Shown here: piece by piece, positions 1 through 64,000 of the stretch
How the letters are laid out: every line of letters starts with the position of its first letter
Position numbering within the stretch: position 1 is the stretch's first letter
DNA from: an uncultured Pseudomonadales bacterium
GTDB lineage: Bacteria > Pseudomonadota > Gammaproteobacteria > Pseudomonadales > Azotimanducaceae
NCBI GenBank assembly: GCA_938017975.1
Contig: CALIKQ010000051.1
Span: 1 to 64,000, forward strand
Direction of reading: 5' to 3'
Length of the DNA stretch: 64,000 bases
The notes under the pieces: model-generated
The model's database searches: none
What the model saw: only the letters and a program-made list of their open reading frames with translations
What the model was told of the DNA's origin: nothing
Made by a program: the position numbers and the translations under genes

Positions 1-59
1 GAGGCCTGTTCGCTGAGCCTGCCGCCTACGATGGCAAAACCAGGTACCCCCTTCGCCAT
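1..59 (-). CDS. Partial unrecognised reading frame running off the left edge
   Basis: On the minus strand an ATG at 59-57 opens MAKGVPGFAIVGGRLSEQA and runs off the window. The frame is open upstream to a stop at 167-165, so the start could be further upstream. I do not recognise the protein. The glycine- and valine-rich residues look protein-like, but 19 to 55 codons prove little and no ribosome binding site stands out. It could be the N-terminus of a gene in the same direction as cysQ, or chance. Confidence 0.25.
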   Translation of the reverse strand, partial: MAKGVPGFAIVGGRLSEQA

Positions 60-167
60 CTCAACAGTACATCGATTTTCAAATCGCTTTCCGCGCTGGT
101 CTAACAAGTGCGCTTGCGCTCTTTTTGGCCAAAAAGTGCACCTCTGCGAGCAACTGTAGCGCCTTTA

Positions 168-760
168 ACCACGTCCTAGATCCTGCGCGATTTTCGATTC
201 AGCCCATGGCCAACCAAAATCACCCCAGCTAATGGCGGAGCATAACACTGATTAACCGTCTAAGCACACATGAAATGGTGATTTTTTAAGGCTTTTGCCG
301 AGCCGAAAGCGCTGTTTTATAGGGGCTTATCCCCTCTTTGCTGGTCGTTTCAGGCGCTGGTTTTACGCAAAATGACATAAGGAGGATTTTCTTTTAATCC
401 TACGATTTCGATCAAAAAGTTCTTGAGGAAACAACGAATGACTTCTTAGACGACTGATGCGCACAATCATTTTGCCTTCTGCCGGAGATCAATCACCTAA
501 AATGACTGGCTCATCTAATTAAATCATAGATTTGCATTAACTTACTCCAAGTCAAGTCACTTTCAGGGGAGAAACCTCCACTTTTTACCCCTATCTATCC
601 GCATGATTGGCTCGTATATTTCCCATCCTCGCTAGCTGCAGCTGGATTAAAGATTTGTGTTCTCCTCGGCAGGACGGATACGCTTCCAGCTGCGCTAGCT
701 GAGACCAATCCACCATCTCCTTTTTTTCGCCATCGCATCACCGCCCTGAAGGCCAGCAGG
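168..760. other. Non-coding stretch left of cysQ
   Basis: No convincing gene is seen; a 70-codon minus-strand frame at 595-807 overlaps the cysQ end and has no family resemblance. Small hairpins are present: AGGGG/CCCCT near 320, AGGATT/AATCCT near 385, and the long inverted repeat listed separately at 632-698. Any of them could end transcription from cysQ, but none has a clear T-run on the minus strand. Confidence 0.5.
632..698. repeat. Inverted repeat, 13 pairs with one bulged base
   Basis: CTAGCTGCAGCTGG (632-645) pairs with CCAGCTGCGCTAG (686-698), leaving one bulged T and a 40-base loop. It lies 60-130 bases beyond the cysQ stop. It could be a transcript-end structure for cysQ or a remnant of a mobile sequence; no T-run follows on either strand. 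Confidence 0.5.
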
Positions 761-1564
761 CTACGACAGCCACTTCTTCCAATCAGCCTCGATGTCCCCG
801 ATAACAAGAAAGTTGGGATTCAGAAGTTCGGCTTTGGTGTTGTAGCGAAGGGGCTCAAAATACTCATCAAGCACTGCACCACCGGCGGCTAGGACAACAG
901 CATGCGCGGCAGCAGTATCCCATTCACATGTCGGCGCCAAACGAGGGTAAAAATCAGCTTTGCCCTCGGCCACTAGACACAGCTTTAACGAACTTCCCAT
1001 ACTGGTCAATTGCACCTCGTTAAACCGCGTTCTCAGTCTAGAGACCAAATCATCAAGCGCTTCTGAACCATGGCGGCGACTACCTACCACCATCAATTCA
1101 CCGTTTGCTTTTTGATCCACTACGCGCGCTGCAATCGAGACTCGACCTTCTGGCGTTTCTTTTAAAGCTTGCTGGCGCTCGACGTCCCCACTATAAGTGA
1201 CACCGGTTACCGGGACATGTACCACGCCCAAAACAGGCGCCTGCTGCTTGATCAAAGCGATGTTGACTGTGAATTCACCATTACGAGCAATGAACTCTTT
1301 GGTCCCATCCAAAGGATCAACGAGAAAATACTGCTGCCAATTCTGGCGAACCGCATAATCTAAGGCAGTGCTCTCTTCTGATAAAACCGGTATTGCTGGA
1401 AACTGCTCGGCGAGGGCATCGACAATGACATGATGCGCCGCAAGGTCAGCTCGAGTCAGCGGAGAATCATCGGCTTTCATTTCAACGCCAAAATCAGCCG
1501 TCTCATAAATTGCCAAAATTTCTTTGCCCGCGGTTTTGGCAATATTCACAATTGTTTCAAGCAT
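761..1564 (-). CDS. cysQ: 3'(2'),5'-bisphosphate nucleotidase CysQ
   Basis: Hydrolyses 3'-phosphoadenosine 5'-phosphate, the by-product of sulfate assimilation, to AMP. The 267 residues carry the inositol-monophosphatase-family metal motifs: SEES at 62-65, DPLDGT at 83-88, and CEWDTAA from 213 with the WD pair at 215-216. Length is near the usual 245-270. It stands alone on the minus strand, divergent from the yrfG-like gene by 72 bases, so a two-way promoter region lies at 1565-1636. Family assignment is firm; CysQ is favoured over a generic inositol phosphatase by the LDGTKEF motif context. Confidence 0.93.
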   Translation of the reverse strand: MLETIVNIAKTAGKEILAIYETADFGVEMKADDSPLTRADLAAHHVIVDALAEQFPAIPVLSEESTALDYAVRQNWQQYFLVDPLDGTKEFIARNGEFTVNIALIKQQAPVLGVVHVPVTGVTYSGDVERQQALKETPEGRVSIAARVVDQKANGELMVVGSRRHGSEALDDLVSRLRTRFNEVQLTSMGSSLKLCLVAEGKADFYPRLAPTCEWDTAAAHAVVLAAGGAVLDEYFEPLRYNTKAELLNPNFLVIGDIEADWKKWLS

Positions 1565-1636
1565 GATATTTCCTCATAGTCGCTTCCGGCGTTAGGGTAC
1601 ACTGAGCCCAAGCGGTTAGGCCAACTAAAAAACACC

Positions 1637-2317
1637 ATGGACATTCATCAGTACGAAACTGTATTACTTGATTTAGATGGCACACTGCTCGATCTGGGTT
1701 TTGACGACGAGTTTTGGACCAAGACCGTGGTTGAAGCCTATGCGGACCACAAGAACATCAACTATGGCGAGGCGCTCGGTTATGTGTCGGGGATCATGAG
1801 GGCTCAAGCCGGTCAGCTCACCTGGTATGACTTCGACCATTGGCAGCAGGAGCTCGACATTGATCTCGATCAACTGCAGCGCCAATCCTCTGACCGTGTT
1901 CGATGCCGACCAGGCACAATTGAATTTCTCGAACATTTGCAGACCACCGAGGCTCGGGTCATTCTGGCTACCAACGCGCACCCGAAGGTATTGGATTTTA
2001 AGTTCGACGCACTTCGGCGACGGTCACTGAATTTTACTGAGTATTTCGACCAGATTGTATCCAGTCACACCATCGGGTTTCCCAAGGAATCGACGTCATT
2101 TTGGCAACAGCTGCAGCGCAAGACCGAATTTGTTCCTGAGTCCTCGGTGCTTATCGATGATAACTTAACCGTCCTCGCCCAAGCCCAATCATTTGGGCTG
2201 AGCGGACTCATCGGCATCACACAACCGAACCTCGATCAATCACCCCAAAGCGTTCACGGTTTTCCTGCGGTTCAATTTCTCGACATTCTGATCAAGGCGC
2301 GATCGCATGAGCATTAG
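1637..2317 (+). CDS. yrfG: HAD-family GMP/IMP nucleotidase, YrfG type
   Basis: Haloacid dehalogenase superfamily phosphatase of 226 residues. Motif I is DLDGT at 12-16, motif II is in ATNAHP, the motif III lysine is in GFPKE, and motif IV is LIDDN. LLDLDGTLLDLGFDDEFW and the TNAHP block match E. coli YrfG, which dephosphorylates GMP and IMP. The next gene is hslR, as in the E. coli yrfG-hslR pair, and the two overlap by 11 bases, implying translational coupling. The substrate is taken from the family. Confidence 0.85.
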   Translation: MDIHQYETVLLDLDGTLLDLGFDDEFWTKTVVEAYADHKNINYGEALGYVSGIMRAQAGQLTWYDFDHWQQELDIDLDQLQRQSSDRVRCRPGTIEFLEHLQTTEARVILATNAHPKVLDFKFDALRRRSLNFTEYFDQIVSSHTIGFPKESTSFWQQLQRKTEFVPESSVLIDDNLTVLAQAQSFGLSGLIGITQPNLDQSPQSVHGFPAVQFLDILIKARSHEH

Positions 2318-2699
2318 AATTGACAAATGGCTCTGGGCAGCGCGGTTTTACAAAACACGCGCCCAAGCCAAAACAGCAATAGACGGCGGTAAAGTCAAGG
2401 TTAACGGCCAAAGAACAAAGCCTGCCAAAGAGGCTGCGATTGGGGATCAAATTGAGCTTCGAACTGGTTTTGTTGATCGTTGTGTCGTGATCGTAAAACT
2501 CAGTGATGTACGCCGAGGAGCCGCAGAAGCGGCTCTGCTCTACGAGGAGACCCCAGAGAGCATTGCCGGCAGAGAAACCCAGCGCCTACAGCGACTTGCA
2601 CTGGGACCAATACGACCGACCGCCAAGCCAACAAAACGTGATCGCCGTCAAATTCATCGCCTTGTTTCTAAATCCGATCCGTTTCAATCTGAGCACTAA
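2307..2699 (+). CDS. hslR: Heat shock protein 15 (S4 domain, ribosome rescue)
   Basis: Small basic protein of 130 residues with an N-terminal S4 RNA-binding domain (about residues 3-60: IRIDKWLWAARFYKTR, then GGKVKVNG) and a lysine/arginine-rich tail. Hsp15 binds 50S subunits carrying stranded peptidyl-tRNA. Length and the opening DKWLWAARF match E. coli HslR (133 residues). It overlaps the end of the nucleotidase gene by 11 bases and is probably cotranscribed. The Hsp33 gene hslO, which follows in E. coli, is not here; gshA follows after 135 bases. Confidence 0.92.
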   Translation: MSIRIDKWLWAARFYKTRAQAKTAIDGGKVKVNGQRTKPAKEAAIGDQIELRTGFVDRCVVIVKLSDVRRGAAEAALLYEETPESIAGRETQRLQRLALGPIRPTAKPTKRDRRQIHRLVSKSDPFQSEH

Positions 2700-2834
2700 T
2701 CAGTTCTAAAACAACGCGTTTATTTCTGATCTAAGTCAGTGCTATGCTCAGCGCAACTTGGATCTAGCTCAACGATCACCTTATCGCAAAAGGGTCGCGC
2801 TGGGTCTTAACCAAATTCTGGAAATAGGCGCGCC

Positions 2835-4424
2835 ATGACAGCTGAAGTCCTTCGTCACATGCTCGAAAATTACGATGCGGCAGCTTGTTTTACCTTTAAT
2901 CGTGGTATCGAGCGTGAGGCGCTTCGAACCAATCCTGATGGCACGCTCGCCCTTACGCCGCACCCTGAGGCCCTCGGTGCAAAGCTCACCCATCCGCTTA
3001 TCACGACGGACTTTTCAGAAGCGCAACTTGAACTCATTACACCGGTCCACCCAAGTGTTAGTGACGTCATGAGCAACCTCGAACAAATTCACCAATGGAC
3101 CGATCAGCAACTCGGTCAAGAGCGCTTATGGGCAGGCAGCATGCCTTGTATTTTGCCTGCTGAACTCGAGATCCCCTTGGCAAACTATGGGAATTCTAAT
3201 TTGGGTCGGCTCAAAACGACTTATCGCCATGGACTAGGGCTGCGCTATAACCGAACCATGCAAACCATTTGCGCGGTTCACTACAATTTTTCTTTTAGCA
3301 TGGAATTTTTTACCGCGCTGAGTCAGTCACAGACTTTGCAGGGGCAAGCAAGTCAGCTGAACGACGCTGCCTTTCGGTCTGAAAAATATTTTGGATTAAT
3401 GCGAAATTTTAGACAGCTATCTTGGTTGCCTGCCTATCTCTTTGGGGCATCCCCAGCTGTAGATGCCAGCTTTTTGAGGGACGATGATCATCATCTCAAC
3501 CGTTTGTCAGCATCCACTTTTCACAAGCCCCACGCTACCAGCCTGCGCTCAGGGGGCCTTGGATACCAAAGTGCAACTCAGTCAACACTGCTCAATATTT
3601 GCTATAACAGTCTCGATAACTACACAGGCACCCTAAGACGCGGTATCACTGAACATCATCGCCCTTACGCGGAACTAGGGCAGCAAAGCAATACACTTTT
3701 CCCGCAGGTTAACGACAATATATTACAGTCGGAAGCTGAATTTTATGCCTCGGTGCGTGCCAAAGCGACGCCCCCCCCGGGAGAGAACTTTCTTAATTAT
3801 CTTGACACCGTTGGGGTCGAGTACATTGAGGTCAGACTGCTTGATGCCAATCCTTATTTGCCCTTAGGCGTCGACAACGCTCAACTGCATTTTATGGATT
3901 TACTGCTTTTACACTGCATGCTTGAACCAAGCTCTCTGCATGGCGACGATCTATGCGCTGAAGTGGCTGAAAATTTTCAGCGAGCGACTCAGGAAGGGCG
4001 CAAACCTGGCCTTCTGCTGAGGTTAGAGGGTAGAGCGGTTGCCCTTTCGACATGGGCATCAGAAGTTTTTGATCAGTTACGCCCGCTGGCTGAATTCTTA
4101 GACGCCTTAAGTGACGGCATAGCCTACCAGAACAGTCTTGACGCCTTAAAAATCCGAATTAACGACCCAGAAACCACCCCGAGTGGTCAGTTGATTACGC
4201 AGCTTTTAGATCAGAATTTAAGTCTTATCGACTGTTTGCAGGGGCTGTCCGATCAGCATCGAGGCGATTATCAAAAAACAGCATTGCCCGAAGATCAGCG
4301 CCTTTATTTTGATCGTGTTGCTACAGATTCCAAGCAAACGTTCGATCAAATTCCGGACCACAGCGATGAGGATTTTAGGCACTACCTTGCACATCAGCAG
4401 CAGACCTATCAAAAACCTTCGTGA
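2835..4424 (+). CDS. gshA: Glutamate-cysteine ligase, gamma-proteobacterial type
   Basis: First step of glutathione synthesis: ATP-dependent joining of glutamate and cysteine in the cytoplasm. The 529 residues resemble the 518-residue E. coli enzyme over the whole length, with FNRGIEREALR near residue 21, the TDFSEAQLELITP block near 60, NYGNSNLGRLKTTYRHGLGL near 117 and VEYIEVRLLDANP near 330. Preceded by 135 non-coding bases that must hold its promoter. The stop overlaps the GTG of acpH (GTGA), so the two are coupled. Confidence 0.95.
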   Translation: MTAEVLRHMLENYDAAACFTFNRGIEREALRTNPDGTLALTPHPEALGAKLTHPLITTDFSEAQLELITPVHPSVSDVMSNLEQIHQWTDQQLGQERLWAGSMPCILPAELEIPLANYGNSNLGRLKTTYRHGLGLRYNRTMQTICAVHYNFSFSMEFFTALSQSQTLQGQASQLNDAAFRSEKYFGLMRNFRQLSWLPAYLFGASPAVDASFLRDDDHHLNRLSASTFHKPHATSLRSGGLGYQSATQSTLLNICYNSLDNYTGTLRRGITEHHRPYAELGQQSNTLFPQVNDNILQSEAEFYASVRAKATPPPGENFLNYLDTVGVEYIEVRLLDANPYLPLGVDNAQLHFMDLLLLHCMLEPSSLHGDDLCAEVAENFQRATQEGRKPGLLLRLEGRAVALSTWASEVFDQLRPLAEFLDALSDGIAYQNSLDALKIRINDPETTPSGQLITQLLDQNLSLIDCLQGLSDQHRGDYQKTALPEDQRLYFDRVATDSKQTFDQIPDHSDEDFRHYLAHQQQTYQKPS

Positions 4425-5023
4425 ACCATTTGGCGCATCTCTATCTCGCACGTGACAATGATCATTTGCTTGTCGGCGGCTTCTTGGGCGATTTCGTAAA
4501 AGGCCGCCAATACGGCGCAAGGCCTCCTTCCATTGAACGGGGTATTGCGCTACACCGGTCAATAGATGCCTTTACCGACCGCAACGCTTTGGTCGCAACC
4601 GCAAGGCGCTCGTTACCCCCCTCGATGTATCGCGTTTCGGGCATCGTCACAGACATTGTTTTTGATCAATGCCTAGCACGCTGCTGGAGACATCATCATG
4701 CAATGACCCTGAATACCTTTGACAGAGATGTTTTTCAGCGATTGCTTCGATCAGACCATCTTTCCTTTTACCCAGACAACGCACTTTCGGTTTGCAAAAA
4801 CATGCAGGCCTACCGAAGCTTACTACGCACCGTTGATGACGATTATGTCGAGCGCAGCCTACTCAACATTGCCCGACGGCTTAAACGAGGAAGCGAGTTT
4901 TTTAACTCGGGATCACTCAGCCAGCTTGGACCAAAGCTGCCCTATGTCGAGCAAATCTTTGACGAATTCTTTGCCTCTCTGAAAGACTTCGTAGACAATT
5001 GGCTCTCGGAAAACCCTGACTAG
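4421..5023 (+). CDS. acpH: Acyl carrier protein phosphodiesterase
   Basis: Removes the phosphopantetheine arm from acyl carrier protein. The 200 residues start MNHLAHLYLA like E. coli AcpH (MNFLAHLHLA), then have GDFVKG, GIALHRSIDAFTD and the ITDIVFDQCLARCW block of this HD-like family. GTG at 4421 is chosen because it overlaps the gshA stop as GTGA and the conserved N-terminus begins exactly there. Pairing with gshA is not one I recognise from well-known genomes. Confidence 0.88.
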   Translation: MNHLAHLYLARDNDHLLVGGFLGDFVKGRQYGARPPSIERGIALHRSIDAFTDRNALVATARRSLPPSMYRVSGIVTDIVFDQCLARCWRHHHAMTLNTFDRDVFQRLLRSDHLSFYPDNALSVCKNMQAYRSLLRTVDDDYVERSLLNIARRLKRGSEFFNSGSLSQLGPKLPYVEQIFDEFFASLKDFVDNWLSENPD

Positions 5024-5107
5024 GAAGCGTTTCTTCATGCGCACCATGCTTTTAACGCACTGGGGTTAACCCAATCACGCCAAACCCTACGATTCGGAAC
5101 TGATTAA

Positions 5108-5608
5108 ATGGCCTACTTATCTTCTCGCTTGCTGCTGTTACTGCTTTCTGTGACATGTCTGGCAATGATACTGATTGCGTTAATGATGGAGCATTGGCTG
5201 ATGCTTGAACCTTGTCCGCTGTGCATTTTTCAACGTGTTGGCGTCATTGGCGCCGGCACCCTTGCGTTAATCGCTGCAATTCACAATCCCCACAGACTCG
5301 GGCTGCGCATCTACGGCACGCTCATTGGCCTATCATTATTGGGGTCAGTCGTTTTTGCGATTCGTCAACTCTGGCTGCAGAGCCTTCCTGCGGATCAAGT
5401 CCCAGCCTGCGGACCGAGTCTCGAATATTTGATGGATGTATTGCCGCTAACGGAAGTCCTCACCATTGTTTTTAGCGGTGATGGCAGCTGTGCAGAAGTA
5501 GCTTGGTCCTTTCTGGGGTTGTCCATTCCGGCTTGGGTCATCGTTGCATGCCTTCCCATGATGGCGCTGACAATCTGGGCGACCATGAGGCCTCGACCAC
5601 AGCAATAA
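5108..5608 (+). CDS. dsbB: Disulfide bond formation protein B
   Basis: Inner-membrane quinone reductase that reoxidises DsbA. The 166 residues show four hydrophobic segments and both required cysteine pairs: CPLC at 36-39 in the first periplasmic loop, and C101/C128 in the second loop (PACGPS, GDGSCAE). FQR after the first pair is typical of the family. It stands 84 bases after acpH. Its partner DsbA is encoded at 29.4-30.0 kb on the other strand. Confidence 0.95.
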   Translation: MAYLSSRLLLLLLSVTCLAMILIALMMEHWLMLEPCPLCIFQRVGVIGAGTLALIAAIHNPHRLGLRIYGTLIGLSLLGSVVFAIRQLWLQSLPADQVPACGPSLEYLMDVLPLTEVLTIVFSGDGSCAEVAWSFLGLSIPAWVIVACLPMMALTIWATMRPRPQQ

Positions 5609-5668
5609 AGGTTGCTCAAACGGGGTCTTTTCTAAAATGATACACTCCTGCCTTTTAAGACCGCTCGC

Positions 5669-7558
5669 ATGTTGTCCTTTCAGAACCTTAGTCTCCGGCG
5701 CGGCCCATTACTGCTGATTGATCAGGTTTCCCTGACCATCTATGCAGGACAAAAAGTAGGCTTAATCGGTGCAAACGGCATTGGCAAGACCAGTCTATTT
5801 AAGTTAATTCTTGGCGAGCTTGATTCAGATCAAGGTCAAATCGATTTATCCCGTGGCCTACGCATCGCTCACATGGCCCAGGAGCTTCCAGCAGAAACAA
5901 CTCCAGCAATCGATTATGTTCTCTCCGGCGACGTGGAATTAAGCCGTGTTCAACAACAGTTAACCGAAGCCCAAAATGCCGAACAATACGATCGCATTGG
6001 CAAACTGTTTGAGCAAGTTACTGACCTTGATGGCTTCAGCGCAAGAGCAAGAGCCGCACAACTCATGGTCGGACTGGGGTTTGAGACGTCGACCTTCGAG
6101 GAGCCACTCGCTCATTTTTCAGGGGGCTGGCGAGTCCGGTTGAATTTGGCCAGGACGCTCATGAAGCCCTCTGATCTGCTACTGCTGGATGAGCCGACCA
6201 ATCATCTTGATCTAGATGCCATCTTTTGGCTTGCCGGCTGGATACAAAATTATCAGGGAACCCTATTGCTAATCTCGCATGACCGCGAGTTTTTGGACGA
6301 CTGCGTCAATTGCATCGCCCATATGAGTAATCAAAACATCACGCTTTATTCGGGCAATTATTCTGGGTTTGAAACCCTTCGAGCTGAACAATTAAAGGAT
6401 CAGGCTCGTCAGTTTGAGAAACAACAGTCTTCCATCAAACATATGGAAGATTTCATTCGCAGGTTTCGCTACAAAGATAGTAAAGCCAAGCAAGCACAGA
6501 GCCGTATCAAAGCCTTGGAGCGTCTCGACAGAGTTGCGGCCGTCCATGAATCTTCTCCGTTTAGATTCTCATTTCGTCAAGCCGCTAAGCAGTCTGACCC
6601 GCTCATCAGTCTCCGTGATGCAACCTTGGGTTACACTGCCCCGGTACTCTCGAGTGTCAACCTCACCTTTGCACCTGGTGACCGACTGGGACTGCTCGGA
6701 GTCAATGGTGCCGGCAAATCAACTTTGATTAAATCGCTAACCGGTGACATTCCGTTGCTCACCGGTGAACGCATCGAGGGCTTACATCTAAAAGTTGGTT
6801 ATTTCTCTCAGCATCAAGTCGACGATCTTGACCTGTCAAAAACGCCGATCTCGCAATTGCAGCAGATAGACCCTAATGCCAGTGAACTCGCGATCAGAAC
6901 ATTCCTCGGCGGCTTTAACTTTTCTGGTGATCGGGTGGATGCGTCGGCCGAAAATTTTTCAGGCGGCGAAAAAGCACGGCTTGCACTCGCCATCGTCTCT
7001 TACACACAGCCTAATTTACTGCTCCTGGATGAACCGACAAATCATCTTGATATGGAAATGCGGCAAGCCTTGGCTACTGCCATGAATACGTTTCACGGAG
7101 CGATACTCTTAATTTCCCATGATCGATATTTACTGGGCAGTACCGTTGAGCAGTTCTTGTTAGTTGAAAAAGGGGCGGTGAGGGCCTTTGAAGGAAACTT
7201 GTCTGATTATGGCTCAGGCCTATCGAATGCACCGGAAGTAAACCCAGCCCACTTTTCAAAACCTGAACCGACAGGTCTCAGCGATTCAGAAACAATGACG
7301 TCTACATCCCCCCACAAAAATCACAAACGCAGTCGCCAAATCGCTACCCGAATAAAAACCATTGATAGTCGATTGACGCGTTTGAACGAAAAGCGAAAAG
7401 CCGTCGAGGAGGCCCTGTCAGATCCCAAGCATTACAGCGACCCGGGCAGTCCCACTCTACAACCCCTACTTCGAGATCAGCAAACGTTGATCGCCCAAAT
7501 TGAAGCACTCGAGGAGGAATGGCTCAATCTCGAAGATGAGCTTGAAACACCACACTGA
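5669..7558 (+). CDS. yheS: ABC-F family ATPase, YheS type
   Basis: Soluble tandem ATPase of 629 residues without membrane segments. Each half has a Walker A (GANGIGKTS at 34-42; GVNGAGKST near 350), a signature (FSGGWRVRL; FSGGEKARL) and LLLDEPTNHLDL. The linker between the halves contains FIRRFRYKDSKAKQAQSR, as in YheS/Uup/EttA-type proteins. A charged C-terminal tail (about 540-629) is predicted coiled coil. ABC-F proteins act on the ribosome; length (YheS about 637) and tail favour YheS over Uup or EttA. Confidence 0.85.
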   Translation: MLSFQNLSLRRGPLLLIDQVSLTIYAGQKVGLIGANGIGKTSLFKLILGELDSDQGQIDLSRGLRIAHMAQELPAETTPAIDYVLSGDVELSRVQQQLTEAQNAEQYDRIGKLFEQVTDLDGFSARARAAQLMVGLGFETSTFEEPLAHFSGGWRVRLNLARTLMKPSDLLLLDEPTNHLDLDAIFWLAGWIQNYQGTLLLISHDREFLDDCVNCIAHMSNQNITLYSGNYSGFETLRAEQLKDQARQFEKQQSSIKHMEDFIRRFRYKDSKAKQAQSRIKALERLDRVAAVHESSPFRFSFRQAAKQSDPLISLRDATLGYTAPVLSSVNLTFAPGDRLGLLGVNGAGKSTLIKSLTGDIPLLTGERIEGLHLKVGYFSQHQVDDLDLSKTPISQLQQIDPNASELAIRTFLGGFNFSGDRVDASAENFSGGEKARLALAIVSYTQPNLLLLDEPTNHLDMEMRQALATAMNTFHGAILLISHDRYLLGSTVEQFLLVEKGAVRAFEGNLSDYGSGLSNAPEVNPAHFSKPEPTGLSDSETMTSTSPHKNHKRSRQIATRIKTIDSRLTRLNEKRKAVEEALSDPKHYSDPGSPTLQPLLRDQQTLIAQIEALEEEWLNLEDELETPH

Positions 7559-7589
7559 GCATCCCCGCTATCGCTTGAATAAAGCGTGA

Positions 7590-8719
<1,130 letters not shown>

Positions 8720-8730
8720 AGACGAGATCA

Positions 8731-8759
8731 TTGTGAAATCGAAGCGAAGCCCTTAGGAT
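8731..8759 (+). promoter_or_regulatory. Candidate sigma-70 promoter for trxA
   Basis: TTGTGA (8731-8736), 17-base spacer, TAGGAT (8754-8759). It would start transcription about 40 bases before the trxA ATG, just after the hemB terminator. Each box has four or five consensus matches. Confidence 0.4.
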
Positions 8760-8806
8760 AGGGCCTGTCAAAATTCTCTCGCGTTTCGGCCCAAGGAGCT
8801 TAAAAC

Positions 8807-9130
8807 ATGGCGGACATAGCACACGTTACCGATACTTCTTTTGAATCCGACGTTCTCGGATCTGAACTTCCAGTCTTGGTTGATTACTGGGCAGAGTGGT
8901 GCGGACCTTGTAAGGTCATTGCGCCAGTTTTAGAGGAGATCGCCGCTGAATACGACGGCCGCATGAAGGTATGCAAACTTGATATCGATGCCAATGGAGA
9001 AACGCCGCCGAAATACGGTATTCGCGGTATACCCACCTTGATGCTTTTTAAAAACGGCAATGTCGAGGCGACGAAAGTTGGCGCTTTGTCTAAGTCTCAG
9101 TTAACGGCATTTTTAGACAGTAACATCTAA
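8807..9130 (+). CDS. trxA: Thioredoxin 1
   Basis: Cytoplasmic dithiol carrier of 107 residues with the active site WCGPCK (C32, C35), the cis-proline in [11 protein letters not shown] and the usual Trx length. A good AAGGAG lies 10 bases before the ATG. rho is the next gene, as in E. coli and Pseudomonas. One difference from E. coli TrxA is YWAEWCGPC where tyrosine replaces phenylalanine; this is common. Confidence 0.97.
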
Positions 9131-9376
9131 CTCAGACCTGCTTCGGTCGTTTTATGTAGAGACGTTCGAAGCAGACTGTTAAAAAAACAGTTGACAACCG
9201 GGCCATAACCCTGCATTTTGCCTTTTCGGCATTACCCAGCGACAACCAGTTTCGCTTAATTAAGCAACCTCCTCGAATTTAACGCCCCATTTAGTGGCCC
9301 CTATGGTCCATGGGTCTCTCTAACTCAGTATCCTGAAGTAACCATTAATTTCCTATCAATCATAAAGTGAACCTGT
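9131..9376 (+). promoter_or_regulatory. rho leader and promoter region with two hairpins
   Basis: After trxA come CTGCTTCG (9138-9145) pairing with CGAAGCAG (9167-9174), then ACTGTT (9175-9180) with AACAGT (9186-9191) around AAAAA. A perfect -35 TTGACA follows at 9191-9196; the best -10 at 17-base spacing is CATTTT (9214-9219), only three of six. A start near 9225 would leave a leader of about 150 bases. rho is autoregulated through its leader in E. coli; whether this leader acts so is inference. Confidence 0.4.
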
Positions 9377-10636
9377 ATGAACCTTACCGATCTCAAAGCG
9401 AAGCCTATCCCCGAGCTTCTCGAAATTGCCCACGGAATGGGCATGGACAATTTAGGGCGGTCTCGAAAACAAGAAATCATCGCGAGCGTACTGAGAAAGC
9501 ACGCAAAAAGTGGTGAAGATATTTACGGAGACGGCACCCTCGAGATTTTGCAAGACGGCTTTGGCTTTCTAAGATCTCCTGATAGCTCTTATCTGGCAGG
9601 TCCGGATGATATCTATGTTTCACCGAGCCAAATCAGACGCTTTAACCTGCGAACAGGCGACAGTGTCTCGGGAAAAATAAGGCCGCCCAAGGACAGCGAG
9701 CGTTATTTCGCACTGCTTAAAGTCGACCAGATCAATTTCACTGATCCTAGCGAGTCCAAAAACAAAATCCTTTTCGAAAACCTAACGCCCTTGTTCCCAG
9801 ACCTCTCTCTGTCTCTTCAAGGTGGTAACGGCAGCACGGAGGATTTAACGTCTCGCATTATCGACCTTACGTCTCCCATCGGAAAAGGTCAGAGAGGGCT
9901 CATTGTCTCTCCTCCAAAAGCAGGTAAAACACTGATTTTGCAAAATGTTGCGCAATCAATCATGCGTAATAACCCAGAGTGTCATCTCATCGTGCTGCTC
10001 ATCGATGAGCGACCAGAAGAAGTTACAGAAATGCAGCGGTCCGTACGTGGAGAGGTTGTCGCCAGTACCTTTGATGAGCCGCCTTCTCGCCACGTTCAGG
10101 TCAGCGAAATGGTAATCGAAAAAGCCAAGCGCTTAGTCGAGCACAAAACAGATGTCGTTATCTTGTTAGATTCCATTACGCGACTGGCTCGGGCCTACAA
10201 CACAGTTATTCCCGCCTCGGGCAAAGTTTTGACCGGTGGTGTTGATGCACACGCCCTTGAGCGCCCGAAGCGTTTCTTTGGCGCCGCTCGAAATATTGAA
10301 GAAGGTGGTAGCCTCACCATCATTGCCACATGTTTGATCGATACTGGTTCAAAGATGGATGAAGTCATTTACGAGGAGTTTAAAGGGACGGGCAACATGG
10401 AACTGCATCTCGAGCGCAAGATCGCTGAGAAACGCGTGTACCCCGCCATCAACATTCGTCGCTCCGGAACCCGCCGAGAAGACCTGCTGATGTCTGAAGA
10501 AGAGCTTCAAAAGGTTTGGATTCTGCGCAAGATTCTGCATGAGATGGACGATCTCGCTGCCATTGAGTTCTTGCTCGGCAAAATGAAAAAATCCAAGACC
10601 AATGAAGAATTTTTTGCTTCGATGAAAAGAAATTAA
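9377..10636 (+). CDS. rho: Transcription termination factor Rho
   Basis: Hexameric RNA helicase that ends transcription. Exactly 419 residues, as in E. coli. N-terminal Rho-N domain (1-45), cold-shock RNA-binding domain with GFGFLR at 61-66, and the RecA-like ATPase with SPPKAGKT at 178-185 and [16 protein letters not shown]. The Q-loop region [15 protein letters not shown] is intact. The stop shares an A with the ATG of the flavin reductase (TAATG), so the two are coupled. Confidence 0.98.
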
Positions 10637-11340
10637 TGCAGCCACTCAATTGTCGAGTAATCGGCAACAACGTTCTGCAAAGCGGCATTCGAGAGTTACT
10701 GCTTGCCTTGGCGCCGGGAGCACCTTCGTTTTCAGCAGGGCAATATCTCATGCTCGACGTCGGTGGTGCGGCATTCCCTTTTTCGATTGCAAACGCGCCG
10801 AATCAAAAAACACTGGCGCTCCATATCAAGCCAACCCCTGACTCCAGCGATTCAGACAGAATTGAGCGGTTTCTCGACAGCAAGCCGGTTTCAGCCTCGA
10901 TTCAATATCCGCTTGGGGACTGCTGCTTAAAGCGTCTTCCGGATCGACCCATCATTTTAATCGCTGCCGCGACAGGAATTACCCAGATGAAGAGTATGCT
11001 CGATTGGTTGATCGAGCAGGGCTTCGCCCATCCCATTCATCTTTACTGGGGTGTCCTGACGCCTGAGGAACTCTATCTAAAGGAGGAACTAGAGACCGCT
11101 GCAGCACAGCATCAGGTCGTTTACACGCCTGTGGTCAGCCAAGACATCGATCATTGGGAAGGCAGAACCGGCTTGGTCGGTGAAGTGGTTCTCGCCGATA
11201 TCTCTAATTTAAATGCCTTCCAGGTCTATGTCAGCGGCAGTCCTGCCATGGTCTACGGGACCCTTGATCACTTTGTGGAAAATGGCTTCCAACCAGAGAA
11301 TATGCATTCCGACGTGTTCAGCTATGCGCCCAGATCCTAG
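10636..11340 (+). CDS. fre: NAD(P)H-flavin reductase, Fre-like
   Basis: A 234-residue ferredoxin-NADP reductase-fold protein. The flavin domain has FSAGQYLMLDV near 35; the nucleotide domain has IILIAAATGITQMKSML and IHLYWGV, both as in E. coli Fre (233 residues). The flavin motif RPFS of Fre reads FPFS here (GGAAFPFSIAN), so the conserved arginine is missing. It is coupled to rho by TAATG; fre lies near rho in Pseudomonas too. It could be a diverged reductase with another electron acceptor. Confidence 0.75.
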   Translation: MQPLNCRVIGNNVLQSGIRELLLALAPGAPSFSAGQYLMLDVGGAAFPFSIANAPNQKTLALHIKPTPDSSDSDRIERFLDSKPVSASIQYPLGDCCLKRLPDRPIILIAAATGITQMKSMLDWLIEQGFAHPIHLYWGVLTPEELYLKEELETAAAQHQVVYTPVVSQDIDHWEGRTGLVGEVVLADISNLNAFQVYVSGSPAMVYGTLDHFVENGFQPENMHSDVFSYAPRS

Positions 11341-11348
11341 GCCTTCCA

Positions 11349-11362
11349 GAGCCTCCCGGCTC
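11349..11362. terminator. Short hairpin between convergent genes
   Basis: GAGCC-TCCC-GGCTC sits in the 24-base gap between the ends of the flavin reductase and hemY. There is no T-run on either strand, so it is at best a weak two-way terminator. Confidence 0.3.
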
Positions 11363-11364
11363 AA

Positions 11365-12459
11365 TTAATAGAGCGCACGGGCTTCCTCATAACGGCCAGC
11401 CAACAAATAAGCTTGCGCCAATCGCCTTTTGACAGCGGCTGAGGGTTTCAATTGCAAGCATTCAAGATAGTGCGATATTGCAGCGTTCTGATCGTCCTCG
11501 ACGGTTGCCAGCGCGCCAAAACACGCCGAAACGTTCGCCGAGCTGGGGAACTGGCTCAGCCAGGCCTGCGCATGGCGGTGCCTAATCGCTAAGGTCTGAG
11601 TACCGAGCCCGCCATAAGCCAAAAACAGCCCCAGTGAAGGCGCTCTCTCGATCAACGATCGGCAACAAGCCTCGGCCGCGCTGGCATCATCAAAACCCAA
11701 TAAAACTTCCAGCAACAACTCATCATCTTGGAGGGAAATACTCGGCAATATTGCTAGCCATTCCCGACGCTCATTGTCGGAGGCTAGATTCCTGCGAGAT
11801 TCTAAAAGCGCTTGATGCTCTGAGAGCATCAGGTCATCCTCAAACTTGGATACTTGTTTTTGGTGTTGAGCCATCGTGCGATAGGCACCATTTGCAATCC
11901 AAACTCGGCGTTTTAGCGGCAAGGTGGAGGAATTGTTTGGCAATTTTTCAATCAGTGCCAAGGCCGCTTCTGCAGCGCCTTCACGCATCGCATCTTCGGT
12001 CTGATAGTAAAAGGCAATCTGCTCGAAAGTGTGGCCAGATAGCCTGAGACGATCCATCATTGCCGCTGAATCGGGGCCAGATTCTCGAGCTAAAAAAGTT
12101 TCGGCAAGTAATCGTGTCGCGGACCACTGATGCGCGCGGCGCAGGTAACGGCGACCACGGTCGACCTCACCAAGAACAGTAAGCGCAATCCCCTTTTCCA
12201 AAAACTGCAGGGCTTTCTTTTGTTGTCGCGCATTACTCCAATCAGAAATCTGATTTTTTAAGCCCCAAAATGACCCAGCCGCACGAAGCAGACAATAGAA
12301 CAAACCAAACGCTAAAAATATTACGACCGAAGCGAGCCAAAGGCTGGTCTGTAACGTCAAATCGTTATAACTGATTAGCACATATCCCGGAGAACGGCTC
12401 ACTAAAGTGCCCAGAGCGAGCGCTCCCAGCATTGTTAGCAAGACCATCATCCAACGCAT
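11365..12459 (-). CDS. hemY: HemY, membrane-anchored TPR protein
   Basis: 364 residues with two N-terminal membrane segments (about 3-22 and 40-60) and a cytoplasmic tetratricopeptide array ending in PSAAVKRRLAQAYLLAGRYEEARALY. It belongs to the proteobacterial HemY family (not protoporphyrinogen oxidase), encoded after hemX in the hemCDXY operon and thought to aid late heme synthesis. The start ATG shares one base with the hemX stop (TAATG). Confidence 0.88.
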   Translation of the reverse strand: MRWMMVLLTMLGALALGTLVSRSPGYVLISYNDLTLQTSLWLASVVIFLAFGLFYCLLRAAGSFWGLKNQISDWSNARQQKKALQFLEKGIALTVLGEVDRGRRYLRRAHQWSATRLLAETFLARESGPDSAAMMDRLRLSGHTFEQIAFYYQTEDAMREGAAEAALALIEKLPNNSSTLPLKRRVWIANGAYRTMAQHQKQVSKFEDDLMLSEHQALLESRRNLASDNERREWLAILPSISLQDDELLLEVLLGFDDASAAEACCRSLIERAPSLGLFLAYGGLGTQTLAIRHRHAQAWLSQFPSSANVSACFGALATVEDDQNAAISHYLECLQLKPSAAVKRRLAQAYLLAGRYEEARALY

Positions 12460-13517
12460 TAGGGTCTCTCACCGAGCGTAAGCTTGGCCTTTTCGAGCGC
12501 AGTCAGGGAGTTATCCACAGTGGGAAGCGCAATATCGAGCGGTGTTGTCTTGAGTGTTCTAATGACATCCTTAGCGCTACTCACGGGTCCCGCCTGAGCG
12601 TCAAAATAATGGTCAAGTAACGTCGAGACACGATCCAACGATCCCTCGAAGACAATCTGCTCCCGCCTTAACAAGGCGATCTGAGCTGTCGTCAGGCTGA
12701 GTGCGATATTCTGACGTAGCACCGTTTCCTCTGTTTGCGTTGGGATAGGCCCTGGTCCGGGCTGTCCCCTCCGAAAATCGACCAAGTGAAGCATACGATC
12801 TACGAGCGCTTGCCAAAGAACCTTCAAGCGCTCGAAGGTACTCCCCGTCAAAACAACCGGCTCCGGTGTGGCTTCCTGGACTCGCGCAATCGGCTGCCGC
12901 AAAGCCAGTCCGTCGAGTGAGATTCTGAGTTGATCAATTGTGAGATACAGTTCGGTTCGATTGACTCTTGGAATCAGCATCAAAGCCCCGATGTCCTGAT
13001 TGATGGCCGCGGTGACCATAGCCAATGCGCTGAAATCTAACTCACCTGCTGCTTTTTTTGCGGCTTGCAGAAACTCTAAAGCCAACCCAATGTCTTGAAA
13101 AGCATTTATCGCCAGTGCTGCCATTCGCAGCTGAGTCTGTATTTCAGCTAACTGCCAAGTTAATCCCTGCTGGGAAGCCCGCTGATCAAGGCCATCTATT
13201 TTGCTGGTTTGATCTTTCAAAGCTTGGAGGAATTCACCTTGCGCCTGCGACAAGATCTCCATTTGCGTTTCTACCTGCGCAAGCCTAGCACCAGTGCGCT
13301 CAAGGGACGGTTGCACCGTCTCTAGCTTTTGATCTTGCTCACTGATCCTCAAAGACAGGTGATAACCCTGCCAGGATCCAATTCCAAGAATCACGAGAAT
13401 CACAAAAAGGAGAAGCATCAGCACAAAACGCCAAGCTCTTCCGGCTTCCGGTTTCGGGCGGACACCGGACTGCACAGCTCCAAGCGCCTCTAATTTTTGA
13501 TCATCCTTCATGGTCAA
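12459..13517 (-). CDS. hemX: HemX-like membrane protein
   Basis: 352 residues: a short cytoplasmic N-terminus, one membrane segment (about 30-48, FVLMLLLFVILVILGIG), then a long periplasmic coiled-coil region (about 55-115). It matches the HemX/uroporphyrin-III C-methyltransferase-like family of hem operons; that methyltransferase label is historical and no SAM-binding motif is visible. It overlaps hemD by 17 bases and hemY by one. Confidence 0.85.
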   Translation of the reverse strand: MTMKDDQKLEALGAVQSGVRPKPEAGRAWRFVLMLLLFVILVILGIGSWQGYHLSLRISEQDQKLETVQPSLERTGARLAQVETQMEILSQAQGEFLQALKDQTSKIDGLDQRASQQGLTWQLAEIQTQLRMAALAINAFQDIGLALEFLQAAKKAAGELDFSALAMVTAAINQDIGALMLIPRVNRTELYLTIDQLRISLDGLALRQPIARVQEATPEPVVLTGSTFERLKVLWQALVDRMLHLVDFRRGQPGPGPIPTQTEETVLRQNIALSLTTAQIALLRREQIVFEGSLDRVSTLLDHYFDAQAGPVSSAKDVIRTLKTTPLDIALPTVDNSLTALEKAKLTLGERP

Positions 13518-14238
13518 ACCTTTCTCTCGCTAATCTAACGCCACTGACAGCCTCAAGAATCTCCGCAGCGCCAACGCCTTGCACCTCAATTAAATCAGTA
13601 AATCCTTTTGATGCAGCTGCCTCGGCAATTCTAGCAGCGGTCACAACCAATGTGATTTTCGTGTAGAGACTTTTTCCAATGCAGCTCATCAGCGCCGTTA
13701 AAACATCGACACTCGTCACCAAGACATGGTCATACTCTCCATCCTGCAAAAGCCTCTTCAATTCTGGCGGATCAAGGGGAAGTCGCTCATAACATTCATA
13801 ACGCTCTACTTTGGCGCCTCGGGCTGTCAGCTCAGATTCTAAAAGTCCTCGTCCCGCTCGTCCTGTGACGATCGTAATTCTCTTACCTCTGACCTGCTGT
13901 AAATCTTCAAGCTGCAATAGAAACTCTGATCCAGGCTGAAGCGGAGCCAAAGCAGGGACGCTATGACTTGCAAGCATCTGCTTCGTCGCAGCACCCACAG
14001 CGAAAACCATTCCTCGGGATGTATTTTGTAATCGTTGGATCAAGCCTCTGGCGTGTTTGACCGCATTTTGACTGGTAAAGATGACGGTCTCCAAGGGAGC
14101 CTTGGGATCAATAGCAGGGTCCAGGCCTTGGATCTCAATCAATGGCGCCTCTAAGGTTCGCATACCGGCTTGCTTCAGCGTTACCTGTAACTGAGCATTC
14201 GAACCGGCAGGTCGGGTCAGCACCAAATTGCCAGCCAT
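13501..14238 (-). CDS. hemD: Uroporphyrinogen-III synthase
   Basis: Closes hydroxymethylbilane to uroporphyrinogen III with inversion of ring D. 245 residues, the usual length. The family is poorly conserved, but the two-lobed pattern is visible: LVLTRPAGSNAQL at the start, VIFTSQNAVKHA near 52, FAVGAATKQML near 80, and DHVLVTSVDVLTAL near 165. Position directly after hemC (one base apart) makes the call secure. Confidence 0.93.
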   Translation of the reverse strand: MAGNLVLTRPAGSNAQLQVTLKQAGMRTLEAPLIEIQGLDPAIDPKAPLETVIFTSQNAVKHARGLIQRLQNTSRGMVFAVGAATKQMLASHSVPALAPLQPGSEFLLQLEDLQQVRGKRITIVTGRAGRGLLESELTARGAKVERYECYERLPLDPPELKRLLQDGEYDHVLVTSVDVLTALMSCIGKSLYTKITLVVTAARIAEAAASKGFTDLIEVQGVGAAEILEAVSGVRLARERFDHEG

Positions 14239-15174
14239 TCATGGACCCTCAATCAGTTCAAGAGCACCTTGATCTATCAGCAGATCAGCAACGCGATGGG
14301 CCAACTGGTCTGCTTCATCGATCGCTGCCTTTTGGCTAACTCGTAGGAAACGATCTCCTTTTAAATCACTGACAAAGGTTGAAAGCTGCAAGAAACCATT
14401 ACCCTCATCAACGCCCATTTCCGCGTGGGCACCGACTGGCAAATTACAAGTTGCGCCCAAGCTCCGCGAGATCCATCGCTCGCAACTCACCTGACGATGC
14501 GTTGATGCGTGGTTCAAGTAATGAATAAATGGAACTAATTCTTCTCGGTCAGTCCGCGCCTCTATGCCAACCGCTCCCTGACCAGCACTGGGTATGCAGG
14601 TGCCCACATCAATCTTCTCACTGATTCGGTGACTGAGTTCAAGGCGTTCTAGCCCAGCCGTAGCCAAAATTATGCCCTCGAAGTCACCATCGTCTAGCCG
14701 CTTAAGCCGGGTCTCAACATTGCCTCTGAGATCTTCAAAGACCAAATTGGGAAAAGCGGCAGACAACTGAAGGCACCGCCTAAGACTTGAAGAACCAATC
14801 CGGGCTCCAGCTGGAAGCTCCGCGAGCGTTTCGTAACGATTAGAGACCAGTGCATCAGTAGGGTCTGCGCGCTCACACATCGCGACGAGCCCTAGATCAT
14901 CAGGTAATATCGAGGGGACATCTTTCATTGAATGGACTGCAAAATCCGCTTGTCCTGCGAGCAATGCAAGCTCTAACTCCTTAACAAAAACACCTTTGCC
15001 GCCCAGTGTTGATAGGGAAACAGCTCGATTACGATCTCCCTCAGTCGAGAGCCCGACAATCTCTATCTCTATCTCGGGAAACCCCAATTTGAGCCTCCGT
15101 GCCACATCATTGGCCTGCCAAAGCGCCAATGGACTTCGACGGGTAGCTAAACGCAGGATTTTCAAGATCATCAC
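14239..15174 (-). CDS. hemC: Porphobilinogen deaminase (hydroxymethylbilane synthase)
   Basis: Polymerises four porphobilinogens. 311 residues. The catalytic aspartate is D85 (HSMKDVP), the substrate-binding arginines lie in SSSLRRCLQL and RGNVETRL, and the dipyrromethane cofactor cysteine is C243 (GATCNLPVG). First gene of hemCDXY, divergent from argH with 200 bases between. Two adjacent ATG codons open the frame; the second removes only one residue. Confidence 0.97.
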   Translation of the reverse strand: MMILKILRLATRRSPLALWQANDVARRLKLGFPEIEIEIVGLSTEGDRNRAVSLSTLGGKGVFVKELELALLAGQADFAVHSMKDVPSILPDDLGLVAMCERADPTDALVSNRYETLAELPAGARIGSSSLRRCLQLSAAFPNLVFEDLRGNVETRLKRLDDGDFEGIILATAGLERLELSHRISEKIDVGTCIPSAGQGAVGIEARTDREELVPFIHYLNHASTHRQVSCERWISRSLGATCNLPVGAHAEMGVDEGNGFLQLSTFVSDLKGDRFLRVSQKAAIDEADQLAHRVADLLIDQGALELIEGP

Positions 15175-15343
15175 TCGGCCGATAAAACCGCAACACTAAC
15201 CCGCAGGGAAAAGGGAGTAAACCTTGATTTACGATGTGACGGAGATCCGCATCAATGTCATCGCGCCGAGCGCGCGCATCCGGCGTGCGCTGACATCATC
15301 GCAGAGACCAAAGGCTTATTTTCAGCGCCTGGGGCGGTCCACC

Positions 15344-15352
15344 TGATATACT
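15344..15352 (+). promoter_or_regulatory. Extended -10 promoter for argH
   Basis: TGATATACT matches the TGnTATAAT extended -10 pattern, and no good -35 is needed. It would give a leader of about 16-22 bases before argH. Upstream (15270-15290) is a GC-rich palindromic patch, AGCGCGCGC with GCGTGCGCT, of unknown meaning. Confidence 0.45.
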
Positions 15353-15374
15353 TCAACTTTTACAACAAAGGGCA

Positions 15375-16775
15375 GTGCTCGTGACTTCTCGCAACGAAAA
15401 ACTCTGGGATGGACGGTTTTCAGAAACCACTGATGCCTTTGTTGAAGCTTTTACCGCATCTGTTGGCTTCGATTTTGAGCTTGCTTCGTTCGATATACAG
15501 GGCTCTATCGCACATGCAACGATGCTGGGGCGCTGCAACATTATTCCAAAAGATACAGCAGCGGCCATCATCAACGGCTTGACAGCCATTCAGGAGGACA
15601 TCGACGCTGGAGAATTTAAGTGGTCGGTAGGACTTGAGGATGTTCACATGAACATCGAAGCTGCACTCACAGAGAAAATCGGCGATCTCGGAAAAGCGCT
15701 ACACACAGGTCGCTCAAGGAATGATCAGGTTGCAACCGACGTCCGGCTTTACTTGAGGCATCACATCGACCAGATACTTGAGCAGATCAAAATTCTGCAG
15801 CGCGGACTGCTTCAACTGGCCAGTGCTCATACAGATACCATCATGCCAGGATTCACTCACCTCCAGGTCGCGCAGCCGGTTGTTTTTGCGCACCACTTGA
15901 TGGCTTGGTTTGCCATGCTGCGACGAGATTCAGAGCGACTCGTTGATTGTCGTCGCAGGGTCAATGTTCTGCCCCTGGGCTCGGCTGCACTCGCTGGCAC
16001 CAGCTTTCCGATTGATCGCGAGTTGGTAGCATCGCTTTTATCCTTCGATGAAGTGTCTGAAAATTCTCTTGACGCCGTGAGCGACCGAGACTTTGCCATC
16101 GAGTTCACGAGCGCAGCCAGTTTACTGATGATGCACCTTTCACGATGGTCTGAAGAGCTGATCCTATGGGCCTCGCCCCAATATGGCTTCATCGAATTAC
16201 CAGACCGATTTTGCACTGGTTCATCGATCATGCCACAGAAAAAAAACCCGGATGTGCCAGAGCTCGTCCGAGGTAAATCTGCCAGAGTTTTCGGAAGCCT
16301 CATAACCCTGTTGACCCTGATGAAGAGTCAGCCGCTGGCCTACAATAAAGACAACCAAGAGGATAAAGAACCTCTCATCGACAGCATCAAGACCGTCTCT
16401 GACTGTCTGAGAGCCTTTGGAGACATGCTTCCAAACGTGATTCCCAAGCCTGAAGCCATGCGAGAGGCTGCGGCCCGTGGCTTTGCAACTGCAACGGATT
16501 TGGCCGACTACCTCGTCCGTAAGGGAATCCCATTTAGAGATGCACACCATGTCGTGGGTCAACTGGTCGCAACCGCAGTTCAGCAAAACGTTGATCTCTC
16601 GGAGCTTCCAATCGAGACCTTACAACTGGCAAGCGCCAGTATTAGTGAAGACGTCTATCAAGTGCTTACCCTTGAGGGGTCCGTTGCCGCACGAGCCCAC
16701 TACGGCGGGACAGCTCCCAAAACAGTTCGAGCAGCCATTGCTCAAGCTAAACGCCAGTTGGATGAATCAGATTAA
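15375..16775 (+). CDS. argH: Argininosuccinate lyase
   Basis: Last step of arginine synthesis: splits argininosuccinate to arginine and fumarate. 466 residues of the fumarase/aspartase superfamily, with HTGRSRNDQ near 112 and the signature [12 protein letters not shown] near 282 that carries the catalytic serine. The start is GTG, at 15375 or two codons later at 15381; AAAGG at 15367-15371 suits the latter slightly better. A three-copy 11-base repeat follows the stop. Confidence 0.96.
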
Positions 16776-16776
16776 T

Positions 16777-16809
16777 GGGGCCGTTGCGGGACCGTTGCGG
16801 GACCGTTGC
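16777..16809 (+). repeat. Tandem repeat, three 11-base units
   Basis: GGGRCCGTTGC is repeated at 16777-16787, 16788-16798 and 16799-16809; units two and three are identical and unit one differs by a single base. It starts one base after the argH stop and is non-coding. A slippage-prone minisatellite. Confidence 0.9.
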
Positions 16810-16865
16810 CAACAGCGTATAGCGTCGTTCATTTTATTTGAGGTTCACGCGCTAACCTCGTTCAC

Positions 16866-17228
16866 CTAAAAGCCTTGAACCGGGTCAAAAACTTCGGCCT
16901 GGATACCGGCTTGTTCTTCTAAAATGCGATTGAGTAGAACTGCGAAGCGCTCTCCAGTGACTGCGCAAAACCAATGATCATTGTTCCATTTCAAATGAAA
17001 ACCACCTGATTTTGCTGCTACCCAAATTTCCTGTTGAGCAGGTTGCCGGCTGATCACCATCTGAGACCGATCGGAGAAGGTCAATGTAAGCTGGCCATTG
17101 GCGCCATCAACATCAATGTCATCATCTAAGTCATCGAGGCGATCCTCGATCACCATTAGCAGTGTGTCCACCTGACTGTTGTACCGCCGCTCATCTGACT
17201 CTATGTTCAAATCCCTGCTCCCTATCAT
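16866..17228 (-). CDS. cyaY: Iron-sulfur cluster assembly protein CyaY (frataxin)
   Basis: Iron-binding regulator of the Isc cysteine desulfurase. 120 residues: an acidic first helix (IEDRLDDLDDDIDVD), then the frataxin sheet with LTLTFSDRSQMVISRQ, EIWVAAKSGGFHL and WFCAVTGERF. E. coli CyaY has 106 residues; the extra N-terminus suggests that a later start (for example TTG at codon 7, preceded by GGGAG) may be used. Divergent from lptM, as cyaY is from lptM-lysA in E. coli and Pseudomonas. Confidence 0.92.
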   Translation of the reverse strand: MIGSRDLNIESDERRYNSQVDTLLMVIEDRLDDLDDDIDVDGANGQLTLTFSDRSQMVISRQPAQQEIWVAAKSGGFHLKWNNDHWFCAVTGERFAVLLNRILEEQAGIQAEVFDPVQGF

Positions 17229-17272
17229 TCACGGAACCCAGTATACTCAAGGTTTCTCCTCGATGGTCAGCT

Positions 17273-17380
17273 ATGCGCTTTTTGGTCCTCTTTCTCTGCA
17301 TTATATTGACAGGCTGCGGTCAAAAAGGCCCGCTCTATCCGCCCGGGTCCCCAGCCCCTTTGACTGAGATCAGTGCGTGA
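17273..17380 (+). CDS. lptM: Small lipoprotein LptM (YifL family)
   Basis: 35-residue lipoprotein. Signal sequence MRFLVLFLCIILTG, lipobox LTGC with the lipidated cysteine at 15, then the family hallmark GQKGPLYPP. LptM binds the LptDE lipopolysaccharide translocon and aids its oxidative maturation. A longer in-frame start at 17162 exists but would bury the signal sequence, so 17273 is chosen. The stop overlaps the lysA GTG (GTGA); lptM-lysA-dapF is a conserved order. Confidence 0.9.
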   Translation: MRFLVLFLCIILTGCGQKGPLYPPGSPAPLTEISA

Positions 17381-18672
17381 CACCTTTTCATTATCGCCTT
17401 GATGTTTTGCATTGCGAAGACGTACCCCTTGATCGGTTGGCGAAGACCTTTGGAACACCAAGCTATATCTATTCTGGCAGTGCGATTGATTCGGCTTTTT
17501 CTACGTTCCAAGACGCATTCTCCGCCACAAAGCCGCTCATCTGCTTCGCGGTTAAAGCAAATTCGAACTTGTCCGTGCTTCAGCGCCTTGCAAAGCTAGG
17601 TTCAGGCTTTGATATTGTCTCTGGTGGCGAATTAGAACGGGTTCTGCGCGCCGGTGGTGACCCTTCAAAAACCGTCTTTTCTGGTGTCGGTAAAACAGAA
17701 GCCGAAATTCGCGCCGCGTTGACCGCCCAAATACACTGTTTTAATGTTGAGTCTGCAGAGGAGCTTGATCGTATTGATTTAGTGGCTCAGCACATGGGGC
17801 AACAAGCACCAATCTCTCTTCGGGTGAATCCCGACGTGAACCCGGACACTCATCCCTATATCGCGACCGGACTTAAAGAATCCAAATTTGGGATTCCCAT
17901 AGAGCAGGCGCTGAAACTCTATGAAAGAGCAGCAACGCTCTCTGGAATAAAAATCGTCGGAATCGATTGTCACATTGGCTCTCAGATCACCCAACTTGAG
18001 CCCTATGAAGCAGCCATGGATGCGTTGTTTGATCTGGTTGATCAACTTCTGGAGAAAGGCATTGTGCTTAGGCACATCGACCTTGGCGGCGGTATGAGCG
18101 TCTGTTATCTCGATGAACAGCCATTTCCGCTGGCTGCTTTGGCCGACAGCGTCGCACTTAAACTTCGCGACCGCGACCTCCAGTTAATCCTCGAGCCTGG
18201 ACGCTACATCGTCGCAGATGCTGGGATACTCCTCACGGAGGTGCTCTACACCAAGCACAATGGTGATCATGGATTCGGTATTATTGATGCCGCGATGAAT
18301 GACCTCATCAGGCCTGCCTTGTATGGATCTCCGCAGAAAATCCTTCCCGTAAAAGCTCAATCAGGCACCGATCGGAGCATTGATATTGTCGGTCCGATTT
18401 GCGAGACCGGAGATTTTCTTGCTAAAGACTATCCAATTCGCGTCCAAGCGGGAGAACTCCTTGCCCTCGCTGCAGTAGGCGCCTACGGAATGTCGATGAG
18501 TTCAAACTACAATACCCGAGGCAGAGCCGCCGAGGTCTTAATCGACGGCGAGGAAGCTCGTCTTATCCGCAGACGCGAATTAGTCGAAGAGCTACTGGCG
18601 TCAGAGACCGATTGTCTTCACAAGGATTCCAGCGGCGAGGTGCTCAGCAATCAAAGCGAAGCGAAGCAGTGA
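17377..18672 (+). CDS. lysA: Diaminopimelate decarboxylase
   Basis: PLP enzyme making lysine from meso-diaminopimelate. 431 residues of the alanine-racemase-fold type III family. The PLP lysine is K60 (CFAVKANSN); HIGSQI and the LEPGRYIVADAG phosphate-binding block follow, and the active-site cysteine is in GPICETGDF. GTG start at 17377, overlapping lptM; its own stop overlaps the dapF GTG. Both overlaps imply one transcript. Confidence 0.97.
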   Translation: MTPFHYRLDVLHCEDVPLDRLAKTFGTPSYIYSGSAIDSAFSTFQDAFSATKPLICFAVKANSNLSVLQRLAKLGSGFDIVSGGELERVLRAGGDPSKTVFSGVGKTEAEIRAALTAQIHCFNVESAEELDRIDLVAQHMGQQAPISLRVNPDVNPDTHPYIATGLKESKFGIPIEQALKLYERAATLSGIKIVGIDCHIGSQITQLEPYEAAMDALFDLVDQLLEKGIVLRHIDLGGGMSVCYLDEQPFPLAALADSVALKLRDRDLQLILEPGRYIVADAGILLTEVLYTKHNGDHGFGIIDAAMNDLIRPALYGSPQKILPVKAQSGTDRSIDIVGPICETGDFLAKDYPIRVQAGELLALAAVGAYGMSMSSNYNTRGRAAEVLIDGEEARLIRRRELVEELLASETDCLHKDSSGEVLSNQSEAKQ

Positions 18673-19517
18673 TCCTACAATTTACGAAAATGCATGGACT
18701 GGGCAATGATTTTGTCGTCATAGACCTGGTCACCCAATCTGCAACCCTGTCTGAACCATTGATCAAACACATCGCAGATCGACGAAGGGGCGTTGGGTTC
18801 GATCAATTACTCGTGATTGGCCCGCCAACTGCGCTCGATGCGGACTTCTTCTATCAAATCTACAATTCAGATGGTTCTGAATCTAACCAATGCGGCAACG
18901 GCGCGCGGTGTGTTGCAAAGTTCATATTTGATAAGCAACTCTCGTGTAAGAAAAGCCTGGTTTTACAAACTCAAACCGGACGGATGACGACCGAAAGAGT
19001 CGACCGCAGCTGGTTTCGCGTGGATATCGGCATCCCCTCTTTTATGCCAGAGGCCATTCCATTTGAACCGAAGGCGGGGGCAACTGCACCCTTTCATTGT
19101 GAACTCGAGCACCTTGGTCACAGTCCATTTGGCGTGGTCAACCTTGGAAACCCTCACGCCGTATTACTCGTTAACGAGCTCGATAGCCTCGATGTTTCCA
19201 GCGCGGCAAGAGATTTCAGAGCCAAGACCGCTTTCAAAGAGGGCGTTAATGTTGGATTTATGGAGAAATCATCCTCTGGCACAATCAAATTGCGCGTCGA
19301 CGAGCGTGGTGTTGGCGAAACTTCCGCTTGCGGTTCCGGCGCTTGCGCCGCTGTCGCCATTGGGCAAGATCTCGCTCAGCTTGACGAACAGGTGACCGTT
19401 TCGATGCCAGGCGGTAAACTTGAAGTCTCTTGGAAAGGACCTGATCAATCGGTTTGGCTTTCTGGACCTGCCGAAAAAGTTTTTGATGGCAAAATTAAAG
19501 TCAACGGACAACAATAG
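18669..19517 (+). CDS. dapF: Diaminopimelate epimerase
   Basis: Converts LL- to meso-diaminopimelate for lysine and peptidoglycan. 282 residues. The two catalytic cysteines are C75 (ESNQCGNGARC) and C221 (ETSACGSGAC). The open frame extends upstream to 18612, but the conserved N-terminus FTKMHGLGNDF begins right after GTG at 18669, which overlaps the lysA stop as GTGA, so that start is chosen. Confidence 0.97.
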   Translation: MILQFTKMHGLGNDFVVIDLVTQSATLSEPLIKHIADRRRGVGFDQLLVIGPPTALDADFFYQIYNSDGSESNQCGNGARCVAKFIFDKQLSCKKSLVLQTQTGRMTTERVDRSWFRVDIGIPSFMPEAIPFEPKAGATAPFHCELEHLGHSPFGVVNLGNPHAVLLVNELDSLDVSSAARDFRAKTAFKEGVNVGFMEKSSSGTIKLRVDERGVGETSACGSGACAAVAIGQDLAQLDEQVTVSMPGGKLEVSWKGPDQSVWLSGPAEKVFDGKIKVNGQQ

Positions 19518-19525
19518 AGACGCTC

Positions 19526-20212
19526 ATGAGCAACAACGTGACCTTCGAGGCCTTGCAGGACCACTTAAAATCTCACCCCGAAGATCTCGAACGACTCATT
19601 TTAGGCACAGAGGAGTCCACCGGGGTTGCCATCTCACTACCACAGAGAAAGTTCAATTTGGTATCCCAAAAGCTCAGTCATGCGGAGGCCCAGATTGCTG
19701 AGTTCATAGAGGTTTCGCGCCAAAATCAAACACTCTTTCAACTTTGTCATCGCTTAGTTGAAACGTTGCAAAGACCACAATCGATTCAAGACGTCACATC
19801 CGTTTTAGCGCGGCTCCTCCAAGAAACGTTGTCCCATCACCACCACCATCTTTTCGTTTTCAAAGATGCTCCGGTGGAGCCCTGCACATCGACCACCTTC
19901 ATCAAGGCCTCAGATTTCGAGGGTCAAGTTGGTGGGCTTTTTAACCCTGAAAAACCAGTCCTTGGGGTTATTCGGCAAGCAGAATCTGAGGTGCTATTCC
20001 CAGACTCGGGTAGCCAAGTCGCATCAAGCGCGCTACTCCCACTCCAGTGTGAAGGGCTTCACGGCGCTCTGGCCATTGGCAGCGAGTCCGCCGACGGCTT
20101 TCATCGTGATCAAGATACCCTTTTCATTGCTTTCATTGGCGCTTTTTTAGCTGGACTATTGGCTTATCGATATTTCCCGGCTCAAACAGCGTCAGAACAC
20201 GCATCCTCTTGA
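19526..20212 (+). CDS. DUF484 family protein
   Basis: 228 residues of the DUF484 family, always found between dapF and xerC in gammaproteobacteria. N-terminal helical part with LKSHPEDLERLI and the stretch ISLPQRKFNLVSQKL, then a GAF-like domain (about 60-220). No catalytic residues are evident and the function is unknown. It starts 8 bases after dapF, and its stop overlaps the xerC start. Confidence 0.88.
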   Translation: MSNNVTFEALQDHLKSHPEDLERLILGTEESTGVAISLPQRKFNLVSQKLSHAEAQIAEFIEVSRQNQTLFQLCHRLVETLQRPQSIQDVTSVLARLLQETLSHHHHHLFVFKDAPVEPCTSTTFIKASDFEGQVGGLFNPEKPVLGVIRQAESEVLFPDSGSQVASSALLPLQCEGLHGALAIGSESADGFHRDQDTLFIAFIGAFLAGLLAYRYFPAQTASEHASS

Positions 20213-21159
20213 CGCTCATGCAGCGATGGGTAGAGCAGTTCTTATCCCATCTCAAAAGCGAGCGTCAGTTGTCTCGACACACTCTGATAGCCTATCAACG
20301 AGACCTCAAAACACTGATCGAATTCGCAGAGGAGCAAGCACTTCAGGCGCCTTCAGAGATTACGGGAGCGCATCTTCGCGCCTTGATCAGCCAAGGACAT
20401 CGACGCGGACTTTCTGGGCGTTCCCAGCAACGTAAATTATCTGCATTCAGAAGTTTTTTTGACTACGTGACGCGGGAATCTGGACTCGAGAATAATCCCG
20501 CTCAGTTGGTGACCGCGCCAAAAACCGGGAAAAAGCTACCCAAAGTCTTAGACCCCGATCAAATGGCAAAATTATTGACTGCCAATCCCGTCGCTTGGCA
20601 TGGGGTTCGAGACAAGGCGATGATTGAACTGCTGTACTCTTCTGGCCTAAGACTCTCAGAGCTCACCAGCTCAAATATCGATAGTATTTCGTGGGATGAC
20701 CGAGTTATCTTGGTCGAAGGTAAGGGCAGCAAACAGCGCCTTGTTCCCGTTGGAAGCTATGCCATCTCCGCAATTGAACAGTGGCTCGCAATCAGAGACA
20801 ACCTACCCACTAAGGGTCATGTCATCAACTCAGATGCCCTGTTCATCAGCGAACGGGGTTCTCGCATCAGCCCATCAAATGTCCAATCTAGAATTAAGGT
20901 TTGGTCGCGGCAAGCCGGAGACGGCGTCTCCGTTCATCCGCATATGCTGCGGCATTCATTCGCGAGCCACATCTTAGAATCGAGTGGAGATCTTCGCAGC
21001 GTTCAGGAGCTGTTGGGCCACGCAGATATCAGTACCACTCAAATCTATACCCATCTGGATTTTCAGCATCTGGCATCGGTCTACGATACAGCGCATCCAA
21101 GGGCCAGTCGCCAAACAAAAAAGACGCCGTCTAGCAGTGATTCTGGAGGCGTACAATGA
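20209..21159 (+). CDS. xerC: Tyrosine recombinase XerC
   Basis: Resolves chromosome dimers at dif together with XerD. 316 residues: N-terminal SAM-like domain (about 5-90) and a catalytic domain with the full set R (SGLRLSEL), K (VEGKGSKQR), HxxR (HMLRHS), H (LLGHAD) and nucleophile Y (TQIYTH). XerC rather than XerD from the dapF-DUF484-xerC context. TTG at 20209 overlaps the DUF484 stop (TTGA); ATG at 20218 is an alternative. Confidence 0.95.
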   Translation: MTLMQRWVEQFLSHLKSERQLSRHTLIAYQRDLKTLIEFAEEQALQAPSEITGAHLRALISQGHRRGLSGRSQQRKLSAFRSFFDYVTRESGLENNPAQLVTAPKTGKKLPKVLDPDQMAKLLTANPVAWHGVRDKAMIELLYSSGLRLSELTSSNIDSISWDDRVILVEGKGSKQRLVPVGSYAISAIEQWLAIRDNLPTKGHVINSDALFISERGSRISPSNVQSRIKVWSRQAGDGVSVHPHMLRHSFASHILESSGDLRSVQELLGHADISTTQIYTHLDFQHLASVYDTAHPRASRQTKKTPSSSDSGGVQ

Positions 21160-21872
21160 TCAAGCTGATCGGCTTTGATCTCGATAACACGCTTTGGCCG
21201 GTAAAGCCTGTGATTCTTTATGCGGAGTCTGAATTACAAAAGCATTTGGGCGGCCTATCTCCAGCCATCCCCTATTCGGGTGCACATCTCTCGACCTATC
21301 GATCTGAAATTCTAAAAGAAAATCCGGATTTCGCATTCCGACTGACCGACCTCAGACGCGCAATGTTGGTCAAAATCGCCATGGAGGTTCCTGCACACCG
21401 CGCACATGCAGAAGCGGTTGCAGATACTGCGATGGCAGTCTTTTTGAAGGCTAGAAATGCCGTCACCTACTACCCTGGCGCCGAGGCGGCGCTCCAAGAA
21501 CTTTCCGAAAATTATGCCCTTTGTGCGCTCACCAATGGCAATGCAAGCGTTGAGCAACTGAGCATCGGTCCTCTATTTAGTTTTGCGCTGACCGCCGAGC
21601 AGGTGGGTGCGCCCAAGCCAAAACCTGACATATTTGTTGCAGCGCTTGATCACTTCGGATGCAAGCCAGAAGAAATGATTTACGTCGGTGATGATCCCTT
21701 GCTCGATATCACTGCCTCAGCATCTCTGGGTATCTTTACCATCTGGTTATCGGATCGGGGGACTGTTTCTGCAGAGAGCGCTACTCCTGCAACGGAAATC
21801 ATTTACGATCTAAGCGATTTAACTGCCGCGGTTAAACGCATTAACGAGCGTTTTGGCATGCCGCCTCAATAA
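21156..21872 (+). CDS. yigB: HAD hydrolase, YigB type
   Basis: 238-residue haloacid dehalogenase phosphatase with motif I FDLDNTLWP (8-16), motif II LTNGNAS, the lysine in GAPKPKPDIF and motif IV YVGDDPLLD. It follows xerC, as yigB does in E. coli, where the protein dephosphorylates FMN and other small substrates. It starts in the xerC stop (ATGA). Its last 32 bases overlap the end of thrC on the other strand. Confidence 0.85.
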   Translation: MIKLIGFDLDNTLWPVKPVILYAESELQKHLGGLSPAIPYSGAHLSTYRSEILKENPDFAFRLTDLRRAMLVKIAMEVPAHRAHAEAVADTAMAVFLKARNAVTYYPGAEAALQELSENYALCALTNGNASVEQLSIGPLFSFALTAEQVGAPKPKPDIFVAALDHFGCKPEEMIYVGDDPLLDITASASLGIFTIWLSDRGTVSAESATPATEIIYDLSDLTAAVKRINERFGMPPQ

Positions 21873-23226
21873 ATGCTTTCAACGCTTCTGGATCACCCGG
21901 TATTTCAACTTTCCGCGTTGCTTGGCCCTCGAGCCGATCTAACGTCGGGTGAGAGTTGGACACACTCGGTACTGCTTGGGCTACCGCGCTGTCAAACTTT
22001 GCAGGATGCGCAGTGGCTAAGCAGACCATTGGTATGTTTGCATCAACATGCTGCGAAGCTAAGTGTAACCCCACAGCAGTATGCGGATCAGCAAGATAAC
22101 CCGATTCTGTCCAAGTTGACCGGAGGCATTCAATGGTCTGTTGATCGCTGACCGACCCCGCTGAGAACCAGTCAAATGCACCCGAGCGATCAACCAAAAC
22201 CGCTTGTCCATCGTTTTGAAAATTCTGCATAAATGCCCGACAGGCGTTACTATCTTCGCCCAACTGATAATAAAGATATCGCTCAAAATTGCTGGCAACC
22301 TGAATGTCCATCGCTGGGCTGTTAGAAAAACCAACAGGGCCACGCTGATACACGCCTGAGTCAAAAAATCGGGCGAGGATATCATTTTGATTGGTCGCCA
22401 GAACCAGCTTGCGCAGCGGTAGACCCATTTTTTTGGCAAGGAACCCAGCGAAAATATTACCAAAATTACCGGTCGGTACCGTTACATCGAATGCCTTGGG
22501 ACAGCCCAACCGAGACCAACTCCAAAAGTAATAAACGGTTTGCGCCAAAACGCGAGCGAAATTGACAGAATTTACCGCTCCCAAGGAAAAACGCTCTTTG
22601 AAATCTAGATCTGAAAAAACCGTTTTTAGAAGATTTTGACAATCATCAAAACTGCCACTGATACTGAGGTTGTAAACATTGTCATCGAGAACAGTCGTCA
22701 TTTGACGCTCTTGGATAGGGCTTGTGCGGCCTTCAGGAAACATGATGAAAATTCGAATGCCAGGCTTACCTCGTACACCCGCAATTGCGGCGCTCCCCGT
22801 ATCACCGCTGGTCGCGCCAAGAATGTTCAGCTCTGAGCCCCTGGCCGCCAAGATATGGCTGAACAGCTCTCCTAAAAACTGCAGCGCGATATCTTTAAAT
22901 GCCAACGTCGGTCCATGAAAAAGTTCTAGCACATGGACATTGCCAACAGGGAGGAGGGGGGCAGTATCAACATGCTGAAATTGCGCGTAGCTTCGCGCCA
23001 CAAGCGCCTCAAATACCTCGGGGTCTATATCGTCCACGAAAGGCTGCATCACCTGAGCGGCCAGCTCTGGATAGGACAAGGTAGACCATTGGCTTAGCAC
23101 TGACCGAACGTCAGGGATCGACTCTGGGACAATAAGACCGCCATCACTGGCAAGCCCCATCATTACTGCATCACTAAAAGATATTCCCTCGACGCCACCT
23201 CGGGTGCTTCGATATTTCATACGCAC
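21841..23226 (-). CDS. thrC: Threonine synthase
   Basis: PLP enzyme that makes threonine from O-phosphohomoserine. 461 residues, the long proteobacterial type. MKYRSTRGGVEGISFSDAV opens the domain; the PLP lysine is in PTLAFKDIALQ, and SGDTGSAA and VPTGNFGNIFAG bind the cofactor. It stands apart from hom and from thrB, which is at 34.7 kb. It overlaps yigB by 32 bases end to end. Confidence 0.95.
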   Translation of the reverse strand: MRMKYRSTRGGVEGISFSDAVMMGLASDGGLIVPESIPDVRSVLSQWSTLSYPELAAQVMQPFVDDIDPEVFEALVARSYAQFQHVDTAPLLPVGNVHVLELFHGPTLAFKDIALQFLGELFSHILAARGSELNILGATSGDTGSAAIAGVRGKPGIRIFIMFPEGRTSPIQERQMTTVLDDNVYNLSISGSFDDCQNLLKTVFSDLDFKERFSLGAVNSVNFARVLAQTVYYFWSWSRLGCPKAFDVTVPTGNFGNIFAGFLAKKMGLPLRKLVLATNQNDILARFFDSGVYQRGPVGFSNSPAMDIQVASNFERYLYYQLGEDSNACRAFMQNFQNDGQAVLVDRSGAFDWFSAGSVSDQQTIECLRSTWTESGYLADPHTAVGLHLASQHVDANIPMVCLATAHPAKFDSAVAQAVPSVSNSHPTLDRLEGQATRKVEIPGDPEALKAFIEAACQNAR

Positions 23227-23304
23227 TGCGCCTATTACCGCGTGGCCCTAGTATAAAGTGCTAGAGCCAATCGCAACAGCTGCGGTTGAAGCTATCTAGA
23301 CCGA

Positions 23305-24123
<819 letters not shown>

Positions 24124-25599
24124 ATGGCGACAGCACAAGTCTTCGGTCACGCCATTGTTGGGCTAAGCACTCAGATCGTGGAGGTAGAAGCAACGATCAG
24201 CAACGGGCTACCGCAACTCGACCTCGTTGGAATCAGCGACAGAAGATCTAAGCAGATCAGGGCCAGAGTACGTTCTGCAATCGTGCAATCAGGATACAAA
24301 ATGCCGGATCGCAGAATCGTCGTTAATCTCGCACCTGCTGATGTCGATAAGGAACACGCTGGTTTTGATCTGCCCGTCGCATTATCGATTCTCCTGGCAA
24401 GCCATCAAATCGACTCGTCTCGCTTTACCAAAATTCATGCAATGGGAGATCTGAGTTTAACCGGATCCATTAAAACAACGCCCGGCCAGGCGCTGGCCAT
24501 CATCTCCAGTCAGTCCCTTGGTGAAACCATGGTTGTCGGCCATGGAGTCGACTGGGGCACACTGATAGACACCCCTCAATTGATCACCGCGAACACCCTC
24601 AGTGACTTCAAACTTGATCTGCGCCCGAATGTTCAGCGCCGAGAAATAAAGCCTCACGCCCCGGCACGTTCTGAAGAATTAATCGACGATATCAAGGGCC
24701 AGACCCATGCAAAACGTGCTTTGGCCATCGCCGCACTCGGCTACCATCATCTCCTTCTTTCAGGACCACCCGGTTCGGGTAAAACCATGTTGGCAAAGCG
24801 GTTGGTTGGTCTGCTAGAACCACTGAGCCCTGCCCAGGTTATCGAACTTAACTGCATCGCATCCCTACAGGGCGCGCACCCGTTTCGGCTTGATTGGTCG
24901 CGTCCATTTCGAGAAGTGCATCATTCCACCTCAGCTGCTGCATTAATTGGTGGAGGCAATCCTCCTAAGCCTGGAGAAATTACTAAGGCCCATCACGGCA
25001 TTCTGTTTTTAGACGAACTTCCGGAATTTTCGCATCAGGTACTCAATCAACTCAGACAACCCATGGAGTCCGGTACCATCGAGATCCATCGAGCCCACCA
25101 TCACCTTCAATATCCAGCCAGGTTTCAATTAATTGCGGCTATGAATCCCTGCCCCTGCGGCTGGTTGGGTAGCGCTCGACCCTGCAGCTGCTTGGGTGAT
25201 GCCATTCATCGATACCAGAGGAAAGTGTCAGGTCCGATTATCGATAGAATCGACCTACAGATCAGCGTGCCTACGATTGCCCCAAAACACTTGTTGGAAC
25301 AAGCTCAGCATCTGACGACCCAGGAATTTGACCAAACCCAGCATAGCAGGCTACAAGTCGCCCTAGAAAAAGCACGTGCTTTTCGAAATCAACGTAAGAC
25401 CCTTGATAGCAGACCTCTGGTTCATCAACTCGATCTCAATGCCCGCACCTTTATAACCGACGCGGCCAACCGTCTCCAGCTATCGGGTCGATCGATTAAG
25501 AAAGTTATCGAGATCAGTAGGACCATCGCTGATTTAGAGACGACTGCCGTGGTTGCCACTCATCACATTACAGAGGCTTTATCTTTGAGGCCCAATTGA
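24124..25599 (+). CDS. comM: ComM/YifB Mg-chelatase-like ATPase
   Basis: Branch-migration helicase that aids integration of transforming DNA. 491 residues: N-terminal ChlI-like domain (SNGLPQLDLVGISD near 28), AAA+ core with GPPGSGKT, the Walker B FLDELPEF, and the cysteine-rich AMNPCPCGWLG block. The open frame begins 64 codons earlier at 23932, but family homology starts at MATAQVFGHAIVGL, so ATG 24124 is chosen. It ends 15 bases from the convergent cytochrome gene. Confidence 0.93.
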   Translation: MATAQVFGHAIVGLSTQIVEVEATISNGLPQLDLVGISDRRSKQIRARVRSAIVQSGYKMPDRRIVVNLAPADVDKEHAGFDLPVALSILLASHQIDSSRFTKIHAMGDLSLTGSIKTTPGQALAIISSQSLGETMVVGHGVDWGTLIDTPQLITANTLSDFKLDLRPNVQRREIKPHAPARSEELIDDIKGQTHAKRALAIAALGYHHLLLSGPPGSGKTMLAKRLVGLLEPLSPAQVIELNCIASLQGAHPFRLDWSRPFREVHHSTSAAALIGGGNPPKPGEITKAHHGILFLDELPEFSHQVLNQLRQPMESGTIEIHRAHHHLQYPARFQLIAAMNPCPCGWLGSARPCSCLGDAIHRYQRKVSGPIIDRIDLQISVPTIAPKHLLEQAQHLTTQEFDQTQHSRLQVALEKARAFRNQRKTLDSRPLVHQLDLNARTFITDAANRLQLSGRSIKKVIEISRTIADLETTAVVATHHITEALSLRPN

Positions 25600-25614
25600 C
25601 CCTCGGGCCGAATG

Positions 25615-26022
25615 CTATTGGGAGGCAGCAACCATATAGTCTACAACCGCTTTGATATCGTCGTCTGAGCATTCAAAGCACATGCCTTTGGCCGGCATTC
25701 CAGGAGCCAACCCATAGATACCGCTGTCGTACAAGGTATCCATACCTTTCTCGAGACGAGGTGCCCATTGCGCAACGTCAGCCATCTTTGGCGCCCCGGC
25801 AATACCCAGATCATGGCAGGTTGAACAACTGCGCTCATAGATTGATTCAGGAGAAGATGCTGTATCTGATAACGCTTCCATCATCTCCCCTGCGGCGCAA
25901 GCCTGCCCGACCAAGCACACATCTCCAACTTTGTGGATTCGCGCGATAATTTCGTCTTCGATCGGTCCCGCAACGGCCACTATAGTTACCACCAAAAATG
26001 GCAACAGCATCAGGTTCTTCAT
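25615..26022 (-). CDS. Cytochrome c5-like periplasmic protein
   Basis: 135 residues with a signal sequence (about 1-19) and one heme site, CSTCH at 66-70. A likely axial methionine is in APGMPAKGM, and an extra cysteine pair, C114 and C117 (MCFEC), is typical of cytochrome c5. GDVCLVGQAC (33-42) holds another pair. ATG at 26022 is preferred over 26031 because GAGGG is eight bases from the former and touches the latter. Electron carrier; partner not shown by the sequence. Confidence 0.87.
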   Translation of the reverse strand: MKNLMLLPFLVVTIVAVAGPIEDEIIARIHKVGDVCLVGQACAAGEMMEALSDTASSPESIYERSCSTCHDLGIAGAPKMADVAQWAPRLEKGMDTLYDSGIYGLAPGMPAKGMCFECSDDDIKAVVDYMVAASQ

Positions 26023-26071
26023 GATGTACATCCCTCAAAAATTCGCGCCCAGAGTATACCGCAGAATACGT

Positions 26072-27601
26072 TTAGTTGCCCCAGTCAGATTCATCTACAT
26101 CTCTATTTCTAGAGAATTTAAAGACGTTAGATGTGCCTGCTTCAACGATTGACTGCTCAGACACCAGTGTAATCACGGCTTGCTCCCTAAAGGACGACAG
26201 GTCATCGGCACCCACATTCATCATTGTGCTCTTCAATTTGTGCAGGGTCGTCTCCAAGACTTCCGCGACCGTGCCGACCAACGGGACGAAAGCATCGACA
26301 CCTTCCTCAAACATCATTTTACGACTACTCATGCCCTCGCTGTATCGCTGCCAATTTTGAGCGCGCAGAGTGCCCTCTCCCCAGTAAGGTTTATACATCT
26401 GTCCATTGATTGAGATCTTTGAAGTGGGGCTCTCCTCAGTCATCGCAAAATATCGACCCATCATGACAAAATCTGCGCCCATGGCCAGCGCCATCACGAT
26501 CTGCGTGTCATTGGCTAGACCGCCATCAGAGCATAGCGGCACATAGATTCCGGTTTCTTCAAAATAGGCATCACGCCTTGCTGCGACCTCAAGCAATGCA
26601 GAGGCTTGGCCACGGCCAACACCTTTTTGTTCTCGGGTAATGCAGATCGAACCACCTCCGATTCCGACTTTTATAAAATCAACCAAGCCGGATTTGGCTA
26701 GATAATCAAACCCCTCAGCAGAGACAACATTGCCACCACCAATCACAATATCCGGACCAAATTTTTCTCGGATCCAGGCAACGCCATCCATCTGAAACTC
26801 AGTAAATCCATCTGAAGAATCAAAACACAAAACGTCCGCCCCAGCCTCTATCAGTGCTGGAACCCGATCTTGATAATCATGGGTATTGATCGCCGCACCC
26901 ACCCGCAGGCGTTTATCATCATCAAGAATTTCCAAGGGGTGCATTTGGTGATCGACATAGTCTTTCTTAAAAACCAGCGCTGACAATCGACCCTCTGACG
27001 TTAGAATAGGGAGGCAATCTTTTTTATGCCGGTGAAGCAATTGGTTGGCTTCCCGGAGCGTAATCCCTTCCTCACCGTAAATTACATCAGCTTTCGCTGT
27101 CATATGCGCCTTGACAGAGTTGTCAAGATTATCTTCGAACTCCCAAAAATCTTGATCGGTAATCAAGCCTACAAAATCACCATGAGGGCTACCATCGGTT
27201 GTTACCGGAATCGTTGAATGACCGCTGGAATTCATCAGTTCAAGCACCGAGCGCAGAGAGGCTTCTGGCTGTATGTTCGCACCACTGGTCACAAACCCTG
27301 CTTTGTGCGCCTTCACCTTTTGCACCATCTCTACCTGACTCTCAATACTTTGAGAGCAATAGATCATGCTCAAGCCGCCTTGGCGAGCCAAAGCAATTGC
27401 CAAATCAGTCCCAGATACGGCCTGCATACAAGCCGAGACAATCGGGATATTCATCGACAGTTTTTCTCGGTCGGAAGACTCATCGCGAGTCAGCGGCGCG
27501 GACAAATCGATCAGATCCATCGTTTGATCACGTCGCGTTAATCTTGGTATCAACAAATACTCGGCGAACGTTCGCGAAATATCGTCAAGAATTTTAGCCA
27601 T
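26072..27601 (-). CDS. guaB: IMP dehydrogenase of an atypical clade
   Basis: Oxidises IMP to XMP, the committed step of guanine nucleotide synthesis. 509 residues: split TIM barrel with catalytic C320 (GGGSICITREQKGVGRG) and two CBS domains at about 105-220. N-terminus SRTFAEYLLIP, the GGGSICITREQ loop and YWGEGTLRAQNWQRY resemble the long clostridial/Bacteroides-type enzyme, not the usual proteobacterial GuaB (GPGSICTTR). Strong AGGAGG five bases before the ATG. It has its own promoter and leader. Possible transfer; a standard guaB may exist elsewhere. Confidence 0.88.
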   Translation of the reverse strand: MAKILDDISRTFAEYLLIPRLTRRDQTMDLIDLSAPLTRDESSDREKLSMNIPIVSACMQAVSGTDLAIALARQGGLSMIYCSQSIESQVEMVQKVKAHKAGFVTSGANIQPEASLRSVLELMNSSGHSTIPVTTDGSPHGDFVGLITDQDFWEFEDNLDNSVKAHMTAKADVIYGEEGITLREANQLLHRHKKDCLPILTSEGRLSALVFKKDYVDHQMHPLEILDDDKRLRVGAAINTHDYQDRVPALIEAGADVLCFDSSDGFTEFQMDGVAWIREKFGPDIVIGGGNVVSAEGFDYLAKSGLVDFIKVGIGGGSICITREQKGVGRGQASALLEVAARRDAYFEETGIYVPLCSDGGLANDTQIVMALAMGADFVMMGRYFAMTEESPTSKISINGQMYKPYWGEGTLRAQNWQRYSEGMSSRKMMFEEGVDAFVPLVGTVAEVLETTLHKLKSTMMNVGADDLSSFREQAVITLVSEQSIVEAGTSNVFKFSRNRDVDESDWGN

Positions 27602-27680
27602 CGTAGCCTCCTAATGAATGACCGCCCACAAACAATTTCGCCAGCGGATTCAGGTGTAAAAGGGGAGAGGAGGAACGATC

Positions 27681-27733
27681 CATCAAATACCCGCACGAGC
27701 CCGTGCGGTTTTCGTGTGCTCGATTATTTGATG
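27681..27733 (-). promoter_or_regulatory. Structured leader of the IMP dehydrogenase gene
   Basis: A perfect 9-base outer stem, CATCAAATA (27681-27689) with TATTTGATG (27725-27733), encloses a 7-base hairpin, CCGCACG (27691-27697) with CGTGCGG (27702-27708). An alternative inner pairing, CGAGC (27696-27700) with GCTCG (27718-27722), excludes it. Further down the minus-strand leader, CCTCCT (complement of 27668-27673) is fully complementary to the ribosome site AGGAGG (complement of 27607-27612). This suggests cis-regulation of translation. Read on the plus strand, the inner hairpin plus TTTT would be a terminator, but no plus-strand gene needs one. Confidence 0.55.
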
Positions 27734-27754
27734 AATTCTTTCGCGCCATGACGA

Positions 27755-27783
27755 ATTTTATTCGATGGCACTTTGCAATTCAA
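27755..27783 (-). promoter_or_regulatory. Sigma-70 promoter for the IMP dehydrogenase gene
   Basis: On the minus strand TTGAAT (27783-27778), a 17-base spacer and TAAAAT (27760-27755). A start near 27748 gives a leader of about 147 bases that contains the whole stem structure. Confidence 0.6.
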
Positions 27784-27844
27784 TCGGAACAGATCTAACA
27801 CCATTTGGATGCGGCTACTGAGCCAGCATAAAACACGATGAACC

Positions 27845-29362
27845 TCAAAGTCGGTGCTTTAAGACCTTGCCCGATGGCGATGCCGGCAACTGAGACATCA
27901 CGTGAAGCTCATCAAGTAATTTATAACCCGACAACGTTTCTCGAAGTTTTTCGTTAATTTCTTGCAGGTCAAGATGGACACCGGTTGGCTGCGTTTCAAC
28001 AAATGCAATAATGTGTTCTGTGCCAAACCGCGGCTTACCGATCACCGCCGCCAGAGAAATTTCCGGTATCGCGGTCAATGCAGCCTCAACCTCAGGAGGA
28101 TACACATTGAATCCATTTTTAATGATGAGCTCCTTTTGTCGACCGACGATTTCCAAAGCACCACACGCATTGATTCGAGCCAGATCGCCTGTCGCCAGCC
28201 ACCCTTCAACCAAAACTCGCTGTGTCTCCTCTGGTTGGCGAAAATAACCAGCCATAATATTCGGACCTGACACCTCAAGAACGCCGACACCTGGCTCCAG
28301 ATTAGGACCACCATTCAATCTAAAATTAAGGCCGGGAATCACGAAACCCACCGAAGTGTCTTGCATCGGCGCATAAAGACGAGTCTGCGAAATAGTGGGC
28401 CCGGTTTCAGTCATTCCGTAGCCGTTATGCAAGGGTAACCCAAAGCTTCCCTGCACATCGTTTTTGATCGCGATGTCTAATGGCGCACCACCACTGTATA
28501 AAAACCTGAGCTTTGGGAAAGCTCTTGCGAACTTTTTTTGTTCGATCACCAGCGCCACATACATCGCGGGAACGCCAAAAAACCCAGTCACATCATTGGC
28601 GGCGAGATCTGCCAATATTTCCCCTGCGACAAACTTTGCCTTGAGCGCTAACGCGGAGCCCTGAACGAGGGCTGAGCACAATACCGCAGAAAGCCCAAAA
28701 GCATGAGACAACGGCAGTGCCGTCAGTAGACGATCACAAGGTTGTAAGCCGCGAAGTTTTCCAGAGACGAACCCAGTAAACATCAAATTTTGGTTCGTGA
28801 GCATCACCCCTTTTGGCTGACCGGTCGTTCCTGTGGTATAGATGATCACCGCGACACCTGGCGGACACTGGGGTTGATCATCCACTTGGTTTCGAACAGA
28901 TGTCGACCAATCTAGCCCTAGATCCGCTAACGAGCCTGACCTGCAGCGATGATGAGATGGGGATGCAAAACCATCTAAGTGATGCAAGTGACCTGTGGCT
29001 AACGCATGACTCGAAATCTGCTTTCGCTCAGCTTTGGAAAGTCTCGGGCTTAAAATCACAGCCGCCGCTGTAAGCCGGTTGAGGGCTAAAAATGCAACCA
29101 CCAGCCCGAGGCAATTTTCAAGCTCCAGGATGACTCGGTCTCCAGCGCCGACACCATACTCCTTTAGAAGCTCTGCACATTCATCACTGAAGGTTTTGAT
29201 TTCAAGAAAGGAGTAGCCATGTCCATCAACAATAAGACACGTCGCATTTGGCTGAAGTTTTGACCAATGATCTACTGCATCTGCAGGGCTAGCGAGCAGT
29301 TGGTCTATAAGCTGGTCGACCGAACACCCTAGCACCGCCTCATCAGCCTGCTGAATATCCAC
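27845..29362 (-). CDS. AMP-dependent acyl-CoA synthetase / ligase
   Basis: 505 residues of the adenylate-forming superfamily. The phosphate loop is IIYTTGTTGQPKGVM, then YGMTETGPT, WLATGDLARI, the hinge GRQKELIIKNGFNVYP, and the catalytic lysine in SPSGKVLKHRL. It probably activates a fatty or aromatic acid to its CoA ester; the substrate cannot be read from sequence. The start is GTG without a clear ribosome site, 45 bases after dsbA, so it may be the last gene of the cytochrome c4-dsbA unit. Confidence 0.85.
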   Translation of the reverse strand: MDIQQADEAVLGCSVDQLIDQLLASPADAVDHWSKLQPNATCLIVDGHGYSFLEIKTFSDECAELLKEYGVGAGDRVILELENCLGLVVAFLALNRLTAAAVILSPRLSKAERKQISSHALATGHLHHLDGFASPSHHRCRSGSLADLGLDWSTSVRNQVDDQPQCPPGVAVIIYTTGTTGQPKGVMLTNQNLMFTGFVSGKLRGLQPCDRLLTALPLSHAFGLSAVLCSALVQGSALALKAKFVAGEILADLAANDVTGFFGVPAMYVALVIEQKKFARAFPKLRFLYSGGAPLDIAIKNDVQGSFGLPLHNGYGMTETGPTISQTRLYAPMQDTSVGFVIPGLNFRLNGGPNLEPGVGVLEVSGPNIMAGYFRQPEETQRVLVEGWLATGDLARINACGALEIVGRQKELIIKNGFNVYPPEVEAALTAIPEISLAAVIGKPRFGTEHIIAFVETQPTGVHLDLQEINEKLRETLSGYKLLDELHVMSQLPASPSGKVLKHRL

Positions 29363-29407
29363 TGGCTGCCAACAATACAGTGAGGTACTTACTTCAGAAA
29401 TCGAGGT

Positions 29408-30046
29408 TTACTCTCGTTCGAGGTTAATCAAGTACTCTGCAACCTTCAGCATACCCGACGTTCCCCCGGCACCCCGCGCCTCAACGCGATATTTACCATT
29501 GACGATGAGTGTCGGCACACCGGTGGCACGGTAAGCCAGGCCTCGCGCCTCAGCCTGCTGCAGGCTGGCTTGAACCCCAAAGCTTGTAAACACCTTGCCG
29601 AAACTAATCGCATCAACGCCCAGCCCTGAAAGAAACTCGGCCATCGCCTTTGGATTCATAATATTTTTGCGCTCTAGGTGCACCGCATTAAAGACCTCAA
29701 GATGCATTTTCTCTAAAACGTTCATCGCTCGAAGCGTATAGTAGGTTTGGGCAAAGAACCGATAAGTGTCATTCCACATTGCTGGTGTTCTTGTAAACGT
29801 CACATCGTCTGGAAGTTTGGCGACCCAGGCCGCCAGACTAGGTTCAAATTGATAGCAATGATTACAGGCATACGAGAAGTACTCGGTGATCTCAACGCCA
29901 TCACCACTCACAGACAAGGGCGTTGGCAACTCAACATAATGAACGCCCGACTCATATTGGGCACTGACCCCTAGGCTCCACCCCACCAAAACAATGAACA
30001 CGCTCCGCTTTAACCAATCGAGACTCGCGTTTAAAAACAGGTTCAT
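29408..30046 (-). CDS. dsbA: Thiol:disulfide interchange protein DsbA
   Basis: Periplasmic oxidase that puts disulfides into exported proteins. 212 residues: signal sequence about 1-29 (KRSVFIVLVGWSLGVSAQ), active site C61-N-H-C64 (FSYACNHCYQFEP), and cis-proline in ATGVPTLIV. The usual dipeptide is PH; here it is NH. The frame opens at 30130, but GGAGA lies well placed before 30046 and the signal sequence begins there. It follows cytochrome c4 by 43 bases, as in Pseudomonas. Confidence 0.93.
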   Translation of the reverse strand: MNLFLNASLDWLKRSVFIVLVGWSLGVSAQYESGVHYVELPTPLSVSGDGVEITEYFSYACNHCYQFEPSLAAWVAKLPDDVTFTRTPAMWNDTYRFFAQTYYTLRAMNVLEKMHLEVFNAVHLERKNIMNPKAMAEFLSGLGVDAISFGKVFTSFGVQASLQQAEARGLAYRATGVPTLIVNGKYRVEARGAGGTSGMLKVAEYLINLERE

Positions 30047-30089
30047 ATCTTTTCTCCGCGTTGAAACCTTCGTTATTCGCTTCATCGAT

Positions 30090-30695
30090 TTATGGCCGCA
30101 GTCCTGCGAGGTAGGACGCCACCGCTTCAATTTCTTGGTCGCTGAGGTCCATCGCTGACAATCTCATCATTTGGCTGTCACCATCGTTTGCACGTTCACC
30201 AGAGCGAAAAGCGCGTAACTGCGTCTCTGTGTACTCCGCCCATTGACCTGCGAGCATTGGAAACGCTGCCAGGCCATTACCCTGCCCCGTTGGCGAATGG
30301 CAAGCAGTACATGCTGCGACCGACTTGCGTGCGATTCCAGCGCGATAGATCGACTCCCCTAGGGCTGCAAGTTCCGGATCCGCAGCACTCGTTGCAGCAG
30401 GCTGCGATGCATAGAAAGCAGACAAATCAGCGAGATCCTGTTCACTCATTCCATCGAGGATACCGGTCATTAATACAGCACTGCGCTCACCTGATTGAAT
30501 TTCAACCAGCTGTTTATAAAGATAAGCCGCGTTTTGTCCGGCAATGTTCGGAAAACTACCTACAAGGCTGTTGCCATCTGTGCCGTGACAAGCCACGCAT
30601 GTTCCTGTCAAGGCCTCTCCTCTGGTTGCGTCCGCTTCGGCAAGCGCAACCGACGTGAAAACCAGCAAGCCGATACTCAACAATAATTTATACAT
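30090..30695 (-). CDS. Di-heme cytochrome c4
   Basis: Periplasmic electron carrier to terminal oxidases. 201 residues: signal sequence to about 19 (VALA), then two homologous heme domains with CVACH at 33-37 and CTACH at 129-133. Length and the paired domains are typical of cytochrome c4, as is the neighbourhood of dsbA, engB and polA. Divergent from engB with 152 bases between. It may feed the caa3-type oxidase encoded at 38-43 kb. Confidence 0.93.
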   Translation of the reverse strand: MYKLLLSIGLLVFTSVALAEADATRGEALTGTCVACHGTDGNSLVGSFPNIAGQNAAYLYKQLVEIQSGERSAVLMTGILDGMSEQDLADLSAFYASQPAATSAADPELAALGESIYRAGIARKSVAACTACHSPTGQGNGLAAFPMLAGQWAEYTETQLRAFRSGERANDGDSQMMRLSAMDLSDQEIEAVASYLAGLRP

Positions 30696-30847
30696 GTAAC
30701 ACCCTAATTGACCCTCTCCAGCTTCTTTCGCTGTTTGAAGCGCCTTAAGTTAATACTCCAAACGTTCTTCTTCCAACTGTACGCCAGCGGATGCGCTATT
30801 ATAGCTAAAACCACTTAGAGTGACAGTTCGGGACAACGATATTCTCC

Positions 30848-31441
30848 ATGCAACACTTCGACTATCAATCGGCTGGATTTTTAACCAGCGCGACACGGCT
30901 TACCGAATGTCCTCCGGACGAAGGACAGGAAATTGCATTCTGTGGCCGCTCAAACGCAGGTAAGTCCAGCGCGATCAATGCGCTGACCCGACAAAAGAAA
31001 CTTGCGCGTACCAGCAAAACGCCTGGGCGAACCCAGCTCATCAACTTTTTTACGCTCGGCGAGCAGTCTCGTCTAGTTGACCTTCCAGGCTATGGCTACG
31101 CCAAAGTACCGATGTCACTTAAGCAGTATTGGCAAACCCATCTCGATGAATACTTTCGAGGACGCACAAGCCTCAAAGGCATCGTGCTCGTTGCAGATAT
31201 TCGCCACGCGCTGAAACCCTTTGATGAGATGATGGTGACCTGGTCACAGAGTGCAGAACTGCCTATTCACATTCTTCTGACCAAATCAGACAAGCTCAAG
31301 CGGGGACCACAACAAAGCATCTTACTCAAGTTAAAACGAGATCTGCCCGATCACGCCAGTGTCCAGACCTTTTCGTCGCAAAACCGAGAGGGTATCGATG
31401 AATTAAAATCAGCGCTCGATGAATGGTTTACCAACCGATGA
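30848..31441 (+). CDS. engB: Ribosome-assembly GTPase EngB (YihA/YsxC)
   Basis: 197-residue GTPase needed for late assembly of the 50S subunit. G1 GRSNAGKSS (33-41), switch I around [10 protein letters not shown]3 [11 protein letters not shown]4 TKSDK, G5 SSQNREG. It is convergent with polA across a 237-base gap; the same arrangement occurs in E. coli and Pseudomonas. Confidence 0.95.
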
Positions 31442-31457
31442 CACAAACTCAGTCATG

Positions 31458-31495
31458 AAAAAAAACCCCACCCTCTAGCAACGCCAGAGGTGGGG
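31458..31495 (-). terminator. Strong intrinsic terminator
   Basis: On the minus strand AGAGG-TGGGG pairs in a GC-rich stem (31466-31476 with 31486-31495, one bulged base) and eight T follow (complement of 31458-31465). It ends the candidate small RNA and any polA read-through. Confidence 0.88.
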
Positions 31496-31613
31496 CCGAG
31501 ACTTCGGTAAAATGGGGGAAAACCGAAGCTTCTGTCGAAACATTCGGGCAACCACTTGGGTCACAGCATCGATAACAACGCGCCCACCAAGGTGACTGCC
31601 AAAACGCACGCAC
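31458..31613 (-). ncRNA. Candidate small RNA between polA and engB (Spot 42/ErsA position)
   Basis: The minus strand has a sigma-E-type promoter ending at 31620 and a strong terminator at 31495-31458, bounding a transcript of about 155 bases with no gene inside. Just before the terminator is a hairpin, CTTCGGT (31502-31508) with ACCGAAG (31522-31528), whose loop in the RNA reads TTTTCCCCCATTTT: an exposed C-tract suited to pairing with G-rich ribosome sites. This is the locus of spf (Spot 42) in E. coli and of ersA, driven by AlgU, in Pseudomonas. Sequence likeness to either is not claimed; position, promoter class and terminator are the evidence. Confidence 0.65.
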
Positions 31614-31619
31614 AGATCT

Positions 31620-31647
31620 TCAGACCCTAGCCCTACCAATAAGTTCC
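31620..31647 (-). promoter_or_regulatory. Sigma-E/AlgU-type promoter
   Basis: On the minus strand GGAACTT (31647-31641), a 16-base spacer, and TCTGA (31624-31620). This fits the extracytoplasmic sigma-E/AlgU consensus (GAACTT, 16-17 bases, TCTGA). It lies 32 bases after the polA stop, pointing into the non-coding gap. Confidence 0.7.
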
Positions 31648-31678
31648 ACTCATTAGGAAAATTAATGACAACGGCCGA

Positions 31679-34366
31679 TCAGTGCGCCCCCTCCCAATTG
31701 GAGGCAACACCCACTTCAACTTCTAGTGGAATTTTAAGTGAGGCCGCGCCTGACATTAATTCAACCACCGCCGCCTGTACTTTCATGATGCTGCTGTCCT
31801 CAACTTCTAAAACCAGTTCGTCGTGAACTTGCATAATCAAAAGCGCGCTCGCACCAGATTCGGTCAACCAATTCTGAACATCGATCATCGCCCGCTTAAT
31901 AATATCGGCAGCCGTGCCCTGCATCGGCGCATTGATTGCTGTCCTTTCCGCGGCCTGGCGCATTTGGAAATTGGATGACTGAATCTCAGGTAAATACAAG
32001 CGCCGCCCAAACCACGTTTCAACATAACCTTGATCCGCAGCTTGGGCACGAATCTCCTGCATGTAAGTTTGAACACCTGGATACCGTTCAAAATAAAGAT
32101 CCATGTACGTCTGTGCATCTGCCCTTTGAATACCGAGCTGCTTGGCCAGTCCAAAAGCTGACATCCCGTAGATCAACCCAAAATTTATGGCTTTCGCGCT
32201 ACGCCTTTGATCGACCGAAACCGAATCCAACGGGACCCCAAAAACCTCGGAAGCAGTCGCCCGATGAATATCGAGTCCTTGATTGAAGGCTTCCGTCAAG
32301 CCAGCATCACCTGACAAATGCGCCATAATTCGAAGCTCTATTTGAGAGTAGTCTGCGGCCATCAGGGATTTTCCAGGAGGCGCGACAAAGGCCTTTCTCA
32401 CCCGCCGGCCCTCTTCAGTGCGTATGGGAATGTTTTGCAAATTAGGGTCGGTGCTCGATAACCGACCCGTGGCAGCAACCGCTTGATGATAAGAAGTATG
32501 CAACCGACCACTCACCAGCGATATCTGTTTTGGTAATTGATCCGTATAAGTTGATTTCAATTTATTGAGCCCGCGATGATTCATCACGACCTTGGGCAAC
32601 GGGTAATCAAGCGCGAGCTCTTGAAGCACGCTCTCATTTGTCGAAGGCTGGCCTTTGGGGGTCTTCTTTAAGATGGGCAAGCTCAACTTCTCAAACAAAA
32701 TCGCTTGAAGCTGCTTCGGAGAGCTCAGATTAAAGTTTTCTCCTGCAAGGTCGTACGCTTGCTCAGTTAACGCAGCAAGCTTCAGCCCTAACTCCTGGGA
32801 TTGCTGCTCGAGCATTTTACTGTCTAGGAAAACTCCATTTCGCTCGATGGTTGATAGGATGCGAACCAAAGGCAACTCTAGCTCCTGATAAACTGCACAC
32901 AACCGATTCTCACCTTTGAGCTGAGCCCAGAGAACCTCGTGTAATTGCAGCGTTATGTCGGCATCTTCAGCGGCGTAGTGTCCAGCACTTGCTAAATCAA
33001 TTTCGTTGAACGTCTTTTGTTTAGCCCCTTTTCCAGCAACTTCCTCAAACTTGACGGTTTTTCGATTGAGGTAGTGTCGCGCTAAATCATCCATATTATG
33101 ACGAGTTGCCACACTGTTCAGGACATAAGATTCCAGCATCGTATCAGCGATGTTTGCTGAGATTGTGAATCCCTCACGAGCGAGAACACTGATATCAAAT
33201 TTTAGGTTCTGTCCAATGACAAGCTTTTCAGGATCATTTAAAAACGGAGCTAGACGATGCAAAACCTCAGATCGGTCGAGTTGCTTCGGTGCACCTTCAT
33301 AATCATGTCGAAAGGGAATGTACGCCGCCAAACCGGGTTCGGTGCACACAGACACACCCACGATTTCAGCGGTCATATAATCAAGGCCGGTTGTTTCTGT
33401 ATCAAAAGCGAATTGCTTGGACCGGTCTAGGCGGTCAAGCCAAACTTGCAGATCGGACTCTGTTAAGACCAGGTCGTAATCTATTTTTGGCACGTCCAAC
33501 ACTGCCGGCTCGGGTCCTGAAAGCTGATCCAACCACGTTCTTAATTCAAATTCTTCGAAAGAAGCGCGCAAGCCATCGATATTTGGTTCGGTTAGTTTTA
33601 GTTCGGAGACCGTCACGGGTAAATCTAGGTCAATCCGAATGGTCGCCAAATCGTATGACAAGGGCAAGTGAGAAAGCGCTTCCTTTAGGTTCTCTCCAAC
33701 CTTTCCTGGTATTTCATTGGAGTGCGTCATCACACCATCGAGCGAGCCATAATTTGATAACCACTTCACCGCAGTCTTTGGACCACACTTTTGAACACCC
33801 GGAATATTATCGACTGTATCGCCAACCAGCGCTAAATAATCGATGATTTGATCGGGACGAACGCCAAATTTCTCAACAACACCGGCTTCATCTAAAAATG
33901 TGTCGGTCATGGTATTCATTAACGTCACCTGAGCGCTGACCAATTGCGCCATGTCTTTATCACCGGTTGATATAAGCACCTTTTCACCGGCGCTTGCAGC
34001 TTGAGTTGCGAGGGTACCGATGACGTCATCTGCTTCTACGCCGGCCTCGACGATCAGGGGCAAGCCCATTTGCTGGATAATTCGGTGGATCGGTTCGATT
34101 TGTTGTCGAAGATCATCGGGCATGGGCGGGCGATTGGCTTTGTAATCAGCATACAAATCGTTTCGAAAAGTTTTACCTTTGGCGTCAAAAACAACGGCGA
34201 TGTCCGATTCTGGAAAATCGGTTTGCAGCTTTCGAATCATGCTAACGACGCCTTTAATCGCGCCAGTGGGCTGACCGTGCTTGGTCGTTAGCGGCGGCAG
34301 AGCGTGAAAAGCTCTGAAGAGATAGGATGAACCGTCGACTAAAATTAGACTAAACTTATCAGACAT
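31679..34366 (-). CDS. polA: DNA polymerase I
   Basis: 895 residues with all three domains: 5'-3' exonuclease (about 1-290, LVDGSSYLFRAFHALPPL), 3'-5' exonuclease (about 300-490, with FAFDTETTGLDYM, so the proofreading acidic residues are present) and polymerase (about 520-895: AADYSQIELRIMAHLSGD, RRSAKAINFGLIYGMS, MQVHDELVLE). Fills gaps and removes Okazaki primers. Divergent from the DUF2782 gene by 35 bases. Confidence 0.98.
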   Translation of the reverse strand: MSDKFSLILVDGSSYLFRAFHALPPLTTKHGQPTGAIKGVVSMIRKLQTDFPESDIAVVFDAKGKTFRNDLYADYKANRPPMPDDLRQQIEPIHRIIQQMGLPLIVEAGVEADDVIGTLATQAASAGEKVLISTGDKDMAQLVSAQVTLMNTMTDTFLDEAGVVEKFGVRPDQIIDYLALVGDTVDNIPGVQKCGPKTAVKWLSNYGSLDGVMTHSNEIPGKVGENLKEALSHLPLSYDLATIRIDLDLPVTVSELKLTEPNIDGLRASFEEFELRTWLDQLSGPEPAVLDVPKIDYDLVLTESDLQVWLDRLDRSKQFAFDTETTGLDYMTAEIVGVSVCTEPGLAAYIPFRHDYEGAPKQLDRSEVLHRLAPFLNDPEKLVIGQNLKFDISVLAREGFTISANIADTMLESYVLNSVATRHNMDDLARHYLNRKTVKFEEVAGKGAKQKTFNEIDLASAGHYAAEDADITLQLHEVLWAQLKGENRLCAVYQELELPLVRILSTIERNGVFLDSKMLEQQSQELGLKLAALTEQAYDLAGENFNLSSPKQLQAILFEKLSLPILKKTPKGQPSTNESVLQELALDYPLPKVVMNHRGLNKLKSTYTDQLPKQISLVSGRLHTSYHQAVAATGRLSSTDPNLQNIPIRTEEGRRVRKAFVAPPGKSLMAADYSQIELRIMAHLSGDAGLTEAFNQGLDIHRATASEVFGVPLDSVSVDQRRSAKAINFGLIYGMSAFGLAKQLGIQRADAQTYMDLYFERYPGVQTYMQEIRAQAADQGYVETWFGRRLYLPEIQSSNFQMRQAAERTAINAPMQGTAADIIKRAMIDVQNWLTESGASALLIMQVHDELVLEVEDSSIMKVQAAVVELMSGAASLKIPLEVEVGVASNWEGAH

Positions 34367-34401
34367 AGTGAAACCACTCTAACAACCTTGAAAAACCTAC
34401 T

Positions 34402-34695
34402 GTGAACATTCGCACGATTTTAATCCTCTTCATACTGCTTGTCGGTGCTTCTTTGCAAACCTGCCCTTCTGCGTCTGCAGATAACGACGAGACTGACGAA
34501 ACTGTAACAATCATTGCAGACGATGACACCGGCCGTATTTTTGAGTATCGTCAAAACGGTCTATTGATGATGATCAAAGTCATTCCCAAGGTTGGTCGCC
34601 CATACTATCTTGTTCCCGCTGATGGCCAACCCCATTTCACAGATCTCACCGAGAAAAGGCATTTGTTTCCTCAATGGACTTTAATCGAGTGGTAA
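34402..34695 (+). CDS. DUF2782 family periplasmic protein
   Basis: 97 residues with an N-terminal signal sequence (about 1-26, ILILFILLVGASLQ) and a small conserved domain: DDTGRIFEYRQNGLLMMIKVIPKVGRPYYLV in two adjoining parts. This family lies between polA and thrB in Pseudomonas as well. GTG start. Function unknown; it ends three bases before thrB, so cotranscription is likely. Confidence 0.8.
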   Translation: MNIRTILILFILLVGASLQTCPSASADNDETDETVTIIADDDTGRIFEYRQNGLLMMIKVIPKVGRPYYLVPADGQPHFTDLTEKRHLFPQWTLIEW

Positions 34696-34698
34696 CTT

Positions 34699-35628
34699 AT
34701 GGGCGTCTATACTCAATTATCAGAAACAGACATCAAAGACTACCTTTCACACTTCGATTTAGGTGAACTTCTCTACTTTGAACCGATCACCACCGGCATA
34801 GAAAACAGCAATTACCGTGTAACCACCCGGCGATTCGATCATGAATTTTATTCTATCTTAACCTTGGTTGAGGGAGAGAATACCTCGCGCGTGCCTTGGG
34901 TCATCGAGGTCATGAAACATTTGGCGCACTATGGATTACCCATCGCCCAACCTCGCGTCCAAGCTATTGGCGAGCGTAATCCGATCCTAGCGGGAAAGCC
35001 CACGCTCTTTATGGAAAGCCTCCCCGGCAAGCACCTAGAGATTGTCGAGCCCGTGCACTGCCGTCAAATAGGGGCTCAAATGGGAAAGCTACACAGCGTT
35101 GCAACCGCTGTTTCAATATCACATCCTATTTTATTTGATAGCGAATGGATGGCAGAAAGTTTTGAGCAGTCTCAGTCTCACCTCAGCGACTCTCAAAAGC
35201 AGCTGATCAGTCAGGCAATAGACTATTATGAGCGTCTCAGCACGAGTGAACTTCCACGCGGTTTGATTCATGGCGACCTGTTTAAAGACAACGTTTTGTT
35301 TCAGAACGATTCCTTGGTCGGAATCCTCGATTTTTTTCACCTCAGCCAAGATCTATGGCTGATGGATTTAGCCATTGCGCTCAATGATTGGTGCTTCGAT
35401 TCGAGCCATCGGCTACTGCCAGACAACAGCAGGGCGATGATCCAAGGCTATGAGACGTATCGTAGGCTGGAACAGGACGAGCGCTCGAGCCTTACGGCTC
35501 TTCGAATGATTGCCGCCGCACGCTTCGCATTAACGCGGCTCCAGACGTTCGATGGACACACTTTCCGGAAGGATCCCTTTGATCAGATCACCCGAATACA
35601 ACAGCTTGCCGCAGAGCAACCCCACTAG
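34699..35628 (+). CDS. thrB: Homoserine kinase, ThrB2 (APH-like) type
   Basis: Phosphorylates homoserine for threonine synthesis. 309 residues of the aminoglycoside-phosphotransferase fold, not the GHMP type: YRVTTRRFDHEFYSILTL near 32, catalytic HGDLFKDNVLF near 192 and ILDFFH near 210. The product is the substrate of ThrC at 22 kb. Its stop and the stop of the convergent Sco gene share the bases CTAG. Confidence 0.93.
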   Translation: MGVYTQLSETDIKDYLSHFDLGELLYFEPITTGIENSNYRVTTRRFDHEFYSILTLVEGENTSRVPWVIEVMKHLAHYGLPIAQPRVQAIGERNPILAGKPTLFMESLPGKHLEIVEPVHCRQIGAQMGKLHSVATAVSISHPILFDSEWMAESFEQSQSHLSDSQKQLISQAIDYYERLSTSELPRGLIHGDLFKDNVLFQNDSLVGILDFFHLSQDLWLMDLAIALNDWCFDSSHRLLPDNSRAMIQGYETYRRLEQDERSSLTALRMIAAARFALTRLQTFDGHTFRKDPFDQITRIQQLAAEQPH

Positions 35629-36257
35629 AGGCCGAGCATGATCTCTCGTAGCTGCTCCGGTCGATGCGGGGCCTTGATGAACCCAGCGTAGTCGCCTTGC
35701 GGGTCCATCACAACGATGGATCCGGTGTGATCCATCGTGTAACTGCCTTTTTCAGCGCCAGGGATTTTTCCGAAAGCGACATTCACTTGGGTGGCAAAGC
35801 GTGCAATATCTTCATGCTCACCGGTGACACCTATGAAATCACGATTGAAACCAGCGAGATACTGCTGAAGCTGCTCTGGGGTGTCTCTCTCAGGATCTAC
35901 CGTAACTAAAACAATCCGAAGGTCTTCTTGTAGATCATCAGGCAGCGCCTTATTCATCACAGCCAGTGTTGTAGGACAAATATCTGGGCAGGCTGTAAAG
36001 CCAAAGTACAAAAAATTCCATCCACCGACGAAAGCAGACTGCGTGACCGGTGAACCATCTTGGAAGGCAAGCGTGGGTAGATCGATGGACCGAGGCTGCT
36101 CAAATCGAATAAACCCCAGTTTCGCCGCCGATTCACGGCTTAACGTTGTGTCACGGTGCAGATAATTAGAAACGATTAGGCCCACCATCAGCGCGATTGC
36201 ACCCAGCAGAAAAGTCAGGGTTTTTCGGATCCCCGCACGTTGTGCTTCGCTATGCAT
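35625..36257 (-). CDS. Sco1/SenC copper chaperone for cytochrome oxidase
   Basis: Membrane-anchored thioredoxin-fold protein delivering copper to the CuA site of CoxB. 210 residues: one membrane segment (about 14-33), then FGFTACPDICPTTL with the copper cysteines C90 and C94, and the copper histidine in MDHTGSIVVMD. The frame is open to 36341, but MHSEAQRAG at 36257 starts within the last codons of heme O synthase (8-base overlap) and gives the usual short N-terminus. Confidence 0.93.
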   Translation of the reverse strand: MHSEAQRAGIRKTLTFLLGAIALMVGLIVSNYLHRDTTLSRESAAKLGFIRFEQPRSIDLPTLAFQDGSPVTQSAFVGGWNFLYFGFTACPDICPTTLAVMNKALPDDLQEDLRIVLVTVDPERDTPEQLQQYLAGFNRDFIGVTGEHEDIARFATQVNVAFGKIPGAEKGSYTMDHTGSIVVMDPQGDYAGFIKAPHRPEQLREIMLGL

Positions 36258-37158
36258 AATCGATCGGCATGAGATAGTGATCAAGCAGCAAACCACCGAA
36301 TAGCGCCGCAAGATAGACAATGGAATATTTAAATGTTTCAAGTGCTGCGTTTGGATTTTTGTCGAACAACAAGACCAAAGACCAGTATAAAAACCCTGCT
36401 CCGAGCGCCAGGGCAGAAATCAAATACAAGAGATTGCTCATTCCGGTGACGTAAGGTAGAACGGACACGACAATCAAAATAATCGTGTAAAGCACAATGT
36501 GAAGTTTGGTATAAGCCACTCCATGCGTGATTGGCAACATCGGGATATCCACTTTTTCATAATCGCTCAGACGATCGATCGCCAGCGCCCAAAAATGTGG
36601 CGGAGTCCATGCAAATATAATCAGGACCAACAGCAAACCACCACCATCGATGCTGTTCGTCACAGCAGTCCAGCCGAATAAGGGTGGGGCAGCGCCAAAA
36701 AGACCGCCAATAACAATATTTTGAGACGTCGCTCGTTTTAAGTAGAGGCTATAAATGACGCCATAACCAAGCCAGGCGAAAAAATTTAACCAGGCGGTCA
36801 AAACATTCACGAAGACCGCCAGGATCAAAAGGCCGATTGAGCCCGTAACAAACACAAACACTAACCCTTGTCGGGTCGAGACCCGTCCCTGGGCGACAGG
36901 TCTATTCTCCGTGCGGGCCATCTTCTGATCCACCGAAGCATCAATCAAATGATTCAGCGCCGCGGCTGAACCAGCAACCAGAGCCACCCCCACTAAGCAA
37001 TAAGCAATCAGGTCTAGCGCAACAAACGACGATGTCGCTAAAAACATCCCTACGAGGGTACAAAGCAGCATCAACAACACCACGCGAGGCTTGCACATCT
37101 CATAGTAGTCGCGCCAACCTGACGTGGCACTTACTGGTAGGGCATCGCTCATTGACAT
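36250..37158 (-). CDS. ctaB: Heme O synthase (protoheme IX farnesyltransferase)
   Basis: UbiA-family membrane prenyltransferase that adds the farnesyl tail to heme b. 302 residues, about nine membrane segments, with both metal-binding motifs: LIDASVDQKMARTENRPV near 73 and the second aspartate-rich loop DRLSDYEKVDIPML near 190. Starts ATG at codon 1 or 3. In the related Pseudomonas cluster it follows ctaA (heme A synthase), which is absent here. Confidence 0.95.
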   Translation of the reverse strand: MSMSDALPVSATSGWRDYYEMCKPRVVLLMLLCTLVGMFLATSSFVALDLIAYCLVGVALVAGSAAALNHLIDASVDQKMARTENRPVAQGRVSTRQGLVFVFVTGSIGLLILAVFVNVLTAWLNFFAWLGYGVIYSLYLKRATSQNIVIGGLFGAAPPLFGWTAVTNSIDGGGLLLVLIIFAWTPPHFWALAIDRLSDYEKVDIPMLPITHGVAYTKLHIVLYTIILIVVSVLPYVTGMSNLLYLISALALGAGFLYWSLVLLFDKNPNAALETFKYSIVYLAALFGGLLLDHYLMPIDYA

Positions 37159-37223
37159 TCTGCTGAAGTCCTGGGGCCTCGAATTGTAACGGATGACGGA
37201 AACGAAATCATATCTAGATATCC

Positions 37224-37802
37224 TTAACCGAGATTAGAAATTTTCAGCAAGTGTTTGAGATCCAAAAGGAGCGGTTTATCAACACGCGCCTTCGGATAGG
37301 CCAAAATGACCTGCCCGAGCGGATCCATAACAAACACCCGATTTTTACCTTCATCGACGCTCTGTTCCAGGCTTGCAAGATCTTCTACGATTCTTGGATC
37401 CCAACGATATTGCAGATTCGGATACTCCTTCTCGAGTGCCATCACCTCGGAGGGAGCAAGCGGTTTTTCTCCTATGTACAAGCGCTCTACACGGTCGGCG
37501 TTTTTACCCAGGGCAATATGTATTTGACGCGCTTGATGAAGTACCTCGTCGCAATCCTGATTACAGGACTCGCGATTGGGCATGAGCATCAGCCATTGTC
37601 CATCCGGCTCAAGGTGACTGCTTAGATCTAACGCGGGTTGTACTAATAGCCCACGATTGGTGGTAGCCGAGGGAATGAGCTGAGGCGCAAAAAAGAAGAC
37701 TGTGTAGGCAATCATCATCGGCACAAACGCAATGCCCGCGATTAACAACAGTTTCTTCCTGCTCTGGCGTAAGCCTTCCTCATTCACATTGGTTGGACTC
37801 AC
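37224..37802 (-). CDS. Sco-like membrane protein of the oxidase cluster
   Basis: 192 residues: cytoplasmic basic start, one membrane segment (about 18-40), and a periplasmic domain with C80-NQD-C84 in NRESCNQDCDEVLHQA, followed near the end by VFVMDPLGQVILAYPK. The CxxxC spacing and the VMDP strand recall Sco proteins, though the Sco copper histidine is not obvious. A hypothetical gene occupies this place in the Pseudomonas cluster. A role in oxidase assembly is inference. It overlaps SURF1 by four bases. Confidence 0.7.
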   Translation of the reverse strand: MSPTNVNEEGLRQSRKKLLLIAGIAFVPMMIAYTVFFFAPQLIPSATTNRGLLVQPALDLSSHLEPDGQWLMLMPNRESCNQDCDEVLHQARQIHIALGKNADRVERLYIGEKPLAPSEVMALEKEYPNLQYRWDPRIVEDLASLEQSVDEGKNRVFVMDPLGQVILAYPKARVDKPLLLDLKHLLKISNLG

Positions 37803-38518
37803 GATTTATCCTCTTTGCGATTTTTGAAAATACTGGCCATAAAAAGACCCATCAATACGAAAGCCATCGCGAACCATTGCACGGCGTAACCCGTGTGTTG
37901 TTCTGGCGACATGACCGTTGTCACCCAATGACGAGGCAAACTGTTGGGGTCCGCCTCGTCGAGCCTCAAAATCCACGGCAACAGAGGTGCACCGAGCAAC
38001 GCTGACAATACTTTTGGATTTTGAGTCGGAACAATCCTTGGCCATCCTGAATACAATAAAGCCATATCGCTGTTAGGCCATTCAGATACGTAAACCACCC
38101 CTAAAGCGTTCATTGGTCGATTTAAAAAAGGCACGTCGGGTAAACTCTCTCGACTTACACCCGCCGGTATAAATCCTCTATTGATGAGCAAGGACTGCCC
38201 ACTTTCTAGCTTGATTGGATGAAGCACCTCAAACCCAACTCGGCCTTCAACTACCACGTTATCCAACAAAAAAATATTTTCATGATCGATCGAACCCTCA
38301 ACAACCACGCGCCGACCGGATCGAATTTCCGAACTCGAAAGTTCTGATATCCCAGCAGCGGGAAGCGCCTCGAGCACGGCTTGTTGGTCCAGAAGTTTCC
38401 GTTTAGTGTCCGAGCGTTCCACTTGCCAAAAGCCAAGGTAAATGAATAGCGACACGAAGATTATTGTAAAAGCCATTAGCCTCAGGCTCATTTGTGCTCT
38501 AATCACCGTAACATGCAC
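37799..38518 (-). CDS. SURF1 family oxidase assembly protein
   Basis: 239 residues with two membrane segments, one N-terminal (about 14-31, with LGFWQVERSDTK just after) and one C-terminal (AVQWFAMAFVLMGLFMASIF), framing a periplasmic domain with LLINRGFIPAG and HTGYAVQW. SURF1 proteins help insert heme a into subunit I. Start may be codon 1 or codon 10 (MSLRLMAF). It overlaps the next gene by four bases. Confidence 0.9.
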   Translation of the reverse strand: MHVTVIRAQMSLRLMAFTIIFVSLFIYLGFWQVERSDTKRKLLDQQAVLEALPAAGISELSSSEIRSGRRVVVEGSIDHENIFLLDNVVVEGRVGFEVLHPIKLESGQSLLINRGFIPAGVSRESLPDVPFLNRPMNALGVVYVSEWPNSDMALLYSGWPRIVPTQNPKVLSALLGAPLLPWILRLDEADPNSLPRHWVTTVMSPEQHTGYAVQWFAMAFVLMGLFMASIFKNRKEDKS

Positions 38519-38564
38519 CTCTGTTAGGAAAAATGCGTATAACGTTTTTCACTAAGGGCTGATT

Positions 38565-38792
38565 ATGATCTTAAAAACAATTATCGTGCTATTGCTGATC
38601 GCAAATATGATCGCGTTGGGAACGGCCTTTTACGCCATGATGCACGATATGGGATCGGAAGAGGGTTCGCGCACTGCTCGCTTTTTACTCATTCGAGTCT
38701 CGCTTGCAGCTCTGTTGTTGATCGTTGTTGCCTATGGTCTCTATACGGGCGATTTAGGCCTTTCTGCCCCTTGGCATCCAGACCGGCCCTAA
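38565..38792 (+). CDS. DUF2909 twin-transmembrane protein
   Basis: 75 residues with two membrane helices (about 3-24 and 43-64), matching the small DUF2909 family found in oxidase clusters. It is read on the plus strand, opposite to all its cox neighbours: divergent from SURF1 by 46 bases and ending 8 bases from the convergent coxC. Function unknown. Confidence 0.78.
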   Translation: MILKTIIVLLLIANMIALGTAFYAMMHDMGSEEGSRTARFLLIRVSLAALLLIVVAYGLYTGDLGLSAPWHPDRP

Positions 38793-38800
38793 ACGGAGCG

Positions 38801-39703
38801 TTACGTTCCAATCACGTACACTAGGACAAACAACAACAGCCAGACCACGTCGACAAAATGCCAATACCAGGCTGCTGCCTCAAAACCAAAGCAGTCCGTC
38901 TTAGTGAAATGTCCCTTCATTGCTCGACCTAGCATCACTATCAGCATAATCGTTCCGATTGTCACATGGGCACCATGGAACCCTGTCAACATGAAAAATG
39001 TCGACCCAAATATCCCTGAATTCAGCGTCAAACCAAGGTGAACATACGCTTCATAATATTCGTAGGCTTGGCAAAACAGGAACAATACGCCCAGCGCAAT
39101 CGTTACCACCAGCCAACCGATAATCTTTTTTCGCTCGCCATCGTTGATCGCGTGATGGGCAAATGTCACGGTGAAACTCGATGTGACCAATAGAATCGTA
39201 TTGATCAAGGGTAATCCCCATGCGCCAATAACGCCCTGGGGCGTAGAGAAAATTTCCGGGTTGGGATTATTTAATAAAGGCCACTGGGGTACATAGTCCG
39301 GCCAGAGCATATTGCTGGGTCCACGCTCGCCCTCACCTCCAATCCAGTCAACCACCCAAAATCTAACGTAAAAAAGAGCCCCAAAGAATGCCGCAAAAAA
39401 CATCACCTCAGAAAAAATGAACCAGCTCATACCCCAAACAAACGACTTGTTCATCTGCTGGCTATACATTTTAGCGTGGTTCTCTTCGATGACTTTAGAA
39501 AACCAAAAGAACAGTGTCGTCGCCATGACCAAGCTACCTAGAGCAAACACCGTCGCTCCAAAATTGCTATCAGTGCCGGCCGACATTTCATTAAGAATAT
39601 TGCCGCCACCATAAACTGTTAGGAAAATACCCAAGGACGCAAAAATGGGTAATGGGCTATTGTGGGGGACGTAATAACTTTCGTAAGTGCTTTCAGACGA
39701 CAA
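38801..39703 (-). CDS. coxC: Cytochrome c oxidase subunit III
   Basis: 300 residues with seven membrane helices: YYVPHNSPLPIFAS at the start, WFIFSEVMFFAAFFGALFY, TSSFTVTFAHHAI, FHGAHVTIG and AAWYWHFVDVVWLLLF at the end. These are the standard motifs of proteobacterial subunit III. It follows ctaG by 12 bases in the coxBA-ctaG-coxC order. Confidence 0.96.
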   Translation of the reverse strand: MSSESTYESYYVPHNSPLPIFASLGIFLTVYGGGNILNEMSAGTDSNFGATVFALGSLVMATTLFFWFSKVIEENHAKMYSQQMNKSFVWGMSWFIFSEVMFFAAFFGALFYVRFWVVDWIGGEGERGPSNMLWPDYVPQWPLLNNPNPEIFSTPQGVIGAWGLPLINTILLVTSSFTVTFAHHAINDGERKKIIGWLVVTIALGVLFLFCQAYEYYEAYVHLGLTLNSGIFGSTFFMLTGFHGAHVTIGTIMLIVMLGRAMKGHFTKTDCFGFEAAAWYWHFVDVVWLLLFVLVYVIGT

Positions 39704-39715
39704 TTGGTTTCTCCA

Positions 39716-40279
39716 TCAGCTCACGGGTATTTCAGTTGCGGCGCTGGCCGCAACTTGTGTGATATCAAATAATGTATAAGACAATGTTAAAGTTTCTACC
39801 GATGCTGGTAAATGAGGGTCTATGATAAATTTGAGCGGCATCTCGATTCGCTCGCCCCGAGCCAATTCCTGTTGCTCAAAGCAGAAACACTCAGTTTTAT
39901 GAAAATACTCGGCAGCGTGGAACGGCGCAACGCTCGGAATAGCCTGAGCCATCATTGTTTGCCGGGATGGGTTACTCGCGAAAAATACCGTGCTATACGC
40001 TTGTCCTGGCTGAACCTTCATCGTTCGGACTGTCGGCCTAAACTCCCAAGGCATATTGGCGTTGTTGTTTGCCAAGAACTGCACGGTTACCCATCGGTCT
40101 TTGTCCACTTCAAGCGGCGCGCCAGCAATGTACGGCCCAGAAGTCTTACCGTTGGCTCCAGTAACTTGACAATAAATGTCATAGAGGGGGACCAAAGCAA
40201 AACCAAAAACAAACATACCCACAACGACGCCCAATAACTTGAGCGTCATTTTAGATTGGATATTTTGATCAGCAGCCAC
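39716..40279 (-). CDS. ctaG: Cytochrome oxidase assembly protein CtaG (Cox11)
   Basis: Inserts copper into the CuB centre of subunit I. 187 residues: one membrane segment (about 12-32), the copper-site motif YFHKTECFCFEQQ with its cysteine pair, and PLYDIYCQVTGANGKT after the helix, with a further conserved cysteine. It lies between coxA (21 bases) and coxC (12 bases). Confidence 0.96.
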   Translation of the reverse strand: MAADQNIQSKMTLKLLGVVVGMFVFGFALVPLYDIYCQVTGANGKTSGPYIAGAPLEVDKDRWVTVQFLANNNANMPWEFRPTVRTMKVQPGQAYSTVFFASNPSRQTMMAQAIPSVAPFHAAEYFHKTECFCFEQQELARGERIEMPLKFIIDPHLPASVETLTLSYTLFDITQVAASAATEIPVS

Positions 40280-40299
40280 CGATTAAATCTCTCTTTAAC

Positions 40300-41898
40300 C
40301 TAAGCTGTTGCACGTTCAGGCAGCGCCGGTGGCGTGGAAAAAGTGTGGTACGGGGCGGGTGATGCAATCGTCCACTCAAGCCCCTCGGCACCATCCCAAA
40401 CTTCATCCGTCGCCTTTTTGCCGCCCATCACGCACTTGATCACGATGAACAAGAACAGGAGCTGGCTGAAGCCAAAGATAAAGGCACCAACACTGGAGAC
40501 CATATTCCAATCTGCAAATTGCAGCGCATAATCTGGGTACCGTCGGGGCATCCCTGCCAAACCTATGAAGTGCTGAGGGAAGAATGTCACATTCACACCA
40601 ACAAAAGACAGCCAGAAGTGGGTTTTCCCAAGGGTCTCATCGTACATGTTGCCCGTCCACTTGGGTAACCAGTAGTACGCCGCAGCCATGATCGAAAAAA
40701 TTGAGCCAGGCACTAAAACATAATGAAAATGCGCTACAACGAAATACGTATCGTGATACTGGAAATCTGCTGGCACGATCGCAAGCATCAATCCTGATAG
40801 TCCGCCGATCGTGAACAAAATCACAAAAGCAATCGCAAACAACATTGGGGTTTCAAAGGTCATAGAGCCCTGCCACATTGTCGCTACCCAATTGAACACC
40901 TTGACGCCTGTGGGGACCGCAATGAGCATGGTTGCATACATAAAATATAGCTCGCCCGCAATTGGCATTCCCACGGTGAACATGTGATGTGCCCAAACGA
41001 TAAAGGACAAGAAGGCAATTGATGCTGTGGCATACACCATCGAGTCATAGCCAAATAATTTCTTTCGAGCAAACGTCGGGATGATTGCCGAGACCACGCC
41101 AAACGCGGGAAGAATCATGATGTAGACTTCTGGGTGTCCAAAGAACCAAAACACGTGCTGGAACAAAACGGGGTCGCCGCCACCACCTGCATTGAAAAAA
41201 GCTGTTCCAAAATGGATGTCCATGAGCATCATGGTTACGACACCAGCTAGTACCGGCATCACAGCGATCAATAAGTACGCGGTGATCAACCAAGTCCAAA
41301 CAAATAGCGGCATATCCATCAACCGCATCCCTGGGGCACGCAAGTTAAGGATCGTAACAACAACGTTGATAGAGCCCATGATGGATGAGATTCCCATTAA
41401 ATGGACCGCGAATATAAAAAACGTAACGCTGGGCGGCGCGTACTCTGTGGATAGTGGGGCGTAGAATGTCCAACCAAAATTCGGTGCGCCACCTTCCATA
41501 AACAAGGTGCTGAGCAACATTCCAAAAGCAAAAGGCAAAATCCAGAAGCTATAGTTGTTCATCCGGGGTAGAGCCATGTCTGGCGCCCCAATCATCATCG
41601 GGACCAACCAATTGGCCAAGCCTACAAAAGCTGGCATCACGGCTCCAAAAACCATGATGAGACCATGCATAGTTGTCATTTGGTTAAAAAATTCCGGTAC
41701 CACAAGCTGCAAACCCGGCTGGAAAAGCTCTGCGCGGATAACCAACGCCATACAGCCACCCACTAGGAACATGGCGAAGCTAAACCAGAGATAGAGTGTG
41801 CCGATATCTTTATGATTTGTTGTCAGTACCCAACGCATCAGGCCTTTATCAGGGCCGTGATGGTGATCGTCATGATGATTTTCTATGACTGCGCTCAT
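40300..41898 (-). CDS. coxA: Cytochrome c oxidase subunit I
   Basis: Catalytic heme-copper subunit of 532 residues and 12 helices. GHPEVY holds the CuB histidine and cross-linked tyrosine, VWAHHMF the other CuB histidines, and HFHYVLV the heme ligands; [11 protein letters not shown] is at the start. The glutamate in GHPEVY and the D-channel residues MNNYSF mark an A1-type oxidase. It follows coxB by 9 bases. Confidence 0.98.
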
Positions 41899-41907
41899 CG
41901 GTCTCTC

Positions 41908-43086
41908 CTATTCTTTCGCGACTATCAGTGCATTGACTTCTCTGGGCTGCACTAAATCACCCACATCGTTACCCCAGGCGTTGCGCTCATAGGTCACAAC
42001 CGCCGCGATCTCTGCTGGGTTGAGCTGGGCCGCAAAGGCCTGCATGGCTGAACCCGCTTTGCCATTAACGACGATGTCGACATGCGCGTCCAAGTCCCCT
42101 ATCGCCATCCCCTGACCTACCAAGGATGGGAACGCTGGCGGAATGCCCTGACCATTTGCCTGATGGCAGGTCTGACAGTGCTGCGCATAGACCGTCTCGC
42201 CTGTTTCCATGAGCTCTGCCATAGACCAAGTCTTACCGACCGTTTCGTAGACGTCCTTGGCTTCCTGTTGCTTCATTGCAAGCCAATTCTCATATTCGTC
42301 CTGCTCAACGGCTTTCACCACAATCGGCATAAAGCCGTGATCTTTTCCGCAGAGTTCCGTACATTTGCCTCGATAAATCCCTGGTTCTTCAACAACCGCC
42401 CATGATTCATGGACGAAACCGGGAATCGCATCTTTTTTGACTGCAAAATCAGGAACCCACCACGAATGAATCACATCATTGGAAGTGATTAAGAACCTAA
42501 CGCGCTTATTGATTGGGATAACCAACGGATTGTCCACATCTGATAGGTAGTGCTCCCGCTTAGGCGCTCGGTTGTAAAATTCGTCCGGAGGCGTGAGCAG
42601 ACTGCTCATGAATTTCACTTCTTGGGCAGGATCATCATTCAGATACGTGTATTGCCACTTCCATTGATAACCACGCACCTCGATGTCGATATCAGCGTTC
42701 GAGGAATCATACATATCTCGCAAGGTGCTGGTCGCAGGAACGGCCATACCAATCAGGATAAAAATCGGAATAATCGTCCACGCGTATTCAAGCTTCGTGC
42801 TGTGCGAAAAAGTGGCTGGTTCATGTCCCAACGACTTACGGTGAACCAACATAGACCAGATCATAATTCCAAAGACGATCACACCGATCAGTACACAAAT
42901 TCCAAAGATCAGCATATGCAAGTCATAGACTTCTCGACTGATCTCCGTGACACCTTGCGTCATGTTGAGTGCTGACCAATCCGCTAGCACACTCCAACTC
43001 GAACCTACCGCAATCGCTGCAATTAACCATTTGAGGCCAATCAGGTACCCACTGCGCCCTTGATCTCTTTTTTCCGTTCCTGTCAT
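41908..43086 (-). CDS. coxB: Cytochrome c oxidase subunit II with fused cytochrome c domain
   Basis: 392 residues. Two membrane helices (about 56-78 and 103-121) and the CuA domain with H207, C242, E244, C246, H250 and M253 (CTELCGKDHGFM). A C-terminal cytochrome c domain binds one heme at CQTCH (304-308), making this a caa3-type oxidase. A signal-like hydrophobic stretch is at 16-37. The frame opens at 43197, but MTGTEKRD at 43086 is the likely start; the extra 37 codons have no resemblance to the family. Confidence 0.95.
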   Translation of the reverse strand: MTGTEKRDQGRSGYLIGLKWLIAAIAVGSSWSVLADWSALNMTQGVTEISREVYDLHMLIFGICVLIGVIVFGIMIWSMLVHRKSLGHEPATFSHSTKLEYAWTIIPIFILIGMAVPATSTLRDMYDSSNADIDIEVRGYQWKWQYTYLNDDPAQEVKFMSSLLTPPDEFYNRAPKREHYLSDVDNPLVIPINKRVRFLITSNDVIHSWWVPDFAVKKDAIPGFVHESWAVVEEPGIYRGKCTELCGKDHGFMPIVVKAVEQDEYENWLAMKQQEAKDVYETVGKTWSMAELMETGETVYAQHCQTCHQANGQGIPPAFPSLVGQGMAIGDLDAHVDIVVNGKAGSAMQAFAAQLNPAEIAAVVTYERNAWGNDVGDLVQPREVNALIVAKE

Positions 43087-43547
43087 TACCAGCAACTCCA
43101 ACCTATTTAACGACTTATGACTATTTACAGCGTTCTTCCCGCAAGACGCGACATTTCGCTGCATTGGACTTGGGATTGTTCCCGAACCTAACCTCACTGC
43201 TCAAGCGCGTCCTTTACTTTACGCGCTACAAGGGAGACCTCAGAGAAACACGCATTTCGTGCTTCAGGCCAACGGCCCCCTAATTATCTGGCTTTTACGC
43301 TAGGAATGCACCAACCAGATCCTGCGTTTTCGACTTATTGACCTCATTTATTGGCACCAATCACCTTCAGCGCGCTTCCTTCCCCTGAGTAGCTTAAAGC
43401 GCGGAATCACATAACCCGCTAAAGGTCAGCCAGTCGCACACTTTTTAACCTTCAGGCGAAACGCCATCTCTCAAAAGGATTATCTTGAATTGCTGCCGCT
43501 GTTCTGCTTTCAAAGCGGCGCAATTATAGCCTCGGTGGCCAACGCTC
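43087..43547 (-). other. Long leader of the cox operon
   Basis: 461 bases between yheV and coxB. A promoter at its far end implies an untranslated leader of about 430 bases. It begins with a hairpin, GCCGCT (43495-43500) with AGCGGC (43514-43519). No short gene is supported; the frame in phase with coxB covers only the last 110 bases. Confidence 0.5.
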
Positions 43548-43551
43548 TCAA
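43523..43551 (-). promoter_or_regulatory. Near-consensus sigma-70 promoter for the cox operon
   Basis: On the minus strand TTGAGA (43551-43546), a 17-base spacer and a perfect TATAAT (43528-43523). The -35 overlaps the last codon and stop of yheV. Transcription would start near 43516 and read toward coxB. Confidence 0.65.
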
Positions 43552-43760
43552 GTCGAAGCATCAATTATTTCAATAACCTGGGGAACAGAGTCATCAAGTA
43601 ACCGACCTGCCTCCGCGCTGTCATGAGGCTGAGGGCGAGCCTCTTGAAACGAGCAGGAAACGCACCGGATCACGTCTGACGCAGCGCCGCTCTCGAGAAA
43701 AAGAGTGTCTTCTGCACCACATTCCTGGCAGCGCGCCCCTGCGATAAAACGCCGACTCAA
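43548..43760 (-). CDS. yheV: YheV family zinc-ribbon protein
   Basis: 70 residues with two cysteine pairs, CQEC (10-13) and CVSC (33-36), forming a probable zinc ribbon, after the hallmark start RRFIAGA shared with E. coli YheV (RKRFIAGAKC). Function unknown. TTG start, overlapping the prlC stop as TTGA, so it is coupled to prlC. Confidence 0.82.
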   Translation of the reverse strand: MSRRFIAGARCQECGAEDTLFLESGAASDVIRCVSCSFQEARPQPHDSAEAGRLLDDSVPQVIEIIDAST

Positions 43761-45796
43761 ACCGCAATGCCCTCTTGCTTGAGTAAAGCTTCAACAGATG
43801 GCTCCCTCCCGCGGAAGGTTTTAAATAACTCCATGGCATCTCGGGACCCGCCTTGCTCCAACACAGTCGATAAAAACTGTTCTCCTGTTTGGCGGTTGAA
43901 TAACCCCTCCGCTTCAAATTTTGAAAACGCGTCCGCACTCAAAACTTCAGCCCATTTGTAGCTGTAGTATCCAGCGGCATAGCCCATCTCGTTCCCAAAA
44001 ATGTGGTTAAACCCATTTTGAAATCGATTGACCGGAATGTTCGGCGTCACACCAGTCGATGTCCGGACTTCATCAAGAATCTCCTGAACAATGGCCGCTG
44101 AACCGTCAAATTCGTTGTGCAGTCTAAAATCAAAAAGCGCAAATTCGAGCTGACGCACCATCTTCATACCCGACTGGTAGTTCTTAACAGCCAACATCTT
44201 TTCCAAAAGTGCCTTGGGCAGGGGTTCACCGGTCAAATAATGACCCGAAATCAATCCCAGTGCTTCTGAGGCCCAACACCAGTTTTCCAAAAATTGGCTG
44301 GGAAGTTCAACGGCATCCCATGCGACCCCGTTAATGCCGGACACTGACAAGCAATCAACTTGAGTTAGCATATGATGCAGACCGTGACCGAACTCATGAA
44401 AAAGCGTGACCACCTCATCATGACTTAGCAAAGCATCCTGACCATCAATGGGTGCTGAAAAATTACAAGTCAAAAATGCAACAGGCAAGGTGAGACCATG
44501 GATTGGGTGTCGCCGTCGACACCGGCAGTCCGCCATCCAAGCCCCACCGCGCTTCTTCGCACGGGCATACAAGTCGAGGTAAAACTGGGCTATCACCTCG
44601 TTATCTCGCTTGATAACGTAGGTAGTAACATCAGGATGCCACACCGAAACATTTGCTGTCTGTTCGATGTCGATGTCGAATAAGCGCCTGACGATTTCGA
44701 AAAGTCCGTTGAGTACCTTGGTGGCCGGAAAATAAGGTCTAATATCCTCATCAGACAGTGCAAATTTCTGCTGTTTAAGCCGCTCCGCGCAAAAAGCTAA
44801 ATCCCAAGGCTGAAGGGTTTCGATACCCAGACTATCCCTCGCAAAAATATTAATTGCGCTCATTTCCTCCAGCGCGACTGGTCGGGTTCGTTCGTTAAGC
44901 TCGGCCAAAAATTCGAGGACCTTTTCAGGGGATACGGCCATCTTTTTTGCTAGGCTAAGTTCCGAGAATCGTTCAAAACCTAGCATTTCAGCAAGCAACT
45001 GACGGTCGGTCAGAATTTTATGCATCAATGCTGTGTTATCGAACTGGCCGGCCTGAGGGCCTTGGTCAGAGGCTCGAGTGACAAACGCTTCATAGATCTC
45101 ACGCCTGAGTTCTCGATCCTCAGCGTAAGTCATCACTGCGAGATAACTGGGTGCGCTTAGATCAAGCCTAAATCCCTTTATTCCTGCATCCTTGGCATTC
45201 TGACGGGAGAGCGCCATTGCACGCTCTGGCAAGCCTTGAAGTCGTGCACTTGTCTCTAGGTGCATGTGCCAAGCATCGGTAGCGTCTAAAACATTCTCTG
45301 CATAGCGACTGGTATTTGCAGACAAGGATTGTTTTAGCGCACCAAAGCGTTCGCGAGTCGATTCATCCAGATCAACGCCCGATAACTGAAAATCCCGAAG
45401 CGCATTGTCGATCGCTTTTTGCTCAGCAACGGTCAAATTGAGGACTTCAGTATTCCGTTGCAGTATCTCGTATAGGTTTTTAAGCGCAGTGTCTTGGCCT
45501 TGCGCGGTTTCATAAGCACTGATTAACGGCAAACACGCATTATAGGCCGCTCGTAACTCATCATTATTCATGACCGCATTTAAGTGCGAGACTGGCGACC
45601 ACACATCTGCCAGCCGTGCTGCTAAACGCTCAAGTTCATGAAGCGCTTGATAGGCCTGTTCTGGCGTTAAAGCCAGTTTGTATTGATCAATCTCGGCTTG
45701 ATTTTGTTCAAGAATCGCTTTGATGGCCGGCTCAATATGGCTGGGTTCAATTTGATCAAAAGCGGGTAGCTCCCCGTCACAAAGTAATGGGTTCAT
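43757..45796 (-). CDS. prlC: Oligopeptidase A
   Basis: Cytoplasmic M3-family zinc metallopeptidase that degrades short peptides, including cleaved signal peptides. 679 residues; zinc site HEFGH near 468 (VTLFHEFGHGLHHML) and the helical N-terminal half with AFDQIEPSHIEPAIKAI. ATG at 45796 is preferred over TTG at 45808: GGAGA lies seven bases before it and it overlaps the aroE stop as ATGA. Confidence 0.96.
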   Translation of the reverse strand: MNPLLCDGELPAFDQIEPSHIEPAIKAILEQNQAEIDQYKLALTPEQAYQALHELERLAARLADVWSPVSHLNAVMNNDELRAAYNACLPLISAYETAQGQDTALKNLYEILQRNTEVLNLTVAEQKAIDNALRDFQLSGVDLDESTRERFGALKQSLSANTSRYAENVLDATDAWHMHLETSARLQGLPERAMALSRQNAKDAGIKGFRLDLSAPSYLAVMTYAEDRELRREIYEAFVTRASDQGPQAGQFDNTALMHKILTDRQLLAEMLGFERFSELSLAKKMAVSPEKVLEFLAELNERTRPVALEEMSAINIFARDSLGIETLQPWDLAFCAERLKQQKFALSDEDIRPYFPATKVLNGLFEIVRRLFDIDIEQTANVSVWHPDVTTYVIKRDNEVIAQFYLDLYARAKKRGGAWMADCRCRRRHPIHGLTLPVAFLTCNFSAPIDGQDALLSHDEVVTLFHEFGHGLHHMLTQVDCLSVSGINGVAWDAVELPSQFLENWCWASEALGLISGHYLTGEPLPKALLEKMLAVKNYQSGMKMVRQLEFALFDFRLHNEFDGSAAIVQEILDEVRTSTGVTPNIPVNRFQNGFNHIFGNEMGYAAGYYSYKWAEVLSADAFSKFEAEGLFNRQTGEQFLSTVLEQGGSRDAMELFKTFRGREPSVEALLKQEGIAV

Positions 45797-46632
45797 TCGG
45801 GTCTCCAAGGTGACGCGGTTTTCAAAGGCCGGGCATCAAAGCGCGCCCGAAGCTTTTGGGTGTTGGGCATTTCACCGAACCAGATCTCAAAGGCAAATGC
45901 CGCCTGCTCTATCAGCATGCCAAGGCCGTCAACGCACATCGCGGCACCCAAATTATCGCACCAATGCAGGAAGGGCGTGCCATCCTGGCGGTAACTCAAG
46001 TCGTAGCACTGAGTATGATTTTTGATGATCGATGCGGGTAGATCGGGAACCTGATCAGAAAGGCCTGCAGCGCTAGCGTTTACAATCACTTCGTATCCTG
46101 GATCTAAATCATCTGCAATTTTTGCAGAGACTGAAGTCTGGGTAAGCCGACCAGCAAGCGCGATGGCGCGCTCTGGAGACCGATTCCAAATATGGATCAC
46201 GCTCGGGGCTTGCTGCGCTAATGCATCGATGATGCCTTGAGCTGCTCCACCAGCACCCACCAGCAAGACGCGCTTTCCAGTGACTGAAATCCCATAATGA
46301 AGCAAGTCAGCCATAAAGCCAGCCGAATCCGTGTTGTATCCTGTCACCGACCCCAAGTCAGAGAACTTTAGCGTGTTAAGCACCCCGAAGGCTTGTGCTT
46401 CCGGAGCAATGTGATCGCACAATGCGACCACTTCAGACTTATACGGTACCGTGATATTGCAGCCCAAAGCCCCGCTTCGAACTAATTCAGAAACCTGATC
46501 ACCCAACCGTCCTGGTGAGACATCGATCTTTTGATAATCGATGGAATAACCAAATTGCTGAGCAAAATCTTGGTGGATTTCTGGTGACCGGCTGTGCGCG
46601 ATAGGGTGGCCTAAAACGGCAAGTCGGTTCAC
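45793..46632 (-). CDS. aroE: Shikimate dehydrogenase (NADP)
   Basis: Fourth step of aromatic amino acid synthesis. 279 residues: GHPIAHSRSPEIHQ at 8-21, the catalytic lysine in NITVPYKSEV, NADP-binding VGAGGAAQGI and the NRSPERA adenosine-phosphate patch. GTG start that overlaps the tsaC stop (GTGA); its own stop overlaps prlC. Confidence 0.96.
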   Translation of the reverse strand: MNRLAVLGHPIAHSRSPEIHQDFAQQFGYSIDYQKIDVSPGRLGDQVSELVRSGALGCNITVPYKSEVVALCDHIAPEAQAFGVLNTLKFSDLGSVTGYNTDSAGFMADLLHYGISVTGKRVLLVGAGGAAQGIIDALAQQAPSVIHIWNRSPERAIALAGRLTQTSVSAKIADDLDPGYEVIVNASAAGLSDQVPDLPASIIKNHTQCYDLSYRQDGTPFLHWCDNLGAAMCVDGLGMLIEQAAFAFEIWFGEMPNTQKLRARFDARPLKTASPWRPE

Positions 46633-47213
46633 CCGCTTTGCCCTGGTCGCAGCACTCTGCCCGAAACAAGATCCACAATTTCACTCGGCCCAGCGGCTCC
46701 GCCCAATGCCCCAGGGATGACAAAATCCAACAGATCACCAAACATTGCGAAAACCTCTCCCTGGCTCATCGCTGGCGGCTCGCCCCTGCGATTCGCTGAC
46801 GTCGAGACAAGAGGCCCTTGTTTGAGTCGGCACAGTGCACGAACAATCGGATGGGCGGACACCCTCAAAGCAACTGTCGTATGGTGTCCCTTGATGATTT
46901 CCGGGCAGAATCCGGTATCAGGCACAACAAAGGTGACTGGTCCAGGCCAACGCGCTTCCAGTTTCTTGCGCTGATCGGGAGTAATGCCCGAAAGATACGG
47001 TTCAAACTGCTCTATCTCTGCAGCAACCAGGATTAAACCCGGTTCTTTTGGTCGCTGCTTTATCTCCAATAATCGCTGAACGGCGCTGGTTGATTCAGGC
47101 GCACAACCGAGCCCCCACACGCCCTCGGTTGGATAAGCAATCACAGCACCATCGAGTAACGATTGCTTGGTGCACTCAGTTTTTAACTCAGTTGTTTTGG
47201 AATTGCTGACCAA
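46629..47213 (-). CDS. tsaC: Threonylcarbamoyl-AMP synthase TsaC (YrdC)
   Basis: Makes threonylcarbamoyl-AMP for the t6A modification of ANN-reading tRNAs. YrdC-fold motifs: [40 protein letters not shown] and [13 protein letters not shown]; the protein ends soon after [19 protein letters not shown]. The frame extends to 47255, inside purE. TTG at 47213, with GGAG just before it, gives 194 residues, close to E. coli TsaC (190), but the exact start is uncertain. Confidence 0.9.
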
Positions 47214-47697
47214 CGATCTCCGCCTTTGCAATGATTGCCTGTGCGTTCTCGGCACGTTCTGCCTTTAACGCCTCAGCCAGAGCATCATCTGCGAGCGCCA
47301 TCATTTGAACAGCCAAGTATCCTGCATTTTTCGCGCCCGCTTTACCGATGGCCACAGTCGCAACGGGGATGCCACCTGGCATTTGGACCGTTGACAAAAG
47401 TGCATCAAAACCCTGCAAGGGACCAGCATCAATTGGCACGCCAATAACTGGACGGCAGGTCTGCGCTGCAACTGCGCCCGCTAAGTGGGCAGCCATTCCT
47501 GCCCCAGCGATAAAGGCTTGGCAACCCCTTTCCTCAGCGCCCTGAACATATTTTTGCGTTTCAGCTGGCGTTCGGTGGGCTGATGTGACCTTGACCTCGA
47601 AAGCGATTGAAAACTTTTTCAGAATATCGACTGCTGCTTCCATAACGGGCAAATCAGAGTCTGACCCCATCAATATCGCCACGAATTTATGTCCCAT
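47188..47697 (-). CDS. purE: N5-carboxyaminoimidazole ribonucleotide mutase
   Basis: Purine synthesis: moves the carboxyl group of N5-CAIR to give CAIR. 169 residues of the class I PurE fold: [15 protein letters not shown] (8-22), SAHRTP with the catalytic histidine, and [13 protein letters not shown]. The frame opens at 47814, but GGAG six bases before ATG 47697 and the family N-terminus fix the start there. The partner purK is not adjacent; tsaC follows, overlapping its end. Confidence 0.95.
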
Positions 47698-47841
47698 AAC
47701 CTTCTCCAATCTCAAAACCCCCATTATAAGCAATAACCGTCGTCTCAGCACCTGATGAAGCGCTCGATACGTCTTTTTATTGAACAGACACTGGGAATTT
47801 TTGGAACGAGACAACAGGTTTTAACGTCACCGGAATTAAGA

Positions 47842-48666
47842 TCAAGCCTTTAAATGATAGAAAAGGCCGGCGCGGGCGATAAGGCCCTTAAGCTCTAACG
47901 CGTGCAGCGTGTCCAACAAATGATCAAAACGACCCTCAAAACCTTCTTTTAGATTCGCTAAGACAAGCGGACCACCAGACAGCAATGACAAGATCTGATG
48001 TGACGCATCGCTGATGCTTATTGGGGATGCAGGATTGATCGACGCGTCAAAGGAGCATCCTTCAAAGAGCCCTGGTGCCTCTCGATAAAGATCGCCAATA
48101 GAGTCTAGAAGGTGGGCACCTTCTCTTATCAGCTGATGGCATCCCACCGCAGCTCCCTGAAGCACCGGTCCCGGAACGGCAAAAACCTCGCGCCCTTGCT
48201 CAAGCGCTAACCGTGCTGAAATCAACGACCCACTGCCAGCTTTGGCTTCAAGAACGATGAGTGCATCACACAACCCCGTCACCAAGCGATTGCGCGCAGG
48301 AAAGTGATGAGGTCTTGCCGGAGTCCCGTCCGGATACTCAGAAATTAACAGGCCCTCAGTAACAATTCGTTCAAACAATAGAGAATTTTGCTTTGGATAC
48401 ACCAGGTCGCAGCCATGACCTAGCACCGCAATCGTCTTACCCCCCACTGACAAAGCGCCCTGATGACAAACAGCATCAATTCCGCGGGCGAGACCGCTCA
48501 CAATCACAAACCCCAGCGCAGCCATTTGTCCAGCCAACTGCGATGCAAATGCCCGACCATGCCATGAGGCAACTCGACTGCCTACCATCGCTACGGTCGG
48601 TCGGGCCAGGAGTGCACGGTCACCCCTACAATAGATGCCGGAAGGCGCATCAGGGATCTGCGTCAA
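47842..48666 (-). CDS. dprA: DNA processing protein DprA, lacking the N-terminal domain
   Basis: Loads RecA on incoming single-stranded DNA in transformation. The Rossmann core is complete: VAMVGSR, VSGLARGIDAVCHQGAL, TIAVLGHGCDLVYP, ISEYPDGTPARPHHFPARNR and VLEAKAGSGSLISA, then a C-terminal winged-helix part (about 215-274). The SAM-like N-terminal domain of usual 350-380-residue proteins is missing. In frame, a stop at about 48724-48722 lies only 19 codons above TTG 48666, and no ATG intervenes. The true start may be this TTG or a CTG near 48718. Confidence 0.85.
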   Translation of the reverse strand: MTQIPDAPSGIYCRGDRALLARPTVAMVGSRVASWHGRAFASQLAGQMAALGFVIVSGLARGIDAVCHQGALSVGGKTIAVLGHGCDLVYPKQNSLLFERIVTEGLLISEYPDGTPARPHHFPARNRLVTGLCDALIVLEAKAGSGSLISARLALEQGREVFAVPGPVLQGAAVGCHQLIREGAHLLDSIGDLYREAPGLFEGCSFDASINPASPISISDASHQILSLLSGGPLVLANLKEGFEGRFDHLLDTLHALELKGLIARAGLFYHLKA

Positions 48667-48807
48667 AACCTTAGGAAAGCTTGGATGCTTTTGTTGGATA
48701 AATTCTGAAATCAGTGTTTACGCCTAACCGCCGAGTATCTTCAGGCACCTAACTTAAAAGATTCCTGATCAAAGGTCTCAAGCATTAGCCGATTGCTGTG
48801 CGAGCGA

Positions 48808-49884
48808 TCACTGCGGACTGCGAACAATATCTCCGAGGCTCACCTCAGCACTCGATTCAAGGATCAAGGCGTAAGACACCTGATCGACTCCCTGATAAAC
48901 GAGCGCCAACCCAACGGCTCGGCTTGGAAGCTGCAGGGAACGGCCCGTTATCGGATCCTGCGTAACGACACCAGATTTTGCAATTTCGAGTAAAGTGCCG
49001 GGCACAACATCATCGAGACCGCCTCGATTAATCACGATGGTCGCATTGAGTCCAGCAATGCTCCGTTCATTCCCAAGACCAATCACGCTTCCAGATATTT
49101 CCTGCGCCGGCGGTTTTGGAAAAAAGCTTGGATCTAGAAGCTGAGAATCCGTCACCAAAAGCCGGTCACCGGGGGACACAGCTTGGGAGCTCTCGGTAAT
49201 CCTAAGCAACGTCAGTTCGCCGTCTCGATCTACGACTCTTGCAGTTCCGACTTGAATGATTTCGACACCCAAGTTGGTGCGGGTTTCTGGATCCCGGTAA
49301 GCCTGTCCTAACTCGTAGATTCCGTAAGTTGAAACGCTTCGATCAAACACGCCTTGGCCGTAAAACTCGTCACCCGGTTTAAGAAGCCGCTGACCGTCAA
49401 TGCCCGCAACAATGTAAGGCGCCTCATCGAGCGAACTGCGATCGATGACTCGCGTGCGCTCGAACCAGGCAGCAACATCATCCAGCGCAATGGCTTGGAT
49501 CGCCCCAGTTTTATCGTTCTTACGAATCTTAGGAGATAGCTTTGTAACTCCGCTTTTGATCTCTCGCTTGCCGTTCCCGCGATCCAAACTCAATCGAGGC
49601 TGACCATCAATCATGATCAAACTGAGGCGATCCCCAGGATAAATTAGATGAGGATTGGCTATCTCTGGATTGACTGCCCAAATTTGCGGCCAGAGCCAAG
49701 CTTCTTTTAAGTAGATTGACGCAATATCCCAGAGTGTGTCCCCGCGCTCAACGATGTAGGTTTCAGGAGCTGATGCCTTGAGTTCTAGGGCATCCACTCT
49801 GGGTGACACCATGAACCCTGAGCCAATAGCAATCATCAGACCCAGTACCCTAGCGCGCGTATTTAACATTAGCGATTTCCTCAT
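48808..49884 (-). CDS. LysM-domain exported protein
   Basis: 358 residues with an N-terminal signal sequence (about 8-33, VLGLMIAIGSGFMVS) and one LysM domain (about 43-92: YIVERGDTLWDIASIYL, PQIWAVNPEI, HLIYPGDRLSL) for peptidoglycan binding. The remaining 250 residues have no motif I recognise. A LysM gene lies between def and dprA in Pseudomonas as well. Divergent from def. Confidence 0.87.
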   Translation of the reverse strand: MRKSLMLNTRARVLGLMIAIGSGFMVSPRVDALELKASAPETYIVERGDTLWDIASIYLKEAWLWPQIWAVNPEIANPHLIYPGDRLSLIMIDGQPRLSLDRGNGKREIKSGVTKLSPKIRKNDKTGAIQAIALDDVAAWFERTRVIDRSSLDEAPYIVAGIDGQRLLKPGDEFYGQGVFDRSVSTYGIYELGQAYRDPETRTNLGVEIIQVGTARVVDRDGELTLLRITESSQAVSPGDRLLVTDSQLLDPSFFPKPPAQEISGSVIGLGNERSIAGLNATIVINRGGLDDVVPGTLLEIAKSGVVTQDPITGRSLQLPSRAVGLALVYQGVDQVSYALILESSAEVSLGDIVRSPQ

Positions 49885-49998
49885 GAAATTCGCGGTATAA
49901 TGTCACCGCAATCTTTCCGATCCAGATCTTGAGCATCATACTCTGCCATCGGCAAACACCCAAAACAGCGACCTGTTTCTTCAACTACATTGTCATTT

Positions 49999-50508
49999 AT
50001 GCCAACTTCATTGCTTACCATACTCGAATTTCCCGATTCTCGCCTCCGAAAGAAAGCTCTGCGCATCGATAACGTCAGCGGGTCAACCGCCCACTTAGCC
50101 GACGAAATGTTGCGAGCCATGTATGCGGCCCCAGGAATCGGACTGGCTGCCACACAGGTCAACGTTCAGCAGCGGCTCATTGTCTGTGATGTTTCCGAGG
50201 AAAAAAACGCACCGCTGATCTTTATTAACCCTAAGATTTTGGAAATGGACGGAGAAACAGAAACACAGGAAGGCTGCTTATCTGTGCCGGGCTTTTACGA
50301 AACGGTGATCCGACCGGAAAAAATTCTTCTCGAAGCCGTTAACCGGGAGGGCGAACCCTTTCAAATGGAGGCCGAGGGCCTGCTCTCAGTCTGCATTCAA
50401 CATGAAATTGATCACCTTGACGGAAAATTGTTTGTAGATTACCTCTCCAGCGCTAAGCGACAACTCATCCGAAAAAAGCTGTTGAAACAGCAAAAACTCA
50501 GCCGATAA
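49999..50508 (+). CDS. def: Peptide deformylase
   Basis: Removes the N-formyl group from new proteins. 169 residues with all three metal-site motifs: [17 protein letters not shown] (cysteine ligand) and QHEIDHLDG (two histidines and the catalytic glutamate). ATG at 49999 is chosen over TTG at 49990. It is followed three bases later by fmt, the enzyme that adds the formyl group. Confidence 0.97.
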
Positions 50509-50511
50509 ATC

Positions 50512-51456
50512 ATGCGCATTGTTTTCGCAGGCACACCAGAATTTGCGGCAGATCATTTAAAAGCGCTCCTACAAGAACCTACTATTGAAATTGTTGGCGT
50601 TGTGACGCAGCCAGATAAGCCCGGGAAGCGAGGGAAAAACCCCATCGCTTCGCCCGTCAAGACACTGGCACTCGAATATGATCGACCGGTTTTCCAACCC
50701 AAGCGCCTCCGACAGACAGATTTGGAATCATTGACCTTCGACCTCTTGGTGGTTGTGGCTTACGGGCAAATTTTGAACTCCGACTTATTGGCAATGCCCA
50801 GAATTGCTCCCATCAATGTTCATGCTTCGCTGCTCCCGAGATGGCGCGGTGCAGCACCAATTCAGCACGCCATCCTTGCAGGAGATCAGGAAACGGGTAT
50901 CTCGATTATGAGGATGGATGCAGGTCTGGATACGGGACCCATCATCGCAACAACGCGCTGCAACATTGACCCCGATGAAACGAGCGATTCTTTATTTACT
51001 AAGCTTTCCAAAATAGGAACTGTTGCGCTGCTTCAATCCATTGAGAGCATCAGAGAGACGGGGTTGATGGTCGAGCCCCAAAGCGACGAGGGCATTTGCT
51101 ATGCGAGCAAAATTACAAAGTCAGCGGCAAAGATCGACTGGTCCGAAGATCGCGAGATTATCGCTCAGAAAATTCGAGCCTTTTTACCCAGCCCGATAGC
51201 GTTTTCTTTTTTGGGCGACAAGCGGTTTCGATTTTTTGAATCCGATGTTCTGCCAACAATCAGTGACAACAAAAAAGATACCCTGCCCGGAACCATCATC
51301 GATAAGACAAAATCTGGACTCGTTGTCGAATGCGGCAATGGACCACTGTGCATCACCGCGCTTCAACTGCCGACGGGCAAAGGCACCATTCTGCGAGGAG
51401 CTGCGATCAGGAATGTGCAGTCTTCAATCATCGACCCTGGCCAGTGCTTCGAATAA
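50512..51456 (+). CDS. fmt: Methionyl-tRNA formyltransferase
   Basis: Formylates initiator Met-tRNA using 10-formyl-tetrahydrofolate. 314 residues: VFAGTPEFAADHLKAL (3-18), catalytic INVHASLLPRWRGAAPIQ, GLDTGPI, and a C-terminal OB-like domain (about 205-314). It lies between def and rsmB, with the rsmB ATG directly after its TAA. Confidence 0.97.
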   Translation: MRIVFAGTPEFAADHLKALLQEPTIEIVGVVTQPDKPGKRGKNPIASPVKTLALEYDRPVFQPKRLRQTDLESLTFDLLVVVAYGQILNSDLLAMPRIAPINVHASLLPRWRGAAPIQHAILAGDQETGISIMRMDAGLDTGPIIATTRCNIDPDETSDSLFTKLSKIGTVALLQSIESIRETGLMVEPQSDEGICYASKITKSAAKIDWSEDREIIAQKIRAFLPSPIAFSFLGDKRFRFFESDVLPTISDNKKDTLPGTIIDKTKSGLVVECGNGPLCITALQLPTGKGTILRGAAIRNVQSSIIDPGQCFE

Positions 51457-52719
51457 ATGCGCAACTTTGTCAATGAAGTTAACACGTTAAAAACCACGGT
51501 GATCGAAGGTCATGTTTTTGATGGCAAACACCTCGATGCTTTGGGCCGTTTACTCGTACAGACGACACTTCGTCGGTACTTTTGGTTCGATGCGATCGCC
51601 ACCGAGCTCCTTGAAAAACCCTTACCTCGAAAACATCGAGACCTGCACCTACTGATTATGATTGGTCTTTGCGCCATTGAAACGTTGAATCAACCGCAGC
51701 ACACCAGTGTGAATGCTGCCGTCGAAACGGCTAAGCGCCTCAACAAACGCTGGGCGAGCAGCCTAACTAACGCCACCCTTCGTCGTTACCTCAGGGATCG
51801 AGAAAAGATTCAAAATCGGGTAATCGACCCTGTGGCGGTTCATAACCACCCAGCCTGGATACTCGATCATCTGCGCGCTGATTTTCCCCAGGAGTCTTCA
51901 GCGGTTATCCTGGCAAATAATTATCCCGGGCCTCTGAGCCTGCGAGTCAATAGGCTAAAACAAAGCCGGTCTGCTTATCTGGATCGACTAAAGACAGCGG
52001 GGCTTAACGCCGAGCTGAGCAATCTATCCCCTCAGGGTCTGTATTTTGAGAACCCTGTACCCATTTCGAGGTTGCCCGGCTTTCAAGACGGCGCTGTCAG
52101 TATTCAAGATGAAGGCGCACAGCTTGCAGCACTTTTATTGGACCCCCAACCAGGGGAGCGGATTTTAGATGCCTGCAGCGCCCCGGGCGGAAAAAGTTGT
52201 CATTTATTAGAGCTTGAGCCGACCATCATATTGACCTCAACGGACATCGACCCTGATCGCCTTGAGCAAGTCCGCGACAATTTTGATCGACTTGGTGTCA
52301 ATGGTGAGATCAGCTGTCTAGACCTCGGACTAGACCAACCTCAACTCGGAACGTTCGACAAAATTCTTTTAGATGTACCCTGTTCAGCAAGTGGCGTAAT
52401 TCGGCGACACCCCGACATCAAATTATTGCGCAGAGCCACAGATCTCGAGGGCCTCATCAAAAAGCAGGGACAATTTCTTACGAGCGTTTGGGATCGGCTG
52501 CGGCCGGGAGGAATCTTACTCTACGCGACCTGCTCTATTTTTAGCGATGAAAACGAAGGGGTCGTCTCGCAGTTTTTGCAGACCCGTGAAGATGCGGCGA
52601 TATTGCCATTGCCTGAGGTTGGCGTTCCCCGAGCTTTCGGCGTACAGTTGCTTCCAACGCAAAACGCCCACGATGGCTTTTACTACGCGCTCCTCATCAA
52701 AGCGAGTACCGGATCATGA
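51457..52719 (+). CDS. rsmB: 16S rRNA m5C967 methyltransferase RsmB
   Basis: 420 residues: N-terminal NusB-like RNA-binding domain (about 15-145) and the SAM-dependent domain with DACSAPGGKSCHLLE, DVPCSASGVIRRHPDIK (first catalytic cysteine) and LYATCSIF (second cysteine). Its stop overlaps the trkA start (ATGA). The fmt-rsmB-trkA order is conserved in gammaproteobacteria. Confidence 0.96.
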   Translation: MRNFVNEVNTLKTTVIEGHVFDGKHLDALGRLLVQTTLRRYFWFDAIATELLEKPLPRKHRDLHLLIMIGLCAIETLNQPQHTSVNAAVETAKRLNKRWASSLTNATLRRYLRDREKIQNRVIDPVAVHNHPAWILDHLRADFPQESSAVILANNYPGPLSLRVNRLKQSRSAYLDRLKTAGLNAELSNLSPQGLYFENPVPISRLPGFQDGAVSIQDEGAQLAALLLDPQPGERILDACSAPGGKSCHLLELEPTIILTSTDIDPDRLEQVRDNFDRLGVNGEISCLDLGLDQPQLGTFDKILLDVPCSASGVIRRHPDIKLLRRATDLEGLIKKQGQFLTSVWDRLRPGGILLYATCSIFSDENEGVVSQFLQTREDAAILPLPEVGVPRAFGVQLLPTQNAHDGFYYALLIKASTGS

Positions 52720-54089
52720 AGATTATTATCCTAGGTGCAGGACAAGTGGGCGGTAGTCTTGCGCAAAATCTCGTAAAAGAAGCCAGTGATATTACTGTCG
52801 TTGATTCCGATCCCGACAAGCTCAGGGAACTTCAAGACCGTTACGATATTCAAACCGTTTGCGGACAGGCGTCCCATCCCACGATTTTAAAACAAGCCGG
52901 AGCTGAGGACGCCGATCTATTGATCGCCGTTACCAATTCCGATGAAATTAATATGGTCGCCTGCCAGGTCGCTTATACGGTTTTTCATACACCTACGAAA
53001 ATTGCTCGAATTCGAAGTCGCGCCTATCTCACAGGGAGCGGCATCTTTAGAGATGATGCGATGCCGGTTGATCACATCGTCAACCCCGAGGAGATCATTA
53101 CCCACGATATCAAACGCTTGATTGATAACCCGGGCGCCCTGCAAGTGATGGATTTTGCAAGCGGGCAAGTAAAGCTGGTGGGCCTGAGAGTTGATGCGGG
53201 TAGCCCACTGGTCAACCAGGCGCTCAAAACTATTCGAACGCTTTTGCCGAATGCTGATACCCGGGTGGCGGCCATATTCAGGAGTGATCGAGGCATTATT
53301 CCAGAGGGCGATACCGTGATCGCTGCAAATGACGAAGTGTTTTTTATCGCTGCCGCAGAAAACATCACAAGCATTATGCAAGAGCTACGTCAGCATGAGC
53401 TGCCTAATCGACGCGTTATCGTCGCCGGTGGCGGCCATATTGGTGAAAATCTCGCTCAGCAATTAGAAAGTCGCTACGGCGTAAGAGTCATCGAACAAAA
53501 TCGGAATCGTTGTTTTGCGCTTTCAGAATCGCTTGAACGGAGTATTGTGCTGCACGGCAATGCCTCTGACCGGGAATTGCTGCTTGAGGAAAATATCGAA
53601 GATACCGATGTATTTGTAGCCATTACCAACGACGATGAAGCAAACATCATGTCCTCGATGTTGGCCAAAAGTCTTGGGGCTCGAAAAGTTTTAACCTTGA
53701 TCAATAATCCTGCCTATGTTGATCTGATTGAGGGGCAGGACATTGACATTGCTATCTCGCCGCAGCTCGCAACACTGGGCGCCATTTTGACACATGTTCG
53801 TCGAGGCGATGTCGTCCGCGTCCACCCCCTCAGGCGAGGTGCCGCGGAAGCGATCGAAGCGATCGCACATGGGGATCAGCAAACATCCAAAGTCATCGGC
53901 AGAGCGCTTGGTGAATTAAATCTACCATCTGGCACCAGCGTTGGCGCTATCGTCAGAGGTGATCAGGTAATCATTGCCCACGACAATATTATGGTGGAAG
54001 CCGATGATCACTTGATTTTGTTTTTAGTAGATAAATCCCGCCTGAAAGAAGTCGAGGCGTTGTTCCAAGCACCGGTGAGCTTCTTTTAA
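52716..54089 (+). CDS. trkA: Trk potassium uptake regulatory subunit TrkA
   Basis: Cytoplasmic NAD(H)-binding gating ring of the Trk potassium channel. 457 residues in two repeats, each a Rossmann domain (IILGAGQVGGSLAQNL at 3-18; VIVAGGGHIGENLAQQL near 232) plus a TrkA-C domain. E. coli TrkA has 458 residues. Followed two bases later by trkH, its membrane partner. Confidence 0.97.
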   Translation: MKIIILGAGQVGGSLAQNLVKEASDITVVDSDPDKLRELQDRYDIQTVCGQASHPTILKQAGAEDADLLIAVTNSDEINMVACQVAYTVFHTPTKIARIRSRAYLTGSGIFRDDAMPVDHIVNPEEIITHDIKRLIDNPGALQVMDFASGQVKLVGLRVDAGSPLVNQALKTIRTLLPNADTRVAAIFRSDRGIIPEGDTVIAANDEVFFIAAAENITSIMQELRQHELPNRRVIVAGGGHIGENLAQQLESRYGVRVIEQNRNRCFALSESLERSIVLHGNASDRELLLEENIEDTDVFVAITNDDEANIMSSMLAKSLGARKVLTLINNPAYVDLIEGQDIDIAISPQLATLGAILTHVRRGDVVRVHPLRRGAAEAIEAIAHGDQQTSKVIGRALGELNLPSGTSVGAIVRGDQVIIAHDNIMVEADDHLILFLVDKSRLKEVEALFQAPVSFF

Positions 54090-54091
54090 TC

Positions 54092-55537
54092 ATGCGCGTC
54101 GGAGTAACTTTTAGGATCGTTGGTCTCCTGCTCATGTTTTTTAGCGCGACCATGATCCCTCCCTTGTTTGTCTCATTGTTTTACACAGATGGTGCTCACG
54201 CCGTTTTTATTGAGTCGGCAGCCATCATTTTTTCTTGCGGGTTTGCCCTGCATTTGTTGTTCAGGCGTTTTCAGGAAGCGCTTCGAACCAAAGATGGTTT
54301 CCTGGTCACTGTCTTGTGTTATGTGGCGCTTGGCAGCTTCAGCGCTTTGCCTTTCGCGGATACTGCCGTCATCTCCCTGGGTATTGTCGATGCGCTTTTC
54401 GAATCTTTTTCGGGTTTGACCACGACTGGAGCGACGGTTATTACGGGCATCGAAACCTTACCCGAGTCTCTGCGCTACTACCGTCAACAACTGCAATGGC
54501 TTGGGGGCATGGGCATCATCGTGCTTGCTGTGGCGATATTGCCAATGCTGGGCGTTGGCGGCATGCAGCTTTATCGCACTGAGGCGCCTGGCCCAATCAA
54601 AGACAGCAAGCTCACGCCAAGAATTAAGCAGACTGCACTTGCGCTCTGGTCCATCTATGTGCTCCTCACCATCGCATGTTGTCTTGCTTACTGGGCCGCT
54701 GGCATGTCTTTGTTCCAGGCAATCTGTCACAGCTTTTCGACCGTTGCCATCGGAGGGTTTTCGACCTTCGATGCAAGCCTGGGTCATTTCGATTCAGCCG
54801 CGATCGAAGCTGTCGCCATCGTGTTTATGCTGCTGTCTGGCGTCAATTTCGCCCTGCATTTTTTTTGCTATCGAGACAAGTCGCTTAAATTGTACTGGCG
54901 GGACGAGGAAGTCCGAAGTTTCTTTGCACTGATCGTGATCGTGACTGCGGCGGTCACCCTAGTGCTGTCACAATTTAATGATGCCACGTTACATAGTTTT
55001 CGGCTGGGTGCTTTTCACGTGGTCTCGATGCTTACAACCACCGGTTTTGTCACGGAGGATTTCTCTCAGTGGCCCAATATTCTGCCTTATCTACTCATCC
55101 TGGGCGCTTTTGTTGGCGCTTGCGCAGGGTCAACAGGGGGTGGCCTAAAGGTGATTCGCGTTCTCTTAATTTACAAACAAGGCCTGCGAGAAATCCATCG
55201 TCTGATTCATCCCAATGCAATCTTTCCGATTAAAATCAGCCAGCGTGTCATGCGGGACAATGTGATGGAGGCGGTCTGGGGGTTTTGCGCTATCTATGTA
55301 TTCATTTTCGTTGTACTACTGTTGATGCTGCTGAGTGATGGCAACGACTTTCTGACAGCGTTTTCAGCGGTCGCAGCTTCCATCAATAATCTTGGGCCTG
55401 GATTAGGCGCTGTCACACACACTTATGCAGGCTTAGCTGATCTTTCCAAAATCGCATTGATCGGCGGTATGGTGCTAGGTCGGTTAGAAATTTTTACCGT
55501 CTTAGTATTGCTGACTGGGCTTTATTGGCGAAAATAA
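54092..55537 (+). CDS. trkH: Trk potassium uptake membrane subunit TrkH
   Basis: 481-residue pore protein with four channel-like repeats. Selectivity-filter regions are visible: SGLTTTGATVITG near 110, STVAIGGFSTFD near 215, STGGGLKVIR near 348 and INNLGPGLG near 433. TrkH/TrkG length is 480-485. It follows trkA closely in one unit. Confidence 0.96.
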   Translation: MRVGVTFRIVGLLLMFFSATMIPPLFVSLFYTDGAHAVFIESAAIIFSCGFALHLLFRRFQEALRTKDGFLVTVLCYVALGSFSALPFADTAVISLGIVDALFESFSGLTTTGATVITGIETLPESLRYYRQQLQWLGGMGIIVLAVAILPMLGVGGMQLYRTEAPGPIKDSKLTPRIKQTALALWSIYVLLTIACCLAYWAAGMSLFQAICHSFSTVAIGGFSTFDASLGHFDSAAIEAVAIVFMLLSGVNFALHFFCYRDKSLKLYWRDEEVRSFFALIVIVTAAVTLVLSQFNDATLHSFRLGAFHVVSMLTTTGFVTEDFSQWPNILPYLLILGAFVGACAGSTGGGLKVIRVLLIYKQGLREIHRLIHPNAIFPIKISQRVMRDNVMEAVWGFCAIYVFIFVVLLLMLLSDGNDFLTAFSAVAASINNLGPGLGAVTHTYAGLADLSKIALIGGMVLGRLEIFTVLVLLTGLYWRK

Positions 55538-55540
55538 AAT

Positions 55541-56137
55541 ATGGATCCAACCATTGAACGCTGGAATGAGACCTATCGTGATCCAGCACCCTTTCCTGAG
55601 CCAAATCCACATCTAGCACAATTTCGCTCGTTTCTACCTTCAGGAGGCACCGCGCTTGATTTAGCCTGTGGCCGTGGCGCCGACGCCCTCTATCTCGCCG
55701 ATTGCGGCTTTCAGGTAACAGCGTGGGATGGTTCTGAGGTTGCTCTGACATTGCTGAAAGAAGAGGCAAATCGCCGAGCACTGTCAATTACGACACTCTG
55801 TGCGCCTATCACGGTAGATGCATTCAAAGACCATCGATTCGATTTGATCTATGTTCATCGCTTTTTGGATCGAGCTTTGTTTCCAGTCATTCTTGAGGCA
55901 CTGAAACCTCAAGGAAGATTGTTTTATGAGACATTCACAACCGAGTCACTTGAGACGACGACTGCGCCACAAGGGCCAAAGAATCCGAGTTATCGCCTCG
56001 AGGCCAATGAGCTTGTGAGGCTTTGCGCGCCGCTGCACATAAGACTGTTCATCGATGGCCTAATGCCCAGTAGGGATGCGAAGACGTTTATTCCTACATC
56101 AAAATCTCTGTTAATCGGCGAAAAGCGTTCCCGCTAA
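55541..56137 (+). CDS. Class I SAM-dependent methyltransferase
   Basis: 198 residues. The SAM-binding motif is ALDLACGRGADALYLA (38-53), with the acidic residue following in VTAWDGSE, and FDLIYVHRFLD as motif IV. It resembles TehB-like small-molecule methyltransferases, but the substrate is unknown. It starts three bases after trkH and may share its transcript. Its stop overlaps that of the convergent acyltransferase. Confidence 0.75.
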   Translation: MDPTIERWNETYRDPAPFPEPNPHLAQFRSFLPSGGTALDLACGRGADALYLADCGFQVTAWDGSEVALTLLKEEANRRALSITTLCAPITVDAFKDHRFDLIYVHRFLDRALFPVILEALKPQGRLFYETFTTESLETTTAPQGPKNPSYRLEANELVRLCAPLHIRLFIDGLMPSRDAKTFIPTSKSLLIGEKRSR

Positions 56138-56997
56138 AAGCCGTTATAAATTTCAGCCGAACCCGTTGGTCGCTTTTTGAAGCGTTTATACTCCCATTGG
56201 TACTGAGCCGGGTGCTCACGAACAAGGGCCTCGAGGGCAGTATTCAATGCGCCCAGACCCGCTTGTTCATCCTCCACCGCCAGTTCCGGCACGGCAGCAT
56301 AATGGAGGTCAAATCGTCCTCGAGAATTTCGAATCAGTGCAACAAGAACCGGAGCGGCATTTGTTTTTCGTACTAATCGGTGAACCAAGCGATCGGTATA
56401 CGCGGGTATTCCAAAAAACGAGATAAACAGCCCACTTTCCGGTACTTGATCGGGCAAGACCGCGACGTTGCCGCCAGCGCTTAAGACCCTAAATAGCCGC
56501 ACCAGGCCGCGGGAATTCGTGGGCACCATGTCATTACCATATCTCATTCGCACTTTTTCGATGATGGATGCCAGGGCCTTTTGCTTAGGCGGTTTAAAAA
56601 GCGCCGTTAACTGAAATCCTTTTTGCGCAAAAATGGCATTGAAGAGTTCCCAGTTGCCGATATGAGGCACCAAAAGCAATGTGCCACTGTTACCAGAAAG
56701 CGCTTCCTCAATGACTTCCTCTCCATAAACATGGTCAATCCATGTAAGTAAGTGCTCGCTTTTTTTGGTCCAAACGGCTGGCGTTTCAAATGCCGTCTGG
56801 GCAGTCGAAATGAGGCTTTCTCGCACAAGTTGCTGGTGCTCTTCGGCGGTTAAATGAGGAAAACACAGCTCTATGTTCCGATCGCTGATTCGTCGACTAC
56901 GAGATTGACCATGATAAAGGATCAAGCCCAACATCCTGCCAAGCCACTGAAGTAAAGCTCGTGGCAATAGCCCAACACTGATAATTAAATAATACAC
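56134..56997 (-). CDS. Lipid A biosynthesis acyltransferase, LpxL/HtrB family
   Basis: 287 residues: N-terminal membrane segment (about 3-30), then the HxxxxE active site PHIGNWEL near 112, FKPPKQKAL, and LPDQVPESGLFISFFG. It adds a secondary acyl chain to lipid A at the inner membrane. Which acyl chain (LpxL- or LpxM-like) cannot be told. An enzyme of this family also lies near glyQS in Pseudomonas. Confidence 0.87.
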   Translation of the reverse strand: MYYLIISVGLLPRALLQWLGRMLGLILYHGQSRSRRISDRNIELCFPHLTAEEHQQLVRESLISTAQTAFETPAVWTKKSEHLLTWIDHVYGEEVIEEALSGNSGTLLLVPHIGNWELFNAIFAQKGFQLTALFKPPKQKALASIIEKVRMRYGNDMVPTNSRGLVRLFRVLSAGGNVAVLPDQVPESGLFISFFGIPAYTDRLVHRLVRKTNAAPVLVALIRNSRGRFDLHYAAVPELAVEDEQAGLGALNTALEALVREHPAQYQWEYKRFKKRPTGSAEIYNGF

Positions 56998-57249
56998 ATT
57001 CGCGCTCTCATAGCGAGGCCATCGTACATCACCGCGTGACTTGGCGTTACCGCCCTACGCCCAGCATAAATTGATGTGGTCCTAATTCCTACCCGGCTCT
57101 GGATGTCCGGCTAGGATGGTCAGCTGGGTTAAAGCCACAACCATTTTCGACCATTCTCACGGCGCTTTTGATCGCAGACCCACAAGGAAAGCAGACGTCA
57201 TCCCATCAGTTGCGCTATACTCGCCATTTTTGAGCGCCTAGCGTCCCAG

Positions 57250-58185
57250 ATGGCCAAAGTAGACACCTTCCAAGACCTTATTTTAACGCTCCAAGAGTTT
57301 TGGGCGGACCGAGGCTGTGCCCTCATGCAACCCTACGATATGGAAGTGGGTGCAGGGACCTTTCACCCCGCAACGTTTCTTAGGGCCATTGGACCCGAGC
57401 AATGGTCAGCCGCTTACGTTCAACCCTGTCGGCGGCCCACCGATGGCCGGTACGGAGAAAACCCCAACCGGTATCAATATTACTATCAGTTCCAAGTGGT
57501 GATGAAACCCAGCCCCGAACATTTTCAAGAACTCTACCTTGAATCACTGAGCCATGTTGGAATCGATCCCAAGGCCCACGACATCCGCTTTGTAGAAGAC
57601 AATTGGGAATCACCGACGCTGGGCGCCTGGGGATTGGGTTGGGAAGTCTGGATGGACGGTATGGAAATCACACAGTTCACGTATTTTCAGCAGGTTGCGG
57701 GTCTGGAGTGTTTTCCTGTTATGGGGGAGATTACCTACGGGCTTGAACGTTTATCCCTGTATCTTCAGGGCGCAGAGGATTTTCAATCGCTGATTTGGTC
57801 GAGAGATCATCAAGGTAATACGCTCTCGTATGCTGATATTTTTCATCAGTATGAAGTTGAGATGTCATCTTTCAATTTTGATTTGGCTGACATACCCGGT
57901 CTTTTCCAACAGTTCGACTTCTTTGAATCCGAGGCCCAGAGATTCATTGCGCAAGCGTTACCCTTACCTGCGTACGAATATGTTATGAAGGCGTCTCATT
58001 GTTTTAATCTTTTAGACGCGCGTTCCGCCATCTCTGTAACAGAACGGCAGCGATTTATCCTTCGGGTGAGGACCTTGGCGCGAGGTGTTGGCTCGACTTA
58101 CTTCGAAACCAGAAAGGCCGCCGGCTTTCCCCTTGCAACACAAGCGGATCGAGACTTTGTACTCAAGGCGCTCGACCATGAATAA
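57250..58185 (+). CDS. glyQ: Glycyl-tRNA synthetase alpha subunit
   Basis: Catalytic subunit of the bacterial (alpha-beta)2 enzyme. 311 residues, opening [20 protein letters not shown], with [36 protein letters not shown] and [15 protein letters not shown]. The ATG sits within an 8-base distance of no clear ribosome site; a TATACT at 57216-57221 is a possible -10. It overlaps glyS by eight bases. Confidence 0.98.
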
Positions 58186-60229
58186 ATCCAGCTTATTGCT
58201 TGAACTTGGGACCGAGGAGCTTCCCCCTAAATCGCTCAAGACGCTTAAAGATGCGCTCGGTACGAATCTCTCGAGAGCCTTATCAGATCGGCAGTTCGAG
58301 CATGGAACGGTCTCTACTTTTGCAACGCCTCGAAGATTGGGTGTGCTCATTGAAACTTGCAATGACACCCAGCCTGAGCAATTCGTCGAACGTCGAGGAC
58401 CAAGCCTTAAAGCCGCCTACGGAGATGATCATCAGCCGACAAAGGCCTTACTTGGATTTTTAAAGTCTTGCGGCACGGATAATGTCGCTGACCTCGAGCA
58501 CCTAGAAACCGATAAAGGCGCTTGGTTGGTTTATCGAGCCCACCATCAAGGCGCCACGCTTGCATCTGAGTTCCAAACAATACTCGAAGAAGCAGTCAAT
58601 GGGCTGCCCATCGCCAAACGAATGCGCTGGGGCAATCTTCGATCAGAATTTGTAAGACCACTCCGTTGGTTGTTAGCTCTGCACGGCAAGAACATCCTTG
58701 ATTGCACGCTTTTTGGTCAGCCGTCAGGTCGAATCACTCAAGGACATCGTGCAATGTACGGTGGTGCAGTCACCATTGATATGCCTGAAGACTATCCGAG
58801 CCAGTTGCAATCAGCGAATGTCATAGCCTGTTTTGAGACTCGGCGAGATCAAATCGTGGCTGAGCTTGCTAAAGCCGCAGAAAACCGAGGCGGTATCCTC
58901 ACAGACGACCCAGATTTAATCGACGAAGTGACTGCGCTGACCGAGTGGCCCATTGTGCTCGGGGGTGAATTTGATCCTAATTTTCTAGAAGTTCCTGAGG
59001 AAGCACTGATCTCAGCCATGCGGGAGCATCAGCGCTATTTTCATCTTAGAAACGCGCAAGGCGACCTAGAGCCCTGTTTTTTGACCGTTGCCAATCTCGA
59101 AAGCTCTGATCCGGCGCTCATCATCAAGGGCAATGAACGCGTTATCAGACCAAGACTGGCGGACGCACAATTTTTCTTTAAGCGAGACCTCAATAGGCCT
59201 TTGTCTGATGCTGCAGATCAGCTCAACCAAGTGGTTTTCCAAAATGAGTTGGGTTCCTTCGGAGAAAAAGCTGAAAGGATCAGTCAGCTCGCAGCTTTCA
59301 TTGCTCAAGAAATCGGTGAGGATCCGCTGCTTGCAGAGCGCGCCAGCAAACTCGCCAAAACAGATCTTGTTTCCTTGATGGTCGGCGAGTTTCCTGATTT
59401 ACAGGGGATCATGGGTCGCTATTACGCCCTCGCTCAGAATGAAGAGGCGGTGGTTGCGGACGCTATCCGTGATCATTACTTGCCAAGGTTCTCCGGGGAC
59501 CGTCTGCCGAGTAACGCCATTGGTTGCGTTGTCGCTTTGGCAGACCGCATTGACACGTTGGTTGGCTTATTCGGTATCGGCCAACCACCTACAGGCAGCA
59601 AAGATCCATTTGCACTGCGAAGACAGTCACTCGCAATTGTTAGGATTTGCATTGATTTTCCAATCAAAATTTCTCTCAAAACAGTCTTGAGGAAGGCTGC
59701 AGCACTGCATTCGGGAAGTTACTCAACTGATCCAGTTTTGGCCTATATCCTAGATCGGTTCGAAAACCTCATGGCTGATCAAGGCGTCGCGTTGGATGAA
59801 ATTCGTGCGATTAGAGGCCGATCATCGGGTATTGATAATCTCACAACGGCCGCAGCCGATATCGTCTCAATTGGCAGCTTTCGCACAACAGAAGCGGGCT
59901 TAAAGGTCATCAATACTCAGAAACGGGTCAAAAATATTGTTGAGAAGTCTGATCAGTTAGCGCCAGGTAAGATCAGTAAAGATCTTTTTAAGAGTGACGT
60001 TGAGTTTGCCTTGCTCAAAGCCATTGACCATCTTGGTTCAAAATTGACAACCGATTTTTCTGAACAGCTCGCGGCAGTCAGTGTCAGTGCAGAATCCGTC
60101 GCGAACTATTTTGATTCCGTCATGGTTATGGATGACGATGCCCTGATCAGGGAAAATCGATTAAATACCCTGCGATCCCTCAATGCCACGCTCACGCAGA
60201 TCGCTGCGTTTGACGCCCTGCAACAGTAA
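58178..60229 (+). CDS. glyS: Glycyl-tRNA synthetase beta subunit
   Basis: tRNA-binding subunit of 683 residues. It opens [15 protein letters not shown] and contains [20 protein letters not shown], the HD-like region [17 protein letters not shown] and a C-terminal anticodon-binding part (about 580-683). The frame is open to 58085, but ATG 58178 within the last codons of glyQ matches the family N-terminus. Confidence 0.97.
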
Positions 60230-60251
60230 CTCGGCATCATCAACAAACATT

Positions 60252-63752
<3,501 letters not shown>

Positions 63753-63756
<4 letters not shown>

Positions 63757-64000
63757 AACTTCATCGGCATGATCACATACAGAGCACTGTCTACAGAAGG
63801 GTCTTCGATAAGCGCACTGCTGTTACCGTCAAAAACAGTAATTTTAACGGTTTCCCCTCGAATCACACTCAATACATCCAACAAATAGCCAACGTTAAAG
63901 CCAATTTCCAGCGATGCACCAGAGTATTCAACAGGGACTGTCTCTTCAGCATCTTCCTGCTCTGGATTATTTGTCGTTAGCGTGACAAGTCCATCGCTGA
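63753..64000 (-). CDS. dnaN: DNA polymerase III sliding clamp, C-terminal part
   Basis: The last 82 codons of the beta clamp, running off the right edge. LEIGFNVGYLLDVLSVIRG and the C-terminal ALYVIMPMKL (family VVMPMRL) are diagnostic. The stop overlaps the recF start. The rest of dnaN, then dnaA and oriC, should lie just beyond the window. Confidence 0.96.

Follow-up and report, generated by a model that had tools for sequence, protein, structure and literature searches.

What does the short gap between polA and engB encode in this uncultured Pseudomonadales bacterium? In the window (the whole 64,000-nucleotide stretch analyzed here), the gap spans 237 bases and separates polA (31679–34366, minus strand) from a convergent engB/yihA gene (30848–31441, plus strand; TIGR03598, 235.4 bits). 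The first-pass annotation had placed a sigma-E-driven small RNA (sRNA) there, at a position held by spf in E. coli and by AlgU-controlled ersA in Pseudomonas. The minus strand, which is also that of polA, carries a −35 element of the sigma-E/AlgU type, GGAACTT (31647–31641), followed after 16 bases by TCTGA (31624–31620), part of a −10 element GTCTGA (31620–31625) whose GTC is present in same-genus copies. This pair and the eight-T terminator run (31458–31465) were confirmed exactly where they had been described. Taking the 5′ end (near 31614) from the −10 element and the 3′ end from the T run delimits a putative sRNA gene of ~157 nt (31458–31614, minus strand), in line with the ~155 non-coding bases previously claimed. 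Its fold, the conservation of its core, and the lack of an open frame kept among 17 copies agree with this assignment.

The predicted fold comprises three parts, all on the minus strand. A 5′ domain formed by one long hairpin (31543–31614) is followed by hairpin 1 (31501–31529; stem GCUUCGGU/ACCGAAGU), which displays the C-rich loop UUUCCCCCAUUUU with its C run at 31514–31518, and by a terminator hairpin (31466–31497) with a bulged GC-rich stem and an apical loop that lacks CCCC in the window. The stretch GUUUCGACAGAA (31530–31541) lies directly 5′ of hairpin 1. The 160-nt RNA folds with −68.8 kcal/mol (z = −4.62), and none of 200 shuffles folded as well. This terminator was missed by a generic scan for terminators, probably because its stem is bulged.

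In same-genus gaps, the promoter box, the stretch GUUUCGRCAGAA, hairpin 1, and the terminator are retained, and it is the flanking sequence and the 5′ part that vary. Comparing the polA–engB gap in relatives was one of the tests that, by the first-pass annotation, could overturn its reading, and the box, the hairpins, and the locus are all kept. R1, a covariance model built on the 85-nt core of 17 same-genus copies, detects the sRNA in 14 of the 15 genomes of the genus; the missed genome is 62% complete. When 49 copies were aligned (A4), 95.1% of cells were paired; shuffled versions reached 79.4%, and slid ones no more than 49.5%. Doubly changed cells numbered 175 versus 48.2 in shuffles, although A4 was fitted to R1's structure and hence leans towards it. 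Double changes occur in 17 of 20 pairs of this alignment and in all 11 pairs of helix 3, the terminator. The base pairs of the sRNA covary, and its structure is conserved. The 5′ hairpin domain is a ~60-nt addition which, among the same-genus copies aligned, is found only in the nearest relative (G004); the 12 pairs altered between the two comprise six compensatory, four one-sided, and two broken changes.

Could the gap instead harbor a small-protein gene, or a dual-function RNA like E. coli spf, inside which SpfP is annotated? Open frames of 52–55 codons do cross the window copy. However, the length of the longest frame varies between 6 and 55 codons among the 17 copies, which lack a common start or length, and that of the nearest relative reaches 28 codons. 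A small ORF in the sRNA was rejected for this lack of conservation across the 17 copies, and we consider a coding function extremely improbable.

The window has one copy of the sRNA, with the extra 5′ hairpin, whereas many relatives have two to four tandem copies. Eleven same-genus gaps are intact at both ends, and seven of them contain two (L005, L006, L007, L010, L011, L013, L044); most duplicated same-genus copies carry their own box; a single copy is present in L001 (the window) to L004. Elsewhere in the family, the model detects two copies in L049, four in L051, and two in L053, where a third was recognized by eye. Each of the four tandem copies in the L051 gap follows a TGAACTT-GTC box. 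Between the two copies of L013 lies an array of ~22-base repeats (1094–1405; unit AACGCTAAGGGCTTTTTTACAC), and similar stretches were seen by eye in L005, L006, and L008. Arrays of this type might be linked to sRNA duplication.

A plainer explanation would make the element a mere terminator, serving polA alone or the two convergent genes together, without any independent sRNA. There is indeed a strong hairpin with a T run downstream of polA, the two genes converge, and the model scores lean on the terminator. Yet the promoter box, hairpin 1, and the upstream stretch are conserved as well, the tandem duplicates mostly come with a box of their own, and the 5′ hairpin shows compensatory changes. 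We therefore regard this explanation as highly unlikely.

For an sRNA with its own sigma-E promoter, conservation of the box across relatives is stronger evidence than shuffle or chance tests. Within 130 nt upstream, 39 of 48 model matches have a sigma-E-type box, compared to 30 of 1823 stretches drawn at random from these loci; by group, the box precedes 37 of 41 matches in the window's family, both matches in family f43, and none of the 5 in family f39. In 1000 dinucleotide shuffles of the gap, the box score of the native sequence was never reached. The pattern GAACTT-N15–17-TCTGA occurs at three sites in the 3.19 Mb genome, one of them at the sRNA, and the reversed pattern at six, so that the pattern is not enriched genome-wide. 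The genome encodes AlgU/RpoE (274.7 bits; cut-off 236.15) next to nadB-, mucA-, and mucB-like genes, named from their translations rather than by family search, and Hfq (92.8 bits; cut-off 61.7). Judged by the box sequence and the presence of AlgU, the promoter appears to be of the sigma-22/AlgU type that characterizes ErsA. A conserved sigma-E-type promoter thus precedes a terminated non-coding RNA, and together with AlgU/RpoE, its anti-sigma-like operon, and Hfq, this supports the original reading of a sigma-E-driven sRNA. We infer that the gene is transcribed and that its transcription depends on sigma-E.

How far does this sRNA extend beyond the genus? In a family sample, R1 matched 34 of 200 genomes at E 0.05, 20 of the 34 belonging to other genera. 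Of these 20 genomes, G137, G156, and G200 were left out, and in all 17 other-genus loci examined (L045–L060, L071) polA lies beside the match, as does engB in 16. The order sample gave matches in 13 of 390 genomes at E 0.01. Six of the ten outside the window's family adjoin engB (L061–L064, L066, L067), and L065 (family f39) has neither polA nor engB within its 1.5-kb flanks. The matches L068–L070, with neither gene in their flanks, look like ordinary terminators and were rejected. Strict filters were applied when whole genomes were scanned with R1, so that a genome outside the genus that gave no match may still have the sRNA. A second R1 match in the window's own genome lies at C9:58614–58718 (E = 0.0058). 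Scanning 84,980 species for hairpin 1 returned 12 records, all from metagenome-assembled Gammaproteobacteria/Pseudomonadales and corresponding to 12 same-genus genomes, and no DNA similarity below E 0.05 was found outside the genus among 58 genomes compared.

Orientation and promoter vary among these distant matches. The sRNA match is on the engB strand in L055, L061, L062, L064, and L066, and L055 keeps the sigma-E box. The five f39 matches show no box by the pattern used; four are on the engB strand beside engB, and the fifth is L065, where terminator-like tandem units with periods of 42, 51, 100, and 151 (1602–2095) directly follow the sRNA-like match.

We also surveyed 40 further families of the order, each represented by one hand-chosen genome. 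polA was within reach of engB in 19, and the gap exceeded 100 nt in 16 of these. Ten of the 16 gaps contain a polA-strand box at p ≤ 0.03 (100 shuffles each), or perhaps nine, as in L165 a site other than the one immediately following polA was scored; L155 has a high-scoring box on the engB strand. A further covariance model (R3), made from A4 and free of Pseudomonadaceae sequence, scored above 20 bits in 5 of the 14 survey gaps kept out of training (L148, L163, L170, L177, L179). In L161, GGAACTTTGCGTGGGGGGTGCTGTCCTA is found close to engB with polA not found nearby, and the sRNA might remain beside engB where polA relocates.

Does the RNA belong to a known family? At gathering thresholds, Rfam reports no family in the whole window. 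The best permissive match, anti-hemB/Burkholderia RNA 7 (RF02837; 19.9 bits, E = 0.021, cut-off 49.5), has E 1.3 in a larger search and was rejected as the identity of the window RNA, with which it shares a hairpin–terminator layout. A permissive match to Chlorobi-1 on the other strand of the window (E = 2.1) was not accepted either. The covariance searches with ErsA and Spot 42 models that the first-pass annotation had recommended came back empty, with no window match at gathering (50 bits for ErsA) or up to E 10, and the sX13 model likewise has no window match up to E 10. SabS of Acinetobacter and a table row on anti-hemB (accessible parts of PMC12153292 and PMC5688073) were of no use to the argument, nor was the accessible part of PMC5819304; Pseudomon-1 is listed as found in Pseudomonadales in the available portion of PMC2864571.

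Two other sRNAs occur beside polA. Spot 42 (spf, RF00021) occupies the same gap of E. coli in the same orientation (polA > sRNA < engB), so the parallel drawn earlier agrees in place and orientation. Homology was nevertheless rejected, as R3 scores Spot 42 at 19.3 bits by aligning the terminator alone and skipping hairpin 1, and the Rfam Spot 42 model has no match in the window. Spot 42 further differs from the window RNA in its CRP control and galactose targets (accessible text of PMC3771888). The same portion of that paper describes sX13 (RF02232) of Xanthomonadaceae as polA-linked, with 4C/5C stem-loops that act on G-rich motifs at ribosome-binding sites, and as not requiring Hfq in Xanthomonas. 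sX13 has three C-rich loops, whereas the window RNA has one CCCC loop. A gap sRNA from another Pseudomonadales genome, L172, reaches 34.4 bits with the sX13 model (E = 0.0023; cut-off 50), and its positions 115–235 match the Rfam sX13, anti-hemB, and ErsA models weakly at once.

The remaining comparison is with ErsA (RF01719). We took family f21 as Pseudomonadaceae because all seven genomes above the Rfam PrrF cut-off fall in it, and collected 50 loci, sampling 50 of the 58 f21 genomes in which engB was present. An ErsA probe sequence printed in the available part of PMC7565897 is present in nine of these loci, and Rfam calls ErsA in all four submitted (L115 and L116, 134 bits; L096; L098, 68.1). 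ErsA is encoded on the same strand as polA, downstream of TGAACTT and GTCAGA, and has C-rich loops. Although built from one genus, R1 matches 27 of the 50 loci (E up to 0.023), 26 of them just downstream of polA and/or engB and on the strand of polA or opposite to engB (the exception is L085). A sigma-E box stands 72–78 nt before the match in 22 of these 26 cases. R3 exceeds 22 bits in 29 of the 50 loci (25.5 in L115–L118, E = 2.4e-5; 41.1 in L098). Control loci, the window itself aside, reach at most 14.9 bits, in a control that is small and not random, since several of its loci had been fetched via weak matches or as other sRNAs, and that omitted L068–L070. Both models match the ErsA loci from model position 1 to the end.

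The reverse comparison gave matches below the Rfam ErsA cut-off of 50 bits. With the ErsA model, L063 (family f43) scores 37.6 bits (E = 2.8e-4), and the second tandem copy there, which reads as a box, a CCCCC-loop hairpin, and a terminator, scores 25.3 bits; the two copies lie at 1493–1606 and 2002–2088 on the minus strand. L045, from the window's own family, is matched in the right place and on the right strand with 25 bits (E = 0.41), and L172 and L067 score 24.6 and 24.3 bits.

These similarities could nonetheless be those of an unrelated RNA, if the gap is a recurrent nest for independent sRNAs and the window RNA resembles ErsA only in position, promoter type, and a generic C-rich hairpin with a terminator. 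A model without the terminator (R2) was used as a strict homology test and came out negative: on ErsA it does not rise above background, the best at-locus match having E 0.99 and three others lying near E 9. Two control loci, which this query had itself brought in by a chance match, gave E 0.002 and 0.012. Much of the ErsA link accordingly rests on terminator, position, and promoter. A strong terminator by itself can also reach a score with R1, as L068–L070, picked from 390 genomes, do at 27–28 bits. The Rfam ErsA model misses the window, and Spot 42 shows that an RNA alike only in its terminator can sit in the same place. Against an independent origin, R1 and R3 match the ErsA loci over the full model length on the same strand and in the same place, L063, L045, and L098 match both the R models and the Rfam ErsA model (in two cases below the cut-off of the latter), and the boxes lie 72–78 nt before the match in 22 of 26 at-locus cases. 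We consider an independent origin unlikely. Shared descent of the window RNA and ErsA is likely, though not proven, with position, strand, and promoter carrying much of the case.

The parallel with ersA that had been proposed at the outset thus holds for gap, strand, and promoter type, and the two RNAs also share a hairpin with terminator and C-rich loops. The window RNA differs from ErsA by its diverged sequence, a different 5′ domain, and a terminator loop without CCCC. The further claim of a sequence of its own stands insofar as no Rfam family reaches its cut-off and DNA similarity is confined to the genus, but it needs qualifying because covariance models connect the window RNA to ErsA.

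Overall, we are fairly confident that the gene specifies a trans-acting sRNA of ~157 nt with a sigma-E promoter and its own terminator, a diverged member of the ErsA lineage whose C-rich loop would block translation at G-rich sites. In the available texts, ErsA is controlled by AlgU and represses algC (PMC8395346), and represses oprD in an Hfq-dependent manner (PMC7264166). By analogy, envelope stress would free AlgU from its anti-sigma factor, and AlgU would transcribe the sRNA up to its own terminator. Hairpin 1 would then expose its U- and C-rich loop, and the CCCCC loop, presumably helped by Hfq, could pair with G-rich ribosome-binding sites or leaders, as with ErsA and sX13. Such pairing would block translation of selected mRNAs, as ErsA does for oprD and algC.

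Which part of the RNA pairs is a separate question. All 17 same-genus copies show CCCC in the loop of hairpin 1, and 12 also show it in the terminator loop, the exceptions being the window, G004, and three others; the presence of CCCC in every hairpin 1 loop but not in every terminator loop suggests that hairpin 1 is the main pairing part. Alternatively, a real sRNA of this family might pair mainly through GUUUCGACAGAA or its 5′ part. This stretch is about as conserved as the C-rich loop in alignments A1 and A3, and the predicted pairing region of ErsA for anr is the U-rich domain II upstream of SL2, not the C-rich loops (accessible part of PMC8575079). Conversely, C-rich loops recur across the wider family by eye, and a start upstream of 31614 would let ACAGA pair with UCUGU. 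Pairing outside the loop is in our view the less probable arrangement, albeit one to be taken seriously.

For pairing through the C-rich loop, candidate targets were sought before start codons. Across 15 same-genus genomes, complements of the loop before ATG number 377, compared to 218 for the reversed pattern, a weak difference given that the reversed pattern differs in composition. The window's own genome gave 24 matches, of which 23 were inspected and an overlapping twin (L233) was left out. Among the matches listed for other genomes, 60 places from four genomes were selected for A or G after GGGG (for G001, the first 19 only), and the 12 with frames of at least 60 codons were viewed. By eye, the motif lies at plausible starts of sdhA (L236 in the own genome, L293 in G001), ccmB, and alaS. 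The probable sdhA starts of L236 and L293, in two same-genus genomes, are preceded by TGGGGAAAT, which is complementary to the C-rich loop. The low duplex energies of sdhA, ccmB, and alaS follow from how these were chosen, and as weak hints the three are offered as leads only and not claimed as targets.

The window RNA appears to be a distant, hitherto unlabelled relative of ErsA in an uncultured bacterium whose relatives are mostly known from environmental DNA. The ErsA literature covered concerns Pseudomonas aeruginosa, its virulence, biofilm, and porins. No report of ErsA relatives in these lineages was found in the full-text literature, covered through titles and abstract openings with subscription papers mostly outside, and given this scope the negative is no proof of novelty. 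More speculatively, the gap may be home to a single sRNA lineage, ancient and evolving fast, that spans Gammaproteobacteria or reaches even further. Its diverged descendants would be ErsA, the RNA of the window together with its tandem relatives, sX13, and perhaps anti-hemB; C-rich loop hairpins and a sigma-E promoter would be ancestral, and the promoter lost or replaced in f39 and Spot 42. We hold this broader idea only tentatively. If the window RNA is related to ErsA, the function would be older and wider, and distant comparison should reveal its essential parts. The finding also bears on a question left open in the available text of PMC3771888, namely whether polA loci elsewhere encode similarly acting sRNAs. 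Covariance models of the R1 and R3 type could annotate genes left blank by Rfam, and species with two to four tandem copies provide natural tests of dosage or specialization.
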